Assembly: GCF_008001035.1 (NCBI RefSeq)
Contig: NZ_CP042856.1
Location: forward strand, 2,294,001 to 2,358,000
Reading direction: 5' to 3'
Length of the DNA stretch: 64,000 bases
Origin: Salinibacterium sp. dk2585
GTDB taxonomy: Bacteria; Actinomycetota; Actinomycetes; Actinomycetales; Microbacteriaceae
Positions 1 to 64,000 of the stretch are shown in pieces. The notes under the pieces were generated by a model, which ran no database searches, was not told the origin of the DNA, and was given only the letters and a program-made list of their open reading frames with translations. Every line of letters begins with the position of its first letter. Within the stretch, counting starts at the first letter, position 1. The position numbers and the translations under genes were made by a program.

Positions 1-665
1 AGCAGCACCTGACCCCGGCCGAGATCCTCAGCCTCGGCGCGAGCCCCTACGCATCAACGAAGGAGCTCTTCGCCGACGCCATGGCGGCGACCCTCGACGC
101 GACCATCGGCCAGACGACGGATGCTTCAGCCCTCCCCTGGCGCCGTGCCGACTTCGAGGCACTCCGAGACCGCGCCTCCGCCGGCATCGTCGACGGGCTC
201 TTCACCACGGTCTCGCTCGTCGCCAGGTCGCTCGCCTCGGCGCGCACCGCCGAGAAGGCCATCAAGGCAGCGACGAGCATGGCGCTCATCGCGCCGCTCA
301 CCGACGCCCGCGAGCAGCTCGGCGCCCTCGTGCACCCAGGGTTCGTCGGCCTCGCCGGGGTGGAGCGACTCCGTCGCATCCCGCTGTACCTCGATGGCAT
401 CACGCACCGGGTCGGCCGCCTCGCCGAGAACCTGGGCCGCGACCGCGTGTGGATGGCCGAGGTGCAGAAGGCCACCGAGCTGTATCTGAAGGCCGGCGGG
501 CCACTCCCGCTGACGCGTGAAGTGGTCGACGACCCGGAGCGGGCGCACCTCGTGCAGGTGCGCTGGATGCTTGAGGAACTGCGCATCAGCCTCTTCGCGC
601 AACACCTCGGCACGACCGGACCGGTCTCGGTGCAGCGGGTGCAGAAGGCACTCGCGACACGCTGA
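1..665 (+). CDS. hrpA: ATP-dependent RNA helicase HrpA, C-terminal part (partial)
   Basis: This is the 3' end of a gene that begins before the window; the frame is open from base 3 and ends in TGA at 663-665. About 220 residues are visible. They match the C-terminal DUF3418 region of HrpA-type DEAH-box RNA helicases, recognisable from the segment RRIPLYLDGITHR followed by RLAENLGRDR. The helicase core lies upstream and cannot be checked. HrpA is a cytoplasmic RNA helicase; in E. coli it acts on stalled ribosomes and in fimbrial mRNA processing. The gene faces nrdB and ends at a shared terminator hairpin. The family call is firm; the integrity of the whole gene is unknown. Confidence 0.85.
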   Translation, partial: QHLTPAEILSLGASPYASTKELFADAMAATLDATIGQTTDASALPWRRADFEALRDRASAGIVDGLFTTVSLVARSLASARTAEKAIKAATSMALIAPLTDAREQLGALVHPGFVGLAGVERLRRIPLYLDGITHRVGRLAENLGRDRVWMAEVQKATELYLKAGGPLPLTREVVDDPERAHLVQVRWMLEELRISLFAQHLGTTGPVSVQRVQKALATR

Positions 666-710
666 GCCGCACTGTCGGTCCCAGCCGCCGATGCCGGGCA
701 CGCAACGCAG

Positions 711-740
711 AAGGCGCGCCCCGTGATCGGGACGCGCCTT
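711..740. terminator. Bidirectional terminator between hrpA and nrdB
   Basis: An inverted repeat with 8-bp arms (AAGGCGCG / CGCGCCTT) lies between two converging genes, 45 bases after the hrpA stop and 23 bases before the nrdB stop. AA/TT pairs close the stem on both sides, so it can serve both strands. Confidence 0.65.
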
Positions 741-763
741 CCTCGCGGGTAAGCGGGATTTGG

Positions 764-1759
764 TTATTTCGCGGCTGACGCCGTGGTCTTGGCGTTGACC
801 TCGTAGGAGGTGTTGGTCGACTCGAAGAAGTTGACCAGCTCGAGCGTGTCGTTCGCGGTCGCCATCCACTTGGCCGGGTTGGAAACCTTGTAGTGCGCCT
901 CGAATCCGAGCTCCTCGAGGCGCCGGTCTGCGAGGTACTTGACGTACTGGTTGATGTAGTTGGCGTTGAGGCCCAGGATGCCACCGGGGAGCAGGTCGTG
1001 GTTGTACTGCTCCTCCAGCTCGACCGCGTCGAGGATCATCTGGCGGATCTCCTCGGCGAACTCGGGCGTCTGCAGCTCGGGGTTCTCCTCCAGCACCGTG
1101 AGGATGAGGTTGATGCCGAACTTGAGGTGCAGGCTCTCGTCGCGCACGATCCAGTCCATGAGGGAGCCGAAGTTGCGCAGCAGGTTCCGCTGGCGGAACG
1201 ACAGCGCCACCATGAAGCCCGAGTAGAACCAGATGCCCTCAAGCACGACGTTGTAGGCAACGAGGTTGCGCACGAAGTCCTGCTTGCCCTCGAGCGTGTT
1301 GATGTCGAGGGTCTCCTCGGTCATACGACGGAGGAACTTGACCTGGAACTCTTCCTTCTTGGCCATCGACGGGATGTCGACGTGCGCCGCGTAGGCCTCT
1401 TCCCTGTTGATGGGGAAGGTCTCGAGCACGTACTCGAACGACATGCAGTGGTTGGCCTCCTCCCACATCTGCTTGGCGAGGTAGAGGTGCGCCTCGGCCG
1501 AGTTGACGTAGGGGTAGACACCGAAGGCGAGCGCCTTGTTGACGAGCAGCTCGTTGGGGTTGAAGTAGCTCATGAGGAACGTCACGGCGTGACGCTCTTC
1601 ATCCGTCATCTTCTTGAAGTCTGCGATGTCTTCGCCGAGCTGGATCTCATTGGGGAACCAGGTGTTGGCAACCGCCTGGTCGTAGAGGTCCATGGCCCAC
1701 TGGTACTTGATCGGCTTGAGCAGGAGTGCTTCCTGGATGCCGGTGCCGAGAATGCCCAT
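764..1759 (-). CDS. nrdB: Ribonucleoside-diphosphate reductase small subunit, class Ic-like (Phe at the radical site)
   Basis: 331 residues, ATG start. This is the ferritin-like R2 subunit that makes the thiyl radical in NrdA for dNTP synthesis. The six metal ligands can be placed as E70, E101, H104, E174, E208 and H211. Their spacings (31, 3, 70, 34, 3) are those of Chlamydia trachomatis R2 (E89, E120, H123, E193, E227, H230). The residue four after H104, the tyrosyl-radical position in class Ia/Ib, is F108 (motif NHCMSFEY), and the first ligand is Glu rather than Asp. Both are hallmarks of the class Ic Mn(IV)/Fe(III) enzyme, so a Mn/Fe cofactor is inferred. It is the last gene of the nrdA - micro-ORF - nrdB operon. 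Confidence 0.93.
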   Translation of the reverse strand: MGILGTGIQEALLLKPIKYQWAMDLYDQAVANTWFPNEIQLGEDIADFKKMTDEERHAVTFLMSYFNPNELLVNKALAFGVYPYVNSAEAHLYLAKQMWEEANHCMSFEYVLETFPINREEAYAAHVDIPSMAKKEEFQVKFLRRMTEETLDINTLEGKQDFVRNLVAYNVVLEGIWFYSGFMVALSFRQRNLLRNFGSLMDWIVRDESLHLKFGINLILTVLEENPELQTPEFAEEIRQMILDAVELEEQYNHDLLPGGILGLNANYINQYVKYLADRRLEELGFEAHYKVSNPAKWMATANDTLELVNFFESTNTSYEVNAKTTASAAK

Positions 1760-1800
1760 TCGTTACTTCATCTTCTTTCTGGTGTGTGCGAGAGCCGGGC

Positions 1801-1824
1801 CCACCGAGACGTCTGCCCCGGTGG
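1801..1824. other. Small hairpin in the spacer before nrdB
   Basis: CCACCG and CGGTGG form 6-bp arms around a GC-rich loop that itself contains the palindrome AGACGTCT. It lies in the 89-base spacer between the micro-ORF stop and the nrdB start. It could stabilise an mRNA end or tune NrdB:NrdA stoichiometry. Chance is not excluded. Confidence 0.3.
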
Positions 1825-1848
1825 CCGCGGCCGGCTACGCGGTGTGTC

Positions 1849-1923
1849 CTACTGGCAGCTGTCGCACTGCAGGTCGTCCATGGGATCGACCGGCACGGAG
1901 TAGTCGTCGATGCTTGCGCTCAT
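1849..1923 (-). CDS. 24-residue micro-ORF ending in a CxxC redox tail (split NrdA C-terminus?)
   Basis: An ATG at 1921-1923 opens a 24-codon frame 17 bases after the nrdA stop and before nrdB. An AAAGG ribosome site lies about 7 bases upstream of the ATG. The peptide begins MSASIDDYSVPVD and ends DLQCDSCQ. Class I NrdA subunits normally end in a flexible tail with two redox cysteines (CxxC or CxxxxC) that re-reduces the active site; proteobacterial NrdAs often end CEACQ and class Ib enzymes in a CxSC motif. The NrdA encoded here has no cysteine in its tail, so this peptide may supply the shuttle in trans. A -1 ribosomal frameshift near the nrdA end would also fuse it to NrdA, since this frame stays open back to 2214. 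It is easily missed because of its length. The function is inferred. Confidence 0.7.
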   Translation of the reverse strand: MSASIDDYSVPVDPMDDLQCDSCQ

Positions 1924-1940
1924 GGTGTGGCCTTTCACGA

Positions 1941-4472
1941 TCACGCACCTTCCTTCGGGGCGACGCTGCCGAAGCCGCGGCGGGCGGGTGCCGAGACGGC
2001 GGGAGCTGCTGCCGGGGCGGCACTCACCGCGGTCTGCTCCTCTGCGGGCGTCGCGGAGGAGGGCACGGATGCCGCTGCCGAGCTGGCCGCGCCGAAGCCG
2101 CGCTTCGCTCCGCCCGAGATCTCCGCCGTCTTGTTGACCTTGACGGTGGACTGCTCGGCCTGGTGACGGGGCTTCATGTGCAGGTAGTAGGTCGTCTTGA
2201 CGCCGCGCTCCCATGCCCCGTAGTAGATGTCCATCATCTCGCCGAGGTCACGAGTCTCGAGGTACATGTTGCGGCTGATGGCCTGGTCGATCCACTTCTG
2301 GGCACGCGCCGCGACCTCGAGGAAGGCGTAGGGCGAGAGCTGGAAGCTCGTCTTGTAGACCTCCTTGAGGTGGTCCGGGATCGACGCCACCCGCGAGATG
2401 TCACCCTGGCTGCGCAGGATGTCTTCGCGAACGCTCTCCCACATGCCGAGCTTCTGCAGGTCGGCGACGAGGTTGCGGTTGACCTCGAGGAACTTGCCGT
2501 TCGAGGTTGAGCGGCTGAAGATCTGCGAGAACTGCGGGTCGAGGCCGGGCGTCGTGCCGGCGACGAGGCCGATGGATGCCGTCGGTGCGATCGCCATGAG
2601 CGTCGCGTTGCGCATGCCGCCCTTGACCTTCTCCCGCATCGCGTCCCAGTCGAGGCGCGTCTTGCGGTTGACCTTGATCTCGACGCCGCGGTCCTGCTCC
2701 GTGAGCGCGATCGAGTCGATCGGCACGAGCCCCTGCGACCAGCGCGAACCCTCGAAGTTCGTGTAGGAGCCGCGAACCTTGGCGAGCTCGGCGCTCTCAT
2801 CGATCGCCGCGTAGGAGACGTGCTCCATGATCTCGTCGATCAACTCGTAGGCCTCTTCGCTCTCGTAGGAGAAGCCGTGCTTCTCGACGATGTCGGTGAA
2901 GCCCATGACGCCGAGACCGACGGCACGGTTCTGCTGGTTGGAGAAATCCGCCTCCTTGACCGAGGAGCGCGTGATGTCGATGAGGTTGTCGAGCTGGCGC
3001 ACCGCAATGCGGGCGCTCTCGTCGATCTTCTTGTAGTCCATGCTGACCTTGCCGGTCACGGGATCCACGAGAAGGTGGCGGCTGAGGTTTATCGATGCCA
3101 GGTTGCAGACGGAGACGTTGTCTTCGTCCTGCGGCAGCGTGATCTCGGTGCAGAGGTTCGAGAGGTGGATCGTGCCCGTGTTGTTGTTGAGGGCACGGTT
3201 GTTGATCGTGTCCTTCCAGGTGAGCCACGGGTGGCTCGAGCCCTGCAGGGAGACGAGGATCGCCTTGAACTGCTCGCGGGCCTTGATGACCTTGTGCATC
3301 CGCAGCTCGCCGTTCTTGGCCATCTCGATGTACTCGTTGTAGCGAGCCGAGAAGGCGGCACCGTAGAGCTCGTTGAGGTCGGCGACCTCGAGCGGGTCGA
3401 AGAGGTACCAGTCCTCGTCGTTCTGCACGCGCTTCATGAACTCGTCGCTGATCCACACGGCCGTGTTGGCGGTGCGGGTGCGACGGTAGGGGTCACCGGA
3501 GTTCTGGCGAAGGTCGATGAACTCGGGGAAGTCCATGTGCCAGTTCTCCATGTAGAAGCAGAGGGCGCCGAACTTCTTGCCGCCACGGCTCACGGCACGC
3601 AGGATCGAGTCGATCGTGTGCATGAACGGGATGGGGCCCGTCGAGGTCGTGTTGTTGGAGCGGATGGGCGAACCCTGGGCGCGCAGCTTCGTGACCGAGA
3701 GGCCGATGCCGCCCGTGCCCTTCGTGAGCCACATGACATCGCGCGTCGTCTTGGCGATGTGCTCCATGTCGTCCTGCATCTCCATGACGAAGCAGTTCGC
3801 GAGCTGGGGGTAGATCGTGCCCGCGTTGACGAGCGTCGAGCCGGCGGCGAGGTACTCGAGCTTCGACATCTTGTCGTAGAAGGCGATGGCGGTGGCGTTG
3901 GGGTCGGGCTCGTTGAGCGAGAGGCCCATCGCGATGCGCATCCAGAAGTACTGGGGAACCTCGAGGGCGTCGCCGTTGCGGCCCTTGATGCCGTAGCGGT
4001 TGTTGAGCGTGACGACACCGATGTACTTGAGCAGCCCGTCGTGCGTGGGGTCGAGGGCGGCGGCCAGCTGGTCGAGGTCGAAGAGCTCGACGAGTCGCGG
4101 GTCGAGGAGGCCTTCCTCGACGCCGCGGCGGATGTTGGGGCCAAAGTGCTCGACGTGCAGGCGGCGGAGGTCGTCGTCGTTCTCGTAGTCGCCGAGCACG
4201 CGCTTGTAGATGGTCTTGAGCAGGAGGCGCGCCGCGACGGTGTCAAAGGCGGGGTCGTCCTTGACGTTCTGCAGGGCCACCTGGATGACGGCCTCATCGA
4301 GCTGCTGCGTCGTGATGCCGTCGAAGAGTGTCAGTTCAAGCTCGCTCGCGATCTGGGTCACCCACGTGATGTTCTCGTCGAGGCCCTTGCTGGCCTCTTC
4401 GATCGCGAGGTTGATCTTGTTCGCATCGTATGGCTCGCGTGTGCCGTCGCGCTTGACTACGGTGATTCCCAC
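1941..4472 (-). CDS. nrdA: Ribonucleoside-diphosphate reductase large subunit NrdA (cysteine-free tail)
   Basis: 843 residues, GTG start at 4470-4472 preceded by AAAGGGG. It reduces ribonucleoside diphosphates to deoxy forms together with NrdB. An N-terminal ATP-cone (about residues 1-90, starting VVKRDGTREPYDANK) predicts allosteric activity control. The barrel carries the active-site set: Cys in LANCFVMEM, NLCTE (Asn, Cys and Glu), the partner Cys in VSVCNL, and the Tyr pair in TTYYLH. The roughly 80 residues after that pair contain no cysteine. They are Ala/Pro/Ser-rich with two RGFG motifs (AKRGFG and ARRGFG). The usual C-terminal CxxC is therefore missing and is found in the next ORF, 17 bases downstream. 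Regulation is probably by NrdR through the two upstream boxes. Confidence 0.95.
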   Translation of the reverse strand: MGITVVKRDGTREPYDANKINLAIEEASKGLDENITWVTQIASELELTLFDGITTQQLDEAVIQVALQNVKDDPAFDTVAARLLLKTIYKRVLGDYENDDDLRRLHVEHFGPNIRRGVEEGLLDPRLVELFDLDQLAAALDPTHDGLLKYIGVVTLNNRYGIKGRNGDALEVPQYFWMRIAMGLSLNEPDPNATAIAFYDKMSKLEYLAAGSTLVNAGTIYPQLANCFVMEMQDDMEHIAKTTRDVMWLTKGTGGIGLSVTKLRAQGSPIRSNNTTSTGPIPFMHTIDSILRAVSRGGKKFGALCFYMENWHMDFPEFIDLRQNSGDPYRRTRTANTAVWISDEFMKRVQNDEDWYLFDPLEVADLNELYGAAFSARYNEYIEMAKNGELRMHKVIKAREQFKAILVSLQGSSHPWLTWKDTINNRALNNNTGTIHLSNLCTEITLPQDEDNVSVCNLASINLSRHLLVDPVTGKVSMDYKKIDESARIAVRQLDNLIDITRSSVKEADFSNQQNRAVGLGVMGFTDIVEKHGFSYESEEAYELIDEIMEHVSYAAIDESAELAKVRGSYTNFEGSRWSQGLVPIDSIALTEQDRGVEIKVNRKTRLDWDAMREKVKGGMRNATLMAIAPTASIGLVAGTTPGLDPQFSQIFSRSTSNGKFLEVNRNLVADLQKLGMWESVREDILRSQGDISRVASIPDHLKEVYKTSFQLSPYAFLEVAARAQKWIDQAISRNMYLETRDLGEMMDIYYGAWERGVKTTYYLHMKPRHQAEQSTVKVNKTAEISGGAKRGFGAASSAAASVPSSATPAEEQTAVSAAPAAAPAVSAPARRGFGSVAPKEGA

Positions 4473-4503
4473 TCTTTTTCCCCTTTGTGCCGATTCAGCG
4501 TTC

Positions 4504-4553
4504 GACCACTATATAGCGGGGTGTGCCCGAGAACATATCCCTATATCTAGTGG
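4504..4553. promoter_or_regulatory. Two NrdR boxes upstream of nrdA
   Basis: Two AT-rich near-palindromes stand out in GC-rich DNA: CACTATATAG (core 4507-4516) and CTATATCTAG (core 4541-4550). Both resemble the NrdR consensus acaCwATATaTwGtgt. Their cores lie about 32-34 bp apart, close to three helical turns, as is usual for the paired sites at nrd promoters. They lie 30-80 bases upstream of the nrdA start, so NrdR repression of the nrd operon is expected. The repressor gene is not in the window. Confidence 0.8.
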
Positions 4554-4692
4554 GCGTGTCATCCACAGATGTGCATAACTTCGCCGAGTTCTGCACAGCC
4601 TGTGCAGTAATCCTGCAGGCAACCACCGACATCCGAATCCGCCCCATGCTGGACCGTGAAACGCCACCCTCGGGGGCTAGACTCGTGCTCTT

Positions 4693-5895
4693 GTGAAGCG
4701 CTACATCGACCTGCTGAAGACCCGCGGCGTGGGGCGCCTCATGGGGTCACAGCTGGTCGCTCGCTTCCCCGGCGGGATGCTCTCGCTCGCCTTCCTCCTG
4801 CACGTGGAGCAGGTGCACGACTCCTACGGCGCGGCCGGCCTCGTGCTCGCGGCGACGAGCATCGGGCAGGCCATCGCCGGGCCCGTCACCACCCGATGGA
4901 TGGGGGTCTGGGGCATGCGGCCCGTCATCGTGCTGACGGCATCCGTCTGCGCCGCCGCTGTGGCGACGATCGCGCTCGTCGAGATGTCGGTCGCGCTCTA
5001 CATGCTCGTCGGCTTCATCGCGGGCATCTCGAACCCGCCCATCCAACCGGCCGTGCGCACGATCTACCCCAAGCTCGTACCCGCGAAGCAGCTCACCCCC
5101 CTCTTCTCGCTCGATGCCTCGGCGCAGGAGATCATCTGGGTCGTCGGCCCGGTCGTCACCACCTTCGTCGCGACCCAGGTGGGCACGAGGCAGGCGATCC
5201 TACTCGCCCTCGTGTTCCTCATCGTGGGCACAGCGTGGTTCGTCGCAGCGCGCGAACTCAGCCAGGTGCGCATCCCCCGGGCCCGCAGGCGCATGGGCGC
5301 CGTGCTGGGCCGGCCGACCGTGCTGCTCGCCACGGGCCTCGGCTTCCTCCTCGTCGGCGCCTGTGCCGCGATCGAGGCCGGAGTCGTCGCGACCTTCGGC
5401 CACGGCGACGCGAGCGCCGGCATCGCCCTCGCGATCTTCTCTGTCGGCTCGCTCGCGGGCGGCTTGACGTTCGGTCACCGGCAGATCGATCCGTGGGCGC
5501 TCGCCCGCCGCATGGGCATCGTCTTCGTCGGCCTCGCGGCAGCCATGCTCATCCTGGAACTGTGGTGGATCTCCATCGCCCTCTTCATCGCGGGAGTTGG
5601 CATCGCGCCCGCCCTCGCCGCGATGTTCACGATCACCTCGGCGAGCGTCAAATTCAGCGAGACCGCCGAGGCCTACGGATGGATTGGCACCGGCCAGCTG
5701 ATCGGCGCCGCGATCGGCTCGGCCCTCGCCGGCTTCATGATCGACGGCTTCGACGCGGTGGGCGCCTACTGGGTGGCGGCGGTATTCGCGTTCCTGGGGG
5801 TCATCGTCGCCGTCTTCTTCCGCGGCCCCGACCTGCGCGGCCGCGACGCGAGCCCCATCCCAGACACGGAGCCGGTGCTCACCCTCAAGGAGTGA
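4693..5895 (+). CDS. Major facilitator superfamily transporter
   Basis: 400 residues, GTG start. The protein is strongly hydrophobic, with about twelve membrane segments and a break near the middle that holds a basic loop (RIPRARRRMG). This is the layout of MFS permeases that act by proton exchange in the cytoplasmic membrane. The N-terminal half has GPVTTRWMG in the place of the conserved loop 2-3 motif. The substrate cannot be read from the sequence; drug or metabolite export is the usual role of this type. It is divergent from nrdA and ends 7 bases from the converging aldo/keto reductase gene. Confidence 0.85.
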   Translation: MKRYIDLLKTRGVGRLMGSQLVARFPGGMLSLAFLLHVEQVHDSYGAAGLVLAATSIGQAIAGPVTTRWMGVWGMRPVIVLTASVCAAAVATIALVEMSVALYMLVGFIAGISNPPIQPAVRTIYPKLVPAKQLTPLFSLDASAQEIIWVVGPVVTTFVATQVGTRQAILLALVFLIVGTAWFVAARELSQVRIPRARRRMGAVLGRPTVLLATGLGFLLVGACAAIEAGVVATFGHGDASAGIALAIFSVGSLAGGLTFGHRQIDPWALARRMGIVFVGLAAAMLILELWWISIALFIAGVGIAPALAAMFTITSASVKFSETAEAYGWIGTGQLIGAAIGSALAGFMIDGFDAVGAYWVAAVFAFLGVIVAVFFRGPDLRGRDASPIPDTEPVLTLKE

Positions 5896-5902
5896 GCCGC
5901 TC

Positions 5903-6901
5903 CTACCAGCGCGGGTGGACGGCGGCGCGGAAGTAGCGGTCGTAGATGTCTCGCACGCCCGCAGTGAAGCCCTCGCTGAGCTGCGGGAGTTCACCCGCGG
6001 CCGCGTTCGATTGCGCCTGCTCCGGGTTGCGCGCGCCAGGGATGACCGAGCTCACGCCGTCGAGCTGTGCGACCCACGCGAGGGCGACCTGCGCGGTCGA
6101 GTATCCGGATGCCGCAGGCTCCCCTGCGATCAAGGCCGCGAACTCCTGCGCCGCCGCGACGCCGGCCTCGAAGTCGACGCCCGAGAAGGTCTCTCCCACG
6201 TCGAAGGCCTCGCCGCCGCGGTTGAAGGTGCGGTGGTCGTTCTCGGCGAAGGTCGTCTCGGTCGTGTAGCGACCGCTCAGGAGGCCGGATGCGAGGGGCA
6301 CGCGAGCGATGATGCCGACGCCGGCCTCCTTGGCCGCGGGCAAGACGGCGTCGAGGGGCTTGAGGCGGAAGGCGTTGAGGATGATCTGCACCGAGGCCGT
6401 GCCGGGACGCGCGATCGCGGCGAGCGCCTCATCGACGGTCTCGACACTGACGCCATAGTTCGCGATCGCACCCTCCTCGACGAGGGTGTCGAGCGCGTCG
6501 TAGACGGCGTCGTTCGAGAACACGGGCGTTGGCGGGCAGTGCAGCTGCACGAGGTCGAGCGTGTCGACGCCGAGATTGCGGCGCGAGCGATCGGTCCACT
6601 CGCGGAACTTGCCGAGCGTGAAGTTGGCGGGATCCTGCTCCTCGCGCCGTCCCATCTTGGTCGCCACCGTGATGTCGATCGACGGGTTGTCGGCGAGGTA
6701 ACGGCCGATGATGCTCTCGCTGCGGCCGTCACCGTAGACGTCGGCGGTGTCGAAGAAGGTGACGCCGGACTGCACGGCCGCGTCGAGGACGGCCGTGGCA
6801 TCCGCTTCACTGACGTCACCCCAGTCCGCGCCGAGCTGCCAGGTTCCGAGGCCGATGACTGAGACGGTGCGACCAGTGCGGCCGAGGGTACGAGTGTGCA
6901 T
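5903..6901 (-). CDS. Aldo/keto reductase
   Basis: 332 residues, ATG start. A cytoplasmic NADPH-dependent TIM-barrel oxidoreductase. The catalytic tetrad is present: D51 and Y56 in FFDTADVYGDG, K82 in VATKMG and H121 in VQLHCPP. It starts with the typical strand RTLGRTGRTVSVIGLGTWQLG, and a late IPGARNPEQ segment fits the cofactor phosphate-binding site. The pattern resembles the YajO/AKR11-13 type enzymes that reduce aldehydes, but the substrate is not predictable. An alpha/beta hydrolase gene lies just upstream on the same strand (gap of about 10 bases) and may share its transcript. Confidence 0.92.
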   Translation of the reverse strand: MHTRTLGRTGRTVSVIGLGTWQLGADWGDVSEADATAVLDAAVQSGVTFFDTADVYGDGRSESIIGRYLADNPSIDITVATKMGRREEQDPANFTLGKFREWTDRSRRNLGVDTLDLVQLHCPPTPVFSNDAVYDALDTLVEEGAIANYGVSVETVDEALAAIARPGTASVQIILNAFRLKPLDAVLPAAKEAGVGIIARVPLASGLLSGRYTTETTFAENDHRTFNRGGEAFDVGETFSGVDFEAGVAAAQEFAALIAGEPAASGYSTAQVALAWVAQLDGVSSVIPGARNPEQAQSNAAAGELPQLSEGFTAGVRDIYDRYFRAAVHPRW

Positions 6902-6910
6902 CCCTCGACG

Positions 6911-7795
6911 CTACCCCGCGTCGGTGTCCGCAGGTGGTTCGGAATGCTGCGGGTCGCGGCGCTCCGCGGCATCCGTGTCCTGCTGCTCGCCCCGGATGGC
7001 TGCCGCAATCTCCCGGGCGAGCCTGCGCCGCACGATGTGGTCGTTGAGGTCGACCCGGCGCACCGTGACATTGCGCATGTTCTTGAGCAGCTTCATGCTG
7101 CCGGGAATGATGAACTGGTCGAGTGCGCCGTAGATGATTTCGACCGGCACCCTGATGGCGGCGATATCGGTAAGGGTGGTCTGCGATTCGATGCACCGTT
7201 GGAGCGAGAGCACGAAGGCGCGCCAGTTTCGCTCCGTAATCTCGAATGAGTCGCGGATGGGCATGAGCCGGGCGACGACGGCGGCCCGCTTGATCGTGAA
7301 CTCCTTGTGGCTGCGGAGGTACTCGTAGACGCGCAGGTAGGCGCCCACGGCGGCGCGGTCGATCGGGTCCGCGATCTCCTGCGGCGATAGATAGACCGGG
7401 GGGCTCACGAGCACGACCTTCGTGATGCGGTCGCGCGTGACCCGGGCGAATCGCGACACGATCAAGGCGCCGAGGGAGTGGCCGACGATCGTGTACTCGT
7501 CCCGGATGCGCAGGCGCTTTATGGTGCGCTGGAGCCACTTGACATGCTCCTCGATGGTGTATTCGGCGTTCGCGGGGGTCGGCGACTCTCCGTGCCCCAG
7601 GATGTCGATCGAGATGACACGGTGGTCTCGCTCCAAGAGCGGCACGAGGTTCTGGAACGTCACCGACGACGACGCGATTCCGTGCACCAGGATGACGACG
7701 GGCCCCTCCCCCACATCGCCCGCGACATGAAGCACCGGCCGCGGGGCGAGACCGACGGTTGCCAATGCGGTGCGGATGCTGCTGCCGAAGGTCAT
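6911..7795 (-). CDS. Alpha/beta-fold hydrolase
   Basis: About 294 residues from the ATG at 7793-7795; a GTG at 7819 would add eight residues and has an AGG about 9 bases before it, so the start is uncertain. The fold markers are an oxyanion strand VILVHGIASSS, the nucleophile elbow GHSLG and a late Asp in IIYGALDQFI. The catalytic His is probably in DLNDHIV. Such serine hydrolases cleave esters or related bonds; the substrate is unknown. The C-terminus ends in a charged tail (RGEQQDTDAAERRD). It is followed closely by the aldo/keto reductase gene. Confidence 0.88.
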   Translation of the reverse strand: MTFGSSIRTALATVGLAPRPVLHVAGDVGEGPVVILVHGIASSSVTFQNLVPLLERDHRVISIDILGHGESPTPANAEYTIEEHVKWLQRTIKRLRIRDEYTIVGHSLGALIVSRFARVTRDRITKVVLVSPPVYLSPQEIADPIDRAAVGAYLRVYEYLRSHKEFTIKRAAVVARLMPIRDSFEITERNWRAFVLSLQRCIESQTTLTDIAAIRVPVEIIYGALDQFIIPGSMKLLKNMRNVTVRRVDLNDHIVRRRLAREIAAAIRGEQQDTDAAERRDPQHSEPPADTDAG

Positions 7796-7894
7796 GATGC
7801 AGAGTATGTCAGCGGGCACCGAGTCGCGCCTGACGCTCGGATCGTTGCAAACGTTGGGTGGTGCTGTAGTTCACCCCACCCATAGCCTGAGCCC

Positions 7895-8782
7895 ATGAGG
7901 CGACGACTCCTGCTCCCGGCCACGATCCTGCTGACGCTCGCGGCCCTCACCGGCTGCTCCGCGGATGCCCGGAGCGGCTTTTCCGAGGCCCGTTCCGACT
8001 CCGGTGGGCAGGCAGTCGGCGAGGCGTTGCCCGACGTCTCGGATGAGCGACGTGTTGAACAGGTCGAAGCGCAGGGGCGACAGGTCATCGTCACGGGCGA
8101 CCTGTGGCTCACAGTCGAGGACCCGCGCGACGCCGCCGATGCGGCAGCCGACATCGTGGAGCGGGCAGGCGGACACGTCGACAATCGTTCCGAGACGGCG
8201 CCGCGTGACGACGACCCGGGCCGCGCCGAACTCACCGTGCGGATCCCCTCGGCCAAGCTCAGCAGCACCCTCAACGACCTCGAGGAACTGGGCGAGGTTG
8301 AGGAGACGCGCACCTATCGTCAGGACGTCACCTCGGTCGCCAAGGACCTGGATGCGCGCATCACGGCACTCGAGGCATCCGTCGACCGCCTGCTCGCGCT
8401 CATGGTGGATGCTGACACGACGAGTGACCTCATCACGATCGAGTCGACGCTCGCGGAGCGGCAGGCCGACCTCGAGTCGCTCCAGTCCCAGCGTCGCTCG
8501 ATCGCCGACCAGGTCGACTACTCGACCATCACGGTGCACCTCGGCTCGGAGGCCGACGCCCCGGTCGACGACCCCGACACCTTCTGGACGGGGCTCGTCG
8601 CCGGGTGGGATGCGCTTGTGGGCTTCGTGTCGTTCCTACTCGTCGCGCTCGGCGTCATCCTGCCGTGGCTCATCGTGCCCGCGATTGCGCTGCTGCTGAC
8701 CTGGGTGCTGCTGCGGCGGCGTCGACGCCAGCGCGGTGCTGCGTCCGTGGTCTCGACAACGCCCGACGACGCCCGGGACTGA
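7895..8782 (+). CDS. DUF4349 lipoprotein with C-terminal membrane segment
   Basis: 295 residues, ATG start. An N-terminal signal with lipobox LTGC predicts acylation at Cys20 and export. The middle (about 60-235) matches DUF4349: a ferredoxin-like region with RIPSAKL, then a coiled coil (ERQADLESLQSQRRSI) and the strand VDYSTITVHL. A long hydrophobic segment near 250-280 is followed by a basic RRRRR stretch that should stay inside the cell. The family is surface-anchored and often found next to signalling or transport genes; its biochemical role is not known. Confidence 0.85.
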   Translation: MRRRLLLPATILLTLAALTGCSADARSGFSEARSDSGGQAVGEALPDVSDERRVEQVEAQGRQVIVTGDLWLTVEDPRDAADAAADIVERAGGHVDNRSETAPRDDDPGRAELTVRIPSAKLSSTLNDLEELGEVEETRTYRQDVTSVAKDLDARITALEASVDRLLALMVDADTTSDLITIESTLAERQADLESLQSQRRSIADQVDYSTITVHLGSEADAPVDDPDTFWTGLVAGWDALVGFVSFLLVALGVILPWLIVPAIALLLTWVLLRRRRRQRGAASVVSTTPDDARD

Positions 8783-8819
8783 GGCACGCGCCGGCGGCGG
8801 CACGGCGTAGGCTTCTCGG

Positions 8820-10148
8820 GTGCCTGCGCCTGAAACACCCCCGAAGAGTCGGCGCCTCGCGCACCTGATCGACCTCACGCCGCTCAAGCACAGTCCCGCC
8901 TTCGCCCGCCTGTGGATCGGCACCGCGATCTCGACGATCGGCAGCCAGATGACGGTCGTCGCCGTCGGCCTGCACGTCTACTCCATGACGGAGTCGACCT
9001 TCGCCGTCGCCATGGTCGGCACGATCGCGCTCGTGCCCATGATCCTCGCGGGCTTCTACGGCGGGATGCTCGCCGACGCCTTCGATCGCCGACGCGTCGC
9101 CCTCCTGGCCGCCGTCGCCGCGTGGCTCGCGATCGCGACCCTCGCCACGATCACCTGGCTCGACGTGCAGCAGCTCTGGCACCTTTACGCGCTCACGACC
9201 CTCAACTCGGTCGCGGCCACGATCATGGGGGCGACCCGCAACGCCATCACGCCGCGCCTGCTGCCGCGGAACCTGCTGCCCGCAGCATCCGCCCTCCAGG
9301 GGATGAGCGCGGGCGCGGCCATCACGGTCGGCCCGGCGATCGCCGGCGTGCTCGTCGCGAGCCTCGGCTTCGCGTGGACCTATTCGCTCGACGTCGTGCT
9401 GTTCTGCGCCGCGTTCCTCGGCATCATCGCGCTGCCCTCCATCACCCCTGAGGGCGAACTGCACCGCCCGGGCCTCGAGTCGGTGCGCAAGGGGCTCGCC
9501 TTTCTCAAGCGGGCACCGAACATCCGGATGTCGTTCATCGTCGACATCATCGCCATGACCTTCGGGCGACCGCACGCGCTGTTCCCGGCCGTCGGGGCGC
9601 TCCTCATCGGCGGCGGCGCGGTGACGGTCGGGATCCTGACTGCGGCTGGCGCGATCGGCACCCTGCTGTGCAGCCTGCTGTCGGGCAAGCTCGGCACCGT
9701 GCGGCGGCACGGCATCGCGATCGGCTGGTCCATCGCCGCCTACGGTGCCTTCGTCCTTGGCTTCGGCGTCGTCATCGCGGTCGTGCAGCTCGGGGGCTTC
9801 GCCGCTGCCACGGAGGACATCGCGGGGGCAAACCTGACCGCGCTCGTGCTGGCGTCGATCATGATGGCCGGCACCGGGGCATCCGACAACGTCAGCGCCA
9901 TCTTCCGCTCGACCATGCTGCAGACGGCCGTGCCCGACAACATGCGCGGACGCCTGCAGGGCATCTTCATCGTCGTCGTCACGGGCGGGCCCCGCATCGG
10001 AGACTTCTACGTCGGCGCGGTTGCCCTCGTGGCGGGGCTCTGGTTCCCGCCGTTGCTCGGCGGCATCCTGATCATCGCGCTCATCGCGCTGTGCCTGCGG
10101 TTGACGCCGTCCTTCCGCGCCTACGACGCGCTCACGCCGACGCCCTAA
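8820..10148 (+). CDS. MFS transporter, EntS/MFS_3-like
   Basis: 442 residues, GTG start. Twelve predicted membrane helices, beginning LKHSPAFARLWIGTAISTIG, which is typical for the MFS_3 branch (EntS enterobactin-exporter type). The loop after helix 2-3 reads GGMLADAFDRRRV, a good match to the GxLaDrxGrR motif, and NMRGRLQG lies in the second half. Export of a siderophore, drug or metabolite is likely but the substrate is not shown. A long palindrome starts 3 bases after its stop codon. Confidence 0.9.
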   Translation: MPAPETPPKSRRLAHLIDLTPLKHSPAFARLWIGTAISTIGSQMTVVAVGLHVYSMTESTFAVAMVGTIALVPMILAGFYGGMLADAFDRRRVALLAAVAAWLAIATLATITWLDVQQLWHLYALTTLNSVAATIMGATRNAITPRLLPRNLLPAASALQGMSAGAAITVGPAIAGVLVASLGFAWTYSLDVVLFCAAFLGIIALPSITPEGELHRPGLESVRKGLAFLKRAPNIRMSFIVDIIAMTFGRPHALFPAVGALLIGGGAVTVGILTAAGAIGTLLCSLLSGKLGTVRRHGIAIGWSIAAYGAFVLGFGVVIAVVQLGGFAAATEDIAGANLTALVLASIMMAGTGASDNVSAIFRSTMLQTAVPDNMRGRLQGIFIVVVTGGPRIGDFYVGAVALVAGLWFPPLLGGILIIALIALCLRLTPSFRAYDALTPTP

Positions 10149-10150
10149 CT

Positions 10151-10213
10151 CGCTGAGACGACACTCAAACACCCTCCCGGGCACTGTGAAGGTGCTTGAG
10201 TGTCGTCTCAGCG
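10151..10213. repeat. Long intergenic inverted repeat (possible terminator or dispersed palindrome)
   Basis: The arms CGCTGAGACGACACTCAA (10151-10168) and TTGAGTGTCGTCTCAGCG (10196-10213) match perfectly over 18 bp. With the next five pairs the stem is 22 of 23, around a GC-rich loop. It begins right after the MFS stop codon. It is much longer than an ordinary terminator and has no T-run, so it may be a copy of a dispersed palindromic repeat that doubles as a terminator. Confidence 0.75.
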
Positions 10214-10281
10214 GGAAGTGGCGGGGTTCGCTGGGTGCTTGGTGAGAGCGGCGGCGGACCGCCGACTCTAGCGTCTGGCGC

Positions 10282-12051
10282 ATGGAGTGGATGTGGGCGA
10301 CCGAGTACGAGCTCGCGCGGCAGGTGTTGCAGCGGGGCGTCGCCGCCATGTTCCTCGTCGCCTTCCTGTCGACTTTCAACCAGTTCCCCGCGCTGCTCGG
10401 GGAGCGCGGCCTCTCGCCCACGCCCGCGTTCCTGCGCCGCGTGACCTTCCGGCAGGCGCCGAGCATCTTCCACTGGCACTACAGCGACCGGATGCTTCGC
10501 CTCGTCTGCCTCGTCGGGGCCCTCGCCGCGGCATCCGTCGTCGTCGGGTTGCCGCAAATGGGGCCGCCGTGGGTTCCCCTGCTCGTGTTCCTCCTGATGT
10601 GGACCCTGTACCTCTCGATCGTCAACGTCGGCCAGACCTTCTACGGCTTCGGCTGGGAGAGCCTGTTGCTGGAGGCGGGGTTCATCGTCGCGTTCCTCGG
10701 CTCGAACGAGGTGCCGCCGCCCCTGCCGATCATCGTGCTGTGCTGGTGGCTCGTGTTCCGGCTCGAGTTTGGCGCGGGCATGATCAAGATGCGCGGCGGA
10801 AGCGAGTGGCGCGACCTCACGGCCCTCATGTACCACCATGAGACGCAGCCCATGCCGGGGCCGCTCAGCCGATTCGCGCACCTCCTGCCGAAGTGGTTCC
10901 ACAAGGCGGAGGTGCTCGGCTCCCACTTCGCGCAGCTCGTCGTGCCGTGGTTCCTCTTCGCGGCGCTCATCCCGCATCCGGTCGCGCAGATCGCCTCCTC
11001 CGTGGCCGCCGTCATCATCATCGGCACGCAGGGCTGGCTCGTGCTGACCGGCAACTTCGCGTGGCTCAACTGGCTCAGCATCGTGCTCGCCTTCTCGGCG
11101 ATCGCCGACTTCCCGTGGCTCGTGAAGGCCGCGACCGCCCTCAACGCCTGGGTGCCCGGGTGGGAGCTGCCGGGGCGCGGCGAGGCCGGCACATTCGGGG
11201 TCGCCGATGAGTACACGTGGTTCGCGATCGTGGTGCTCGTGGCATCCGCGTTCCTGGTCGTGCTGAGTTGGCGCCCGCTCCTGAACCTGTTCTCGAGCAA
11301 CCAGCTCATGAACGCGAGCTTCAACCGCTACCACCTCGTCAACGCCTACGGGGCGTTCGGCACTGTGACGAAGGAGCGCTACGAGATCGTCATCGAGGGC
11401 ACCCGCGCGCCGACGCCCGACCGCGGATGGCGCGAGTACGAGTTCAAGGGCAAGCCCGGCGACCCGACGCGGGTGCCGCGGCAGTTCGCGCCGTACCACC
11501 TTCGGCTCGACTGGCTCATGTGGTTCCTGGCGCTGGGCCGGCAGGAGCGGTGGTTCAGTGTGCTGCTCATCCGTCTGCTCGAGGGCGACAAGGCTGTGCT
11601 CCGGCTGCTCCGGCTCAACCCCTTCCCGGACGCACCGCCCTCGTGGGTGCGCGCGCGCGTCTTCCTCTACCGCTTCGCGACGCACGAGGAGCGGCGCCAG
11701 CGTCGGCTGTGGTGGATCCGCACGCCGATCGACGAGCTCGTGGGGCCCGTGCAGCTCGGGCCGGGTCACGCCGCGCGGGGCGGCGGCCCCTTCGCGCCGT
11801 CGGGCACCGGTGCGGATGCGCCGCGCTCACCTTTCGGCGGAAAGCTCAGATCGCGACACGAGCATCCTGCCGAAAACCGAGCGCCGCACGACGAAACCCA
11901 TCCATCTGCGGATGGCGCGACCGCGGCGGGCGCGCCCGCGCGCGACCCCGACGTGGATCCCGACGGGGCCAACGCCGTCGATGTCGAGAACCCGGCGGGC
12001 GAGCCGGACCCCGGCACCCCCGAACCCGGGCAGGATGGTGCCCGTGGTTGA
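10282..12051 (+). CDS. Lipase maturation factor family membrane protein
   Basis: 589 residues, ATG start. The N-terminal two thirds are membrane-embedded, and the soluble C-terminal region has the family pattern (ASFNRYHLVNAYGAFG, EGT, WREYEFKGKPGDP and QFAPYHLRLDWLMWF). This matches the lipase maturation factor (LMF1/LMF2) family. In vertebrates LMF1 helps fold lipases in the ER; the bacterial members are uncharacterised. The last 90 or so residues are low-complexity and charged (Pro/Asp/Glu/His) and look disordered. The gene overlaps the next oxidoreductase gene by about 17 bases, so the two are probably co-translated. Confidence 0.88.
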   Translation: MEWMWATEYELARQVLQRGVAAMFLVAFLSTFNQFPALLGERGLSPTPAFLRRVTFRQAPSIFHWHYSDRMLRLVCLVGALAAASVVVGLPQMGPPWVPLLVFLLMWTLYLSIVNVGQTFYGFGWESLLLEAGFIVAFLGSNEVPPPLPIIVLCWWLVFRLEFGAGMIKMRGGSEWRDLTALMYHHETQPMPGPLSRFAHLLPKWFHKAEVLGSHFAQLVVPWFLFAALIPHPVAQIASSVAAVIIIGTQGWLVLTGNFAWLNWLSIVLAFSAIADFPWLVKAATALNAWVPGWELPGRGEAGTFGVADEYTWFAIVVLVASAFLVVLSWRPLLNLFSSNQLMNASFNRYHLVNAYGAFGTVTKERYEIVIEGTRAPTPDRGWREYEFKGKPGDPTRVPRQFAPYHLRLDWLMWFLALGRQERWFSVLLIRLLEGDKAVLRLLRLNPFPDAPPSWVRARVFLYRFATHEERRQRRLWWIRTPIDELVGPVQLGPGHAARGGGPFAPSGTGADAPRSPFGGKLRSRHEHPAENRAPHDETHPSADGATAAGAPARDPDVDPDGANAVDVENPAGEPDPGTPEPGQDGARG

Positions 12052-13477
12052 TGCGAATGTGGTGGGGGCCGGGCCCAACGGTCTTGCCGCCGCGCTGACG
12101 CTCGCCAAGGCGGGCCTCGAGGTCGTGCTGACCGAGGCGGCGGATGTCGTGGGCGGTGGCCTGCAGACGCGCGAGCTGACAGGCCCGGGCTACCTGCATG
12201 ACGTCTGCTCGGCCGTGCACCCGGCGGCGCTGGCATCGCCCTTCTTCCAGGCGTGGGGCCTCAAGCGCCGCGTCGACTTCGTCATCCCGGAGGCGTCGTA
12301 TGCGCATCCGCTCGACGGTGGACGGGCCGGCATCGCGTGGCACTCGCTTGACCGCACGGTCGACGGCCTAGGGCCCGACGGCAGGGCGTGGCGCCGCTTC
12401 TTCGCGCCGCTGATCAAGCGCATCGATGGCATCGTCGACTTCACCGGCTCGCAGCTCCTGCGGGTGCCCGACTCGATCCCGGCGGCGGTGCTCTACGGCC
12501 TGCGCACGCTCGAGCAGGGCACTTCGGCGAGCTGGAACCGGCGCTTCTCAAGCGAGGCAGCCAGCGCGATGCTCACGGGCGTCGCCGCCCACACGAACCA
12601 CTCCCAACCGTCGCTCACGACTTCCGGCGCGGGCATCCTGCTGGCCGCCCATGCGCACGCCGGTGGCTGGGCCGTGCCGCTCGGGGGTTCCCAGGCGATC
12701 GCGGACGCGATGGCGGCCGATTTCGAGGCGATGGGCGGGCGCATCCGCCTGGGCACGACCGTGACCTCGGCGAAGGATCTCGAGCCGTCGAAGATCACCC
12801 TGCTCGACACGACGCCGCGGATGCTCGCCCGCTTCACCGACCTGCCAGCGAAGTACGCGCGGGCGCTCGCCCGCTTCCGCTACGGGCAGGCGGCGGCGAA
12901 GGTCGACTTCGCCCTCTCCGGGCCTGTGCCGTGGTCCAACGCGCAGGTCGCGCTCTCGCCGACCGTGCACGTGGGCGGTTCGCGGCAGGAGATCGTGGCA
13001 GCCGAGCACGCGGTCGCGCGGGGTCGTGTGCACGAGAAGCCCTACGTGCTGGCGGTGCAGCCCTCCGTGGTTGACCCCTCGCGTGCTCCGGAGGGCCACC
13101 ACGTGCTCTGGACCTATACGCACGTGCCCAACGGCAGCACGGCGGATGTCACGGAGTCGGTCATTCGGCAGATCGAACGCTTCGCTCCGGGCTTCCGTGA
13201 CCTCATCGTCGCCTCGAACACGATGTCGACGAGTGATTTCGAGGCGCACAATGCCAACTACATCGGCGGCGACATCTTCTCCGGCGCGCTCGACCTGCTG
13301 CAGCTCGTCAAGCGTCCGGTGATCTCGCGCACCCCGTGGCGGACTCCCGTCGATGGCCTGTACCTCTGCTCCGCGGCGACGGCCCCTGGGCCCGCCGTCC
13401 ACGGCATGAACGGCTGGTACGCGGCCGACCTCGCCCTGCGCGAGCACTTCGGCATGCGGGCGCCCTATCGAAACTGA
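12035..13477 (+). CDS. Phytoene dehydrogenase-like FAD/NAD(P)-binding oxidoreductase
   Basis: About 480 residues from the ATG at 12035; a GTG at 12044 is an alternative. The frame is open far upstream but only inside the LMF gene. The N-terminal dinucleotide fold is clear (VVGAGPNGLAAALTLAKAG, then EAADVVGGG). A late GLYLCSAATAPGPAVHG motif and NGWYAA fit the FAD-binding end of the phytoene desaturase/COG1233 group. It should be a flavin-dependent desaturase or oxidase, substrate unknown. No other carotenoid genes are near, so a role in carotenoid synthesis is not supported. It overlaps the LMF gene, which suggests a shared, possibly lipid-related task. Confidence 0.85.
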   Translation: MVPVVDANVVGAGPNGLAAALTLAKAGLEVVLTEAADVVGGGLQTRELTGPGYLHDVCSAVHPAALASPFFQAWGLKRRVDFVIPEASYAHPLDGGRAGIAWHSLDRTVDGLGPDGRAWRRFFAPLIKRIDGIVDFTGSQLLRVPDSIPAAVLYGLRTLEQGTSASWNRRFSSEAASAMLTGVAAHTNHSQPSLTTSGAGILLAAHAHAGGWAVPLGGSQAIADAMAADFEAMGGRIRLGTTVTSAKDLEPSKITLLDTTPRMLARFTDLPAKYARALARFRYGQAAAKVDFALSGPVPWSNAQVALSPTVHVGGSRQEIVAAEHAVARGRVHEKPYVLAVQPSVVDPSRAPEGHHVLWTYTHVPNGSTADVTESVIRQIERFAPGFRDLIVASNTMSTSDFEAHNANYIGGDIFSGALDLLQLVKRPVISRTPWRTPVDGLYLCSAATAPGPAVHGMNGWYAADLALREHFGMRAPYRN

Positions 13478-13501
13478 GCGGCACTCCCCTAGCATCGGGC
13501 T

Positions 13502-14005
13502 GTGACCTACGCCACCGGAATACTCGCGGATTCCCCGCCCGCCTCCGGCGCATCGCTGCCGACTGCCATGGCGCGGTTCGTGAGGGACGCGTTCCTCCTG
13601 CGCGGCCGTGCGAGCCGCAGCGAGTACTGGTGGTGGATGCTGGTCAACATCCTCGTCGTCGGGACATGCCTGTTCGCCGTACCCCTCCTGGTGGCCGGAT
13701 CGGCTCCCCAGCCGAGCTTGAGAGTCGGGCCTTTCGGTTCGGGGTTCTTCGCGGACCTCACCGTCTTCACGACGAGCGCGACCGGGCCTTCCGAGTCGGC
13801 AGTAGTTGCGGGTTTCGCGATCCTCGGCGCAGCATGGGTCCTCTTCACGCTCGTTCCCGGAGTCACGGTCGCCGTTCGCCGCCTCCACGACTCCAACCTG
13901 TCTGGCGCCTGGGCGCTGCTCGCTCTCATCCCGGCCGGCGGCCTGATCTTGCTGGCGCTCATGCTCCGCCGGTCCAGCTGGGAGGGCGCGCGCTTCGACG
14001 CGTGA
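13502..14005 (+). CDS. DUF805 membrane protein
   Basis: 167 residues, GTG start. The DUF805 signature is visible: GRASRSEYWWW at the start of the first helix and RRLHDSNLSGAWALL before the last one. Three to four membrane helices are predicted. These are small inner-membrane proteins of unknown function. It lies 24 bases after the oxidoreductase gene and ends close to the converging tag gene. Confidence 0.88.
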   Translation: MTYATGILADSPPASGASLPTAMARFVRDAFLLRGRASRSEYWWWMLVNILVVGTCLFAVPLLVAGSAPQPSLRVGPFGSGFFADLTVFTTSATGPSESAVVAGFAILGAAWVLFTLVPGVTVAVRRLHDSNLSGAWALLALIPAGGLILLALMLRRSSWEGARFDA

Positions 14006-14042
14006 CGCGGCGACTGCCAGAGGTGGCGCGCAATCCCGGCGC

Positions 14043-14720
14043 CTACTCCGCCCACACCCCAGAGCTGCCCCGGCGGTGGCTGCCGAGGAGGTGGGTGTCG
14101 ACGATGCCGATGGCCTCCATGAGGGCGTACATCGTTGTCGGCCCGACGAAGGTGAAGCCCATCTTCTTGAGCGCCTTCGAGAGCGCGGTCGATTCGGGCG
14201 AGGTGGTGGGGACATCCGCGAAGGTGACCGGCTTGGGAGTCTCAGCCGGTTGGAATGACCAGACGAACTCGGCGAGCCCGCCCTCCTCGCGCAGCGCGAC
14301 CGTTGCGGCGGCGTTCTGGATCGTTGCCGCGATCTTGAGGCGGTTGCGCACGATGCCCGCGTCGGCCATGAGCCGGTCGAAGTCCGCCTCGCCGTAGCCC
14401 GCGACCGTGTCGGGATCGAAGTCGTGGAATGCCGCGCGGAAGGCGGGGCGCTTGCGCAGGATCGTCGCCCATGAGAGGCCGGACTGGAACGCCTCGAGGC
14501 TCAGCCGCTCGAAGACTCCACGCTCGTCGCGCACGGGCATGCCCCACTCGGTGTCGTAGTACTCCCGCATGAGCGGGTCACGGGATGCCCACGCGGGCCT
14601 GGCGAGTCCGTCGTCGCCGACAAGGAGGGGCGACGGTTCGGGAACCGGGCTGAGTGCAGCACCAGTCGGGGCCGACGCAGCGCCAGCCGCGGCCGTCGCC
14701 GCCTCCGTGCCGGCGCTCAC
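14043..14720 (-). CDS. tag: DNA-3-methyladenine glycosylase I (zinc-site variant)
   Basis: 225 residues from a GTG at 14720 that overlaps the ogt stop (GTGA), which decides the start. Tag removes 3-methyladenine from DNA. The core is well kept: EWGMPV, the catalytic region LSLEAFQSGLSW, and FVGPTTMYALMEA. However, three of the four zinc ligands of E. coli Tag (C4, H17, H175, C179) are replaced: RCGW is RPAW (P42), YHD is YYD (Y55) and HVVGC is HLLGS. Only the third ligand, His, remains. An Ala-rich N-terminal extension of about 38 residues precedes the domain. It is the last gene of the sigma-ogt-tag operon. Confidence 0.92.
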   Translation of the reverse strand: MSAGTEAATAAAGAASAPTGAALSPVPEPSPLLVGDDGLARPAWASRDPLMREYYDTEWGMPVRDERGVFERLSLEAFQSGLSWATILRKRPAFRAAFHDFDPDTVAGYGEADFDRLMADAGIVRNRLKIAATIQNAAATVALREEGGLAEFVWSFQPAETPKPVTFADVPTTSPESTALSKALKKMGFTFVGPTTMYALMEAIGIVDTHLLGSHRRGSSGVWAE

Positions 14721-15334
14721 GCTGCCGCCTCCAGCCCGAGCAGCACGCGTTTGGCGTCGAGCCCGCCGAGGTAGCCGCCGAGGGAACCGTCGGAGCGCAG
14801 CACGCGGTGGCACGGCACGACGATGGGCAGCGGGTTGGTCGCGCAGGCGGTACCCACGGCGCGCACGGCGCGCGGGCTGCCCGTCGCGGCGGCGACCTGC
14901 GTGTAGCTCTCGGTCGCCCCATAGCCGATCCCCGCGAGATGCTCGAGCACGGCGCGGCGGAAGCCCTTCGTCAGCCGCCAGTCGAGCGGCACGTCGAAGG
15001 CCCGGCGCGTGCCCGCGAAGTACTCGTCGACCTGCCGGGCGGCAGCGTCGAGACGGCCTGGTGACTCGAGCACCCTCGGGCTCACTCGGGCGGCGAGCGC
15101 TTCCAGCACGGTGTCGAAGTCCTCACGCTCGAAGGCGAGGCGCACGAGGCCCGCGGGGGTCGCGGCGAGGAGCAGCGCGCCGATCGGGGTGTCGACCGTG
15201 CGGTAGGCGACGTCGAGGAGTTCGGATGCCGCGGCATCCGTCTCGAGTCGCTCATGCAGTCGGGAGAGCGCTGCCGCCTCCTCTAAATGGTCGGGCTGCA
15301 GCGCGGGCGGTGCGCCCTCGAAGATGGTGGTCAT
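14717..15334 (-). CDS. ogt: Methylated-DNA--protein-cysteine methyltransferase
   Basis: 205 residues, ATG at 15332-15334 with AAGGAG upstream. This suicide enzyme moves alkyl groups from O6-alkylguanine to its own cysteine. The active-site motif PCHR is present with the acceptor at C175, preceded by the helix RAVGTACATNPLPIVV and followed by GSLGGYLGG. The N-terminal 40 residues are an extra charged helix (LEEAAALSRLHERLE). The stop overlaps the tag start by 4 bases, and the sigma factor gene ends 79 bases upstream, giving an alkylation-repair operon. Confidence 0.95.
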   Translation of the reverse strand: MTTIFEGAPPALQPDHLEEAAALSRLHERLETDAAASELLDVAYRTVDTPIGALLLAATPAGLVRLAFEREDFDTVLEALAARVSPRVLESPGRLDAAARQVDEYFAGTRRAFDVPLDWRLTKGFRRAVLEHLAGIGYGATESYTQVAAATGSPRAVRAVGTACATNPLPIVVPCHRVLRSDGSLGGYLGGLDAKRVLLGLEAAA

Positions 15335-15413
15335 GGGAGCTCCTTGTCGTGGTGCCGTTTCCCTGTAGACGCGCGGGTGGGCACGGATGTGAGGTCGGCG
15401 GCAGGAAGAATCG

Positions 15414-15872
15414 CTACGGGGGGAACCACTTGGCTCGCAGGGCGGCGACACCGTCGGAGGAGGCCCGGCGTGCGGCATCCGGAGAGCAGCCGACGATGGC
15501 GGCAACCTCGGAGTGCGGGAGTCCCGCGAAGAAGTGGTAAGCGACAGCCTGCCGCTGCCGATCCGGCAGGGTGGCGACGAGCGCCCAGAGGTCTGGATCT
15601 TTCGCGGGCGCGACCCCTGTGGAGGGAAGCTCCGCGACCGGCAGCGGGGCACGCTCGCGCGCGCGAATGACATCGATCGCCTTGCGGTGCGCGATCGTCA
15701 CGAGCCATGCCTCGACGTTGGCGTCATCGGGCAGCGAGGGGTAGGCGCGCAGCGCGGCGAGGAAGGTCTCGGACCACGCGTCATCCGCGTCCTGCACGCC
15801 CAGCACGGCCCGGCACACGCGCAGCACAGTCGCGCCATGCTGCTGCACGACGCGCTCGAAGGGATGCTTCAC
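15414..15872 (-). CDS. ECF-type sigma-70 family factor
   Basis: 152 residues from a GTG at 15872 (VKHPFERVV); the frame is open further upstream but without a good start. Region 2 is recognisable (DDAWSETFLAALRAYPSLP followed by VEAWLVTIAHRKAIDVIR). Region 4 is a helix-turn-helix (LPDRQRQAVAYHFFAGLPHSEVAAIVGCS). No anti-sigma gene is adjacent. The next genes are ogt and tag on the same strand, so it may switch on, or be co-expressed with, alkylation repair. Small sigma-like genes beside ogt are common in actinobacteria. Confidence 0.85.
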   Translation of the reverse strand: MKHPFERVVQQHGATVLRVCRAVLGVQDADDAWSETFLAALRAYPSLPDDANVEAWLVTIAHRKAIDVIRARERAPLPVAELPSTGVAPAKDPDLWALVATLPDRQRQAVAYHFFAGLPHSEVAAIVGCSPDAARRASSDGVAALRAKWFPP

Positions 15873-15976
15873 CCGCCCAGTCTGGCAGTGCCCTCCGACA
15901 GCGGCGCCCGGGTGATCGCGCCCTAGCCACGGCCCCGGCGGAGCGCCTACCGTTGCCCTACGACGAGGGAGGCACC

Positions 15977-16327
15977 ATGACACCGGAACAGGGCGAGCTC
16001 GTGGAACGTCTTCGCGCCCGGCTCGCGGAGGAGCCGACCGTGCGCGAGGTGTCGATGTTTGGCGGTCGATCGTTCATGGTCAACGAGAAGATGATCGCGA
16101 GCGCCCTCAAGAACGGCGGGCTCCTCGTGCGGGTGGCAGCCGAGGAGCACGAGCGACTCGTCGAGCGCGCCGGAGCACGGCAGGCGGAGATGGGCGAGGG
16201 GCGCGACATGGGGCCGGGGTGGATCGAGGTCGAGGCGGATGCGATCGCCGACGAGGGCGGGCTCGGTGAGTGGCTCGAGGTCGCCATGCGCTACAACCGC
16301 GCCGTGACACGCAGCGCCCAGCCTTGA
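15977..16327 (+). CDS. TfoX/Sxy N-terminal domain protein
   Basis: 116 residues, ATG with GAGGGAGG upstream. The TfoX N-terminal pattern is clear: VREVSMFGGRSFMVNEKMIASALKNG, then WIEV and an acidic loop. In gamma-proteobacteria TfoX/Sxy controls competence, but stand-alone N-domains in actinobacteria have no known role. It is divergent from the sigma factor gene. Confidence 0.8.
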   Translation: MTPEQGELVERLRARLAEEPTVREVSMFGGRSFMVNEKMIASALKNGGLLVRVAAEEHERLVERAGARQAEMGEGRDMGPGWIEVEADAIADEGGLGEWLEVAMRYNRAVTRSAQP

Positions 16328-16432
16328 CGCCGCGACGTCCAGCCGTGAGTCGCCTGAGTCTCGCCCAACGTTGAGGCCGCCCGACCTAGCGTGGCGGGCA
16401 TCCGCACGTCCACGACGCCGAGGAGGCACGCC

Positions 16433-17023
16433 ATGCCGGAGATCCACCACCACGAACCGCCCTACACGGTCGGCTACTTCGTCGGGAGCCTCGCGACCGC
16501 ATCCATCAACCGCACCCTCTCGAAGGCGCTCATCAGACTCGCCCCGAAGGAGCTCGAGTTCACCGAGATCCCCATCGCGAACCTGCCGCTCTACAGCTAC
16601 GACTACGACAACGACTACCCGGCCGAGGGTCGCGCACTCAAGGAGGCCATCGCATCCGTCGACGCCGTGCTCTTCGTGACGCCCGAGTACAACCGGGCCA
16701 TCCCGGGCGCGCTCAAGAACGCGATCGACTGGGCGAGCCGGCCGTGGGGGCAGAACTCCTTCGCGCGCAAGCCCTCTGCGGTCATCGGGGCGTCGATTGG
16801 CGCGATCGGCACGGCCGTCGCCCAGCAGAACCTCCGCAGCGTGTTGAGCTTCTGCGACTCGCCACAGATGAACTCGCCCGAGGCCTACATCCAGATGACG
16901 CCGGGCCTCATCACCGACGACGGCGAGGTGACGAACGAGTCGACGAAGGAGTTCCTCACCGGCTACATGAACTCCTACTTCGAGTTCATCACGCGCGTGC
17001 TGACGGTCATCCCCAAGGCGTAG
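16433..17023 (+). CDS. NADPH-dependent FMN reductase family protein
   Basis: 196 residues from the ATG at 16433. The flavodoxin-like fold is shown by GSLATASINRTLSKALIRLAP, the segment LFVTPEYNRAIPGALKNAIDWAS and KPSAVIGAS. These match the NADPH-dependent FMN/azo/chromate reductase family (SsuE/ChrR/YieF). It probably reduces quinones, azo dyes or metal ions in the cytosol with FMN. It stands alone and converges on the VOC gene. Confidence 0.9.
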   Translation: MPEIHHHEPPYTVGYFVGSLATASINRTLSKALIRLAPKELEFTEIPIANLPLYSYDYDNDYPAEGRALKEAIASVDAVLFVTPEYNRAIPGALKNAIDWASRPWGQNSFARKPSAVIGASIGAIGTAVAQQNLRSVLSFCDSPQMNSPEAYIQMTPGLITDDGEVTNESTKEFLTGYMNSYFEFITRVLTVIPKA

Positions 17024-17032
17024 ACGGTTCGC

Positions 17033-17422
17033 TCAGCCGTTGAGCTGCGCGATCTGCAGGAGGTTGCCGCAGGTGTCGTCGAGCACGGCGATCGTGACGG
17101 GGCCCATGTTGCTTGGCGGCTGCGTGAAGGCCACACCCTCGGCGACGAGCCGGTCGTACTCTGCCTGCACGTCGTCCACCGCCATGATGCAGCACGGGAT
17201 ACCGTCGGCCAGGAGGGCATCCGCGTAGGCGACGGCGGCCGGGTGCGCCTTCGGCTCAAGGGAGATCTGCGTCGCGTCCGGCTTGCCCGCCTCCACGACA
17301 GTGAGCCAGCGGTGCTCGCCCATGGGCACGTCGGCGGCGACCTCGAAGCCGAGCGTGCCGGTGTAGAACTCGAGTGCTTGCTGCTGGTCATCGACGACGA
17401 TGCTGACGGTCTGGAGCTTCAT
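17033..17422 (-). CDS. VOC (glyoxalase/bleomycin-resistance) family protein
   Basis: 129 residues from the ATG at 17420-17422, which overlaps the ArsR stop (ATGA). The VOC fold is clear: VSIVVDDQQQALEFYTGTLGFEV, QISLEPK and VTIAVLDDTCGNLLQIAQL at the end. Such proteins are metal-dependent lyases, dioxygenases or binding proteins; the substrate is not known. Coupling to an ArsR-type repressor suggests induction by the compound it handles. Confidence 0.87.
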   Translation of the reverse strand: MKLQTVSIVVDDQQQALEFYTGTLGFEVAADVPMGEHRWLTVVEAGKPDATQISLEPKAHPAAVAYADALLADGIPCCIMAVDDVQAEYDRLVAEGVAFTQPPSNMGPVTIAVLDDTCGNLLQIAQLNG

Positions 17423-17700
17423 GTGTGTGTCCTTCGCGAGGGCCACCGCTCGGCGATCTGCGCGAGCGGGGCGGTGTTAATGGTGTGGAGCTTGTAGCGC
17501 CCCCGGCGCTCCGTGCGCACGAGTCCCGCTGCTTCGAGCACGTCGAGGTGCTGCGACACCGCCTGCCGGGTGGGCGTCAGGTCGTGGTGCATGGCGAGTT
17601 TGGTGCACAGCTCGAAGAGGGTTTGCTCATCGCGCTGCATGAGTTCGTCTAGCAGGAGGCGGCGCGTTTCGTCGGCCAGGGCCTTGTACACGTCGCTCAT
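17419..17700 (-). CDS. ArsR-family winged-helix repressor
   Basis: 93 residues, ATG start. The winged helix-turn-helix is recognisable: DVYKALADETRRLLLDEL, TRQAVSQHLDVLEAAGLVRTERRGR and YKLHTINTAPL. No metal-binding ELCVCD motif is present (ELCTKL stands there), so it is more like the small-molecule or redox branch than a classical arsenic sensor. It shares an operon with the VOC gene and has a palindrome just upstream that is its probable operator. Confidence 0.9.
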   Translation of the reverse strand: MSDVYKALADETRRLLLDELMQRDEQTLFELCTKLAMHHDLTPTRQAVSQHLDVLEAAGLVRTERRGRYKLHTINTAPLAQIAERWPSRRTHT

Positions 17701-17711
17701 GCACTCATGAT

Positions 17712-17731
17712 AGGCAAGTGCTCACTTGCCT
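17712..17731. promoter_or_regulatory. Probable ArsR operator palindrome
   Basis: AGGCAAGTG and CACTTGCCT form perfect 9-bp arms with a 2-base spacer. The site is 11 bases upstream of the ArsR start, in the divergent spacer with the RNase H gene. Position and symmetry fit an autoregulatory ArsR site. Confidence 0.7.
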
Positions 17732-17772
17732 GTCAAGCACTCGCTGTCGGGGCGCAAAGCTACGATTGCCGA

Positions 17773-18489
17773 ATGACGATCATCGCCGCCGCCGACGGAT
17801 CAGCACTCGGAAATCCAGGCCCCGCCGGCTGGGCCTGGTACGTCGACGACGGATGCTGGGACGCCGGCGGCTGGAAGCACGCCACCAACAACCAGGGCGA
17901 GCTGAAGGCCGTGCTCGAGCTCTTCCGCGCCACCGCACACGTCAACGAAGACCTGCTGGTGCTGTGCGATAGCCAGTACGTCATCAACTCGGTCACCAAG
18001 TGGATGCCCGGGTGGAAGCGCAAGGGCTGGCGCAAGGCCGACGGCTCCCCCGTCATGAACGTCGAGCTACTCAAGGAACTCGACGAGGCGCTCCAGGGTC
18101 GCGACTTCACCTTCGAGTGGGTCAAGGGCCACGTCGGCCACGAGCTCAACGAGGCAGCGGATGTCCGTGCCCGCGCGGTCGCGGAGGCCTACCGCCGCGG
18201 CACCCCCGTGCCGAGCGGCCCCGGCTTCACGGCGGGCCACACCATCAGCACCGAGGTGCGGCCCGAGGTCAGCGCTCCTCGGCCCACAATCGACCCCGCC
18301 GCTGAGCTCGCAGGCCCCGAACGCGTTGGCGCCTCCTTCGAGGAGGAGGACGACGCCCTCTTCTCGCTCGACGCACCGACGTGGCATCCGTTCACGATCT
18401 CGCTGACCGAGGACGAGCACGAGCGGCTGCTCCGCCGGGCACGCGATCGCGGCGTCACGCCGGAGGAGCTGCTCCGCGGCCTCATCTAG
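17773..18489 (+). CDS. rnhA: Ribonuclease HI with C-terminal extension
   Basis: 238 residues, ATG start. The N-terminal about 145 residues form a type 1 RNase H that cuts RNA in RNA:DNA hybrids. The catalytic acids are D8 (ADGSALGNPGPAGW), E43 (NQGELKA), D66 (CDSQYV) and D130 (NEAADVRAR). After a linker, an extra C-terminal domain of about 90 residues ends with LTEDEHERLLRRARDRGVTPEELLRGLI, a helical stretch that looks like a ribbon-helix-helix or similar small binding motif. It is not the N-terminal hybrid-binding domain of eukaryotic RNase H1. Confidence 0.92.
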   Translation: MTIIAAADGSALGNPGPAGWAWYVDDGCWDAGGWKHATNNQGELKAVLELFRATAHVNEDLLVLCDSQYVINSVTKWMPGWKRKGWRKADGSPVMNVELLKELDEALQGRDFTFEWVKGHVGHELNEAADVRARAVAEAYRRGTPVPSGPGFTAGHTISTEVRPEVSAPRPTIDPAAELAGPERVGASFEEEDDALFSLDAPTWHPFTISLTEDEHERLLRRARDRGVTPEELLRGLI

Positions 18490-18559
18490 GCGCAGATACT
18501 CCCAGCCTCCCGCACTCGCAGGCATTGCCGCCGGAGCGGTTCGGGCCTACCTTCTGCTC

Positions 18560-19939
18560 ATGACCTCACCTGCAGGAGTCGAGACACCTCCGGCCAGCGC
18601 CAAGCTCAAGCGCAACATCTCCGGCCTGTTCCTCTTCCTCTTCATCCTCGGCGACGTGCTCGGCGCCGGCATCTACGCGCTCGTCGGCGTCATGGCGGGC
18701 GAGACGGGCGGCGCGATCTGGGTGCCGCTCGGCATCGCGCTCCTCCTGGCGCTGCTGACCGCCGGCTCCTATGCGGAACTCGTGACGAAGTACCCGCGCG
18801 CGGGCGGTTCGGCGGTCTTCGCCGAGCGCGCGTTCAAGAAACCGATCGTGTCATTCCTCGTAGGCTTCTCGATGCTCGCGGCCGGTGTCGTGAGCGCGGC
18901 CGCACTGGCACTCGCGTTCGCGGGCGACTACCTGAGCGTGTTCATCGAAATCCCGCCCATCCTGGGTGCCGTGCTCTTCCTCGTGCTCGTGGCGCTCATC
19001 AACCTGCGCGGCATCAAGGAGTCGATGCAAGCGAACTTCGTCATGACGGCCATCGAGTTGACGGGCCTGCTGATCGTGCTCATCACGGTCGGGGTCTTCG
19101 TGGGCGGCGGCAACGGTGACTTCAGCCGACTCACCGAGTTCAACCCTGACACGACCCCTGCCTTGGCGGTCATGGCCGGCGTGCTGCTCGCCTACTACTC
19201 CTATGTGGGCTTCGAGACCTCGGCGAACATCGTGGAGGAGATCCGTGACCCCGCCCGCGTGTACCCCCGCACCCTCTTCGCCTCGCTCCTGACCGCAGGG
19301 GCGCTCTACATGCTCGTCGCGGCGGCATCCACCGTCACACTCGCGCCGGAGGAGCTTGCGGAGTCCACCGGCCCCCTCCTCGCCGTCGTGGAGGAGACGG
19401 GCGCCGGCATCCCGCCGTGGCTTTTCAGCGCGATCGCCCTCATCGCGGTCGCGAACGGATGCCTCCTCACCATGATCATGGCGAGCCGCCTCGCCTACGG
19501 CATGGCGAAGCAGCGCCTGCTGCCGCCCCCGCTCGGCAAGGTGCTTTCCGGCCGCGGAACCCCATGGGTCGCCATCATCGTCACGACGATCGTCGCCATG
19601 GGGCTCACGTTCACGGGCGATCTCTCGACCCTCGCGAACACGGTCGTGCTCCTGCTGCTGTTCGTCTTCCTCAGCACCAACATCGCCGTGCTGGTGCTGC
19701 GCCGCGACAAGGGCGAGAGCGACCACTTCAAGGTCTGGACCTTCGTGCCCGTGCTCGCGGTGCTCTCCTGCATCGCTCTCATGACGCAGCAGTCGGGCGA
19801 GGTGTGGCTCCGCGCGCTCATCCTGGTCGCGGTCGGGGTGGGCCTCTACTTTGCGACGCGCTGGTGGTCGAAGAAGGGCGACGACACGGATGCCGCGGAC
19901 ACCGCGACCGCCGCGTCGCCCCGGCGCGACGAGCAGTAA
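18560..19939 (+). CDS. APC-family amino-acid permease
   Basis: 459 residues, ATG start. Twelve or so membrane helices with the APC marks: GDVLGAGIYALVGVMAG (the unwound first helix with GxGI), the conserved SYAELVTKYPRAGG loop and YSYVGFETSANIVEEIRDP. It should take up an amino acid or related amine by proton symport; the substrate is unknown. A short acidic tail ends the protein. A gene for a VOC protein follows on the same strand. Confidence 0.92.
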   Translation: MTSPAGVETPPASAKLKRNISGLFLFLFILGDVLGAGIYALVGVMAGETGGAIWVPLGIALLLALLTAGSYAELVTKYPRAGGSAVFAERAFKKPIVSFLVGFSMLAAGVVSAAALALAFAGDYLSVFIEIPPILGAVLFLVLVALINLRGIKESMQANFVMTAIELTGLLIVLITVGVFVGGGNGDFSRLTEFNPDTTPALAVMAGVLLAYYSYVGFETSANIVEEIRDPARVYPRTLFASLLTAGALYMLVAAASTVTLAPEELAESTGPLLAVVEETGAGIPPWLFSAIALIAVANGCLLTMIMASRLAYGMAKQRLLPPPLGKVLSGRGTPWVAIIVTTIVAMGLTFTGDLSTLANTVVLLLLFVFLSTNIAVLVLRRDKGESDHFKVWTFVPVLAVLSCIALMTQQSGEVWLRALILVAVGVGLYFATRWWSKKGDDTDAADTATAASPRRDEQ

Positions 19940-20035
19940 CACCGCGATCAGCACAATCAGGAGAAGGCCAACCAGGGCCGCAAAGTTGAGATGCCGCCTA
20001 TTGACTCTGGGGCCATGGCGGCGCACGCTTTCGAG

Positions 20036-20401
20036 ATGAAGGCAATCGTGAACCATTTCGAGATCCCCGCCGATGACCTCGAGCGGGCGCAGTCGTTCTA
20101 TGCCGAGGTCTTCGGCTGGAAGATGGAGAACTGGGGCGACGGCAACATCATGGTGGAGGCCGCCGAGGGCGGCATCGGTGGCGACATCCACCAGCGGGGC
20201 AGCGATGTTCCGCACCCGACGTTTGTCATCACCGTCGACCGCATCGAGGATGCTGTGGCCGCGATCACTGCGAAGGGTGGCCAGATGGTGTCGGCAATCC
20301 TGACGATGCAGGGCATGGGGCGCTACGCCTACTTCAAGGACAGCGAGGGCAACCTCCTCGGCGTCTGGGACACCGTCACCGACGCAGTGCAGGAGGAATG
20401 A
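20036..20401 (+). CDS. VOC family protein
   Basis: 121 residues from the ATG at 20036 (MKAIVNHFEIPADDLE); in-frame ATGs at 20015 and 19991 are possible. The fold is clear from FEIPADDLERAQSFYAEVFGW, the Gly-rich loop EGGIGGDI and YAYFKDSEGNLLGVW at the end. It resembles the small VOC subgroup (CFP-30B-like) without a known substrate. Its stop overlaps the YCII gene start by 4 bases, so the two are one translational unit. Confidence 0.88.
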   Translation: MKAIVNHFEIPADDLERAQSFYAEVFGWKMENWGDGNIMVEAAEGGIGGDIHQRGSDVPHPTFVITVDRIEDAVAAITAKGGQMVSAILTMQGMGRYAYFKDSEGNLLGVWDTVTDAVQEE

Positions 20402-20766
20402 CCATGAAGGTGAAGTACATGCTCATGGTCTTCGGCGAGGAGTCGGAGGTGCGCGCGCACGGTTCAGCGTGGGCGGAGCGGGTCACCTCATTCATGGTGC
20501 AGCTCGACGACGAGCTGGCGCAGAGCGGCGAACTCGTCTACTCCGAGGTGTTGGAAGACGGGCATGACGCGTTCCTCGTCGACCGGCACGGCGGCATCCA
20601 CGACGGGTCCCTCGCCGGGGCGACGCCGCTGCTGCGCTTCATCGTCGTGCGGGTGACGGATGAGTCGCGCGCGCTCGAGATCGCCGCCCGCATGGCCGAG
20701 GCGGTCGGCTCGGCGGTCGAGGTGCGGGAGGTGCGGGAGCTGCACCCGGATGCGATCCGCCCCTAG
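20398..20766 (+). CDS. YCII-related domain protein
   Basis: 122 residues; its ATG overlaps the VOC stop (ATGA). The YCII/YCGI-type ferredoxin-like fold is shown by KYMLMVFGEE at the start, GELVYSEVLEDGHDA in the middle and VEVREVRELHP at the end. Actinobacterial genomes often place such proteins next to sigma factors or VOC genes; no reaction is assigned. Confidence 0.85.
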   Translation: MTMKVKYMLMVFGEESEVRAHGSAWAERVTSFMVQLDDELAQSGELVYSEVLEDGHDAFLVDRHGGIHDGSLAGATPLLRFIVVRVTDESRALEIAARMAEAVGSAVEVREVRELHPDAIRP

Positions 20767-20859
20767 ACGCCGCGAATAACGGATGCTGTGCCGTAGACGG
20801 CCGTGAGCCCAACGGCCGTGGTCAGTACCTCAGGTGTCGGATGTGCGTGACAGACTCGG

Positions 20860-23508
20860 GTGGTGCCCACGCCGACTCCACCCGACGAAACCTGGCGTGG
20901 TCGGCTCGAAGCGCTCGTCGGGGAGCACGAGGGCCTGCCGGGGGGCCGCGCGATGGCGCTCCAGTTCGAACTGCGCGAGCTGATCCCTCCCGCCGTGCGT
21001 CGCTGGGGCGGCGCCGTCGCCCGCACCGTCACGGCTGACGCGGCGATCATCGGCGAGGTGCGCCTCGCCGTGCGTCCCGTCGCCCGCAGCACGGCCGGCA
21101 ACTGGACTCGCGCCGAACTCTCCTGGGCCAACTTGCCCTTCAAGGCGAGCGCAGCCAACCTCGACGAAGCGCACCACGCGTGGTTCTCGCAGTTCGCCGC
21201 CCTGCACCGACCCGTCCGTGACGTCTACACGGGCCGCGACGGCGACTGGCTGCACCTCGACGACTACCAGAGTCCCCTCCTGTGGAACCTGCTGGCGGAT
21301 GCTGCGGGGCTCGGCATCGCCTTCGTGGGCAGCACGGGCGGCAGCCGCGGCGCTGAGGTGCTGCTGGGCCGGCAGGCCCGCGTCACGCTCGACGCATCGT
21401 CGAACGCCGAGGGACTGACGCTGGCCCCCCGGGTGGAGTTCGACGCCCAGCAGACCGCCGCGGCATCCGTCGGCGTCATCGCCGACCACGGGCTCTACCG
21501 CTTCGAGCTCACGCCGCCCCGCTTCGAGTTGGCCCCGCTCAACCGGCCGCTCACACCCGAGCGGAAGGCGCTGCTGCAGCAGGACGCGATCGTCGTGCCC
21601 GCGGCATCCGTCGACCAGGTCGTCGCGGAGCTCGTGCCCGAACTGCAGCGCCGCGTGGGCGTCACGAGCACGGATGCCACGGTCACGGTGCCTGCGCCCG
21701 CGCCTCCCCCGGCCGCGGAGCGCGACGAGGAGCACCCCGAACCGCCCCGGCTCATCATCAAGACCGTGCCCACCGACCAGCCGGACTGGTTCGACCTCGG
21801 CATCATCGTGCGGGTCGGCGAGTACGACATCCCCTTCGGCCCGCTCTTCAAGGCGCTCGCGAAGGGGCAGAAGAAGTTCAAGCTAGTCGACGGCACGCAC
21901 CTCAAGCTGACCCTGCCGGTCTTCGACCGCCTGCGCGAATTGATCGCTGAGGCGCAGGACATCGACGAGTGGGACGTCGCGCCCCGCATCAGCCGCTACC
22001 AGGCGAGCCTCTGGGCCGACTTCGAAGACCTCGCTGATGAGACCGACGAGGCGGTCGAGTGGCGGGCCGCCGCGCGCGGGCTGCTCGACGCCGCCGAGAT
22101 TCCCCGCGTGGAGCACGGCCTCGACGTGACGCTGCGCCCGTACCAGCAGGAGGGGCTCGACTGGCTGGCCTTCCTCCACTCCCACGGCCTGGGCGGCGTG
22201 CTCGCCGACGACATGGGGCTCGGCAAGACGCTGCAGACGCTCGCGCTCGTCGAGCACGTGCGGCGAACGGCGACGGATGCCGCGAGCGCGCGCCATCCCT
22301 TCCTCGTCGTCGCACCCACCTCGGTCGTATCGAACTGGGCCGCCGAGGCCGAACGCTGGGCGCCCATGCTGCGGGTGCAGCAGGTCGGCACGACGGGTGA
22401 GGAGCTTGACCTCTCGGCCGACATCGTGGTGACCTCCTATGCGCTGTTCCGCCTCGACTTCGCCAACTACCGCGCCGCGACCTGGGCGGGGCTCGTGCTC
22501 GATGAGGCGCAGTTCGTCAAGAATCACGCGGCCCTCGTGCACCGCTGCGCCCGCGACCTCGTCGCCCCGTTCAAGCTCGCCATCACGGGCACACCCATGG
22601 AGAACAACCTCATGGAGCTGCGCGCGCTCTTCGCGATCGTCGCGCCCGGGCTCTTCCCTTCGGCCCGGCGCTTCGCGGAGGAATACGTGCGCCCGATCGA
22701 GGGCGGACAGCGGGAGCGCCTCGAGCGCCTTCGCCGTCGCATCCGCCCGCTCATGCTGCGCCGCACGAAGGCGCTCGTCGCGGCCGACCTGCCCGAGAAG
22801 CAGGAGCAGGTCGTGACGGTCGAGCTGCAGCCCGAGCACCGGCACCTCTACGACACGGTGCTGCAGCGCGAGCGCCAGAAGCTCTTCGGGCTCATCGACG
22901 ACGTCGACCGCAACCGCATGATCATCTTCCGCTCGCTGACCCTGCTGCGGATGCTCGCGCTCGACGCCACCCTCATCGATGAGGCCCACGCGGGCGTGCC
23001 GTCGAGCAAGCTCGAGGTGCTGCTCGAACAGCTCGAGGAGGCCGCCGCCGAGGGGCACCGCACGCTCGTCTTCAGCCAGTTCACCTCCTACCTGCAGGTT
23101 GTTGCCGGCGGGCTGGATGCCGCGGGCATCCGCTACGCCTACCTGGACGGGTCGACGCGGCGGCGCCGTGAGGTGATCGACGGCTTCACTGAGGGTGAGG
23201 CATCCGTGTTCCTCATCAGCCTCAAGGCCGGCGGCTTCGGCCTGACGCTGACCGAGGCGGACTACGTGTTCCTGCTCGACCCGTGGTGGAACCCGGCGGC
23301 CGAGAACCAGGCGATCGATCGCGCCCACCGCATCGGGCAGCAGCGCAACGTCATGGTCTATCGGATGATCGCGGCCGACACGATCGAGGAGAAGGTCCTC
23401 GCGCTCTCCCGGCGAAAAGCTGAACTGTTCTCCTCGGTGATGGACGCGGATGGCGTGTTCTCGGAGAAGCTCACGGCGGAGGACATCCGCTGGCTCGTCG
23501 ACGGCTGA
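20860..23508 (+). CDS. SNF2-family DEAD/DEAH-box helicase
   Basis: 882 residues, GTG start at 20860 (a second GTG follows at 20863). The C-terminal 450 residues are a Snf2/RapA-like ATPase: LADDMGLGKTLQTLAL (Walker A), LDEAQFVKN (Walker B), TGTPMENN (motif III), SQFTSYL and AHRIGQQRNV (motif VI). The first 400 residues include the SNF2 N-terminal (bacterial SNF2) region. The protein should move on duplex DNA or remodel DNA-bound protein; RNA polymerase recycling is one possibility. It is not linked to a methylase here, so it looks like a housekeeping copy. Confidence 0.93.
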   Translation: MVPTPTPPDETWRGRLEALVGEHEGLPGGRAMALQFELRELIPPAVRRWGGAVARTVTADAAIIGEVRLAVRPVARSTAGNWTRAELSWANLPFKASAANLDEAHHAWFSQFAALHRPVRDVYTGRDGDWLHLDDYQSPLLWNLLADAAGLGIAFVGSTGGSRGAEVLLGRQARVTLDASSNAEGLTLAPRVEFDAQQTAAASVGVIADHGLYRFELTPPRFELAPLNRPLTPERKALLQQDAIVVPAASVDQVVAELVPELQRRVGVTSTDATVTVPAPAPPPAAERDEEHPEPPRLIIKTVPTDQPDWFDLGIIVRVGEYDIPFGPLFKALAKGQKKFKLVDGTHLKLTLPVFDRLRELIAEAQDIDEWDVAPRISRYQASLWADFEDLADETDEAVEWRAAARGLLDAAEIPRVEHGLDVTLRPYQQEGLDWLAFLHSHGLGGVLADDMGLGKTLQTLALVEHVRRTATDAASARHPFLVVAPTSVVSNWAAEAERWAPMLRVQQVGTTGEELDLSADIVVTSYALFRLDFANYRAATWAGLVLDEAQFVKNHAALVHRCARDLVAPFKLAITGTPMENNLMELRALFAIVAPGLFPSARRFAEEYVRPIEGGQRERLERLRRRIRPLMLRRTKALVAADLPEKQEQVVTVELQPEHRHLYDTVLQRERQKLFGLIDDVDRNRMIIFRSLTLLRMLALDATLIDEAHAGVPSSKLEVLLEQLEEAAAEGHRTLVFSQFTSYLQVVAGGLDAAGIRYAYLDGSTRRRREVIDGFTEGEASVFLISLKAGGFGLTLTEADYVFLLDPWWNPAAENQAIDRAHRIGQQRNVMVYRMIAADTIEEKVLALSRRKAELFSSVMDADGVFSEKLTAEDIRWLVDG

Positions 23509-23516
23509 CGGGCCTT

Positions 23517-25337
23517 CTACCGGCGCTTGCGTGCGGCGGCGAGCGCGTCGGCGGCACGCACGAGCCCGAGGTGGCTGAAGGCCTGCGGGAAATTGCCCGC
23601 GAGGCGCCGCGACTTCGGGTCATACTCCTCCGCGAGCAGGCCGAGGTCGTTGGCGTACCCGACCAGCTGGGCCATGAAGCGTTCGGCGTCATCCAATCGA
23701 CCGCTCTCGGCATACTGCTCGACGAGCCAGAAATTGCAGATGAGGAAGGGATACTCCTCCCCCTCCAGCCCGTCGAGGTGCGCCTCGGTGCGATAGCGGT
23801 GCAGCAACCCCTCCTCGTCGCTCAGGTCGCGCTCGATGCGCGCCACCGTGCCGAGCATCCGCGGATCGTCGTAGGCGATGAAGCCCGTGTGTGGCAGCTG
23901 GAGCAGGGATGCATCGACCTCCTTGTTGCCGTAGGTCTGGGTGAAGCTGCCGATCTCCTCGTCGTAGCCGTGTTCGTCGATCTCGGCGCGCAGGCGGTCG
24001 CGCAGTTCGCGCCAGCGCTCGACGGGGCCCGTGAGCCCGTGCTCCTCGACGGCACGGATGCCCTGGTCGAAGGCCGCCCACATCATGACGCGACCGTGGG
24101 TGAAGTAGTGGGTGTCGCCGCGCATCTCCCAGATGCCGTGGTCCTTGCGGTCGAAGTTGTCCTCGCAGTAGTCGAGGAGTCCCCGCTGCAGCGCCCAGGA
24201 GTAGTCGTTCTCGGGCTCGCCGGCGTCGCGCAGGGCTCCCAGCGCGAGCATCACCTCGCCCACGACATCCGCCTGGTACTGCCCGGCGGCGCCATTGCCG
24301 ACACGCACGGGCCGGGATCCCTCGTAGCCGCTCAGGTGCTCAAGCTCCGACTCGCGCAGGTCGCGCTCACCACCGAGGCCGTACATGATGCGCACGTCGT
24401 TGACGTCGCCAGCGACGCTGCGCAGCAGCCAGTCACGCCAGAGGGTCGCCTTCTGACTCATGCCGTGGGCGATGGAGACCTCGATCGTGAGGGCGGCGTC
24501 GCGCAGCCAGACATAGCGGTAGTCCCAGTTGCGGGAACCGCCGAAGTTCTCCGGCAGCGATGCGGTCGGCGCCGCGACGATGCCGCCCGTGTCGACGTGG
24601 GTGAGGCCACGAAGCACGAGCAGTGATCGCCCGACAAGCTCGTGGTGCTCGGAGTCGGTCGCGATGAACTGCTCGGTCCAGTCGGTCCAGAAGCGCACCG
24701 CCTGCTCATAGGCCTCGTCGGGGTCGACGGGCTTCGGCGCGTCCTTGTAGGAGGGGAACCAGGTGAGTTCCCAGTCATGGCGGTCGCCCGCCGACATCTC
24801 GAATCGACCCCCAAGCTGGGGAGCGCGCGCGCCGCAGATGGCACCGTCCGCGGGCTTGTCCCGCCACTGCAGCAGCGGACCGTTGAAGAGCAGTGCGTCG
24901 GGGCCGGCGAGCGCCAGCAGCGCAGGGGCGCCGTGGTGCGTCACTTCGCGCACCCACGGCGTCGCGCGGGCGTAGTCGAAGCGGATGCGCAGGTCATGCT
25001 CGACGGTGACGGTGCCCTCGAGGCATTCGACCCGTCGAATCAGGTTGGCGTGGCCGTCACCCGCGGGCAGGAAGTCCGTGACCTTCGCGATCCCGGTGCC
25101 GGTCGTCCAGGTGGTCTCGAGCACGAAGGTGTTCGGGATGTAGCGGCGGTCGGACACCTCGCCGTCGACGACCTGCAGGAGCCAACGCCCATCATCCGCA
25201 TCGCCCAGGATCGCGCTGAAGAAGGCGGGCGAGTCGAAGCGCGGCAGGCACAACCAGTCGATGCTCCCGCGGCGAGAAACGAGTGGGCCGGTGTGCAGGT
25301 CGGACAGGAACGCGTAGTCCTCGAGGGGGATGCTCAT
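23517..25337 (-). CDS. Glycoside hydrolase family 15 protein (glucoamylase/trehalase-like)
   Basis: 606 residues, ATG start. The N-terminal beta-sandwich starts LEDYAFLSDLHTGPLVSRRGSIDWLCLPRF, a standard opening of actinobacterial GH15 proteins. The (alpha/alpha)6 barrel has NWDYRYVWLRDAALT and EEYPFLICNFWLVEQYAE, where the two catalytic Glu residues are expected. No signal peptide is seen, so it acts in the cytosol. Members hydrolyse trehalose or alpha-glucan ends. It converges with the SNF2 gene. Confidence 0.93.
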   Translation of the reverse strand: MSIPLEDYAFLSDLHTGPLVSRRGSIDWLCLPRFDSPAFFSAILGDADDGRWLLQVVDGEVSDRRYIPNTFVLETTWTTGTGIAKVTDFLPAGDGHANLIRRVECLEGTVTVEHDLRIRFDYARATPWVREVTHHGAPALLALAGPDALLFNGPLLQWRDKPADGAICGARAPQLGGRFEMSAGDRHDWELTWFPSYKDAPKPVDPDEAYEQAVRFWTDWTEQFIATDSEHHELVGRSLLVLRGLTHVDTGGIVAAPTASLPENFGGSRNWDYRYVWLRDAALTIEVSIAHGMSQKATLWRDWLLRSVAGDVNDVRIMYGLGGERDLRESELEHLSGYEGSRPVRVGNGAAGQYQADVVGEVMLALGALRDAGEPENDYSWALQRGLLDYCEDNFDRKDHGIWEMRGDTHYFTHGRVMMWAAFDQGIRAVEEHGLTGPVERWRELRDRLRAEIDEHGYDEEIGSFTQTYGNKEVDASLLQLPHTGFIAYDDPRMLGTVARIERDLSDEEGLLHRYRTEAHLDGLEGEEYPFLICNFWLVEQYAESGRLDDAERFMAQLVGYANDLGLLAEEYDPKSRRLAGNFPQAFSHLGLVRAADALAAARKRR

Positions 25338-25437
25338 GGTCTCCCCTGTATACCCCAGCTTGCGTCGCCCGAAGTCGGTGCGGGTGCCGACTGGCGAGGC
25401 CGCGCCGAGGGGGGAAGCCCGGATTCCCAGGTGACTC

Positions 25438-25485
25438 GATTTCGGACAGATGATCGTGCCGCGGCAACGTCATCTGTCCGAAATC
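25438..25485. repeat. Perfect 16-bp inverted repeat (terminator or dispersed palindrome)
   Basis: GATTTCGGACAGATGA (25438-25453) and TCATCTGTCCGAAATC (25470-25485) are perfect arms. A second palindrome (TGCCGCGGCA) sits in the loop, so an extended cruciform is possible. It lies between the GH15 start and the stop of the RsgA-like gene, so it could end transcription of the latter. It shares no sequence with the palindrome at 10151. Confidence 0.7.
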
Positions 25486-25534
25486 CGGTCATTCGCTGGG
25501 AGAGACCACGCGGGGGCCTCAGACCACGCGGGCC

Positions 25535-25894
25535 TCAGACGGCTGGGGCCGGCTCCGCGAGGCGCGCGACGAGGGTGCGCACCTGGTCCAGTTCGCCTTG
25601 GAGTCGTTCGACTTCGGCACGGACCTGAGCGAGTTCCGCGTCGAGGGCGATCTCGTAGCGGTCATCCCGCGGCGGGAGCGCCGCCCGGATGATGTGCGAG
25701 TAACCGGCGTCGAGCGCCAGCCATTCGCCTACCGAGATCGTGCGACGCGCGCGGTTGCGGATGGTGCGGGCACCATCGCTTGTCACCACCCGCAGTGCTG
25801 CACCGTCTACGCGCAGTACCCGCGCGGGGATGCTGAAAGGAGGGAGTTGTTCTTTGCTCCAGCCCTGGAGGGGGAGCTCGTGCTGACTAGACAA
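25535..25894 (-). CDS. RsgA-like OB-domain protein without a GTPase domain
   Basis: About 119 residues if it starts at the TTG at 25892-25894, which has GATGAGG 8 bases upstream; a GTG at 25981 would give 148 residues but lacks a nearby ribosome site. Residues 5-75 resemble the N-terminal OB domain of the ribosome-assembly GTPase RsgA (pattern GW..., ARVLRVDG, VVTSDG, SVGEWLAL, then LPPR). The GTPase domain and zinc tail are absent; instead a coiled coil of about 40 residues (DAELAQVRAEVERLQGELDQ) ends the protein. The family relation is my inference from weak similarity. It may bind RNA or protein; function unknown. Confidence 0.6.
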   Translation of the reverse strand: MSSQHELPLQGWSKEQLPPFSIPARVLRVDGAALRVVTSDGARTIRNRARRTISVGEWLALDAGYSHIIRAALPPRDDRYEIALDAELAQVRAEVERLQGELDQVRTLVARLAEPAPAV

Positions 25895-26269
25895 TCTGTG
25901 TACCTCATCGAATCTGGCGTCGCACGCCGGATGAGGCGCGCGTCTAGTGGGAAGGAGTGGTGTGGGAGGGGACTGGGGCACAGATCTTCGCTTCGGTAAT
26001 CAATGTCATCCCCTCCTTTCTCTCTTCTTGTGCGGCCCTGGGGAACGGCCGGCGTCGCGATTCGGTTGATTGTGCTGGGCTTGTCGCGAACGCGTGTCAG
26101 AACGTCAGTTTCGCGGCTCGGAAACGCTAGCGGATGCGTTGCTTGCAACGCAAGCATCCGCTGGAAATTCCTCGCGGCAGGCATCGGGAGTCTTCTGTGC
26201 CGCGATCGACGCTACTGTTCACCACGTTCGGGCCTTCATTCCGGCGGTGCCGAAGCGTAGTGTGACGCC
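25895..26269. other. Non-coding spacer with a 34-base hairpin
   Basis: No convincing gene is seen in these 375 bases between two divergent genes. It holds an AAAGGAGGGG stretch on the minus strand (near 26015) that is not placed to serve any long frame. It also holds a strong hairpin at 26129-26162 (arms AGCGGATGC and GCATCCGCT, with a nested GTTGC/GCAAC stem). The divergent promoters of the RsgA-like and CDF genes should lie here. Confidence 0.5.
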
Positions 26270-27178
26270 GTGACCGTGATCATCGCGTTCCTCGCCAACA
26301 TCGTCGTGGCTGTCGCCAAGACCGTCGCCGCCGCGATCACCGGCTCTGCATCGATGGTTGCCGAGGCAACCCATTCCTGGGTCGACGCTGGCAACGAGAT
26401 CTTCCTCCTGATCGCGGAACGTCGCTCAGCGCGACCGAGGGACGCGCAGCATCCGTTGGGCTACGGGCGCGAGGCCTTCGTCTGGTCGCTCTTCGCGGCC
26501 GTGGGAATCTTCACGGCGGGTGCCGTGGTGTCGATCATGCACGGGGTTCAGGAGCTCTCGAATCCCGAGCCCGTCGAGTCCCCCCTCGTCGCCTACATCG
26601 TGCTCGGGGTCTCCTTCGTGTTCGAAGGGGCGTCGTTTGTGCAGGGCATCGGCCAGGCCCGCCAGCAGGCGCGCCAGCGCGGGGTCCGCACGATGGATGT
26701 CGTGCTCAACGGCTCCGACGCCACGCTCCGCGCGGTCGTGGCGGAGGACTTCGCGGCGCTCATCGGCGTGCTCCTGGCCGCGGGGAGCATCGCGCTGCAC
26801 CAGATCACGGGGAATCCGGTCTTCGACGCGATCGGATCGATACTCATCGGCATCCTGCTGGGCGTCGTCGCCGTCGTGCTCATCGACCGCAACCGGCGCT
26901 ACCTCGTGGGCGCGAATTCCACCGCGGCGGTGCGCACCATGGCGGGGCGGGCGTTGCTCTCGCAGCCGGAGATCGCCAGGGTGACCTACCTCCATCTCGA
27001 GTATGTGGGGCCGAAACGACTCTTTGTCGTCGCGGGGGTCGACCTCGAGGGCGACGCGTCCGAGCACGAGATCGCCGAACGGCTGCGGCACATCGCGCAG
27101 AGGATCGAAGAGAACGAGTTCGTCGAGACCGCGGTGCTGGGCCTCTCGACGCGGGACGAGCCCTCGCTCCGCTTCTGA
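26270..27178 (+). CDS. Cation diffusion facilitator (CDF) family transporter
   Basis: 302 residues, GTG at 26270 (an in-frame stop lies just upstream, which fixes the start at this or the next GTG). Six membrane helices and a soluble C-terminal domain as in CDF metal/proton antiporters. The first site motif HSWVD (HxxxD) is in helix II; the helix V site reads EDFAALIG, with Asp where zinc exporters often have His, which may shift metal choice toward Mn or Fe. The C-terminal domain (HLEYVGPKRLFVVAGVDLEG) is the usual regulatory ferredoxin-like fold. Export of divalent metals is expected. Confidence 0.9.
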   Translation: MTVIIAFLANIVVAVAKTVAAAITGSASMVAEATHSWVDAGNEIFLLIAERRSARPRDAQHPLGYGREAFVWSLFAAVGIFTAGAVVSIMHGVQELSNPEPVESPLVAYIVLGVSFVFEGASFVQGIGQARQQARQRGVRTMDVVLNGSDATLRAVVAEDFAALIGVLLAAGSIALHQITGNPVFDAIGSILIGILLGVVAVVLIDRNRRYLVGANSTAAVRTMAGRALLSQPEIARVTYLHLEYVGPKRLFVVAGVDLEGDASEHEIAERLRHIAQRIEENEFVETAVLGLSTRDEPSLRF

Positions 27179-27192
27179 GCGCCTGGCACGCA

Positions 27193-27226
27193 AGAACGCC
27201 CTCCCCCGTTCGGGAGAGGGCGTTCT
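27193..27226. terminator. Bidirectional terminator between the CDF gene and clpC
   Basis: AGAACGCCCTC and GAGGGCGTTCT form perfect 11-bp arms; a further CCC/GGG pairing extends the stem. It lies in the 60-base gap between two converging genes. Confidence 0.8.
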
Positions 27227-27238
27227 CGACTGGGTGGA

Positions 27239-29749
<2,511 letters not shown>

Positions 29750-29769
29750 TGTGTCCTCCTGGCTTGAAG

Positions 29770-29788
29770 TTGAGTGCCTGTGACTCAA
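29770..29788. promoter_or_regulatory. HAIR element (HspR operator)
   Basis: TTGAGTGCCTGTGACTCAA matches the HspR-associated inverted repeat CTTGAGT-N7-ACTCAAG with 6-bp perfect arms and the exact 7-base spacer. It lies 20 bases upstream of the clpC start and faces the divergent pfpI gene. In Streptomyces and mycobacteria HspR with DnaK represses heat-shock genes through this site. Confidence 0.9.
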
Positions 29789-29950
29789 TTTTATTCAACG
29801 GCGCCGCGGCATAAAAATTCCGCCTCACGCCAACTTTTCTCCGAGGTTCGTGAGACTCGGCCCAACTCCGTGACAAGCGGCCGTACGGTGTGCCCGTACG
29901 GCGGCGCGCCCACCCGGCGCGCCGGAGGACTGATCGAAGGAGGAGCCCAC

Positions 29951-30499
29951 ATGGCTGACCTGACCGGCAAGAAGATCGCATTCGTTGCGACGAACGGCTT
30001 TGAAGACTCGGAGCTCACCGAACCGTGGAAGGCCGTGAGCGAGGCGGGCGGGACGCCCGTGATGATCTCTCCCGAGTCCGGCTCGATCGAGGGCAAGAAC
30101 GGCCACAAGCAGGCGGTCGATATGTCGACCTCGGATGCTTCTGCCGCCGACTTCCAGGGGCTGGTACTGCCCGGCGGGGTCGTGAACGGCGACACCATCC
30201 GCATGGATGAGTCGGCCGTGTCGTTCGTGCGCGAGATCTTCGCGCAGCACAAGCCTGTCGGGGCGATCTGCCACGGCGGCTGGATCCTGGCCGACGCCGA
30301 CGTGCTGAAGGGCCGCAAGCTCACCTCCTATGCGAGCCTCCAGACGGACCTGCGGAATGCGGGCGCGGAGTGGGTCGATGAGGAGGTTGTCGTCGACGCG
30401 GGCCTCGTGTCGAGCCGCACCCCCGACGACCTGCCGGCCTTCAACTCGAAGATCGTGGAGGAGTTCGCGGAGGGCAAGCACGAGGGCCAGACCGCGTAG
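29951..30499 (+). CDS. DJ-1/PfpI family protein
   Basis: 182 residues, ATG with GGAGGAG just upstream. The class-I amidotransferase-like fold has the nucleophile Cys in AICHGG, the conserved Glu in GFEDSE and GLVLPGG. It matches the PfpI/YhbO type (general stress protein 18-like), proposed as deglycase, protease or chaperone. It is divergent from clpC with the HAIR operator between them (162 bases from its start), so a heat-shock link is possible but unproven. Confidence 0.92.
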   Translation: MADLTGKKIAFVATNGFEDSELTEPWKAVSEAGGTPVMISPESGSIEGKNGHKQAVDMSTSDASAADFQGLVLPGGVVNGDTIRMDESAVSFVREIFAQHKPVGAICHGGWILADADVLKGRKLTSYASLQTDLRNAGAEWVDEEVVVDAGLVSSRTPDDLPAFNSKIVEEFAEGKHEGQTA

Positions 30500-30631
30500 G
30501 CCTGCACAGCGAGAATGCCTCAATGCCCGCGGCAAAGCCTCTCAAGCTTGGAGCTCTGGCCTACGCAGCAGCGTCGACGCGCACATGCCCCACCCCCATG
30601 CGCGCCTGCCCCGGGCGGCACCGCACTCCCG

Positions 30632-32281
30632 TCAGTGCATGCCAGTGCCCTGCAGGTCCCGCGGGGTGGGGCTGCGGCTTGGCATGCGGATCGGTTGCTG
30701 TTCCGGATCGACGCTCGGCGGCGGGGTCAGCCAATAGTCGCCACCCGTTCGCGTGATTTCCCAGTGGTTGTTGTGCAGAAGCAGGTGATGGTGTCGACAC
30801 AGTAGGATCCCGTCGGCGACGTTGGTTGCTCCCCCATCGCGGAACCAGTGTTTGATGTGGTGCGCCTCTGTCCAGGCGGGCGGGCGTTCGCAGCGGGGCC
30901 AGCGGCATCCGCCGTCGCGGGCGGCGAGCGCGATGCGTTGGCGCCGGGTGTAGAGGCGCTGCTCCCGCCCGACGTCCAGCGGCTGGCCGTCGGCATCCAT
31001 GACGATTGCCTGGACTCCCTGCGCACAGGCGAGGCGTTCGACCGTGTCGATCGACACTGGGTCGGCCTGCCCTTCGATCGCGCCGCTGCCCCGTCGCTTC
31101 TCGAGAACGGGCGCTGCCCCGAGCACCCGGACGGAAGGTCGCCGTGTCCCGATCAGGGTGGTCGGCGCCGTGTCGGCGGCGATGCGGAGAAGCTCAAGGA
31201 ATCCGTCTGACGCAAGCTGCTCTGTCGTGCGGCCGTCACTAAGTATGCGCTCGGCACGGTCGTTCTCGGGCGTTCCCTCTACGAACCGGGGCCCACCGCG
31301 GCGAGGAGAGGTGAGCTGGTCATAGCTTTCGCGGACGACGGCCGCAGTCTCGGGATCCATGTCCCAGACAAGCCGCGTCATCCCGTCGACGCGCTGGTAG
31401 ATGCGCAGCGCCCTGGCCGCTCTGCGTGCCTCCTCCCTCGACGCGACGCCGGCGAGATCCAGTTCGTCCCGCAGGTCACGCGCCCGCCGGTACAGCCGGT
31501 CGGCGTCGAGAGGCGTGAAGATGGCATCGTCGCTGCCGCGTGTTGCTTCGAGGAGCAGTCGGGCCGCGGCATCCGCCAACATGTCGGCGGTGATGTCATC
31601 ATTGGGCGCGCCGAGACCATTTGCGATGGAGTCCGCAGACGCGAGCGAAAGGTCACCGGAAGCAACGGCAGCGGACACCGCCGTCAGCCATGGGCGGCTC
31701 GGCGCGGTCAGTTCGCCGCTGCGCATGTCGACCCGGCCGCCGCGCTGGGCTTCGTCGATGGTGAGCCCAACTCGGACGGCTTGCCGCGCTTCGTTCGCGG
31801 TGGACCCGGTCGTCACCCGGATCAGTTCCTCCGCGGTGCGATAGCCGCCGCGCTGGGCGAGGCCGTCTGATCCGAGTTCGCGCGCGGACCGACGGGAGAT
31901 CTGCGCCGCCACGAGCGCGGACCGCGACTCGATGAGACGGCGCTGCGCGGAGAGCTCGCGCTGGACAGCGAGCAGCTCGTCGTCGCTTAGGGCGTCGAAG
32001 AGATCGAGTGAGTCCGGCATGAGACGAAGCGCGTCAGTGGCCGACTCGAAGGTTGCGAGGCTGCCCGAAACCGACACCTGACCAAGCGATACGTCCGGAC
32101 TCGACACCCGGTCAGACTGCACATCCGCACCCAGCGGGCGATCGGACGGCGCGCCCGAGAGGAGCACATGACGAGACGGCACATTCGAGTACCGCAGACT
32201 AACGGCAATACCCGCCTCGCGGGCGCCCCGCGCCTCAGACGGCAGCGTTGAGGCCGCATCTGTGAGCGTGAGCGAAGACAT
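30632..32281 (-). CDS. DUF222 / HNH endonuclease domain protein
   Basis: 549 residues, ATG start. The N-terminal half carries DUF222 (LSDDELLAVQRELSAQRRLIESRSALVAAQI, then GGYRTAEELIRVTTG). The C-terminal HNH nuclease domain reads CRWPRCERPPAWTEAHHIKHW...LLCRHHHLLLH with the expected Cys and His residues. This is the 13E12-type repeat family, found in many diverged copies in actinobacterial genomes and sometimes recombining. Function is uncertain; self-mobility or DNA damage response have been suggested. An unusual 45-residue segment near residue 30 is rich in Ser and Val and looks unlike the rest. Confidence 0.9.
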   Translation of the reverse strand: MSSLTLTDAASTLPSEARGAREAGIAVSLRYSNVPSRHVLLSGAPSDRPLGADVQSDRVSSPDVSLGQVSVSGSLATFESATDALRLMPDSLDLFDALSDDELLAVQRELSAQRRLIESRSALVAAQISRRSARELGSDGLAQRGGYRTAEELIRVTTGSTANEARQAVRVGLTIDEAQRGGRVDMRSGELTAPSRPWLTAVSAAVASGDLSLASADSIANGLGAPNDDITADMLADAAARLLLEATRGSDDAIFTPLDADRLYRRARDLRDELDLAGVASREEARRAARALRIYQRVDGMTRLVWDMDPETAAVVRESYDQLTSPRRGGPRFVEGTPENDRAERILSDGRTTEQLASDGFLELLRIAADTAPTTLIGTRRPSVRVLGAAPVLEKRRGSGAIEGQADPVSIDTVERLACAQGVQAIVMDADGQPLDVGREQRLYTRRQRIALAARDGGCRWPRCERPPAWTEAHHIKHWFRDGGATNVADGILLCRHHHLLLHNNHWEITRTGGDYWLTPPPSVDPEQQPIRMPSRSPTPRDLQGTGMH

Positions 32282-32371
32282 AACGCAAGCCTGTCAAATC
32301 GAACATACTTTCGAAAGATCTCGGCTGTGATCAGTGGATAAGTTCTCGAACCAACGCTTGGGGAGGAGCGG

Positions 32372-33229
32372 TCAGTCCCACCAGAAGCTCCACATGTGCG
32401 AGCCGACCAGGCGACGCACATACGGGGCGATTCCTTCGAAGCCATGGAACTGCGTGTCGTACCGACAGAAGTGAAAGTGTTCGCGAGCAACAAGTCGAGC
32501 TTCAGCCTCGTCGCGCGGGGGGCGGGCCACCATCAGTGTGAGCCGACTCATGCTCGCCGAATACACATAGGCGCCGAACCGCTCTTGCCACGACTGCAGC
32601 ACGGGCACGACGTCGGCACCGAGCCACCTCCGGTTGCAGGGCCCGCTCCATCCGAGTTCGGCCACCGCCTCGGCGGGCGTCGACGCTGGTACCAGCGCGA
32701 TGTCCTGGGCTACAGGCGCGGGCGACCAGAAGTCTCGCGGATGCCCCGCCACTCGATCGATGAGCTGCATGTCAGAACTCCGCGACTCGATGTGAAGTTC
32801 GCCGCTGCGATCATCCACGACGCCACATTCAAAGCAGTAGTCGTCTTCCTGGATGCTCCACGCGTGGCGCTCCAGGCCGAACACCTGTCGGATGCTTTGG
32901 CCTTCGCCGTTCTCGCGCCACCATCCCCGCTCCCAGGGCCGCGTGAGGTACTGGGGGTCGATACTGCACACCGGCCAGAGGCCACTGTGCGGGTACTGCT
33001 TCACCAGTTCGAGCCAGCTGGGTCCGTCGCTGAATTCGGCCAACTGCGCTTCGCCCCATCCGGCGATGGCCCACGCTTGCGGGTGGTCGACGTCCTCGTC
33101 GTGCCTTGGGCCAGCGTCGACGGCAGGCGAGGTCGGCTCCTGTTCGAACGCACCGCTTGTGCGCTGAGGTCCGGCGATGCGGCAGACCGGATGCCCGCGG
33201 AGTTCACCAAGGTGGGGAAGGAACAACAC
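32372..33229 (-). CDS. DUF4253 domain protein
   Basis: 285 residues from a GTG at 33229; no better start is visible and the frame closes 39 codons further up, so the N-terminus is uncertain. The C-terminal about 110 residues match DUF4253: GWSGPCN, VPVLQSWQERFGAYVY, LMVARPPRDEAEARLVAREHFHFC and FWWD at the end. The N-terminal half is unassigned. DUF4253 proteins appear near toxin and immunity-type genes but have no assigned activity. It lies upstream of the DUF222 gene on the same strand. Confidence 0.72.
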   Translation of the reverse strand: MLFLPHLGELRGHPVCRIAGPQRTSGAFEQEPTSPAVDAGPRHDEDVDHPQAWAIAGWGEAQLAEFSDGPSWLELVKQYPHSGLWPVCSIDPQYLTRPWERGWWRENGEGQSIRQVFGLERHAWSIQEDDYCFECGVVDDRSGELHIESRSSDMQLIDRVAGHPRDFWSPAPVAQDIALVPASTPAEAVAELGWSGPCNRRWLGADVVPVLQSWQERFGAYVYSASMSRLTLMVARPPRDEAEARLVAREHFHFCRYDTQFHGFEGIAPYVRRLVGSHMWSFWWD

Positions 33230-33522
33230 GTTGCCGTGCGGAAGACTCCCCCGCCCCTTCGTCTCGATGAGGCGCTGAGGCTTCGTGAGCGTCGGCGCCT
33301 GCGGCGGGGAGGATGCGTCGGTGCGGCGTGGTCAGGTCATGCGAGCGAAGTTAGTTGGGTGCGCCCACGAGCCATCGGGCAGAGGCCAACACCGGGGACA
33401 TGCCAGCGTTCGGCCCGCTGTGAGGGGATACTGCCTAGCCCGGAGGCCCCCGTGACTCGCCAAGCTGCGAAGCCACCAAGCCCCGTAGTCCGAACGCCCC
33501 GGGGCGCACAGGCGCCCAGCCG

Positions 33523-36500
33523 CTACCCCGTCTCCACGAGCGTGATGAACGCGCTCAGCTCGGCGACCCCGTCGGGGGTCGCGGGCAGGTATTCGGTGAG
33601 GTGAGGCGAGTGCACGAGGTAGGCGGCCCACTGCGCGCGCGAGATGGCGACGTTGAGCCTGTTGCGCATTAGGAGGAACGACATGCCGCGCGGCACTTCC
33701 ACCGGCGATGAGGCCGCAAGGGTGACGATCGCGATGACCGCCTCCTGCCCCTGGAACTTGTCGACCGTGCCGACTCGCACATCCCCCAGGCCCGCGCGAA
33801 CCAGTGCCGCGTGCACGAGGGCGACCTGCGCGTTGTAGGGCGAGACCACGATCACGTCGTCCTGCGTGAGGGGGCGCTGCGTGCCGTCGGTCCATTCGCG
33901 ACCCAGCATGTCGCGCACAAGGTCGACGACGGCGGATGCCTCTTCCGCGGAGTCCACCGCGTTGCCCCAGTGGTCGACGGCGACGGGGTGGAGACCGGGT
34001 TCGATTCCGTCGAGGTGGCGAGCCGCGGCATCCGGATGCGAGTGCAAAGCCCCGGCATAGGAGAGCCGCGAGACGGGCGCGGTGACGGCGGGGTGCATGC
34101 GGCGGCTGGCGGCGAGGAAGTAGCCGAGTTCGCCAGGCAGCACGTCGTGGCCGTCGCTGATCCAGCCGAGCGCGGAGCCGTCGATGGGTTCGGGATGCGT
34201 GCCCTGGCTCACCTGCGGCAGCTGCTGCGGGTCGCCGAGGAGGAGCAGGTTGCGGGCGGCGACGCTGGACGCGATCGTGGCGGCGAGCGAGAACTGGCCG
34301 GCTTCGTCGATGACGAGGAGGTCGAGCGACTCGCGCGGGATGCGGGCCGGGTTCGAGAGGTCCCACGCGGTGCCGCCGATGACGTAGCCGCGGGGGTTGC
34401 TCGCCGCGAAGAGCAGCTGCCCGTCTTTGGGAAGGGCGGTGAAGGGGCAGTCGGCGTTGTCGGTGACCTTGCCGACCCGGCTCGCGTCGAGCCCCGCCTT
34501 CTCGACCACCGCGCTGAGCACGTTCTCGACGACGGCGTGGGATTGGGCGACGACGCCGATCTTCCAGCCGTGGCGCTGCACAAGCTCCGCGATGACGTGG
34601 GAGGCGAGGTAGGTCTTGCCCGTGCCGGGCGGACCCTGCACCGCAAGGTAGGAGTCGTCGAGGTCGAGGCAGGCGGCGGTGACGGCGCGAATGTAATCCT
34701 CGTCGCTCGCGTCGGGCAGCATGCTGGAGCGCTTGCGCGGCGGGGTGCGGCGCAGGATGTCGACTGCCGCATCCTTCGGCCAGGGACCGCTGCCATCTGG
34801 CCCTCGCGAGTCGACGATGGCCTGCGCCCACTCCTCGATCGCGGGCTTCTGCTGGCCGGCGGGCGGCGGGGTGCCCGGGGTGAGGGCGACGGGAAGCGCC
34901 GAGTAGGGCTGGCCGTCGGCGCGGAGGGTCTCCTGGATGAGCACGCTGTCGTCGTCCACGTCGAGCAGGGTGATCTGTTTGCAGCTGCGCGCGCCCGGCT
35001 CAGCGCCGGGGTTCGTGAAGGGCGCGGGTTGCTCGTAGAGGGCGAAGGGCCCGCTCATGCCCCCCGGCTTGACGCTGGAGCCGGGCGCCCAGGTGCCGTG
35101 GAGCCTGACGATGCGACGTTCGTTGCGCTGGCGGCCCTCCTTGTACCAGTCGGTTTCCACGCTGCCTCGGGTGACGACGAAGACGTGGCGGGTGTCGCCC
35201 CACTCCTGGATGGGGGCGACGAGTCGGCTGAAGTGGCCCCACCAGAAGGTCTTCTGTTCGCGCCGGTGGTAGTCGATCGCGGCGGCGGCGAAGGCGGCGG
35301 CGGTCTCGTCGGGGGTGCGTTCGTGGTGGCCGTCACCCGCGAGCCGCAGGAGTGCATCGTGGAGGGGCGAGGGCTCGAGCTCGAGTGGCTCGGCGTCGGT
35401 GGAGGCGAGGGGTGTGACATCCGCCCCCGTCGCGAGCTCGAGGAGCCAGTCGCGCAGGCGGAGGGTCGAGACGCAGTCGTAGCGGTTGTAGTCGGCGATA
35501 TCGGCGAGCTTGCGATCGAAGCCGGCGTGGTCGCCCGCTTCTCGGAGTTCGACGGCGGCCGCGTATTCGACGATCGAGTCGGCCGCATTGGTGACCCCGT
35601 CGGCGTCGCGGAGTTCGTCGCCCATGTAGAGCGGTTCGAGCTTCTTGATTGAGTAGGAGCGGCTGCCCACCCGGAGTGCGCGCGACACGATCGGGTAGAG
35701 GTCGACGAGCACGTGTTCTCGCAGCAGCTGGTCGACCTCCGCCTCGCCAACGCCGTGGCGGGCGGCGAGCTGTGCGAGGTGGGTGCGTTCGTAGGACGCG
35801 TAGTGGTAGATGTGCATGCCGGGGTTGCGGCGACGGCGTTCGGCGACATCGGCGAGGAACCGGCGCAGGGCATCCTTCTCCTCGGCGAAGTCGTGCGCCC
35901 AGTAGGCCGTGAACTCGCCCGCGCTGTCGACGTAGCCGAAGAGGTAGTCGAGGCCCCAGCGGGTGCTGTCACCCTCCGTGTAGAGCGGGTCACCTTCGAA
36001 GTCGAAGAAGATGTCGCCGGGGTCGGGGGCTGGAATGGCGGCGAGCGCCTCGCCGTCGACGAGGCGGAATGGCGGGGGGCCGGCCTTCCCGCTTCCCTCG
36101 ATCTGCAGCGCGGCCTGCGCCCGCAGCCCGGCGAGCGTGCGGTCGGCGATGCCCTCGATGGGACCCGTGGATGCCGCGAGCTCGTCGATCGTACGGATAC
36201 CTGCGGCTGCGAGCCGCTGGTGTTGCGTGACCCGGAGCCCGGCGACGAGCAGCACGTCGCGCGCCGCCTGCACCTCGGCGTCGCACACCTCGCAGCGCCC
36301 GCAGATGGCGTAGTCGGGGTCGCCCCATGCGACGGCGGATGTCGCGGCCATCCGCTCCCGCACGATCTGGTGCAGCCGCTGGCGTCGCCGCCGGTACACG
36401 GGCGCGATGTCGGCGACCTGGTGCGGGTCGTGGCGTCCGTCGCCGAGGATCAGCTCGAGGGTGTCACTGCGCGGGACGCCGAGCCGATCGAGTTGTTCGG

Positions 36501-36993
36501 CGTAGGCGGCGAGCTGGAGCAGTGCGGTCACGCGGGCGCTGCGCGCGAGCTTGGTGTCTTGCACGATGTAGCGGCCGTCGTGGCCGCGCACGATGAAGTC
36601 GGCGAAGCCGAGGAACGCGATCTCGACCCCATCGACCGGCTCGTCGCGCTCGTGGAATGTGGCCTGGAACACCACATCGGCGCCCGCACGGAAGGCCTCG
36701 AGGGTGTCGTGCGCCGCGGCATCCAGTGCCCCCGGCTCAGTGGGATTGACCCGGGCGATCTCGACGACGCGGCCCTGCTGCTTGTATTGCTCGAGCACGC
36801 GGGCCTCGTGCTGGTCGCCGAGGGTGCTGGTGCGCTCAAGCATGGCGTCGGGTTCGAGCGCGACGCCCTCGATGCGGCCGAGCTTCACATCGAGCGCGCG
36901 CACGAAGGCGAACTCGCACTTGGACGCTGCCGTCAGGTCGCTCGCGCTCGTATAGACGACGGCATGCCCGTCGCCGGCCGCGCTCAGGAACAC
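33523..36993 (-). CDS. TM0106-family RecB-like nuclease fused to a DNA2-type helicase
   Basis: 1156 residues from a GTG at 36993; the frame is open for 75 codons further but runs into repeated non-coding DNA. The N-terminal part is a RecB-type PD-(D/E)xK nuclease (GFADFIVRGHDGRYIVQDTKLA). A Cys cluster (YAICGRCEVCDAEV) may bind an FeS or zinc ion. Then comes an RNase H-like TM0106 region (DIFFDFEGDPLYTEGD). The C-terminal half is a superfamily 1B helicase: GPPGTGKTYLAS, VIDEAGQFSLA, VGTVDKFQGQEA and LNVAISRAQ. The combination fits a nucleic-acid processing or repair enzyme; stand-alone copies are common in actinobacteria. Confidence 0.92.
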   Translation of the reverse strand: MFLSAAGDGHAVVYTSASDLTAASKCEFAFVRALDVKLGRIEGVALEPDAMLERTSTLGDQHEARVLEQYKQQGRVVEIARVNPTEPGALDAAAHDTLEAFRAGADVVFQATFHERDEPVDGVEIAFLGFADFIVRGHDGRYIVQDTKLARSARVTALLQLAAYAEQLDRLGVPRSDTLELILGDGRHDPHQVADIAPVYRRRRQRLHQIVRERMAATSAVAWGDPDYAICGRCEVCDAEVQAARDVLLVAGLRVTQHQRLAAAGIRTIDELAASTGPIEGIADRTLAGLRAQAALQIEGSGKAGPPPFRLVDGEALAAIPAPDPGDIFFDFEGDPLYTEGDSTRWGLDYLFGYVDSAGEFTAYWAHDFAEEKDALRRFLADVAERRRRNPGMHIYHYASYERTHLAQLAARHGVGEAEVDQLLREHVLVDLYPIVSRALRVGSRSYSIKKLEPLYMGDELRDADGVTNAADSIVEYAAAVELREAGDHAGFDRKLADIADYNRYDCVSTLRLRDWLLELATGADVTPLASTDAEPLELEPSPLHDALLRLAGDGHHERTPDETAAAFAAAAIDYHRREQKTFWWGHFSRLVAPIQEWGDTRHVFVVTRGSVETDWYKEGRQRNERRIVRLHGTWAPGSSVKPGGMSGPFALYEQPAPFTNPGAEPGARSCKQITLLDVDDDSVLIQETLRADGQPYSALPVALTPGTPPPAGQQKPAIEEWAQAIVDSRGPDGSGPWPKDAAVDILRRTPPRKRSSMLPDASDEDYIRAVTAACLDLDDSYLAVQGPPGTGKTYLASHVIAELVQRHGWKIGVVAQSHAVVENVLSAVVEKAGLDASRVGKVTDNADCPFTALPKDGQLLFAASNPRGYVIGGTAWDLSNPARIPRESLDLLVIDEAGQFSLAATIASSVAARNLLLLGDPQQLPQVSQGTHPEPIDGSALGWISDGHDVLPGELGYFLAASRRMHPAVTAPVSRLSYAGALHSHPDAAARHLDGIEPGLHPVAVDHWGNAVDSAEEASAVVDLVRDMLGREWTDGTQRPLTQDDVIVVSPYNAQVALVHAALVRAGLGDVRVGTVDKFQGQEAVIAIVTLAASSPVEVPRGMSFLLMRNRLNVAISRAQWAAYLVHSPHLTEYLPATPDGVAELSAFITLVETG

Positions 36994-37073
36994 GCCTGCG
37001 CCTGGGTCTCGGTCATATCGAAACGCTATCGCGAGCCGCCGACACGGGCGGGCGCGTTCTCTCGCCCTATTCG

Positions 37074-37197
37074 CGCGCGTGAGATCGGCCATACGCACCT
37101 TCCCCTGGCCCGGGAGGATGCACATGAGCGATCTCAAGCGAGTTCTCGCCCGTGACATCCGACATACGCACTCTCCCGAGCCCGGGGAACGTGCATT
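37074..37197. repeat. Two tandem copies of an imperfect 50-base repeat upstream of padR
   Basis: Copy 1 (about 37074-37125) and copy 2 (about 37148-37197) share CG(C/G)CGTGA-ATC-G-CATACGCAC, then GCCCGGG and TGCA(C/T)AT/TT. Each holds a GCAC...GTGC-type arm pair around a CCCGGG stretch. The copies lie 73 bases apart between the divergent nuclease-helicase and padR genes. They look like duplicated regulatory or recombination sites. Confidence 0.55.
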
Positions 37198-37230
37198 TGC
37201 CCGACTCCAGAACGCCACTAATTGACGTGC

Positions 37231-37242
37231 CTGACTAGTCAG
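37231..37242. promoter_or_regulatory. Palindrome at the padR promoter
   Basis: CTGACTAGTCAG is a perfect 12-bp palindrome 16 bases upstream of the padR start. It is followed by a second half-site (CTAGTC at 37252-37257) directly before the ATG, so GACTAG/CTAGTC repeats flank the start region. It is a plausible autoregulatory operator. Confidence 0.55.
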
Positions 37243-37257
37243 AGATACGATCTAGTC

Positions 37258-37605
37258 ATGTTTCAGGGACAGTGGCCTAGCGAGTGGCTTCGCGGCGTCT
37301 TGGGGGTGTGCGTGCTGCGCGTGCTGCTCGACGGCCCGAGCTACGGCTACGCGATCATCCAGCGACTGGCGGATGCCGGGCTCGGCGAGGTCAAGGGCGG
37401 CACCCTCTACCCCCTCCTCGGCCGTCTCGAGGATGCGGGCCACGTCGAGGTCGAGTGGCGCCCCGGCGATGGTGGCCCCGGCCGCAAGTACTTCGCGCTC
37501 ACCGAAACCGGGCGCGATCACGCGCTTCAGCAGGCATCCGAGTGGGCTGCCTTCACCACCGTCACACGCGCGCTCACCGATGCGGCGCTCGAGAAGAAGG
37601 GTTGA
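37258..37605 (+). CDS. PadR-family transcriptional regulator
   Basis: 115 residues, ATG start. The PadR winged helix is clear: VLRVLLDGPSYGYAIIQRLADAGL, KGGTLYPLLGRLEDAGHVEVEW and GPGRKYFALTETGR. It should repress its own operon and respond to a small molecule. The next gene, a membrane protein, starts 3 bases after its stop, the usual PadR - HAAS/membrane protein arrangement. Confidence 0.92.
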   Translation: MFQGQWPSEWLRGVLGVCVLRVLLDGPSYGYAIIQRLADAGLGEVKGGTLYPLLGRLEDAGHVEVEWRPGDGGPGRKYFALTETGRDHALQQASEWAAFTTVTRALTDAALEKKG

Positions 37606-37607
37606 CC

Positions 37608-38351
37608 ATGAACACCACGAGCAACGACTACCTGCGGCTCGCACCGAGCGTCAACCCCGCCTGGGTCGAGGACTTCGTGTTGGAGCTGCGCCTCCTCGAC
37701 GTGCCGGGCACCCGCATCGGAGACGCCCTCGCGCTCGTCGAGAGCCACGTCGCGGAGTCGGGCGAGACCGCTCAGGATGCCTTCGGCGACGCCCGGGAGT
37801 ACGCGAAAGCGTCGGCGCGGGGCCAGGTTCCGGATGCCCTCGACTTCTCGTGGATCCTCGGCAGCGTCTTCGGCCTGGTCGGCATGCTGCTCACGATCTT
37901 CGGGGTGCAGGCGTGGGTCTTTGACGGCGGCGTGTTCGAGCTGAGCGTCGGCACGCTCGTGCTGGTCGCGATGGTGCTCGCGGCGGTCGCCCTCCTGCAC
38001 TTCCGGTCGACGCAGGTGCTGCGCTTCGCCGTGCGGCACACGTGGTTCGCGGTCGCCATCTTCGCGCTGTGGTCAGGGGCGATACTCGGCGCGCTCCTGC
38101 TGTTCCCGGCGATTGTCGCTGAGATCCCGGCCGCGATCGTCGCCGCGCTTGGCGTCGCAGCACTCACCCTCGGCAGCGTGCTCGAGTGGCGCAGCAAGAG
38201 CGCCCAGCAACTCGACGACCCGATCGTCGGCCCGGGGGAACAGCCCAAGCCGAGCACCACCTGGTTCGCCCGGGTGATGGTCTTGCAGTTCCCGATTCTC
38301 ACGGTCGTGATGCTCGCCTTCGGCCTGCTGCTCACCAACGCCATCGCTTGA
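37608..38351 (+). CDS. Multi-pass membrane protein with HAAS-like N-terminus
   Basis: 247 residues, ATG two bases after the PadR stop. Residues 1-75 are helical and soluble (WVEDFVLELRLLDVPGTRIGDALALVESHV), much like the HAAS/DUF1700 signalling domain that accompanies PadR regulators. Six or so membrane helices follow. Such pairs may sense the envelope state or control a transporter; no activity is assigned. Confidence 0.75.
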   Translation: MNTTSNDYLRLAPSVNPAWVEDFVLELRLLDVPGTRIGDALALVESHVAESGETAQDAFGDAREYAKASARGQVPDALDFSWILGSVFGLVGMLLTIFGVQAWVFDGGVFELSVGTLVLVAMVLAAVALLHFRSTQVLRFAVRHTWFAVAIFALWSGAILGALLLFPAIVAEIPAAIVAALGVAALTLGSVLEWRSKSAQQLDDPIVGPGEQPKPSTTWFARVMVLQFPILTVVMLAFGLLLTNAIA

Positions 38352-38500
38352 GTTCGAGGGTGCGGATGTCGCGGCATCCGTCACCCTCGCGCGTCTGCGC
38401 CGCTTGGCCGCCGCGTCCGGGAGAATGGGCGGGTGCCCCTGCGACGCTGGGGCGCGCTGCCCGCGGTTCGGGGAACCGCCGACGACAAGGAGACACTCCT

Positions 38501-39265
38501 GTGACCGACGACTTCGACAAGCTCCTGGGCGGCCTCAACGAGCCGGAGCCCGAACGCGCTCCTGCCGCGGAGAAGAAGGCCCAGCCCCTCGCATCCGAAC
38601 CTGCTGCTTCGCCGAAGCGCACCACGGTGCTGCCCTGGATCGTCGTGGGCGTCGTCGCGCTGTTGGCGATCGGCGCCGGCGTCACCTTCGCGGTCATGAA
38701 CCTGGGCGACGCGGATGCCACGGCGCCGGCGACCTCGCAGGAGCCGAGCCCTGCGGAGTCCCCAGCAGAGGAACCGTCCGAGACACCCGAGCCCGCGCCA
38801 TCCGCCCTGCCTGCCGCGTGCCGGGATATCTTCAGCCCCGCCTACTACGAGGAGCTGGCCGCGACAGGCGCGGTGCTGTCGGAGGGGAACACGGGGCCGC
38901 GGGAGCAGCCCTTCGGCGCGGAGGTGCCGGCGGTGGTCGAGTCGACGATCGCGGCGGCGCCGCACTTGGAGTGCACGTGGAGTTTCGCGGACAACTTCAA
39001 TGTGGGCATTCAGACGGTCGTCGCGGAGGTGACCGATGAGCAGGCGATGCAGGTGACGGAGGCGCTCGTGGGTGCCGGCTTCACGGGCGTGAATGAGCTG
39101 GGCAGTGTGCGTTACATCAAGGAGGTTCCGGGCGAGGAGGGCTTCGGCCCGCACGGCTACTCGATCATCGCGCGCGACGGTCTGCTCGTTGCCACGCAGT
39201 GGGTGGACTGGCCTGCCGCTGGCTATACCGCCGACATCGTGAACACGGTGCTGGGGCCTGCCTGA
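38501..39265 (+). CDS. Single-pass membrane protein with Pro/Glu linker, unassigned
   Basis: 254 residues, GTG with AAGGAG upstream. A cytoplasmic head of about 45 residues (FDKLLGGLNEPEPERAP) is followed by one membrane helix (VLPWIVVGVVALLAIGAGV), a Pro/Glu/Ser linker of 40 residues and a globular outer domain with two cysteines (PAACRDIF and HLECTW) that could pair. I do not recognise the outer domain. It is probably attached to the membrane and exposed to the outside. Confidence 0.72.
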   Translation: MTDDFDKLLGGLNEPEPERAPAAEKKAQPLASEPAASPKRTTVLPWIVVGVVALLAIGAGVTFAVMNLGDADATAPATSQEPSPAESPAEEPSETPEPAPSALPAACRDIFSPAYYEELAATGAVLSEGNTGPREQPFGAEVPAVVESTIAAAPHLECTWSFADNFNVGIQTVVAEVTDEQAMQVTEALVGAGFTGVNELGSVRYIKEVPGEEGFGPHGYSIIARDGLLVATQWVDWPAAGYTADIVNTVLGPA

Positions 39266-39294
39266 GCTCGTGGACCGCCCCTGGGCGCGACCAT

Positions 39295-39597
39295 CTAATC
39301 GCGCAACGGCGAGCCGACGACCGTGAACTGGCTGCCGCCCATCTCCCCCGACAAGAGCGGCATCGCTTCGGCGATGGCGGCGCGGACGCTGTCGAGCTGC
39401 AGTGACGCACGATGAGCTTCGGCGGACGTCCAGAGCTCAGCGACGAAGACGGTGTCGGGTTCATCGTCGTTGATGCCGACTTCGTAGAGCAGACATCCGG
39501 CCTCGCTGAGCTCGGGGCTGCGGCGGGTGAGGATGGCGACGACCTCGTCGCGCTTGCCGGGCTTGGTGCCGAGTGTTCCCACGTTCGCGAATGTCAT
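39295..39597 (-). CDS. Putative quinol monooxygenase (ABM domain)
   Basis: 100 residues, ATG at 39595-39597. The dimeric ferredoxin-like ABM fold is shown by ANVGTLGTKPGKRDEVVAILTRRSPELSEAGCLLYEV and ELWTSAEAHRASLQLDSVRAAI. Family members (YgiN, ActVA-Orf6 type) oxidise quinols or polyketides without cofactors. The physiological substrate is unknown. Confidence 0.87.
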   Translation of the reverse strand: MTFANVGTLGTKPGKRDEVVAILTRRSPELSEAGCLLYEVGINDDEPDTVFVAELWTSAEAHRASLQLDSVRAAIAEAMPLLSGEMGGSQFTVVGSPLRD

Positions 39598-39659
39598 GCC
39601 GTCACGGTAGCGGCTGCCACTGACGCTGGCGAGGGGCGGATGCCGCGGCATCCGCTGCT

Positions 39660-40031
39660 CTACTGGTCGACGATCTGCTTGCCGAGGGGCATGAGGGCGA
39701 CGGGCACCATCTTGAAGTTGGCGATGCCGAAGGGGATGCCGATGAGGGTGATGCAGAGGGAGACGCCGCTGAGGATGTGGCCGATGGCGATCCAGACGCC
39801 GGCGAGCACCACCCAGATGATGTTGCCGAGCATCGCGCCCAGCCCGGTGCCGGGTTTGTCGATAACGGTCTTGCCGAACGGCCACAGCGAGTAGACGCCA
39901 ATGCGCCAGGAGGCGATCCCCCAGGGGATGGTGACGATCAGCACGCACATGATGACGGCGGCGAGCGCGTAGCCGAGGAACAGCCAGAAGCCCGAGAGCA
40001 CGAGCCAGATCACGTTGAGGATGGTCTTCAT
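39660..40031 (-). CDS. YccF domain-containing membrane protein
   Basis: 123 residues, ATG start. Two YccF units are visible, each with a helix ending in IPWGIASWRIGVYSLWPFGK or IPFGIANFKMVPVALMPLGK, which is diagnostic of the family. Four membrane segments are predicted. Function unknown; inner-membrane location expected. Confidence 0.92.
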   Translation of the reverse strand: MKTILNVIWLVLSGFWLFLGYALAAVIMCVLIVTIPWGIASWRIGVYSLWPFGKTVIDKPGTGLGAMLGNIIWVVLAGVWIAIGHILSGVSLCITLIGIPFGIANFKMVPVALMPLGKQIVDQ

Positions 40032-40087
40032 TGTGGGCTGATTCTGACAGGCTTCGCCCGGTCGGTGTCGGATGCCGCTGCTACCGT

Positions 40088-40459
40088 GTGCGCAGGTCGC
40101 CGAAGCCGCTGCACCACGGGATCAACTATGTCGAGCTGACCGTCACCGATCTGGAGGCCGCGAAGGCCTTCTACTCGGCGGCGTTCGGGTGGACGTTCAA
40201 TGACTACGGCCCCGAGTATGCCGGGATCGTGGCGGTCGACGGCGAGGGCGAGGCGGGCGGGCTTGCACTCGCGCCTGAGCCGCGCCCGGCTGGCGGACCG
40301 CTCGTGATCCTGTATTCCGAGGATCTGGATGCCACGGAGCAGGCGATCACCGCCGCCGGAGGTCGCGTCGTGGAGGGTCCGTACGAGTTCCCGGGTGGGC
40401 GGCGGCTGCACTTCGCCGACCCGAGCGGGAATGAGCTGGCGGTGTGGGCGGAGCGCTGA
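40088..40459 (+). CDS. VOC family protein
   Basis: 123 residues from a GTG at 40088. The fold is clear: INYVELTVTDLEAAKAFYSAAFGW, GGLALAP, then RRLHFADPSGNELAVWAER. It belongs to the small glyoxalase/bleomycin-resistance-like group and resembles the VOC protein at 20036 in length and layout. Substrate unknown. It converges on the OLD-family gene at the left edge of the defence region. Confidence 0.87.
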   Translation: MRRSPKPLHHGINYVELTVTDLEAAKAFYSAAFGWTFNDYGPEYAGIVAVDGEGEAGGLALAPEPRPAGGPLVILYSEDLDATEQAITAAGGRVVEGPYEFPGGRRLHFADPSGNELAVWAER

Positions 40460-40478
40460 GCGAATCGCCCAGGCCTGC

Positions 40479-42215
40479 CTAGGGATGCTTGCGAGCGGCG
40501 GCCGCCATTATTGGGATTTCGCGTCGGATTGCCTTGAAGGAGTTGGGGAGCGCCGTCGGCGAAAGCCCGGAGATCGCCTGAACAATCGCCTCTACACTCT
40601 TGATACCTTTGCCCGAGTAGCGCTGCTTGAGCAGATGGTTCTCTGTCTGCTCATGCGGCGAGACCCTTAGATGCGCATAGAGGCGACTTCGGGGTATCTG
40701 AGCTGCCACAAGGTCAATCTCGAGTGCATACCGGAAACAAAAGACGCCTACCGAGCGCAGCATCTTCATCGCCTCGGTGTGGTTGCCGTGCAGGTACTTA
40801 ACTGCCTTCGTCTGATCTGCCGGCTTGGGGAACAATGTCGGCAGCAGCGTCCCCGCCTTCAGCTCCGGCCGGTACTGAGGATATCCGGCCGCGTCGAGAC
40901 TCGGAGCCCGATCAGTTTTGATGTAGGGGAGGAAATAGTCCTTGTCGACGATGTAGGCCGAAGCGACGTCAAGTTCTTTCATGAGGTGGTACATGTGCCC
41001 GATAGAGGTAACGCCATCGAGGGTGACAATGTTGATGCCGAGGGCGGTCGCATCGACTCCCGCGTCGTCCAAGAGCGTCGAAACAACCGCTGCGTCTGCT
41101 GGACCTTCCACCACCACCACAAAGTCCGCGAAAAGGAACTCCGAGTTCTGCCTCCGATGAAAGCGGTAATAGGAATCTCGGTCGATGCCACACCGGGTGA
41201 AGAAATCTTGCCGCACCTGGGAGAGTCGTGATTCCAGGCCACGAGCCTTCCCCTCAGCGCGACGGCACAGGACTACTTGTTCATGCTCCAGCGTGTCAAC
41301 GATGGTCGGCGAGTGAGTAGTAAACACCACTTGGAGCCCCATACCAATGATGTTCTTCATGAGTTGACGCTGGGCTTGCGGGTGCAGGTTCTGCTCCGGC
41401 TCTTCCATTCCAAGGATGAAAACTTTGCCCTCTATCTCAGCCAAGTACGCGTAAAGCGCGAAGATGGCCATGCTCTGCGTCCCCGACCCCGAGTCTTCGA
41501 GCCGAATGGACTGCCCACCTTCCTTGACCGTAATCGCTAGGCTCGGGAGCAGGAGGCGGTAATCCGGGTCGGATGCGAAGTCGAGTTCGAAGCTGAACGG
41601 GCCGTCGACAGGAGCAACTTTACGAAGCTGCTTTTGGAATCCGGTCAGCGCATTTTTCTTCAACGACGCCCCGATCTCGACCAGTCTCGGGCTCACTCGG
41701 TCGCGTTGACGATTCGCGGCGATCCACTCCCCGGCTGCTCTCCCGAGGAGACCATGTTCCGCACCATGCGCAACTTCATGGTCTCGCCGAGTCGGCACCA
41801 ACGCGAACGAGATCTGTTTTCGAAGCGCCTCCCGGAAGCCGTCCGGTGCCTTGTGCCACTGACCGCCCGCAAAGACGTCCCAGGACGGCTTCTGCCGTGT
41901 GAACTTGAATCGCGCACGGAGCGTGTTCGCCCCTACTTGCATGAACGGCAGGGCAGCATCAGGCGAAAGTCCATCAATCAGGATCTCTATTCTGGAACCT
42001 GTATTCCTCTGGTACGCGTGTCGACCTGCCTCAAAATCGGCGCGCTCGTCCTCGAAGTTGAAGAAGGCGTTGAGCGCGCGGAGCACCGAGGACTTGCCTG
42101 AGCCGTTCTGGCCCACGAGCGCTGTCGCCTCTTGAAGATCAACTTCCGCGTGCCCGATCGCGCGGAATTTCTCGATCTTGAGCTTTGTGAGCAGAATCCC
42201 ATGGGAAACGGTCAT
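40479..42215 (-). CDS. OLD-family ATPase-TOPRIM endonuclease
   Basis: 578 residues, ATG start. The N-terminal ABC-type ATPase has Walker A GQNGSGKS (35-42), signature SGSGTQS (242-248), Walker B with EEPE (271-274) and a His switch in TTHSP (H301). The C-terminal TOPRIM nuclease has VVVVEGPAD (E370) and VDKD (D424 and D426), the expected metal ligands. This is the overcoming-lysogenization-defect layout found in phage defence (for example GajA of Gabija and P2 Old). It starts 31 bases after the Res stop on the same strand, so it probably belongs to the RM operon. No GajB-like partner is adjacent; the UvrD-type helicase at 50585 is too far and divergent. Confidence 0.9.
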   Translation of the reverse strand: MTVSHGILLTKLKIEKFRAIGHAEVDLQEATALVGQNGSGKSSVLRALNAFFNFEDERADFEAGRHAYQRNTGSRIEILIDGLSPDAALPFMQVGANTLRARFKFTRQKPSWDVFAGGQWHKAPDGFREALRKQISFALVPTRRDHEVAHGAEHGLLGRAAGEWIAANRQRDRVSPRLVEIGASLKKNALTGFQKQLRKVAPVDGPFSFELDFASDPDYRLLLPSLAITVKEGGQSIRLEDSGSGTQSMAIFALYAYLAEIEGKVFILGMEEPEQNLHPQAQRQLMKNIIGMGLQVVFTTHSPTIVDTLEHEQVVLCRRAEGKARGLESRLSQVRQDFFTRCGIDRDSYYRFHRRQNSEFLFADFVVVVEGPADAAVVSTLLDDAGVDATALGINIVTLDGVTSIGHMYHLMKELDVASAYIVDKDYFLPYIKTDRAPSLDAAGYPQYRPELKAGTLLPTLFPKPADQTKAVKYLHGNHTEAMKMLRSVGVFCFRYALEIDLVAAQIPRSRLYAHLRVSPHEQTENHLLKQRYSGKGIKSVEAIVQAISGLSPTALPNSFKAIRREIPIMAAAARKHP

Positions 42216-42246
42216 GACGTCAACACACTTTCAAGCCGCCTCCGCA

Positions 42247-45219
42247 TCATAGGTTCCATTTCCCAGGTACTGCCTTGTCGTAGTCTTCGATGCCAATCGC
42301 CTTGAAGTGCGCCTTCGCTGACCTAATCTTGGCAACCTCGGACGGTCGGAGCTTCGAGTCGTCGAGGGTGCTCTTCGTCTCGCGAATCATGTAGACGCGG
42401 TCTTCGCCGTCCTCATGTTTGACTATCGCCCAGTCGGGGTTGTAGGGGCCCACCGGGGTGTGAATCTTGAACTTTGCCGGCAGCTTCATGAACATCTTGA
42501 TGTCCTCGCGCGTATCGAGCTTCTCGGCGAACTGACGCTCAACGTCTGAGTCGTAGACCACGTAATCGAAGTCAGTCTTCTGCTTGTTTTGCACTTGGTA
42601 CATCTGGTCCAGGAAGCGTTCCTTCTCCTCCAGACCGTCAGCCTGCAGATCACGCAGCTCGTACACCGAGCCAGCGATCTTCTCGTACTGGATTCCCTCG
42701 ACGACGATCCTGGCGAGCTCTGTTTTCAGGGCACGCTTGACCATCGCGATGAAGTCGTTCGGGTTGTTGATGAACTCATCAAGACGTCCCGAACCAATCA
42801 GGATGTCGACGATCGTCTTACGGGTGAGGGAAGTCGCATCTTGTAGCTCGGTGATGATGTCCGGCAGGTCATAGCTGCCCTTAAGCTCAGCTGACCTGGT
42901 GCCAAGCTCTTCGCCTTTCGCACCGCCTCGCAGCACCTTCATCCCGGCTCGGGTGACCTGGATGCGAAGTGCGTCGATCTTCGGCGACTCGTGGATTGCC
43001 TTCAGCGAGTTGTCGATGATCGCGTCTCGTTTGACGCTCACCCGATAGGTCGTCTTGCGGCTAATCGCGTGCCAGAACTCTTCGAACTCCGGACTTGCGT
43101 AGAGCTGCTTGTTGAGGGCACGCGGGTGGCGATTGCTCTTGGGCTTGACGTACCGTTCGATGCTCGTCCGGCCGACGAGGTCGATGATCTGCTCTTCGTA
43201 CTCATTGAGATACACCGGCAGGTCGAGCGAGAACTCGAAAGTGTTCGGCAGGAACTTCGACGTCACCTGACCATCGGCCAGGAACCCGTTCAGTGTGAGG
43301 AGGTCGAAGACTTCCTTCGACCTGGTGAAGCCAAACAGCTCATCGGTGACGGAGCCATCTTGAGCATGGCGAGGAATCTTGGCGAACTCGCTCACACGCA
43401 CTCGGCCAATCTCCACACCTGCCGCCTTGTACTCGTTCTGCAGGCTCTTGGCGAACGCGAGGTAGGACTCGTTGGCGATCACTGTCAGGGTCGCGATGCT
43501 GCGGTCGGCTACACGGGTGAAGCCGTCGACGGTCTTGGTGACAGGCAGTCGGAGTCCACGACCAATGGTCTGTCGCCGCTCAACCTCGGCACCCATTTCG
43601 CGGAGGGTGCAGATCTGGAAGACGTTCGGGTTATCCCAGCCTTCACGAAGTGCGGAGTGGCTGAAGATGAAACGCACTGGCTCGGCCTCGTCGAGCAGTC
43701 GTTCCTTGGCTTGCATAATCAGTTCATATGCATCGTCGTCGGCCTTGGTGACGCCGGTGCTGTCGTGGAAGCTGGTGGTCTTGCCACGCTTGATCTGCGA
43801 GAAGTAGGCCCGTCGGAGTTCGCTCGGTGCCTGCGGCAGCAGTTCCTGGTAACGGGCAGACTTGGCACGCTCCTCGATGAACACCTCATCGAACCACTTC
43901 ACGAAGTCGCCGTTGGCATCGTCGTTGCTTGCACCGTCGCCGAGGAAGCTAGCCACCTTGTCGACGAAGAACAGGCTGAGCACCTTGATGCCCTTGTCCC
44001 GCAGCATCGATTCCTTACGCAGATGCTCGCGAACGGTCTCGCGAATCATCTCCTTGTAGATCGCACCGCTGGATCCACCGATGCTCTCGCCCTCGTGAAG
44101 GAAGCCGTGCGTCGTTAGGTCGACGTACGCAGGTTCGATGCTCATCTCGTTGACACGCCAACCCTGGTAGATCGGGTTGTTGGTCAGACGCTCGTCGGAC
44201 AGTTCCTGATGGGGCTTCACGCTGACTTCGCGACGCTCCAGTGACCCGTCGGCTTTCCGGCACGACAACTCCAAACGGGCAGTCCACGTCGGCTCTCGCT
44301 TGACCTTCACCAGCTTGATGTACGGAGTGGCATCCGCACCTTGCTGCTGAACTTCGGCCACCACGATCTGCTTTACCAGGCCAAGGTCGTGTGCATCCAC
44401 CGGGTCGAGCCGGTAGACGACGTTCCGCTGCTTCTTGTGCGTCGCACTGTAACGAAGGGTGAAGGCAGGATCCAGTTCGCCGATGGCCGACTGCGAGAGC
44501 TGCGACTCCATGTTCTGCGGCTCATCCATAATGACCACTGGGCGGGTGGCCCTCAGATAGTCGATAGGGCGTAAGCCGTTCAGCTGGTTCCGATCCCGAT
44601 GAAGCACGCGAGTGCTCTTGTCTCCACGAATTGAGTCAATCGTCATAATCATGATCTGCACGCTTGTTGACGTCGCAAATGGTCGCACTTCGTCAGGGTT
44701 CTTGCCGCTATACACAGACGTATCAAACGGATAGCTCGGGTAGAGGTTGTTGAAGTGCTGCCGCATCAGTCGAATGCTGGTACTGACGCCCTCGCGAATG
44801 GCGACGCTCGGCACGAGGATCACAAACTTGGTGAAGTTGTACTTCTGTGCCAACTCGAAAACGGTGCGGAGGTAGACGTAGGTCTTACCGGTCCCAGTCT
44901 CCATCTCGACGTCGAAGTCGAGGGCGTTGCCGTATAGCTCGCCCGAAACCTCCAAGCCGTTTCGATCCTGCACACGCTGCAAATTCGCCAGTACCGTGTA
45001 CTCATCGAGCACCATGTTGTTGCCGATGGCTCCCACTTCTTGGGTGAGATCGATATCGAGCACAGCCTGATCGGTGTCGGCCAAGGCAGCCTGTCCGCGA
45101 AGGGTCATTACCAACTTGTCGGCGTCTTTCGGCTGCCCATCGAAGAGGTCGACAACTGAGTCCATGGCCGCAATCTGGAACGGCTGACTCGGGTCGAACT
45201 GAAATCCTGAGCTGTTCAT
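42247..45219 (-). CDS. Type III restriction enzyme Res-like helicase-nuclease
   Basis: 990 residues from the ATG at 45217-45219, which overlaps the Mod stop by one base (TGATG). A superfamily 2 helicase with VEMETGTGKTYVYLRT (Walker A near residue 106), VIMDEPQNM (DExx box) and LRYSATHK. The C-terminal nuclease of PD-(D/E)xK type reads YNPDWAIV...YMIRETKS. In type III RM, Res cuts only with active Mod. Here Mod lacks its 5' half, so Res is probably without a partner, but its own frame is intact. Confidence 0.92.
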   Translation of the reverse strand: MNSSGFQFDPSQPFQIAAMDSVVDLFDGQPKDADKLVMTLRGQAALADTDQAVLDIDLTQEVGAIGNNMVLDEYTVLANLQRVQDRNGLEVSGELYGNALDFDVEMETGTGKTYVYLRTVFELAQKYNFTKFVILVPSVAIREGVSTSIRLMRQHFNNLYPSYPFDTSVYSGKNPDEVRPFATSTSVQIMIMTIDSIRGDKSTRVLHRDRNQLNGLRPIDYLRATRPVVIMDEPQNMESQLSQSAIGELDPAFTLRYSATHKKQRNVVYRLDPVDAHDLGLVKQIVVAEVQQQGADATPYIKLVKVKREPTWTARLELSCRKADGSLERREVSVKPHQELSDERLTNNPIYQGWRVNEMSIEPAYVDLTTHGFLHEGESIGGSSGAIYKEMIRETVREHLRKESMLRDKGIKVLSLFFVDKVASFLGDGASNDDANGDFVKWFDEVFIEERAKSARYQELLPQAPSELRRAYFSQIKRGKTTSFHDSTGVTKADDDAYELIMQAKERLLDEAEPVRFIFSHSALREGWDNPNVFQICTLREMGAEVERRQTIGRGLRLPVTKTVDGFTRVADRSIATLTVIANESYLAFAKSLQNEYKAAGVEIGRVRVSEFAKIPRHAQDGSVTDELFGFTRSKEVFDLLTLNGFLADGQVTSKFLPNTFEFSLDLPVYLNEYEEQIIDLVGRTSIERYVKPKSNRHPRALNKQLYASPEFEEFWHAISRKTTYRVSVKRDAIIDNSLKAIHESPKIDALRIQVTRAGMKVLRGGAKGEELGTRSAELKGSYDLPDIITELQDATSLTRKTIVDILIGSGRLDEFINNPNDFIAMVKRALKTELARIVVEGIQYEKIAGSVYELRDLQADGLEEKERFLDQMYQVQNKQKTDFDYVVYDSDVERQFAEKLDTREDIKMFMKLPAKFKIHTPVGPYNPDWAIVKHEDGEDRVYMIRETKSTLDDSKLRPSEVAKIRSAKAHFKAIGIEDYDKAVPGKWNL

Positions 45220-46510
45220 CACGCCGTCCACAGTTCAATGTTTTTTGACTTCGCCAACTGAACCAGGTTGGTCTTCAGCTCATCGTCGCCCTGGAACGCA
45301 TCCTCAAGAAGGATCATCCGCGAAGGGTCGGCATCCACGATCGCACGCAGCTGCTCGAGCGTTGGCTTGACGTGCTCATCCATGTAGGCGAGAACGGCGA
45401 CATCACCGCCTGGCTGGAGCACGGAACGTAGGTCGAGGCCAGCGATCTCGGTCGGAGAGATGTTCTCGGTCAGTGAGTAGCCCTGCTTGAGCAAGATCTC
45501 GGCGAGCAGATCATCCGGCGAGGCATCGTCAGTGCTGCTGCTTTCGCGGAGATCAAGCATGTGCTGTTCGAGGTCGCTTAGATCCACATCGCTCGACTGC
45601 TTCCACTTTGAGAAATTGGTATCGACGAGGGAGAAGGATCGGAATCCAATATCCCACTGGCCACCTAAATCGAGCGGAGTGTTCTGCCCCGCGATCTGCT
45701 GTGCCGCCAAGCGAATTCGCTCCCGCGACACGTCGGAGATGGTCAGATAGCCTTCCTGGCGTGCGACCGAGTCCTCGGGTGTTGGCTCAGGAAGCTGCAC
45801 CATCATGAACTTCCTCCGCCCGCCATCCTCTGCGTTCAATCCCAGTACCGCATGGGCCGTGCTTGATGACCCGGCGAAGAAGTCCAATACGAGTGCGTCC
45901 TTGTCGGCACTAGTCGCTGATCGAATGAGGTATTTTAGGAGGGTCGTCGGTTTGGGGTGGTTAAAGACCGGCTTCCCAAACAACCCTTTGATCTCAGCGT
46001 TCCCAGCGAGGACATCGCCGACTGTGTCCTTCGGCACCAGAGTCGTTGGAGCCAGATCAGATGTCGCCAGCTTCCTCGAGTAGGGAACGAACCCAGCTCC
46101 TTTGATGACGATCTTGGTGCCGTTGGCCACCTGGTCTTCGAGGTATGGCTGCGACCAAATGACTCGTCCTGTCAGCGAAAACGCGGCCTGAGCGATACCA
46201 TCCTCAATCGTCACATCGTCTTCCAGGTGATACCCCGAACCGCGATCTCCGTGCTCGTAAACCCCGTCAGCAATCTGGAACTCTACCCATTCAGGCTCAA
46301 GACGAAGCGTGGACTCCTTCATCGAGCTCTTCGTAAGCGACGGAAGCCCCTCAGTCGCTTTCTGTGCACCGATGAGTCCGGAAATCATTGTCTTGTTGCG
46401 CGCGTAGCAGAGGACGTGCTGTGCGTTCTCCCGTTGAAGGCGTGAACTGTTGTCCGGGCGGAAGTTCGACTCCCAGACATAGTTTTCAATGAAGTTGGAT
46501 TCACCGAACA
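45219..46510 (-). pseudogene. 3' half of a type III Mod DNA methyltransferase, truncated by the IS
   Basis: About 430 codons remain of an adenine-specific (N6) beta-class methyltransferase. Preserved are VFGESNFIENYVWESNFRPDN at the front (only its second part is typical Mod), YARNKTM, and the SAM motif I LDFFAGSSSTAHAVLGLN near residue 240. In beta-class enzymes the catalytic DPPY motif comes before motif I, and that part is missing: the frame enters the IS right inverted repeat at 46510. No methyltransferase activity is expected. The stop overlaps the Res start. Confidence 0.88.
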
Positions 46511-46543
46511 CGGGACTGCTGAAGGTCTTGGTGACTCTTCGGG

Positions 46544-47428
46544 TTAGGCCGCGAGTGCGGCCGGTGTGGTCATGATGGTCTCGAATTCGATCGGCGTCAA
46601 ACGGCCCAACGCTCGCTGTTTCCTGCGGCGGTGATAGGTCGCCTCGATCCAGGACACGATCGCCAGGCGGAGCTGCTGGCGAGTTGCCCATCGGTGCTGG
46701 TTCAGGAGGTTCTTCTGGAGTAGTGCGAAGAAGGACTCCATCGCGGCGTTGTCTCCGGCGGCACCGACCCGTCCCATCGATCCGGCGAGCCCGGCGGCGC
46801 TGAGTTCGTGAACGAAGCGCCGGGAACGAAACTGACTGCCGCGGTCCGAGTGAACGATCGTGCCGACCGGGCGGCGGCGTTGGATCGCCATCCGCAGCGC
46901 GTTCACCGCCAGTTGCGAGGTCATGGTGTCATCGATCGAGTAACCCACGATCCGGTTCGAGAACACGTCCTTGATCGCGCACAAATACACCTTTCCCTCG
47001 GCGGTCCAGTGCTCGGTGATGTCGGTCAACCACAGCTGGTTCGGTCCGGCCGCGGCGAAGCGGCGACGAACCAAGTCGTCATGGACCGGCGGGCCGGCCT
47101 TGCGGTTCTTGCCGCCCTTCTTCTTGGCGAACACGCTCCAGATTCGCTGCTGAGAGCACACCCGCCACACCCGCCGCTCCGAGACTTCAAAGCCGAGGTC
47201 GGCCAGCTCGTCGGCGATGAACCGATACCCAAACACCGGATCCTCCCGATGCACATCGATCGCCGCGTTGATCAGCTGGGCCTCATCCCAATCCCGATCC
47301 GCCACAGGCCTGCGCAACCATCGATAGAACGGTTGCTTGGCGATCTTCAACACCCGGCACGTCACCGCGACCGGCACCCTGATCGGGGCGCCGGTCGCGG
47401 CCAGCTCGCGGACGAGCGGGTAGATCAT
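46544..47428 (-). CDS. IS3-family transposase OrfB (DDE integrase)
   Basis: 294 residues from the ATG at 47426-47428. The rve integrase core contains the DDE triad: WLTDITEHWT (Asp), VHSDRGSQF (Asp) and NAAMESFFALL (Glu). An HTH_21-type N-terminus (REDPVFGYRFIADEL) precedes it. Its ATG overlaps the OrfA stop (AAAATGA), so translation may be coupled, or a -1 frameshift on the A-run may give the OrfAB fusion. It looks intact. Confidence 0.93.
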   Translation of the reverse strand: MIYPLVRELAATGAPIRVPVAVTCRVLKIAKQPFYRWLRRPVADRDWDEAQLINAAIDVHREDPVFGYRFIADELADLGFEVSERRVWRVCSQQRIWSVFAKKKGGKNRKAGPPVHDDLVRRRFAAAGPNQLWLTDITEHWTAEGKVYLCAIKDVFSNRIVGYSIDDTMTSQLAVNALRMAIQRRRPVGTIVHSDRGSQFRSRRFVHELSAAGLAGSMGRVGAAGDNAAMESFFALLQKNLLNQHRWATRQQLRLAIVSWIEATYHRRRKQRALGRLTPIEFETIMTTPAALAA

Positions 47429-47715
47429 TTTGGGCTGCGCAGAACCCCTTGCGACAAATACGCCGCCGCCCGACGCAGCACCTCGTTCTCCTGCTCCAGC
47501 AAACGGATGCGCTTCTTCGCCTCTCGCAGCTCGGCATGTTCGGTCGAGCTCACCCCGGGCTTGACGCCGTCGTCGACCTCGGCGATCTTGACCCACCGCT
47601 GGACACAGGACTCGGAGATCCCGAAGTCCTTCGCGATCTGCGCAAACGACGCCTCACGGCGTCTTGCGATCGCGACGACATCATCGCGGAACTCCTTCGG
47701 AAACGCTCTCGGCAT
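47425..47715 (-). CDS. IS3-family OrfA (helix-turn-helix)
   Basis: 96 residues from the ATG at 47713-47715 with GGAAGGA upstream. A helix-turn-helix (FAQIAKDFGISESCVQRWVK) and a leucine-zipper-like tail (ELREAKKRIRLLEQENEVLRRAAAYL) are standard for OrfA of this family. It binds the IS ends and pairs with OrfB. Confidence 0.92.
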   Translation of the reverse strand: MPRAFPKEFRDDVVAIARRREASFAQIAKDFGISESCVQRWVKIAEVDDGVKPGVSSTEHAELREAKKRIRLLEQENEVLRRAAAYLSQGVLRSPK

Positions 47716-47764
47716 GGCAAACATCCTTCCAGAGGCGAGCATCTCGCCCCAGATCAGGAGTCAC

Positions 47765-50464
47765 CTAAACCTTCAGCAGTCCCGCCTTCCGATCCTGCTG
47801 GTTGCGGTAGATCAGTTCTTCTTGCTGGTCGTAGTAGCGGGAGTTACGACCCTGGACTTCCTTCTCCATCTCGGTTCGGCGAGCATCCAGATGCGGCACG
47901 AACCTCGCCTCGTCTACGGCGACGGGTGTGTCGCTCACGCTGACGCAAGCGAGATCAAGGATGTCGGCCACGTACTCGTGATCAAGCCAGTCCCCCTCAT
48001 CGGTAATGGCCCCGGCCAGCATGTACGACTCGGACACGTCGTCGTGCTTGGCCTTCATGCTGAAGGTCGTCATTCCCACCGTCAGCTCGCCACTTCGCCC
48101 CACGAGTGCCTTAACCGCGGCGCTAGCCCGAGCTGAGGCACCGAGGCTGAACACCAGCTCGCGGCTCGACGTTTCCCGTCCCTTTGCTTCCTGAAGCAGG
48201 TACCGGGCAAGCGGGCTGGCATAGCGGTATTGGTGTGCGTTATCGAGCGGCTGCGACTTGAAGTAGTAGCGACCAGTCGGGGCATCATCGACAGGTGAGT
48301 CATGCAGCACGAAGTGACGTCCATCGCCCTCAAACGTGGCAAGACCGCCCAGCTCGTGCCTGGTGACGGCAAGGAGTAGTCGCTCGAACTTGTTGAGCAC
48401 CTCACCAGATTCGGTGTCATAGGCCTTCAGCCGGTCTTGTACATGCGGGTCGAGGTTGTCGAAGACCTTCGCCTTGGCACGCGCCATCTCGCTGGAGATC
48501 TCACCGGAGTACTCGGTCTCTAGTCGCTTGAACGCTTCATTGAGTTCATCAGCTGTCCGGCAGCTAGTGAGAATGTTGCTGATGGACTTCTCGAAGTCGA
48601 GCCCGTCTTCGATCGCGCCGAGCACCTCGTCACTGGCACCGAAGACGCTCTCGAACAGGTGGAACTTGTTCGCGAGAAGCTCAAGAATCCGCTGCTCGGC
48701 GATGTTGCCCTTGTTCGAAAAGTTCACAACCACCACATTGTGCTTCTGCCCGAACCGGTGTGCCCGGCCGATGCGTTGCTCGACTCGCTGTGGGTTCCAC
48801 GGAAGGTCGTAGTTGACCACCATGGAACAGAACTGCAGGTTGATACCTTCCGCTGCCGCCTCAGTGGCGATCATGATCGTGCCCTCGGTGCGGAAGTAGT
48901 CCACCAACGCCTTACGCCGGTCGGCAGCAGGGATGCCGGTGATCAGGTCGCCGTCTTTGTTGGCCTTCAGCCAGTCCTGATAGATGGCAGCTGTTTCAGG
49001 CGAGTTATTCGAACCGTTGAACAGCACCAGCCCGTCACCACTCCCGATGTCACGCAAGTGACGGGCGATGTACTCCTGGGTCTTAGTGCTATCGGTGAAG
49101 ATGATCGCTTTCTGTGGCGCGCCAATCTCTTGGAGCCGGGCGAAGCCCTGGTCAAGCGCCTCACCGAGTTTGGCGGCCTTCCGGTTGACCGTGATTGAAC
49201 GTGCGAGGCTTGCGAAGCCACGCAGCTCAGCGACCTCGGCTTCGATTCGTTGTCGCAGGGTGGGATCGGCCACCACATCAGCACCCGGCCCGAACTCTTC
49301 TTGTTGGATCTCCTCGGCTTCTTCGACCTCGTCGCTCGTCAGATCGTCATCGAGGAACAGCCCGCCACGGGCGTCGCGTCGCTGGCCGGTCTCAAGTTCA
49401 CCGGCGAGCCGGTTGGCGATGTTCTCCAGGGTGCTCGCCACCGCGTAGGTCGACGAGCCGAGTCGCTTACGGATGATCAAGGCAGAGAGATGACGCTGCG
49501 AGCCGGCGAAGGCCAGCAACTCATCACGCTGCAAGTAGTCGTTGACCCGGTCGTACAGCCGCACTTCGTCCGCGGACGGCTCAAACTCGACCGTCAACGG
49601 CAGACGCTTTGTGAAGTGAATGTACTTGTCCGCATCCCGACGCAAGGTACGTTTCGAGATAGTCGCCACGCGGTCCGCCAGATCATCGCCCGAGTGATCG
49701 CGGTTCTTTATATACCGCTCGCGGAAAGCATCGAGCGAATAGAAGTAGTCCGGGCTGAACACCGAGACGAGGCCATACAACTCTTCCAGTCGGTTCTGCA
49801 GCGGTGTCGCCGTCAGCAGGATCGTCTTCGAGGCACCCGCCACCAGATGTGCGACTGCGTCCGAGACTTTGGCCTTGCCGTTCCAGTAGTTACGCAGCCG
49901 GTGAGCTTCGTCCGCAACAACCAAGTCCCAAACCTTCAGCAGCGACTGTTCATGACGCAGCACGAACTCGTATGAGCAGATGAGCACCTTGGGCGAGCGC
50001 TGTCTAGCTGGCGAAAGAAGTGAATCCTTGGACCTGGCGTCCAGTAGATCGGAAGGAATCAGAAACTTCTCGTGCAACTCCTGCTGCCACTGTTGCCGCA
50101 GGCTAGAAGGCGCGATGATCAGAATGTCACGCTTGCGTTCTGCCCAGTACTGGGAGATGACAATGCCCGCCTCGATGGTCTTCCCGAGACCGACCTCGTC
50201 CGCGAGGATCACACCCGGCAGGAACGGGGTCTGCAGCGCAAACAACGCTGCGTCAATCTGATGGGGCTTCGGCTCCACCTGCGCATCAAACAGCAGGCCG
50301 GCCAACTTGCCTACGTGGTCGTTCGCGTAGCTGCGCTGCAGCTCGTGAGCGTAGTACTTCGCCTGGTAGTCCGTAAGATCAGGCGCCGCCGAGCTGACGG
50401 ATGACGCGTCCTTCTCCCCCACCGGACTCCCTCCACAGCCGCTTGGACTGCGATTCCTGCTCAT
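47765..50464 (-). pseudogene. SNF2/RapA-type helicase, C-terminus cut by the IS
   Basis: 899 codons, ATG start. The helicase motifs are complete: ADEVGLGKT (Walker A, 88-96), DEAH (185-188), LTATPLQN, then FNGSNNS, IATEAAAEGINLQFCS and GRAHRFGQ. The last residues AGLLKV and the TAG stop are encoded by the IS end (47765-47784). The coiled coil that starts with LDARRTEMEKEVQGRNSRYY breaks off after NQQDRK; related helicases next to Mod/Res genes continue for roughly 100-150 residues. It may still be made and may keep ATPase activity. It was probably the first gene of a helicase - (lost genes) - mod - res - OLD operon. Confidence 0.85.
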
Positions 50465-50584
50465 CTTGCTTCAGGCTATCGACCACGGGAGACATCCGCT
50501 GCCCCCGATAAGGGGTGCAGTTGCGCGGACCGGTGCACCAGCGAACCTGCAACAATGTCCCTCACACGTCGATCGGGGGATCAC

Positions 50585-52705
50585 ATGGCGGCCGGGGGTT
50601 CTGCAGCACAGCAGGCGCAGCGCCTGAGCGCGCTCAGCGCGAGTTTCGCGCGCGAGGCGGCGAGCGCGAAAGCTGAAGCGGGCCGCTACGCCGCCGCCGC
50701 GATCGCCGAACGCAAGCTCGCCCACCGGCTAGCTCCGCTCCTCGCTCACGGCTACCACCTGCTCGCCGACCGCAAGTGGCCTGGCTCCAAGTCGGCCCAG
50801 CTCGACCTCATCGTCGTCGGGCCGTCCGGCGTGTGGATCGTCGACTCCAAGCACTGGAACGACTTCACCATCGCCGGCGGCAGCATGTTCCGTGGAGATG
50901 CGGATGTCACGGATGACGCCCTCCGCCTCGCCGACGTCGCCAACGACGCCGAGTCCGCCTTCGCAGAGGTCGGTCTCGCGCCCGGCGAAGTCCGAGCCGT
51001 GCTCGCCATGCACGGCCACAGCAAACGCATCGGCGAAGTCGGGCCCGTGGAGGTGGTCGGGGCCGACGACATCCACCGCTACTTCGCCAGCCGGGGCAAC
51101 CGGCTCAGCATCGGCGAGGTCGAACGCGTGCTCACGGTGGCCATGCAGCATTTCCCCGCCTACATCGGACCCCAAATCACCAGCATCCCGACCCTCATCG
51201 CCGAACCCGCCGTGCAGGAACTCATCGACGAGATCCCCGACGAGCTCTTCGCCGAACAGCAGCTGCTCAGCGAAGAAGAGGTCGCCGAGACGCTCACGAT
51301 CGCCAAGCTCGCGGAAGACATCGAAGGGTGGATGACGTTCCTCCACCCCAGCCAGGCGAAACTCGTTCGCCGCACGTTCAACGGCCCCGCGCGAATCCGC
51401 GGCTCCGCCGGAACCAGCAAGACCGTCGTCGGCCTCCACCGCGCGGCCTACCTCGCCCGCATGCGTCCCGAGGGCAAAGTGCTGTTCACGACCTTCGTCA
51501 GCACCCTCCCCGCCGTCATGTCGAACCTACTCGCCCGCCTCGACCCAGCGGTCGCCGACCGAGTCGAATTCGTCAACGTGCACCGCTGGGCCATTGACCT
51601 GCTCAAGGAGCGCGGCATCCGCCACAAGCTCGACGGACGCGGCGCGACTGCCCAATGGAAGAGCGCCTGGGCCTCGCTCGCCTCGCCCCATAAGGACCGC
51701 CTCGCCGCGCGTGCCGGCACCCGCGACGACGACTACTGGCGGGAAGAGGTCGAATCGGTCATCAAGGGCCGGGGACTCACGACGTTTGAGGCCTACGCCG
51801 AATGTGCACGCCCCGGCCGCAGCATCCGCCTCAACATGGACGACCGCCGCGCCGTCTGGGCCCTCCACCTCGACTACCAAGCGCGGCTCCGCGCCGCCGG
51901 AATCCACGACTTCAACGACGTCATCCTCCTCGCCGAACAGTCCCTGCAACGGCACCCCCTCGAGGGCTACAGCGCCGTCATCGTAGACGAAGCGCAAGAC
52001 CTTTCCCTCGCCATGATCCGGATGCTCCATCATCTAGTCGGCGACCAGCAAGACGCCTTCACGCTCATCGGCGACGGCCAACAGTCCATTTACCCGGGCG
52101 GCTACGTGCTCAGCGAGGCGGGCATCTCGCTCGCCGGACGCGGCGTCGTCCTCAGCGTGAACTACCGCAACACGGTCGAGATCCTCGACTTCGCCAACAA
52201 GACCATCGCCGCGACCGGCTACGTCGACATCGACGACAGTGCGCAGACACCGGATGCTGCGGCCGACGCGGGTTTCGAGGCGCTCGAGTCGCTGCGCCGC
52301 CACGGGCATCCGCCGGTCTTTGACCACTTCGCCAGCGCGGCCGAGCACGACGCGGCCATCGTGCGGCGGGTGCGGCAGGCGGCATCCAACGACGACACGT
52401 CGCTGGGCGATATCGCGGTGCTGTGCGACACCAACTACCAGGTGAAGAAGGCGCTTGCGCTACTGAAGACGGCCAGCGTCGCCGCCATCAACCTCGAAGA
52501 CTACGAAGGCACGCCAGTCGACCGCTTCAAGGTCGGCACCATCAAGCGGGCGAAGGGCCTCGAGTTCAAGGCGGTGCTGCTGCCGTGGACTCCCCCGCTG
52601 CCCACCGAACCCGACCCGAACGACGAGCGGATGCTGCGCGCCTACCGCGAACGCTACGTCGCCGCCACGCGGGCTCGCGACCGGCTGTGGATGGGGAGCT
52701 GTTGA
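50585..52705 (+). CDS. NERD-domain UvrD/Rep-like helicase with altered P-loop
   Basis: 706 residues from the ATG at 50585 with GGGGGA upstream; an ATG at 50555 is possible. The N-terminal NERD nuclease-related domain has LDLIVVGPSGVWIVDSKHW (Asp74, Asp87 and Lys89). The UvrD part has AVIVDEAQDLS, GDGQQSIYPGGY and the VNYRNT and AATRARDRLW motifs. The Walker A reads GSAGTSKT at about 273-280, where GxxxxGK(S/T) requires Gly; the codon is AGC instead of GGC. ATP use may be weakened. It is divergent from the broken helicase gene. Role: DNA repair or defence; not shown. Confidence 0.87.
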   Translation: MAAGGSAAQQAQRLSALSASFAREAASAKAEAGRYAAAAIAERKLAHRLAPLLAHGYHLLADRKWPGSKSAQLDLIVVGPSGVWIVDSKHWNDFTIAGGSMFRGDADVTDDALRLADVANDAESAFAEVGLAPGEVRAVLAMHGHSKRIGEVGPVEVVGADDIHRYFASRGNRLSIGEVERVLTVAMQHFPAYIGPQITSIPTLIAEPAVQELIDEIPDELFAEQQLLSEEEVAETLTIAKLAEDIEGWMTFLHPSQAKLVRRTFNGPARIRGSAGTSKTVVGLHRAAYLARMRPEGKVLFTTFVSTLPAVMSNLLARLDPAVADRVEFVNVHRWAIDLLKERGIRHKLDGRGATAQWKSAWASLASPHKDRLAARAGTRDDDYWREEVESVIKGRGLTTFEAYAECARPGRSIRLNMDDRRAVWALHLDYQARLRAAGIHDFNDVILLAEQSLQRHPLEGYSAVIVDEAQDLSLAMIRMLHHLVGDQQDAFTLIGDGQQSIYPGGYVLSEAGISLAGRGVVLSVNYRNTVEILDFANKTIAATGYVDIDDSAQTPDAAADAGFEALESLRRHGHPPVFDHFASAAEHDAAIVRRVRQAASNDDTSLGDIAVLCDTNYQVKKALALLKTASVAAINLEDYEGTPVDRFKVGTIKRAKGLEFKAVLLPWTPPLPTEPDPNDERMLRAYRERYVAATRARDRLWMGSC

Positions 52706-52754
52706 GCTAGGTGGTAGCGGTTAGCATCGGGCCGGTTCCTAGACCCCCAACAAA

Positions 52755-52820
52755 AGCAAAACCCCGGCCGTGTGATCGGCCCTCCGAGGAGGACTACAGG
52801 GACGGATCCGGGGTGTTCAT
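52755..52820 (+). ncRNA. Candidate abiF-type structured RNA
   Basis: The segment folds on paper as a closing stem ACCCCGG (52761-52767) with CCGGGGT (52808-52814). Inside are two hairpins, GGCCG/CGGCC around TGTGAT and CCTC/GAGG around CGAG, plus an unpaired ACTACAGGGACGGAT. It lies about 30 bases upstream of an Abi-family gene. The abiF RNA motif is a known structured RNA located upstream of abi genes, and this element has the same position and a multi-stem fold. The assignment rests on layout and memory of the motif, not on a covariance search. Confidence 0.6.
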
Positions 52821-52843
52821 AGATCAGCTTACGAGAGCGGAGC

Positions 52844-53180
52844 TTGAGGGTCAACGAACGCTGGGCCTTCTATGAGAAGCACTTCTCGCCGGAAAGACTT
52901 CGGCACTACGCCTCAGAATGCAGCGGCGACGTAGAGCGAGCCGCTGCCCTCTACGACTGGAACGCCGACATGTCGGCGGCGCTGTTGGAATCGCTGGGTC
53001 ACCTAGAAGTTGCCTTGCGAACGCAATTGACGGCCGTATGACGCTGGTCCACGCGAAGAAGGCGCGGCGCGGTCATTGGATATTTGACGACGCTCGAGAA
53101 CTCGGCCGAGACGGACGAGGCTCGAACAAGCATCTGTACCCATACGCCGACATCGCGACAGCAATCAGCCGTGTACGCAA
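52844..53180 (+). pseudogene. Abi (abortive infection) family gene, frameshifted
   Basis: From a TTG at 52844 the frame reads the Abi N-terminal pattern (LRHYASECSGD, ALYDWNADMSAALLESLGHLEVALR) and then hits TGA at 53041. The next part of the family pattern continues in another frame from about 53020: NAIDGRMTLVHAKKARRGHWIFDDARELGR...ATAISRVR. Restoring one base near 53023 would join ALRNAID. After about 53180 the similarity fades and the C-terminal HEPN region with its R-x4-6-H motif is not found, so the end is also lost. It would not make a working Abi protein. Confidence 0.8.
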
Positions 53181-53364
53181 GACATGCTCGGCAAGAGGCG
53201 CGGCCCCTCGGGGGAGGACCGCACAGCGCACCGGCTTGAGACTGATCATCTCGGAGGGGCCGAGCCAAAAGGCGAATCCTCCACAGTATGCGCACTGCGG
53301 AGCTTTCCCCGGCAAGACTGCTCGACGGGTGCGGCTAGCCGCAGCTTCCCTTTAGCTGAGCGCC
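53181..53364. other. Unassigned spacer
   Basis: No gene or clear repeat is seen between the decayed Abi gene and the lipoprotein gene. Short open frames occur on both strands but none shows family features; it may be a remnant of the lost Abi 3' end. Confidence 0.4.
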
Positions 53365-53913
53365 ATGACTCGAATAGGCCTCCTCGCTTCCATCACCGTC
53401 GCCGCTGTGTTGTCTCTCAGCGCTTGTGTCCCAGTGCTTCCGGCGACGCCGCGGGCGGTGGAGTCTGCCCAGGAGGACACTCCTCCCGTCGATTTCAAGG
53501 CGATGGTCGAGCTCGCTGATGAACTTCTCCTCGACTACTGGGCAGCCGTCGAGGAGGTATACGAATCGGAGGGTGCCGATTCCGATGCCCTGTCACGGGT
53601 CGCAGTACCGGAGACGGTCCTCGAAGAGCGAGCGGTAGCGCGGTCACATGCCGAAAAGGGAATCACTGTGGTCCCGAGGTACAGCGCCCACGCCACCCAG
53701 TTCGAGCAACTCTTCGCCCACGACGGCAAGCTCTACCTCGTCGTCACAACATGCATCGACTCGAGCAACGTGCGCATCGTCGACGACTCCGGCAACGAAC
53801 GGTTCTTGGACGCACCTATCCAGGTGAACGAAGTCACAATCGAAGCCGGTGACATGGCCTTCGGGGAGCTGCGCGTCGCCCGCTGGGGCATCCTCAAGGG
53901 CGCGGAATGCTGA
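53365..53913 (+). CDS. Putative lipoprotein, unassigned
   Basis: 182 residues, ATG start. A signal peptide with lipobox LSAC (Cys21) predicts a membrane-anchored exported protein. The mature part has a helical region (FKAMVELADELLLDYWAAVEEVYESEGADS) and a beta-rich second half with two cysteines (VTTCIDSS and GAEC at the very end) that could form a disulfide. I do not recognise the family. Its start lies in the defence region, but nothing links it to the neighbours. Confidence 0.75.
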   Translation: MTRIGLLASITVAAVLSLSACVPVLPATPRAVESAQEDTPPVDFKAMVELADELLLDYWAAVEEVYESEGADSDALSRVAVPETVLEERAVARSHAEKGITVVPRYSAHATQFEQLFAHDGKLYLVVTTCIDSSNVRIVDDSGNERFLDAPIQVNEVTIEAGDMAFGELRVARWGILKGAEC

Positions 53914-53960
53914 GATCACAGATAGTGACCCACCTGAGACCGCAGTGGTACACTTGCGCC

Positions 53961-54218
53961 ATGCCGACCGCCCGCCCCCGCTACCAAGTCACCGAGACCG
54001 ACGCCGTCGCGCGCGCACTCGACGCTGCCGCCCAGCTATGGCCAGGCGAGCCGCGGTCCCGACTCATTGTCCGCACCATCCTCGCCGGGGGCGACGCGCT
54101 CGCCGCCGATGCCAACGAGGCAGCCCGCAAGGAGGCGATCGCACGCGTCCAGGGTGCATACACGGACGCGTACGGCCGCGACTACCTGCGCGACCTCAAG
54201 TCCGACTGGCCAGCGTGA
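53961..54218 (+). CDS. VapB-like antitoxin
   Basis: 85 residues, ATG start. A short helical protein (VARALDAAAQLWPGEPRSRLIVRTILAGGDALAA) followed by a basic/acidic tail; it looks like a small antitoxin, though no classic AbrB or RHH signature is obvious. Its stop overlaps the toxin start (GTGA). Antitoxins of this kind neutralise the PIN toxin and repress the operon. Confidence 0.72.
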   Translation: MPTARPRYQVTETDAVARALDAAAQLWPGEPRSRLIVRTILAGGDALAADANEAARKEAIARVQGAYTDAYGRDYLRDLKSDWPA

Positions 54219-54598
54219 TCGCCCTTGACGCGAGTGTCGTGATCGCCCTCCTCGACGCCGGCGACCCGCACCACGACCGCGCAGCCGACCTGTTTCGCGA
54301 GCACGCGGCGACGGGATTCATCCTTCACCCCCTGACGCTCGCCGAAATCCTCGTCGGCCCCGTACGCGCCGGCCGAGCGCACCGCCTGCTCAGCGACCTG
54401 CGAGCAATGGGCATCATCAACCACGAGAGCCCCGCAGGCGAACCCCTTCTGCTCGCCGAACTCCGCGCCACGACAGGCCTCAAAATGCCGGACTGTTGCG
54501 TCATCGCCACAGCAGCGCACGCATCCGCCCCACTCGCCAGCTTCGACGAACAACTGACACGCGTCGCCGCCGACCTCGGGCACACCGTCGTGCGCTAG
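54215..54598 (+). CDS. vapC: VapC-type PIN-domain toxin
   Basis: 127 residues from a GTG at 54215 overlapping the antitoxin stop. The PIN acid residues are in place: IALDASVVIALLD (Asp5), LAEILVG (Glu), MPDCCVIATA (Asp) and ASFDEQL (Asp). VapC toxins cleave tRNA or rRNA with Mg2+. The pair makes a compact type II toxin-antitoxin module next to the Abi remnant. Confidence 0.9.
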   Translation: MIALDASVVIALLDAGDPHHDRAADLFREHAATGFILHPLTLAEILVGPVRAGRAHRLLSDLRAMGIINHESPAGEPLLLAELRATTGLKMPDCCVIATAAHASAPLASFDEQLTRVAADLGHTVVR

Positions 54599-54603
54599 CC
54601 TCC

Positions 54604-56007
54604 TTACTCGGCCACACCCTCCAACTCAGCAAACTTCGCCGCCATCGTCGGGTTCCCCCGCGTCAGCTTCTTGATACTCAAATCCTCGGCCTTGTCGTTC
54701 GCCAGCCGCAGGTTGTTCGCCGACTTGTGCAGCGCATCCTTCACCTTCTGCAGGTCTTTGATGGCCTCATCGATACGGTGCACGGCCTCGTCGAAACCGT
54801 CCGACGCGAGCCGCCAATTGCGCCCGAAGTGCTGCTTGAACTCAGAGATCCGCGCCTCGAAGTTGGTGATGTCCACGTTCTGTGCCCGCACCAGCTCCAG
54901 CTCGGTCTTGTACTCAAGCGCACTCATCGCGGCGTTGCGCAGCAGCGTGATCATCTGGATGAAGAACTGCGGGCGGATGACGAACATCTTCGGGTAGCGG
55001 TGCGAGACATCCACGATCCCCGTGTTGTAGAGCTCGCTCTCCGGCTCCAGCAGCGAGACCAGGATCGCGTACTCGCAGCCCTTCTCGCTGCGGTCCTTGT
55101 CGAGTTCCTTGAAGAAGTCCTCGTTCTTCTTCTTCGAGGCCGTCGCATCCGCCTCATTCTTCATCTCGAACATGATTGACACGATCTCGGTGCCCGCAGC
55201 ATCCGTGTCGCGGAAGATGAAGTCACCCTTGCTGCCGCTGCGCGCGTCGTTGTCCTTCTCGAAGTACGCGCGCGGGAACGCCGTCGCCCGCAGCCTGTTG
55301 AACTCGTACTCGCAGTGCTGCTCCAGCGTCTCGCCAACCATCTTGGTCGAGAGCTTCGCCTTCATGTCGCGCAGCCGCTCGATCGCCTCATCGCGATCCT
55401 TCAGCTGCACCTCAAAGCGCTCCTTGAGCGACGTCACCTCAAGCTGCTTCTCCAGCTGCACCTTCTCGAGCCCGTTGCGAAGCTCATCGCGCTCCTTCTC
55501 AACACCATTGAGCGCCTCGGTGAGTTCCAGCTTTTTCGCGACCTCGACAGACGACAGCCGCGACCTCAGCTCCTGAATCTGGGCATCCTTCTCCGACGCT
55601 GTCTTCTGCAGCTCGGCCGCGAGCCGCTCCGCAGCGAGGTCCTCAGCGGCCCTCTTGTCCCTGCGTGCCTGCTCCAACTCATTCGCGAGGGCGTCGCGCT
55701 GCTTCTCGACGAGCGCCAGCGCCTCCGTCACCGCCATCTTCTGGGAGACCTCGGATGCCTCGAGCTTCGCCTTCAGCTCCTGCACCTCCGCCGCACTCGC
55801 CGCCGCCGCATCCCTCAGCGCACCCGAGGCCTTCGCCTCAGCGAGTTCGAGCGCCGCCTTCTTCTCCTGCTCGGCGAGCGCCAGCCGCTCGTGCAGCTGC
55901 TGGTCGAACTCCTTGTCGCGCACCTGCTTCACGATGTCGGCGTAGCTCGACTCGTCGATCGTGAACACCGTGCCGCAGCCCGGGCACTTGATCTCTTGCG
56001 TGCTCAT
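54604..56007 (-). CDS. DUF2130 protein (coiled coil plus nuclease-like core)
   Basis: 467 residues, ATG start. The N-terminus has a zinc-ribbon-like CPGCGTVF. A coiled coil covers residues about 40-215. The C-terminal DUF2130 domain holds [39 protein letters not shown] and SIMFEMKNE, which resembles a PD-(D/E)xK nuclease core (Asp, then Glu-x-Lys). COG4487 proteins of this kind are widespread and uncharacterised; a DNA-ending or restriction role has been guessed. It converges with vapC. Confidence 0.87.
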
Positions 56008-56148
56008 CTCTAGATCCCCCTCGGGTCACTCCCCCACAGGCTAAGCGCCAGCGCCGTCATCCACCGAACGCGGCGCCGCTGCTCCGGCAACTCCCTGCCG
56101 CTTCTAGTGTTTTCGACGCGGCGGGATGACAATGAGGGAGTGATCGAG

Positions 56149-56373
56149 GTGACCGAACCACAGGTGTGGGTGCTGATCGGCGTGTTCGCTGCAGCGTTTT
56201 TTGCCCTGATCGGAATCGTCACGACGAACTTCCACAGGACGATGGAAGCGCGCTTCGAGGCCCTGTCGGCGCGCATCGACGGCAAGCTAGACGTGATGAA
56301 CCTCAAGCTCGAGAACATGGACCGCGACATCCAGGCCCTCTCGCGCCACGTCTTCGGCAGCGACCCGCGCTAG
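56149..56373 (+). CDS. Small single-pass membrane protein
   Basis: 74 residues from a GTG at 56149 with GAGGGA 8 bases upstream; earlier in-frame starts exist. One membrane helix (VWVLIGVFAAAFFALIGIVTTNF) is followed by a helical coiled-coil-like tail (MEARFEALSARIDGKLDVMNLKLENMDRDIQAL). Such tails oligomerise. No family is recognised. Confidence 0.65.
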   Translation: MTEPQVWVLIGVFAAAFFALIGIVTTNFHRTMEARFEALSARIDGKLDVMNLKLENMDRDIQALSRHVFGSDPR

Positions 56374-56427
56374 CCCGCGGCTGCAACACCGGCGGCCGCA
56401 AGACTGCGCGACTGCAACACTTAGGCA

Positions 56428-57135
56428 GTGATCCCCGACTGGCAAGCCCTCTTCACCCGCGCCGAACCCCTCGACCTCTCCCCCTGGGTCATGCTGGCCA
56501 TCGTCGCCGTGGCGGCCCTCGTCAGCATCCCGCGCGCAAGCTGGAAGATCTTCGGCCTCTTCACCACCCTCGTGCACGAGCTCGGGCATGCGGTCGCGGC
56601 GATGCTCACGGGTCGCATCATCAAGGGCATCCGCATCCGCCGCAATCACGCCGGCGAGGCGCTCAGCTACGGCTCGGGTCGCGCGGTCGTCAGCGGGCTT
56701 ATGGGCTACCCGGCCCCGGCGATCGTCGGCGCGGGCCAGCTGTGGGCCGTGTTCAGCGGCTACCCCTCGATCGCCCTGTTCGCGGGCGGCGTCGTGCTGC
56801 TGCTCACGCTGATCGTCATCCGCAACCTGTTCGGCGTGCTCGTCGTGCTCGGCTCGGCCGCCGTCAGCGCCGCCCTCTGGTTCTTCGCCCCACCGCAGGT
56901 GCAGGAGTACGCGCTGCTGGTCATCGGCATCGCCCTCCTCGTGGGCTCAGTGCGCGGGCTCGGGGCCGTCATCGCGGTGCACACGCGCAACCGCAGGCAG
57001 CTCGCGACATCCGATGCCTACATCCTCTACATGCACACCGGGGTGCCGTCGCCCGTGTGGCTGCTGCTCTTTGCGATCATGATCGCCGTATGCTGGGCGC
57101 TCGCGATCTGGGCCTACGTCGGCTCCCTCGGCTGA
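56428..57135 (+). CDS. M50-type membrane metallopeptidase
   Basis: 235 residues, GTG start. The zinc motif HELGH lies in an early membrane helix (TTLVHELGHAVAAMLTG); six further helices follow. The late aspartate-bearing motif of site-2 proteases is not obvious (NLFG stands where it might be). This matches the DUF/M50B-like group of small actinobacterial membrane peptidases rather than RseP. Peptidase activity is not proven. Confidence 0.85.
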   Translation: MIPDWQALFTRAEPLDLSPWVMLAIVAVAALVSIPRASWKIFGLFTTLVHELGHAVAAMLTGRIIKGIRIRRNHAGEALSYGSGRAVVSGLMGYPAPAIVGAGQLWAVFSGYPSIALFAGGVVLLLTLIVIRNLFGVLVVLGSAAVSAALWFFAPPQVQEYALLVIGIALLVGSVRGLGAVIAVHTRNRRQLATSDAYILYMHTGVPSPVWLLLFAIMIAVCWALAIWAYVGSLG

Positions 57136-57286
57136 GGCGGCAGCGCTGAGCCGGCCCGCGCCCCGCACCCGCCCGTGCATCCGCCGTGACATCCGCGCGG
57201 CAGGAATACCTCACCCCGCCGCTCGTTGTGGCTGGGGGCGGCCGCCGCTCGGGGCCGCTTCGCTTTTTGAAAGGACACCCTCCTCC

Positions 57287-58360
57287 GTGGATCTGTTTTC
57301 CCCCCTCACCGCCGGCAACCTCGAGCTTGCGAACCGGGTGGTGATGGCTCCCCTCACGCGCCTGCGTTCCGGCGCGGACGGCGTGCCGGGTGACCTGATC
57401 GCCGAGCACTACGCGCAGCGCGCCGGCCACGGCCTCATCATCACGGAGGGCGTGTACCCGAGCCAGGAAGGTCGCGCGTTCTGGGGTCAGCCCGGAATCG
57501 TCACCGATGAGCAGGCCGCCGGCTGGCGCAAGGTCGCCGACGCGGTGCACGCCGAGGGCGGCCGCATCGTCATGCAGGTCATGAATGGTGGCAGGGTGTC
57601 GCATCCGGACATCACCGGCACCGAGCGCATCGTGGCGCCCAGCGCGATCGCCATCAACGGCGTCGTGCGCACGCCGAACGGCAAGCAGGCCTTCCCCGTG
57701 CCGCACGCCCTCACGACCGAGGAGCTGGCCGACGTGCGCGACGAGTTCGTCGCGGCCGCCCAGCGCGCGATCGACGCCGGGCTCGACGGCGTCGAGGTGC
57801 ACGGAGCCAACGGCTACCTGCTCCATGAGTTCCTCTCCCCCGCATCGAACCAGCGCACGGACGCCTACGGCGGCTCGCCGGATGCCCGCGCCGGGTTCGT
57901 CATCGAGGTCACGACGGCGATCGCCGAGGCTGTGGGGGCCGGGCGCGTGGGCATCCGCATCTCGCCTGAGCACAACATTCAGGATGCTCTGGAGACGGAT
58001 GCTGCGGACCTCCGCGCCACCTACGGCGCCCTCGTCGACGGGCTCGCCCCTCTTGGCCTCGCCTACCTCAGCGTGCTCCACGCCGACCCGGCGGGAGACC
58101 TCGTGCAAGACCTGCGGCAGCGCTTTGGCGGTGTCTTCATCGCTAACAGCGGATTCGGCATCCTCACCACGAAGGCGGCGGCGATCGACTTCGTCGCCGA
58201 CGGTCACGCGGATGCCGTCGCCGTCGGCCGGCTCGCGATCGCCAACCCCGACCTCGTCGCGCGGTGGCAGGGCGGCCACCCCGAGAACGAGCCCAACCCG
58301 GCCACGTTCTACGCCGACGGCGCCGAGGGCTACACCGACTACCCGCGGCTCGCGAGTTAG
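57287..58360 (+). CDS. Old yellow enzyme-type alkene reductase
   Basis: 357 residues, GTG start. An FMN-dependent TIM barrel: LANRVVMAPLTRLRS, VMQVMNGGRVSHP, DGVEVHGANGYLLHEFLSPASNQRTDAYGG and VAVGRLAIANPDL are typical for OYE/NemA proteins. The histidine-asparagine (HGAN) region fits the substrate pocket. It reduces activated C=C bonds or nitro compounds with NADPH; the natural substrate is not known. It stands alone and converges on urtE. Confidence 0.95.
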   Translation: MDLFSPLTAGNLELANRVVMAPLTRLRSGADGVPGDLIAEHYAQRAGHGLIITEGVYPSQEGRAFWGQPGIVTDEQAAGWRKVADAVHAEGGRIVMQVMNGGRVSHPDITGTERIVAPSAIAINGVVRTPNGKQAFPVPHALTTEELADVRDEFVAAAQRAIDAGLDGVEVHGANGYLLHEFLSPASNQRTDAYGGSPDARAGFVIEVTTAIAEAVGAGRVGIRISPEHNIQDALETDAADLRATYGALVDGLAPLGLAYLSVLHADPAGDLVQDLRQRFGGVFIANSGFGILTTKAAAIDFVADGHADAVAVGRLAIANPDLVARWQGGHPENEPNPATFYADGAEGYTDYPRLAS

Positions 58361-58421
58361 AGCGCGCCTCCCTCCCCGCGGCTGGGCTGAGGCACTGTGC
58401 GCCCCGGACCAGCGGGCAGAG

Positions 58422-59102
58422 TCAGATCGCCATCGCTCCGCGCACGGCTCCGACCGCTTCTGCGCCGCCGTTCCCTGTCATGGTGATGCGGCCCGACTGG
58501 AGCACGTAGTAGCTGCTCGTGGATCGCAGGGCGAAGCCGACGTGTTGTTCGACGAGCAGCACGGAGAGGTCCCCGCGCCGCGTCAGGTCGATGATGACCC
58601 GCTCGATGTCGGCGACGATATTGGGCTGGATGCCTTCCGTGGGCTCGTCGAGCACGAGGAGCTTCGGCTTGGTGAGGAGTGTGCGTGCGATCGCGAGCTG
58701 CTGCCGTTGACCTCCTGACAGGAGTCCCGCACGTCGCCCCAACAGGTCTTTGAGCACAGGGAAGAGGTCGAAGACCTCGTCGATGTCTGACTGGCGTTTG
58801 GCGACAAGTTGCAGGTTCTCCAGCGTCGTCATCTGGGTGAACGATTGCTGGCCTTGGGGCACGTACCCCAGGCCCCGCTTGACCCGCTTCGATGGGGCCA
58901 TCTTGGTGACATCCTCACCGTTGATGAGCACCTGCCCGCTCATGACGGGCAGCAGGCCGGTGGCAACGCGCAGCAGGGTAGTCTTGCCCGCGCCGTTGTG
59001 GCCCATGACCGAGATGGCCTGGCCGGTGGGAATCTCAACGGTGACGTCGTGCAGCACCTTGGTGCGGCCGTAGCCGGCGGTCACGCCCTTGATCTCAAGC
59101 AT
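58422..59102 (-). CDS. urtE: Urea ABC transporter ATP-binding protein UrtE
   Basis: 226 residues, ATG at 59100-59102, overlapping the end of urtD by 8 bases. An ABC ATPase with Walker A GHNGAGKTT, signature LSGGQRQQLAIA, Walker B LLVLDEPTEGIQP and a His switch in VEQHVG. The motif PTEGIQP is a typical UrtE/LivF mark. With UrtD it drives uptake of urea through UrtBC. Confidence 0.93.
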   Translation of the reverse strand: MLEIKGVTAGYGRTKVLHDVTVEIPTGQAISVMGHNGAGKTTLLRVATGLLPVMSGQVLINGEDVTKMAPSKRVKRGLGYVPQGQQSFTQMTTLENLQLVAKRQSDIDEVFDLFPVLKDLLGRRAGLLSGGQRQQLAIARTLLTKPKLLVLDEPTEGIQPNIVADIERVIIDLTRRGDLSVLLVEQHVGFALRSTSSYYVLQSGRITMTGNGGAEAVGAVRGAMAI

Positions 59103-59880
59103 CAGCGACCACCTTGCCCTCGACGGCAGCATCTTCCGTTGACCCGAGGTAGACCTCCTGCACCCGCTTGTCTGCTTGCACGTGCTCGACCGTGCCTGCC
59201 GTGAGCAGCTTTCCGCCGTGCATCACGGTCACCCACTCGGCGTAGCTGCGCACGAACTCCATGTCGTGTTCGATCACGATGATCGTGCGTTCATCACCGA
59301 TCCTGCGCAGCAACATCCCGGTCTCGTCCCGCTCGTCGGCGTTCATGCCCGCCACCGGTTCATCGAGGAACATCACCTTGGCGTCCTGCACCAGCATCAT
59401 GCCAATCTCGAGCCACTGCTTCTGCCCGTGCGCGAGGATGCCCGCCGGCTTGTCGCGCGCCCCCGTCAGGCCGATCGTCTCCAGCGCCACGTCGACCGAC
59501 TCTGGCGTCGTGCGGCGGGCGAATGGCAGGCGCCAGGCCTTGCGGTGCAGCCCGCCGGCGATGTCAAGATTCTGCAGCACCGTGAGCTCGTCGAAGACGG
59601 TGGCGGTCTGGAACGTGCGGCCGACCCCCGCCCGAATGATCTTGTTCGTCTTCATGGTGAGCAGATCGTTGCCGTTGTACATTGCGCTCCCCGTGGCGGG
59701 CACGAGACCGGTGAGGGCATCGACGAGCGTGGTCTTGCCGGCACCATTGGGGCCGATCAGAAAGTGCACCTGACCTTCGATCATGTGCAGGCTGACATCG
59801 TCCACCGCCCTGAATCCGTCGAAGCTCACCGAAAGGTTCGCGATGGCGACAGAGGCGCCAGGCTGGGATGTCTCGCTCAT
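59095..59880 (-). CDS. urtD: Urea ABC transporter ATP-binding protein UrtD
   Basis: 261 residues, ATG overlapping the UrtC stop (ATGA). Walker A GPNGAGKTT, Walker B VMFLDEPVAGMN and a His switch in IEHDM. The signature region reads LAHGQKQWLEIGMML, the UrtD-type LAHGQKQWLEIGM motif that separates it from LivG. Partner of UrtE. Confidence 0.95.
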   Translation of the reverse strand: MSETSQPGASVAIANLSVSFDGFRAVDDVSLHMIEGQVHFLIGPNGAGKTTLVDALTGLVPATGSAMYNGNDLLTMKTNKIIRAGVGRTFQTATVFDELTVLQNLDIAGGLHRKAWRLPFARRTTPESVDVALETIGLTGARDKPAGILAHGQKQWLEIGMMLVQDAKVMFLDEPVAGMNADERDETGMLLRRIGDERTIIVIEHDMEFVRSYAEWVTVMHGGKLLTAGTVEHVQADKRVQEVYLGSTEDAAVEGKVVADA

Positions 59881-60944
59881 GCTGCGGTTCCCTTCACATC
59901 GGTCATGCGCGGCACGAGGCCCTTCACCCTGCTGAACACCGAAGACAGCCCCTTGGGGAGGAAGAGGATGACGACGATGAAGACGAGGCCGAGGATGTAG
60001 GTCCATCCGCTCGGCCAGCTGGAGGAGATGCTCGACTGGCCCCAGCCGATGGCCAGCGCCCCCAGCACCGGGCCGAAGAGCGACGCCCGGCCCCCCAGCG
60101 CGACACCGGCGATCATCAAGATGGATGCTGCGGCCCCGATCTCCTGCGGCGTGATGATGCCGACGATGGGCACGAACATCGCCCCGCCGATACTGGCCAT
60201 CACGGCGGAGATCACGAATGCGACGAGCTTGATGTTGGCGGGGTCGTAGCCGAGGAACCGCACGCGATCCTCCGCGTCACGCGTGGCGAGCAGGAGCTCG
60301 CCGAAGCGGCTGCGGTTGAGCTGCCACACCACCAGCATGCAGACAATGAGGATGGCGGCCGCGATCAGGTAGAGCATGACCTTGTTGGCATTGTCTTTGA
60401 GTACGAAGCCGAAGAAGTGCTTGAAGTCGCTGAGCCCAGTGTCACCGCCGGTCTCCCGAATGGTGGAACTGACGAGGGTGGCGAGGGCGACCGCGAGGGC
60501 CTGGGTGAGAATCGCGAAATATGCACCCTTGACCTTGCGTCTGAACAGCGCGAACCCGAGGATCGACGCCACGATCACCGGCAGCGCCACGATCGCGATC
60601 AGCGTGAACACCTCACTGCGGAACGGCTCCCAGAACAGCGGGATCGGTGCGAGCGGGTCGTACAGGATCATGAAGACCGGGATGCTGTCGGGGCCGGCTG
60701 AGGCCAGCGTGAGGTGCATCGCCATGGCGTAGGCGCCGAGCCCGAAGAAGACTCCCTGGCCCAAGACGAGCATGCCGCCGCGCCCCCAGGCGAGGCCGAT
60801 GCCGACCGCGACGATCGCGTAGCAGCAGTATTTGCCGAGGTTGTTGATCCAGTGCATCGAGAGCACGGATGGCGCGACCACGAGCAGGAGCACGGCGAAG
60901 ACGCCGATCCCGATGAGCGGTAGCCATGGTCTGAGTCGTGTCAT
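59877..60944 (-). CDS. urtC: Urea ABC transporter permease UrtC
   Basis: 355 residues, ATG overlapping the UrtB stop (ATGA). Ten or so membrane helices with the LivM-type GRGGMLVLGQGVFFGLGAYAMAMH segment near residue 55 and the EDRVRFLGYDPANIKLVAFVISA loop that contacts the ATPases. Size and order fit UrtC of the urea transporter. Confidence 0.95.
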   Translation of the reverse strand: MTRLRPWLPLIGIGVFAVLLLVVAPSVLSMHWINNLGKYCCYAIVAVGIGLAWGRGGMLVLGQGVFFGLGAYAMAMHLTLASAGPDSIPVFMILYDPLAPIPLFWEPFRSEVFTLIAIVALPVIVASILGFALFRRKVKGAYFAILTQALAVALATLVSSTIRETGGDTGLSDFKHFFGFVLKDNANKVMLYLIAAAILIVCMLVVWQLNRSRFGELLLATRDAEDRVRFLGYDPANIKLVAFVISAVMASIGGAMFVPIVGIITPQEIGAAASILMIAGVALGGRASLFGPVLGALAIGWGQSSISSSWPSGWTYILGLVFIVVILFLPKGLSSVFSRVKGLVPRMTDVKGTAA

Positions 60945-61825
60945 GCCAGCCCCCTGGTGCGTACTGTGAACAGGCCCTGCGGTCGGAGTTGCAGAAAGAC
61001 CACTACGAGCGCGAAGGCGAGCACCTGCGCCATGCTGCCCGTCGTCAGGTCGGCGAAGAATGCCATAGCGACTCCCACCACCCAGGCGGCGATCACCGCT
61101 CCCTTGATCTGCCCGATGCCTCCGGCGACCACGACGAGGAAGGCCGGGATGATGTATTGCGTGCCCATCTGGGAGTTCGTACCGCCGATCAGCGAGGCGG
61201 CCACACCGGCGACACCGGCGAGCCCTGACCCGACGAAGAAGGTGATCCGGTCGACGGAGCGGGTTGAGATGCCAACGGTCTCGGCGAGGTCACGGTTCTG
61301 CACGGTGGCGCGGATGCGACGCCCGAATGACGTGTATTTGAGCCACGCTGCGAGTGCCGCGACACAGACGGCGGCGAGCAGGATTGTGAACACCTGGCGG
61401 AGGGGCCACGCATAGCCGAAGACATTCAGTTGGCCGGCGAGCCATCCCGGTGCCTGCACGGGGACACCCTGAGCGGGGAAGATCTGCAGGGCGGCCTGCT
61501 GCAGGATGATGCTCACGCCAACCGTGACGAGGAGCGTATCGAGTGGGCGGCGATACATCCATTGGATGATGCCGATCTCAAGGAGGAGACCAAGGAGACC
61601 TGCCCCCAAGAATGCGAGCGGGATCGCGACCGGGATCGAGATGTCGCTGGAACTGATGACGGTCTGGGTCAGGTAGGCGACGAAGGCACCGGCCATGAGG
61701 AACTCGCCGTGCGCCATGTTGATCACCCCCATCTGCCCGAAGGTGAGGGAGAGGCCGAGTGCTGCGAGCAACAGCAGCGCACCTTGTGCGGTGCCGTTCA
61801 GCAGGGGCGGGAGTAGTGCGTCCAC
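60941..61825 (-). CDS. urtB: Urea ABC transporter permease UrtB
   Basis: 294 residues from a GTG at 61825. LivH-type permease: LSLTFGQMGVINMAHGEFLMAGAFVAYL, then VQNRDLAETVGISTRSVDRITFFVGSGLAGVAG and a GGTNSQMGTQYIIPAFLVVVAGG segment. Unlike many UrtB proteins no long N-terminal periplasmic domain is present. Forms the channel with UrtC. Confidence 0.93.
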   Translation of the reverse strand: MDALLPPLLNGTAQGALLLLAALGLSLTFGQMGVINMAHGEFLMAGAFVAYLTQTVISSSDISIPVAIPLAFLGAGLLGLLLEIGIIQWMYRRPLDTLLVTVGVSIILQQAALQIFPAQGVPVQAPGWLAGQLNVFGYAWPLRQVFTILLAAVCVAALAAWLKYTSFGRRIRATVQNRDLAETVGISTRSVDRITFFVGSGLAGVAGVAASLIGGTNSQMGTQYIIPAFLVVVAGGIGQIKGAVIAAWVVGVAMAFFADLTTGSMAQVLAFALVVVFLQLRPQGLFTVRTRGLA

Positions 61826-61916
61826 GGGATCGCTCTCTGTGGTGTGACGGTGGCGGAGGGGGCGGGGTGGGGTCCCGCTCCGGATGCGAAGCGGGGCCCC
61901 ACCTTCAGTGGATCGT

Positions 61917-63212
61917 CTAGCCTGCTGCGGCGACGAGCGCGTCGCGCACGTCGGCCGGGAACCAGTCGTAGCCGTCCAGGTACGGGTCGGGGTCGATGAA
62001 CCCGTCAGACGCCCAGACGATGTCGAACTGGTTGTTGGCGTTGATGCGGCCGATATGACCCGGCTTGGAGATGTGGTGGTTCTTGCCGTCCAGCGTGACG
62101 ACTCCCTCCGGGGCGTCGACCGTGATGCCGCCAGCCGCCGCGGCTGCGTTGATCTCATCGACGTCGAACGAATCGGCTGCCTCGACCAGTGCCTTGTAGA
62201 GGTACATCGAGATGTACGCCGCCTCCATGGGGTCGGAGGTCACCCCGCTGCTGCCGGGATACGCCTTCCAGCGCTCGATGAAGCCCGGGTTGTTGGGCGT
62301 TTCGAGTGACTGGAAGTAGTTCCACGACGCGTAGTGGCCGGTCACCTCGTGCCCCATGGCCGGCGCCTCCTCCTCTGCGATCGACACCGAGATGATCGGA
62401 GTCGTCTCGGGGGTGAGCCCCGCGTCGTAGTAGGCCTTGATGAAGCCGACATTCGACGAACCGTTGATCGTGTTGAACACGTAGTCCGGGTCAGCAGCGA
62501 CGATCTTCGCGACCTGCGTCGTCCAGTCATCCCTGTCGAGCGGCACATACTCCTCACCGACGATCTCGATGCCGAGTTCGGCTGCGTAGAGCTTGATGAT
62601 CGCGTTCGCCGTGCGAGGGAAGACGTAGTCAGAACCGGCGAGGAACAGCGTCTTCACACCCTCCGCGGCGAGGAAGTCCAACGCCGGGATGATCTGCTGG
62701 TTGGTGGTCGCACCGGTGTAGTAGATGTTCGGCGACGACTCAAGACCCTCGTACTGCACCGGGTAGAAGAAGAGTCCGTTGTGCTCCTCGACGACCGGCT
62801 TGACAGCCTTGCGCGAGGACGATGTCCACCCGCCGAAGATGGCGGCGACGCAGTCCTGCGTGAGCAGCTTCTCGCTCTTCTCCGCGAAGGTCGGCCAGTC
62901 AGTCGCACCGTCTTCCTGCACATACTCGATCTGCTTGCCGAGGATGCCACCGTCAGCGTTGATCTCGTCCGCCGCCATGTGGAGCGCGTTCGAAACGGTC
63001 TGTTCTGAGATCGCCATGCCGCCGGTGAGGGAGTTGAGGAAGCCGAGCTTGATGGTGTCGCCGCTGGTGTCGACGCAGCTTTCGGCGGTTGCACCCTCGG
63101 CGGGTTCGTCTCCGACCTGCGCGCCGCACCCGGTAAGGATCAGGGCTGCGGTCGCGGTGAGCGCCCCCATGGCGAGGAGCCCTTTGTGGCGCCTCCTGCT
63201 GGTGTTGGTCAT
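61917..63212 (-). CDS. urtA: Urea ABC transporter substrate-binding protein UrtA
   Basis: 431 residues, ATG at 63210-63212. A lipoprotein signal (LILTGCG) anchors it outside the membrane. The binding fold shows LGFLNSLTGGMAISEQTV, ADEINADGGILGKQIEYV, AAIFGGWTSSSRKAVKPVVEEH, FFYPVQYEGLESSPNIYYTGATTNQQIIPA and the MEAAYISMYLYK helix. These are the standard UrtA pattern (FYPVQYEGLE is diagnostic). First gene of the urtABCDE operon; nitrogen control is likely but no site was confirmed upstream. Confidence 0.95.
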   Translation of the reverse strand: MTNTSRRRHKGLLAMGALTATAALILTGCGAQVGDEPAEGATAESCVDTSGDTIKLGFLNSLTGGMAISEQTVSNALHMAADEINADGGILGKQIEYVQEDGATDWPTFAEKSEKLLTQDCVAAIFGGWTSSSRKAVKPVVEEHNGLFFYPVQYEGLESSPNIYYTGATTNQQIIPALDFLAAEGVKTLFLAGSDYVFPRTANAIIKLYAAELGIEIVGEEYVPLDRDDWTTQVAKIVAADPDYVFNTINGSSNVGFIKAYYDAGLTPETTPIISVSIAEEEAPAMGHEVTGHYASWNYFQSLETPNNPGFIERWKAYPGSSGVTSDPMEAAYISMYLYKALVEAADSFDVDEINAAAAAGGITVDAPEGVVTLDGKNHHISKPGHIGRINANNQFDIVWASDGFIDPDPYLDGYDWFPADVRDALVAAAG

Positions 63213-63539
63213 GCAGTACTCCGTTTCGATGTGATGGGCGATTCCAGACAAGATCGACTGCGCGCCAGAACGACGCACGTGGACGGCTGTCCAGGCGGGA
63301 GATTCGTGAGATTCCCGTACTCGCCAGTGAGGATGTGACCGTGGTGAATGGCACAGATTTGGTGCTGTCTCACCATGCTCGTGCGGCATTACGCGGGGAA
63401 TTCTCAAAAGAGTCCGGCGTGTAAACAGTCACGGCGCCCGCCCGAGCGGCGCTCACACCGGACACATCACAGAGACACGCGCCGGGCAGCATTCAGTTAG
63501 GTCGTGCCGACGCGCCCTGTCATGTTGGCGAGTGTGACT
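63213..63539. other. urtA upstream region
   Basis: No gene is seen in these 327 bases. The urtA promoter should be here. AT-rich stretches occur near 63351-63361 and 63400-63430, but no clear GlnR or AmtR site could be assigned by eye. Confidence 0.5.
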
Positions 63540-63755
63540 TCAGTCGCGCCGCCAGAACCACCCCGCGGTCCCACCCGCCGTCAGGGCCACGCCAAGCGTC
63601 ACGACCAGGACGCTGGGCACCGTGCCGCCGCGCACCGTCACGTCACCGAAAAGGTTGCCGCCGCCAGAAACCAGAGCGGATGCCACAACCACGACGCCCG
63701 CGACGGCAATGACCGCGAACCACAGCCGCCATGCCCGCGCTGGCTCGTGCCTCAT
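63540..63755 (-). CDS. Small two-helix membrane protein
   Basis: 71 residues, ATG overlapping the stop of the upstream gene (ATGA). Two membrane helices (LWFAVIAVAGVVVVASALV and VLVVTLGVALTAGGTAGWF) with a short loop between and a basic end (WRRD). No family recognised; it is coupled to the next small membrane gene, so the two probably form a pair. Confidence 0.7.
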   Translation of the reverse strand: MRHEPARAWRLWFAVIAVAGVVVVASALVSGGGNLFGDVTVRGGTVPSVLVVTLGVALTAGGTAGWFWRRD

Positions 63756-63994
63756 CACAGCCCGACGAGGGCTCCGAGCGCTGCATTCGCAGCCGCGAGC
63801 CCGCCGCCGATGAGGCCCACCAGGGAAGCCGCCGCCCACAGCAGCCGACGGGTGCGGGCCCGCTCGACTTCGTGGCTGAGCGCCTCGAAGGCCGCAATTT
63901 GCTCCAGGTCGACGACGACGCGCTCCGTCTTGTGCCAGGTGCGCACCTGACCCGCGGCATCCGCCATTTGTCGCACCTGCTCATCACTCAGCAC
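63755..63994 (-). CDS. Small membrane protein with helical head (start may be further up)
   Basis: At least 79 residues from a GTG at 63994; the window ends six bases further, so a start outside is possible. A helical charged head (DEQVRQMADAAGQVRTW, then VVDLEQIAAFEALSHEVERARTRR) precedes two short hydrophobic stretches. Its stop overlaps the following gene. No family recognised. Confidence 0.6.
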   Translation of the reverse strand: MLSDEQVRQMADAAGQVRTWHKTERVVVDLEQIAAFEALSHEVERARTRRLLWAAASLVGLIGGGLAAANAALGALVGL

Positions 63995-64000
63995 CCGCTG

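Follow-up and report, generated by a model that had tools for sequence, protein, structure and literature searches.

A separate gene for the redox tail of class I ribonucleotide reductase in Microbacteriaceae and on mobile elements: a candidate trans-acting redox peptide

Introduction

Class I ribonucleotide reductases (RNRs) are described as bearing their own swinging cysteine tail, and RNR redox tails are usually disordered. The stretch of Salinibacterium sp. dk2585 DNA analysed here (64,000 nucleotides, referred to as the window) raises the question of how such an enzyme is served when its large subunit, NrdA, ends without cysteines, and whether a very short reading frame between nrdA and nrdB might provide the tail as a separate molecule.

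Results

The nrdA-nrdB locus

The locus contains the following features.

1941..4472, minus strand: nrdA, class I RNR large subunit, 843 aa, with ATP cone and barrel and no C-terminal cysteines
1944..1985, minus strand: basic RRGFG motif at the NrdA end, ARRGFGSVAPKEGA, a possible docking site for an acidic peptide
1849..1938, minus strand: tail micro-gene (putatively acting in trans), start at ATG 1923 or GTG 1938, stop codon TAG ending at 1849
764..1759, minus strand: nrdB, class I RNR small subunit, 331 aa, next after the tail micro-gene

The large subunit was assigned to class I from the presence of both the RNR barrel and the N-terminal ATP cone, and profile searches gave matches to PF02867 (1.1e-164), PF00317 (1.5e-19) and PF03477 (2.2e-16) in Pfam and to NF005101 (E=0) in NCBIfam. 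The whole protein contains just four cysteines (227, 305, 441 and 456), of which 227, 441 and 456 form, together with TTYYLH at 760, the active-site set including the Tyr pair; we take these to correspond to E. coli 225/439/462 and 730-731. As the first-pass annotation had stated, the frame stops at 1941 after a cysteine-free end: no cysteine follows 456, there is none in the 84-residue stretch that begins with TTYYLH, and the protein, which terminates in ...ARRGFGSVAPKEGA*, lacks a C-terminal cysteine pair of its own. The absence of the pair from an NrdA is not unique: PMC9531940 examined 2022 class I sequences and counted CXXC in 1737.

The ATG at 1923, 17 nt from the nrdA stop, opens a 24-codon ORF down to 1849 with the peptide MSASIDDYSVPVDPMDDLQCDSCQ, which ends CDSCQ and has no Pfam or NCBIfam family match. 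An in-frame GTG at 1938, which is preceded by AAGGAAGG and lies 2 nt past the nrdA stop, would give a 29-codon version, and it may be the true start because a genome of the same genus (G003) has ATG at the same place. With respect to nrdA the ORF lies in frame -1, and this frame stays open at least as far back as 2214. In NrdB, a Phe within EANHCMSF presumably occupies the position of the E. coli radical Tyr, as judged by eye against the E. coli motif. Phe in place of this Tyr is a feature of class Ic RNRs, under which a table of PMC4009431 lists Tropheryma whipplei.

Conservation across Microbacteriaceae

The family sample consisted of 299 Microbacteriaceae genomes, and the tail peptide was present in all 123 that have this NrdA. 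It lies right after nrdA in 115, only elsewhere in 5, and at a contig end, where its place was undecided, in 3. The first-pass annotation had reported a separate 24-codon ORF before nrdB and suggested a search of the family for a short conserved ORF ending in CxxCQ, and both the ORF and its position are upheld. The NrdA tail is without cysteine in 114/114 loci with an adjacent peptide, and equally in the five genomes without one, where nrdB directly follows nrdA. In one genome (G013) the list of match positions placed a tail copy next to nrdA, a copy that the motif regex alone missed. Twelve of the 135 genomes with a peptide have no full NrdA: seven contain pieces, four are drafts with none and one (G144) has only a start-less remnant.

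Operon peptides are 20-57 aa long, a range that follows from the start rule applied, and share the end consensus P-x-D-P-M-[DE]-x-L-x-C-[DE]-S-C-Q. The script selected for P-x-D and for C..C close to the stop, so the invariance of these two in the set is not independent; V, M, L, S and the final Q of the peptide end were outside these criteria. The end C-x-x-C-Q was found in 136/136 operon ends (C..C being a criterion). When the last 17 codons are compared over 136 distinct sequences, the protein is conserved although codon choice differs, with GTG/GTT/GTA/GTC used 43/37/28/27 times for the Val at -15. The last 20 aa of the peptide carry a net charge of -3 to -7 in 114/114 cases, and R/K-R/K-G-F-[GAS] occurs within the final 32 aa of 118/120 readable family NrdAs.

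A lone 24-codon ORF would be weak evidence, and a spurious ORF or a sequencing error at the nrdA end could produce the picture seen in a single genome. The same arrangement, however, recurs in 114 loci and in 71 loci of named assemblies (the two sets overlap), which is far too many genomes for such an error, and the codons show a pattern of purifying selection. Given this pattern and the family-wide presence of the peptide, a chance ORF was ruled out and we assign a negligible probability to an artefact of either kind. A way in which the tail might still be covalent is a programmed -1 frameshift joining the micro-ORF to NrdA, which the first-pass annotation had offered as the alternative to a tail that was split off and works in trans. 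The -1 frame in the window, open well back into nrdA, is what a frameshift would need, and -1 is also the commonest relation between the two frames (97 of 114 loci). However, in 77/114 loci the start codon shares 1 or 4 nt with the stop codon of nrdA, and with such an overlap the -1 relation arises by itself; the tail is in frame 0 in 11 loci and in frame +1 in 6, and five of the 123 genomes have no adjacent tail and encode the peptide elsewhere. The variation in frame excludes frameshifting as a general mechanism, and we regard it as very improbable. The nrdA/tail junction had no Rfam match. Action of the tail in trans in Microbacteriaceae with this NrdA is strongly supported by these comparisons of sequence.

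Fused tails outside the family

Of 36 genomes with NrdA outside the family, 33 have NrdA and the motif together in one long open frame, and two further genomes have divergent fused tails, so that the tail is fused in 35/36. In the remaining one (G648) the tail is out of frame with no nearby start and was counted as neither split nor fused. A tree of the NrdA proteins parted 94 split from 18 fused NrdAs by one branch with an SH-aLRT value of 99; one split row (L204) has no readable NrdA end. Relatives with an ordinary CxxC on NrdA were found only outside the family, and no fused NrdA was seen inside it among the loci read. Long open frames around some matches had the appearance of in-family fusions; those that were checked (L073-L076) were separate ORFs.

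The likeness of the peptide to an NrdA-fused tail was seen with Demequina and other families of the order. In Demequina (L247-L249) a related NrdA shares the RRGFG motifs and carries a fused CxxC tail whose end, CPVDPMEALQCESCQ, is almost identical. The difference is that the Demequina tail is fused to NrdA, whereas in Microbacteriaceae it is a polypeptide of its own, in many cases encoded by a further gene elsewhere as well, and also occurs on mobile elements. In a phylum sample of 396 genomes no free-standing tails were found in chromosomes outside the family; the matches were the window's genome, G935 and two weak ones (G774 and G997) in long frames. G935 was considered as a free-standing tail and rejected, since the match sits in a 909-aa frame and was read as fused.

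Additional copies and NrdR-type boxes

Most family genomes have one or more further tail copies beyond the operon, and some carry 4-6 copies, more than required, which speaks against simple tail supply. Among the extra copies read, free-standing genes preceded by tandem NrdR-type boxes are the commonest type. The window's genome has such a second copy, unlinked and free-standing, with tandem boxes like those of nrdA, which are the following.

4538..4553, minus strand: NrdR-type box 1 of the nrdA promoter, CCACTAGATATAGGGA, 12/16 consensus positions
4506..4521, minus strand: NrdR-type box 2 of the nrdA promoter, CCCCGCTATATAGTGG, 11/16 consensus positions, 32 bp from box 1

Using the consensus given in PMC4009431 and counting a box when at least 10 of 16 positions agreed (each box), tandem boxes at 32-33 bp were found in 95/97 nrdA promoters and 33/37 chosen free-standing tail genes, as compared to 0/173 control windows. 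An NrdR gene is present in the window's genome. The nrdA gene and the free-standing tail gene share operator-like boxes, and their control by NrdR is putative. A scan of the window genome's free-standing gene gave one promoter-like site, overlapping box 2; a terminator that was apparent by eye at this gene was not found by the scan.

One locus (L539), a single case in a draft genome, contains an NrdH-tail fusion, the NrdH part of which is below the NCBIfam cut-offs and has no Pfam glutaredoxin match. Two others (L535 and L537) are perhaps tail fusions to other proteins.

Tail genes on phages, plasmids and viral stretches

Tail genes were found on four phages (phiPsal1, CMP1, Pan2 and CN1A), in 19 plasmid records (6 of them read) and in 223 IMG/VR stretches (the best-scoring 80 read). 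The tblastn E-values for the phages were weak (8e-4 for phiPsal1 and 0.07-0.09 for CMP1, Pan2 and CN1A), so the phage calls rest on motif and position. Pan2, for which a cyanobacterium is the stated host, has a divergent peptide. All of the best 80 of the 223 viral copies (80/80) end in C-x-x-C-Q-stop, which was not required by the script. An RNR large subunit (PF02867) was present in 0/50 phage or viral records searched whole, and five mobile-element peptides had no PHROGs match. In the records examined the mobile tail genes were unannotated, called hypothetical or misnamed.

Discussion

We consider it highly probable that electrons pass from a redoxin to NrdA by way of a redox peptide acting in trans, and that mobile elements carry the peptide for the RNR of their host. 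In Microbacteriaceae using this class I RNR, the NrdA redox tail would have become a separate gene product. The acidic peptide is encoded by the micro-gene that separates nrdA from nrdB and whose start codon usually overlaps the nrdA stop. It would dock on NrdA, for which the conserved basic RRGFG end is a possible site, and after each turnover would reduce the Cys227/Cys456 disulfide of the active site; thioredoxin or NrdH would then re-reduce the peptide, as is normal for a fused tail. Phages and plasmids, presumably of such hosts, carry the peptide gene alone, plausibly keeping the host RNR turning for their own replication.

RNR large subunits can be regulated by peptides, yeast Sml1 being a competitor, and the tail peptide could instead be a regulator of this kind or a small metal-binding protein, with thioredoxin or NrdH reducing NrdA directly. 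The CxxC could bind metal, and several copies per genome would also fit a regulator. However, the motif is that of the tail fused to NrdA in sister families, no sampled family genome has this NrdA without the peptide, and phages would not be expected to carry an inhibitor of dNTP supply, making a regulatory or metal-binding role quite unlikely. Less remote, although still improbable, is a variant overlapping with the relay proposed above, in which NrdA holds the peptide permanently, by binding or by ligation, as a small third subunit. Coupled translation would favour its joint production with NrdA and the RRGFG end of NrdA is conserved, but the unlinked and mobile copies would fit exchangeable binding better.

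For the exchangeable redox peptide we lean towards a broader proposition: that RNR turnover in the family depends on a diffusible peptide, that an NrdR-controlled gene can uncouple its supply from that of the enzyme, and that many phages and plasmids carry the peptide alone to drive the host RNR. One large clade would then have given up its own tail, turning the tail into a separable reagent for which affinity, stoichiometry and electron donor are directly measurable. The dNTP supply of the host may then be controlled by a gene only a few dozen codons long on a phage or plasmid, which would perhaps be the smallest auxiliary metabolic gene.

No earlier report of a separate NrdA redox-tail peptide was found in a literature search, and the known systems resemble the present one only in part. 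The NrdA of Aeromonas phage Aeh1 is split inside its catalytic part by a homing endonuclease gene; it is likewise in separate chains, but the break is not at the redox tail. In the split class II RNR NrdJa/NrdJb, as described in PMC5704485, the cysteine-bearing C-terminal part is on a separate gene, as in Microbacteriaceae NrdA. According to the same paper, NrdJb is a cysteine-rich zinc-binding domain (150-220 aa when fused) plus a Cys pair and belongs to class II, whereas the Microbacteriaceae tail is a short class I peptide with the CxxC pair only, present in several copies and on phages; with this pair in 20-57 aa it does not qualify as an NrdJb-type domain. Phage T4 supplies thioredoxin for T4 NrdAB, as stated in PMC6459318, and in both cases a phage would provide the redox partner for nucleotide reduction. 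T4, on that account, has its own NrdAB as well as the thioredoxin, whereas the tail-gene phages carry the tail peptide only and no RNR large subunit.

NrdA and the tail peptide in the window

The genes concerned in the window are:

4472..1941, minus strand, nrdA, class I RNR large subunit by domains
1923..1849, or from GTG 1938, minus strand, micro-ORF (tail peptide), directly between nrdA and nrdB
1759..764, minus strand, nrdB, next after the micro-ORF

Domain searches gave NrdA the content of an ordinary class I large subunit. Its only cysteines are residues 227, 305, 441 and 456, and none lies in the C-terminal 84 residues, which open with the TTYYLH motif. The micro-ORF product ends in VPVDPMDDLQCDSCQ. 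The start of the micro-ORF is uncertain: the ATG chosen in the first-pass annotation has AAAGG upstream, an alternative in-frame GTG 2 nt past the nrdA stop has AAGGAAGG upstream, and a same-genus genome carries ATG at the position of this GTG. The window NrdB (764-1759, minus strand) has Phe at the radical Tyr place (EANHCMSF), as located by the E. coli motif alone, and its cofactor may be of the class Ic type.

Co-occurrence and gene order in the family

Among 299 genomes of the family, NrdA of this type (E <= 1e-250) was found in 123 and the peptide (E <= 0.1) in 135, with neither in 164. All 123 NrdA-bearing genomes have the peptide (Fisher p = 1e-70, ignoring kinship), and the separately encoded tail proposed in the first-pass annotation is real and conserved. 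Of the 12 genomes with the peptide and no full NrdA, seven have NrdA pieces at 59-88% identity and four, drafts that are 77-94% complete, no NrdA match. In the last, G144, the sole match is distant and NrdE-like (28%), and the tail motif is a remnant without start codon (L296, G144:C18:26842-26886).

The peptide follows nrdA immediately in 115/123 genomes (114 by script and G013 by listed match places). In three (G254, G026, G185) the contig ends right at its expected place, and in five (G141, G057, G126, G179, G019) nrdA is followed directly by nrdB and the peptide lies elsewhere, in G019 as a single match about 33 kb from nrdA. Across the 114 loci the NrdA tails contain no Cys and the peptide frame relative to nrdA is -1 in 97, 0 in 11 and +1 in 6. 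A -1 frameshift joining the tail to NrdA, one of two mechanisms envisaged beforehand, is therefore wrong as a general explanation, given frames 0 or +1 in 17/114 loci and a peptide elsewhere in 5/123 genomes. The other, a tail acting in trans, is strongly supported, the peptide being present in 123/123 genomes and unlinked to nrdA in five. By our start rule, 77/114 start codons share 1 or 4 nt with the nrdA stop, which suggests translational coupling of nrdA and the peptide gene.

The split arrangement recurred in 71/80 loci from named assemblies, a set overlapping the 114; the other nine comprise three fused Demequina loci, two without readable NrdA end and four without adjacent peptide (L179 and L244, whose contigs are as long as those of G141 and G179, L206, and L240, where the contig ends). 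Across 136 distinct 17-codon ends, selected for C..C and P-x-D and for none of the other conserved residues, the residues P, D, P, M, C, C and Q never vary and V, D, L and S hardly do. Within this kept protein sequence codons vary for Val (GTG/GTT/GTA/GTC = 43/37/28/27) and Ser (AGC/TCC/TCG = 87/35/11), evidence that it is coding.

Fused tails outside the family

In the order sample of 396 genomes, NrdA (E <= 1e-200) was found in 36 outside the family, and in 33 of these the tail motif lies within an open frame of 458-1108 aa, read as fused because the frame lengths of motif and NrdA are equal where both are listed. The motif match is weak in some of the 33 (G347, 0.0095; G320, 4e-4). Two more genomes, G387 and G426, carry divergent fused tails. 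At three Demequina loci ...VDGVACPVDPMEALQCESCQ or a near form follows a long Ala/Pro-rich linker. In the last of the 36, the Demequinaceae-like genome G648 (locus L297), tail and NrdA are in different frames, which may reflect a sequencing error or a recent change. The phylum sample of 396 genomes yielded no free-standing tails beyond the window's genome.

From the 146 loci tried for a tree, 112 rows were left once 20 without a usable stretch and 14 duplicates of other sequences had been removed. In this tree (quick method, midpoint root) split (94, including L204, so labelled without a readable end) and fused (18) loci lie on opposite sides of one branch (SH-aLRT 99). The simplest reading would be a single split at the base of the family's NrdA clade.

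Further copies, phages and plasmids

In the window's genome (G000, one contig of 2,835,338 bases) another copy lies about 350 kb from the first, with GAAGGAGG preceding its ATG:

C1:2647658-2647735, minus strand, second tail copy, free-standing, MDNDNVSGYDVPVDPMDLLQCDSCQ

All five genomes of the genus have at least two copies, the free-standing form among them in each, and by hand count 118/135 peptide-bearing family genomes have at least two matches (E <= 0.1). In G147 an extra degenerate motif (DEYFAPVDPIEGSQCDSCQ; L538 1924-2181, plus strand) lies near another copy.

Free-standing tails were also found on Pontimonas phage phiPsal1 (E = 8e-4), on Clavibacter phages CMP1 (E = 0.07) and CN1A (E = 0.09), MNNDNEYTVPIDPMDELICEGCQ, and, divergent, on Pseudanabaena phage Pan2 (E = 0.07); given E-values of 8e-4 to 0.09, these calls rest on motif and context. 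Plasmid records matching at E <= 0.04 numbered 19 (Clavibacter, Leifsonia, Gryllotalpicola), of which six were read. The tail gene adjoins a single-stranded DNA-binding protein gene on two Clavibacter plasmids (L290, L291; annotated) and in G045 (L526; judged by eye). A free-standing 33-aa tail on plasmid NZ_CP065038.1 (L292 3962-4063) carries the annotation 'ribonucleotide-diphosphate reductase subunit beta', which looks like a misnomer.

A peptide relative is encoded on 223 IMG/VR stretches. In the best 80 of these the peptides span 15-34 aa by nearest possible start and all 80 end in C-x-x-C-Q-stop, an end that the scan pattern (YxVPxDPMD) and script did not require and that tblastn ranking may favour. 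Four NrdA/NrdB motif patterns gave no match in the flanks of these 80 loci except one short, chance-like match in two of them. PF02867 was found in 11/14 positive-control genomes and in 0/50 records searched whole (48 contigs > 10 kb, which may be fragments, phiPsal1 and CMP1; 32 shorter contigs were left out). A holin gene precedes the tail gene in phiPsal1 and CMP1. Matches of eight neighbour-protein pieces were to holin (two), a membrane protein (one), terminase large subunit (one) and families of unknown function (three, one of these weak), the eighth piece having none.

Possible NrdR-type regulation

The NrdR-box consensus is acaCwAtATaTwGtg, typically in two copies whole helical turns apart (PMC4009431). 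A box pair (each box >= 10 of 16 positions, spacing 32 or 33 bp) was found upstream of nrdA in 95/97 loci, the exceptions being L061 and L248 (Demequina), and upstream of 33/37 free-standing tail genes, chosen by their free-standing look and with at least one counted twice. No pair at 18-60 bp occurred in 173 control windows of 330 nt elsewhere in the window. The window's genome has an NrdR gene.

Proposed function and comparison with known systems

The class I tail Cys pair reduces the active site and is itself reduced by thioredoxin or glutaredoxin (PMC5704485, PMC9531940), and a C-terminal CXXC is present in 1737/2022 class I sequences (PMC9531940); some of those lacking it may belong to the split NrdA clade. 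Given that the active-site cysteines are kept and the tail is gone, NrdA needs an outside dithiol, and the co-occurring peptide, with the motif of the lost tail, would provide it, a redox function predicted from sequence. A basic R/K-R/K-G-F motif lies near the NrdA end in 118/120 cases and the peptide is acidic in 114/114, and we infer that the peptide may dock there. An overlapping variant, in which the peptide would be a third subunit bound to NrdA, appears unlikely to us.

One 104-aa NrdH-like protein (L539 541-855, minus strand, G073:C26) ends in the tail peptide; its alignment begins at NrdH residue 16, past the NrdH CxxC, which it lacks. The NrdH match (NCBIfam 3.4e-8, below cut-off; PDB 4fiw 8.5e-10) is a single case on a draft contig with a possibly frameshifted N-terminus, and Pfam gave no glutaredoxin match. 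The motif also ends small proteins without clear family of 93 and 116 aa (chosen Met; L535 in G129, L537 in G056), perhaps further tail fusions.

Searches of titles and abstract starts in the open-access literature found no description of a class I redox tail whose gene is separate from that of NrdA. Among known systems, NrdJb of the split class II RNR comes closest.
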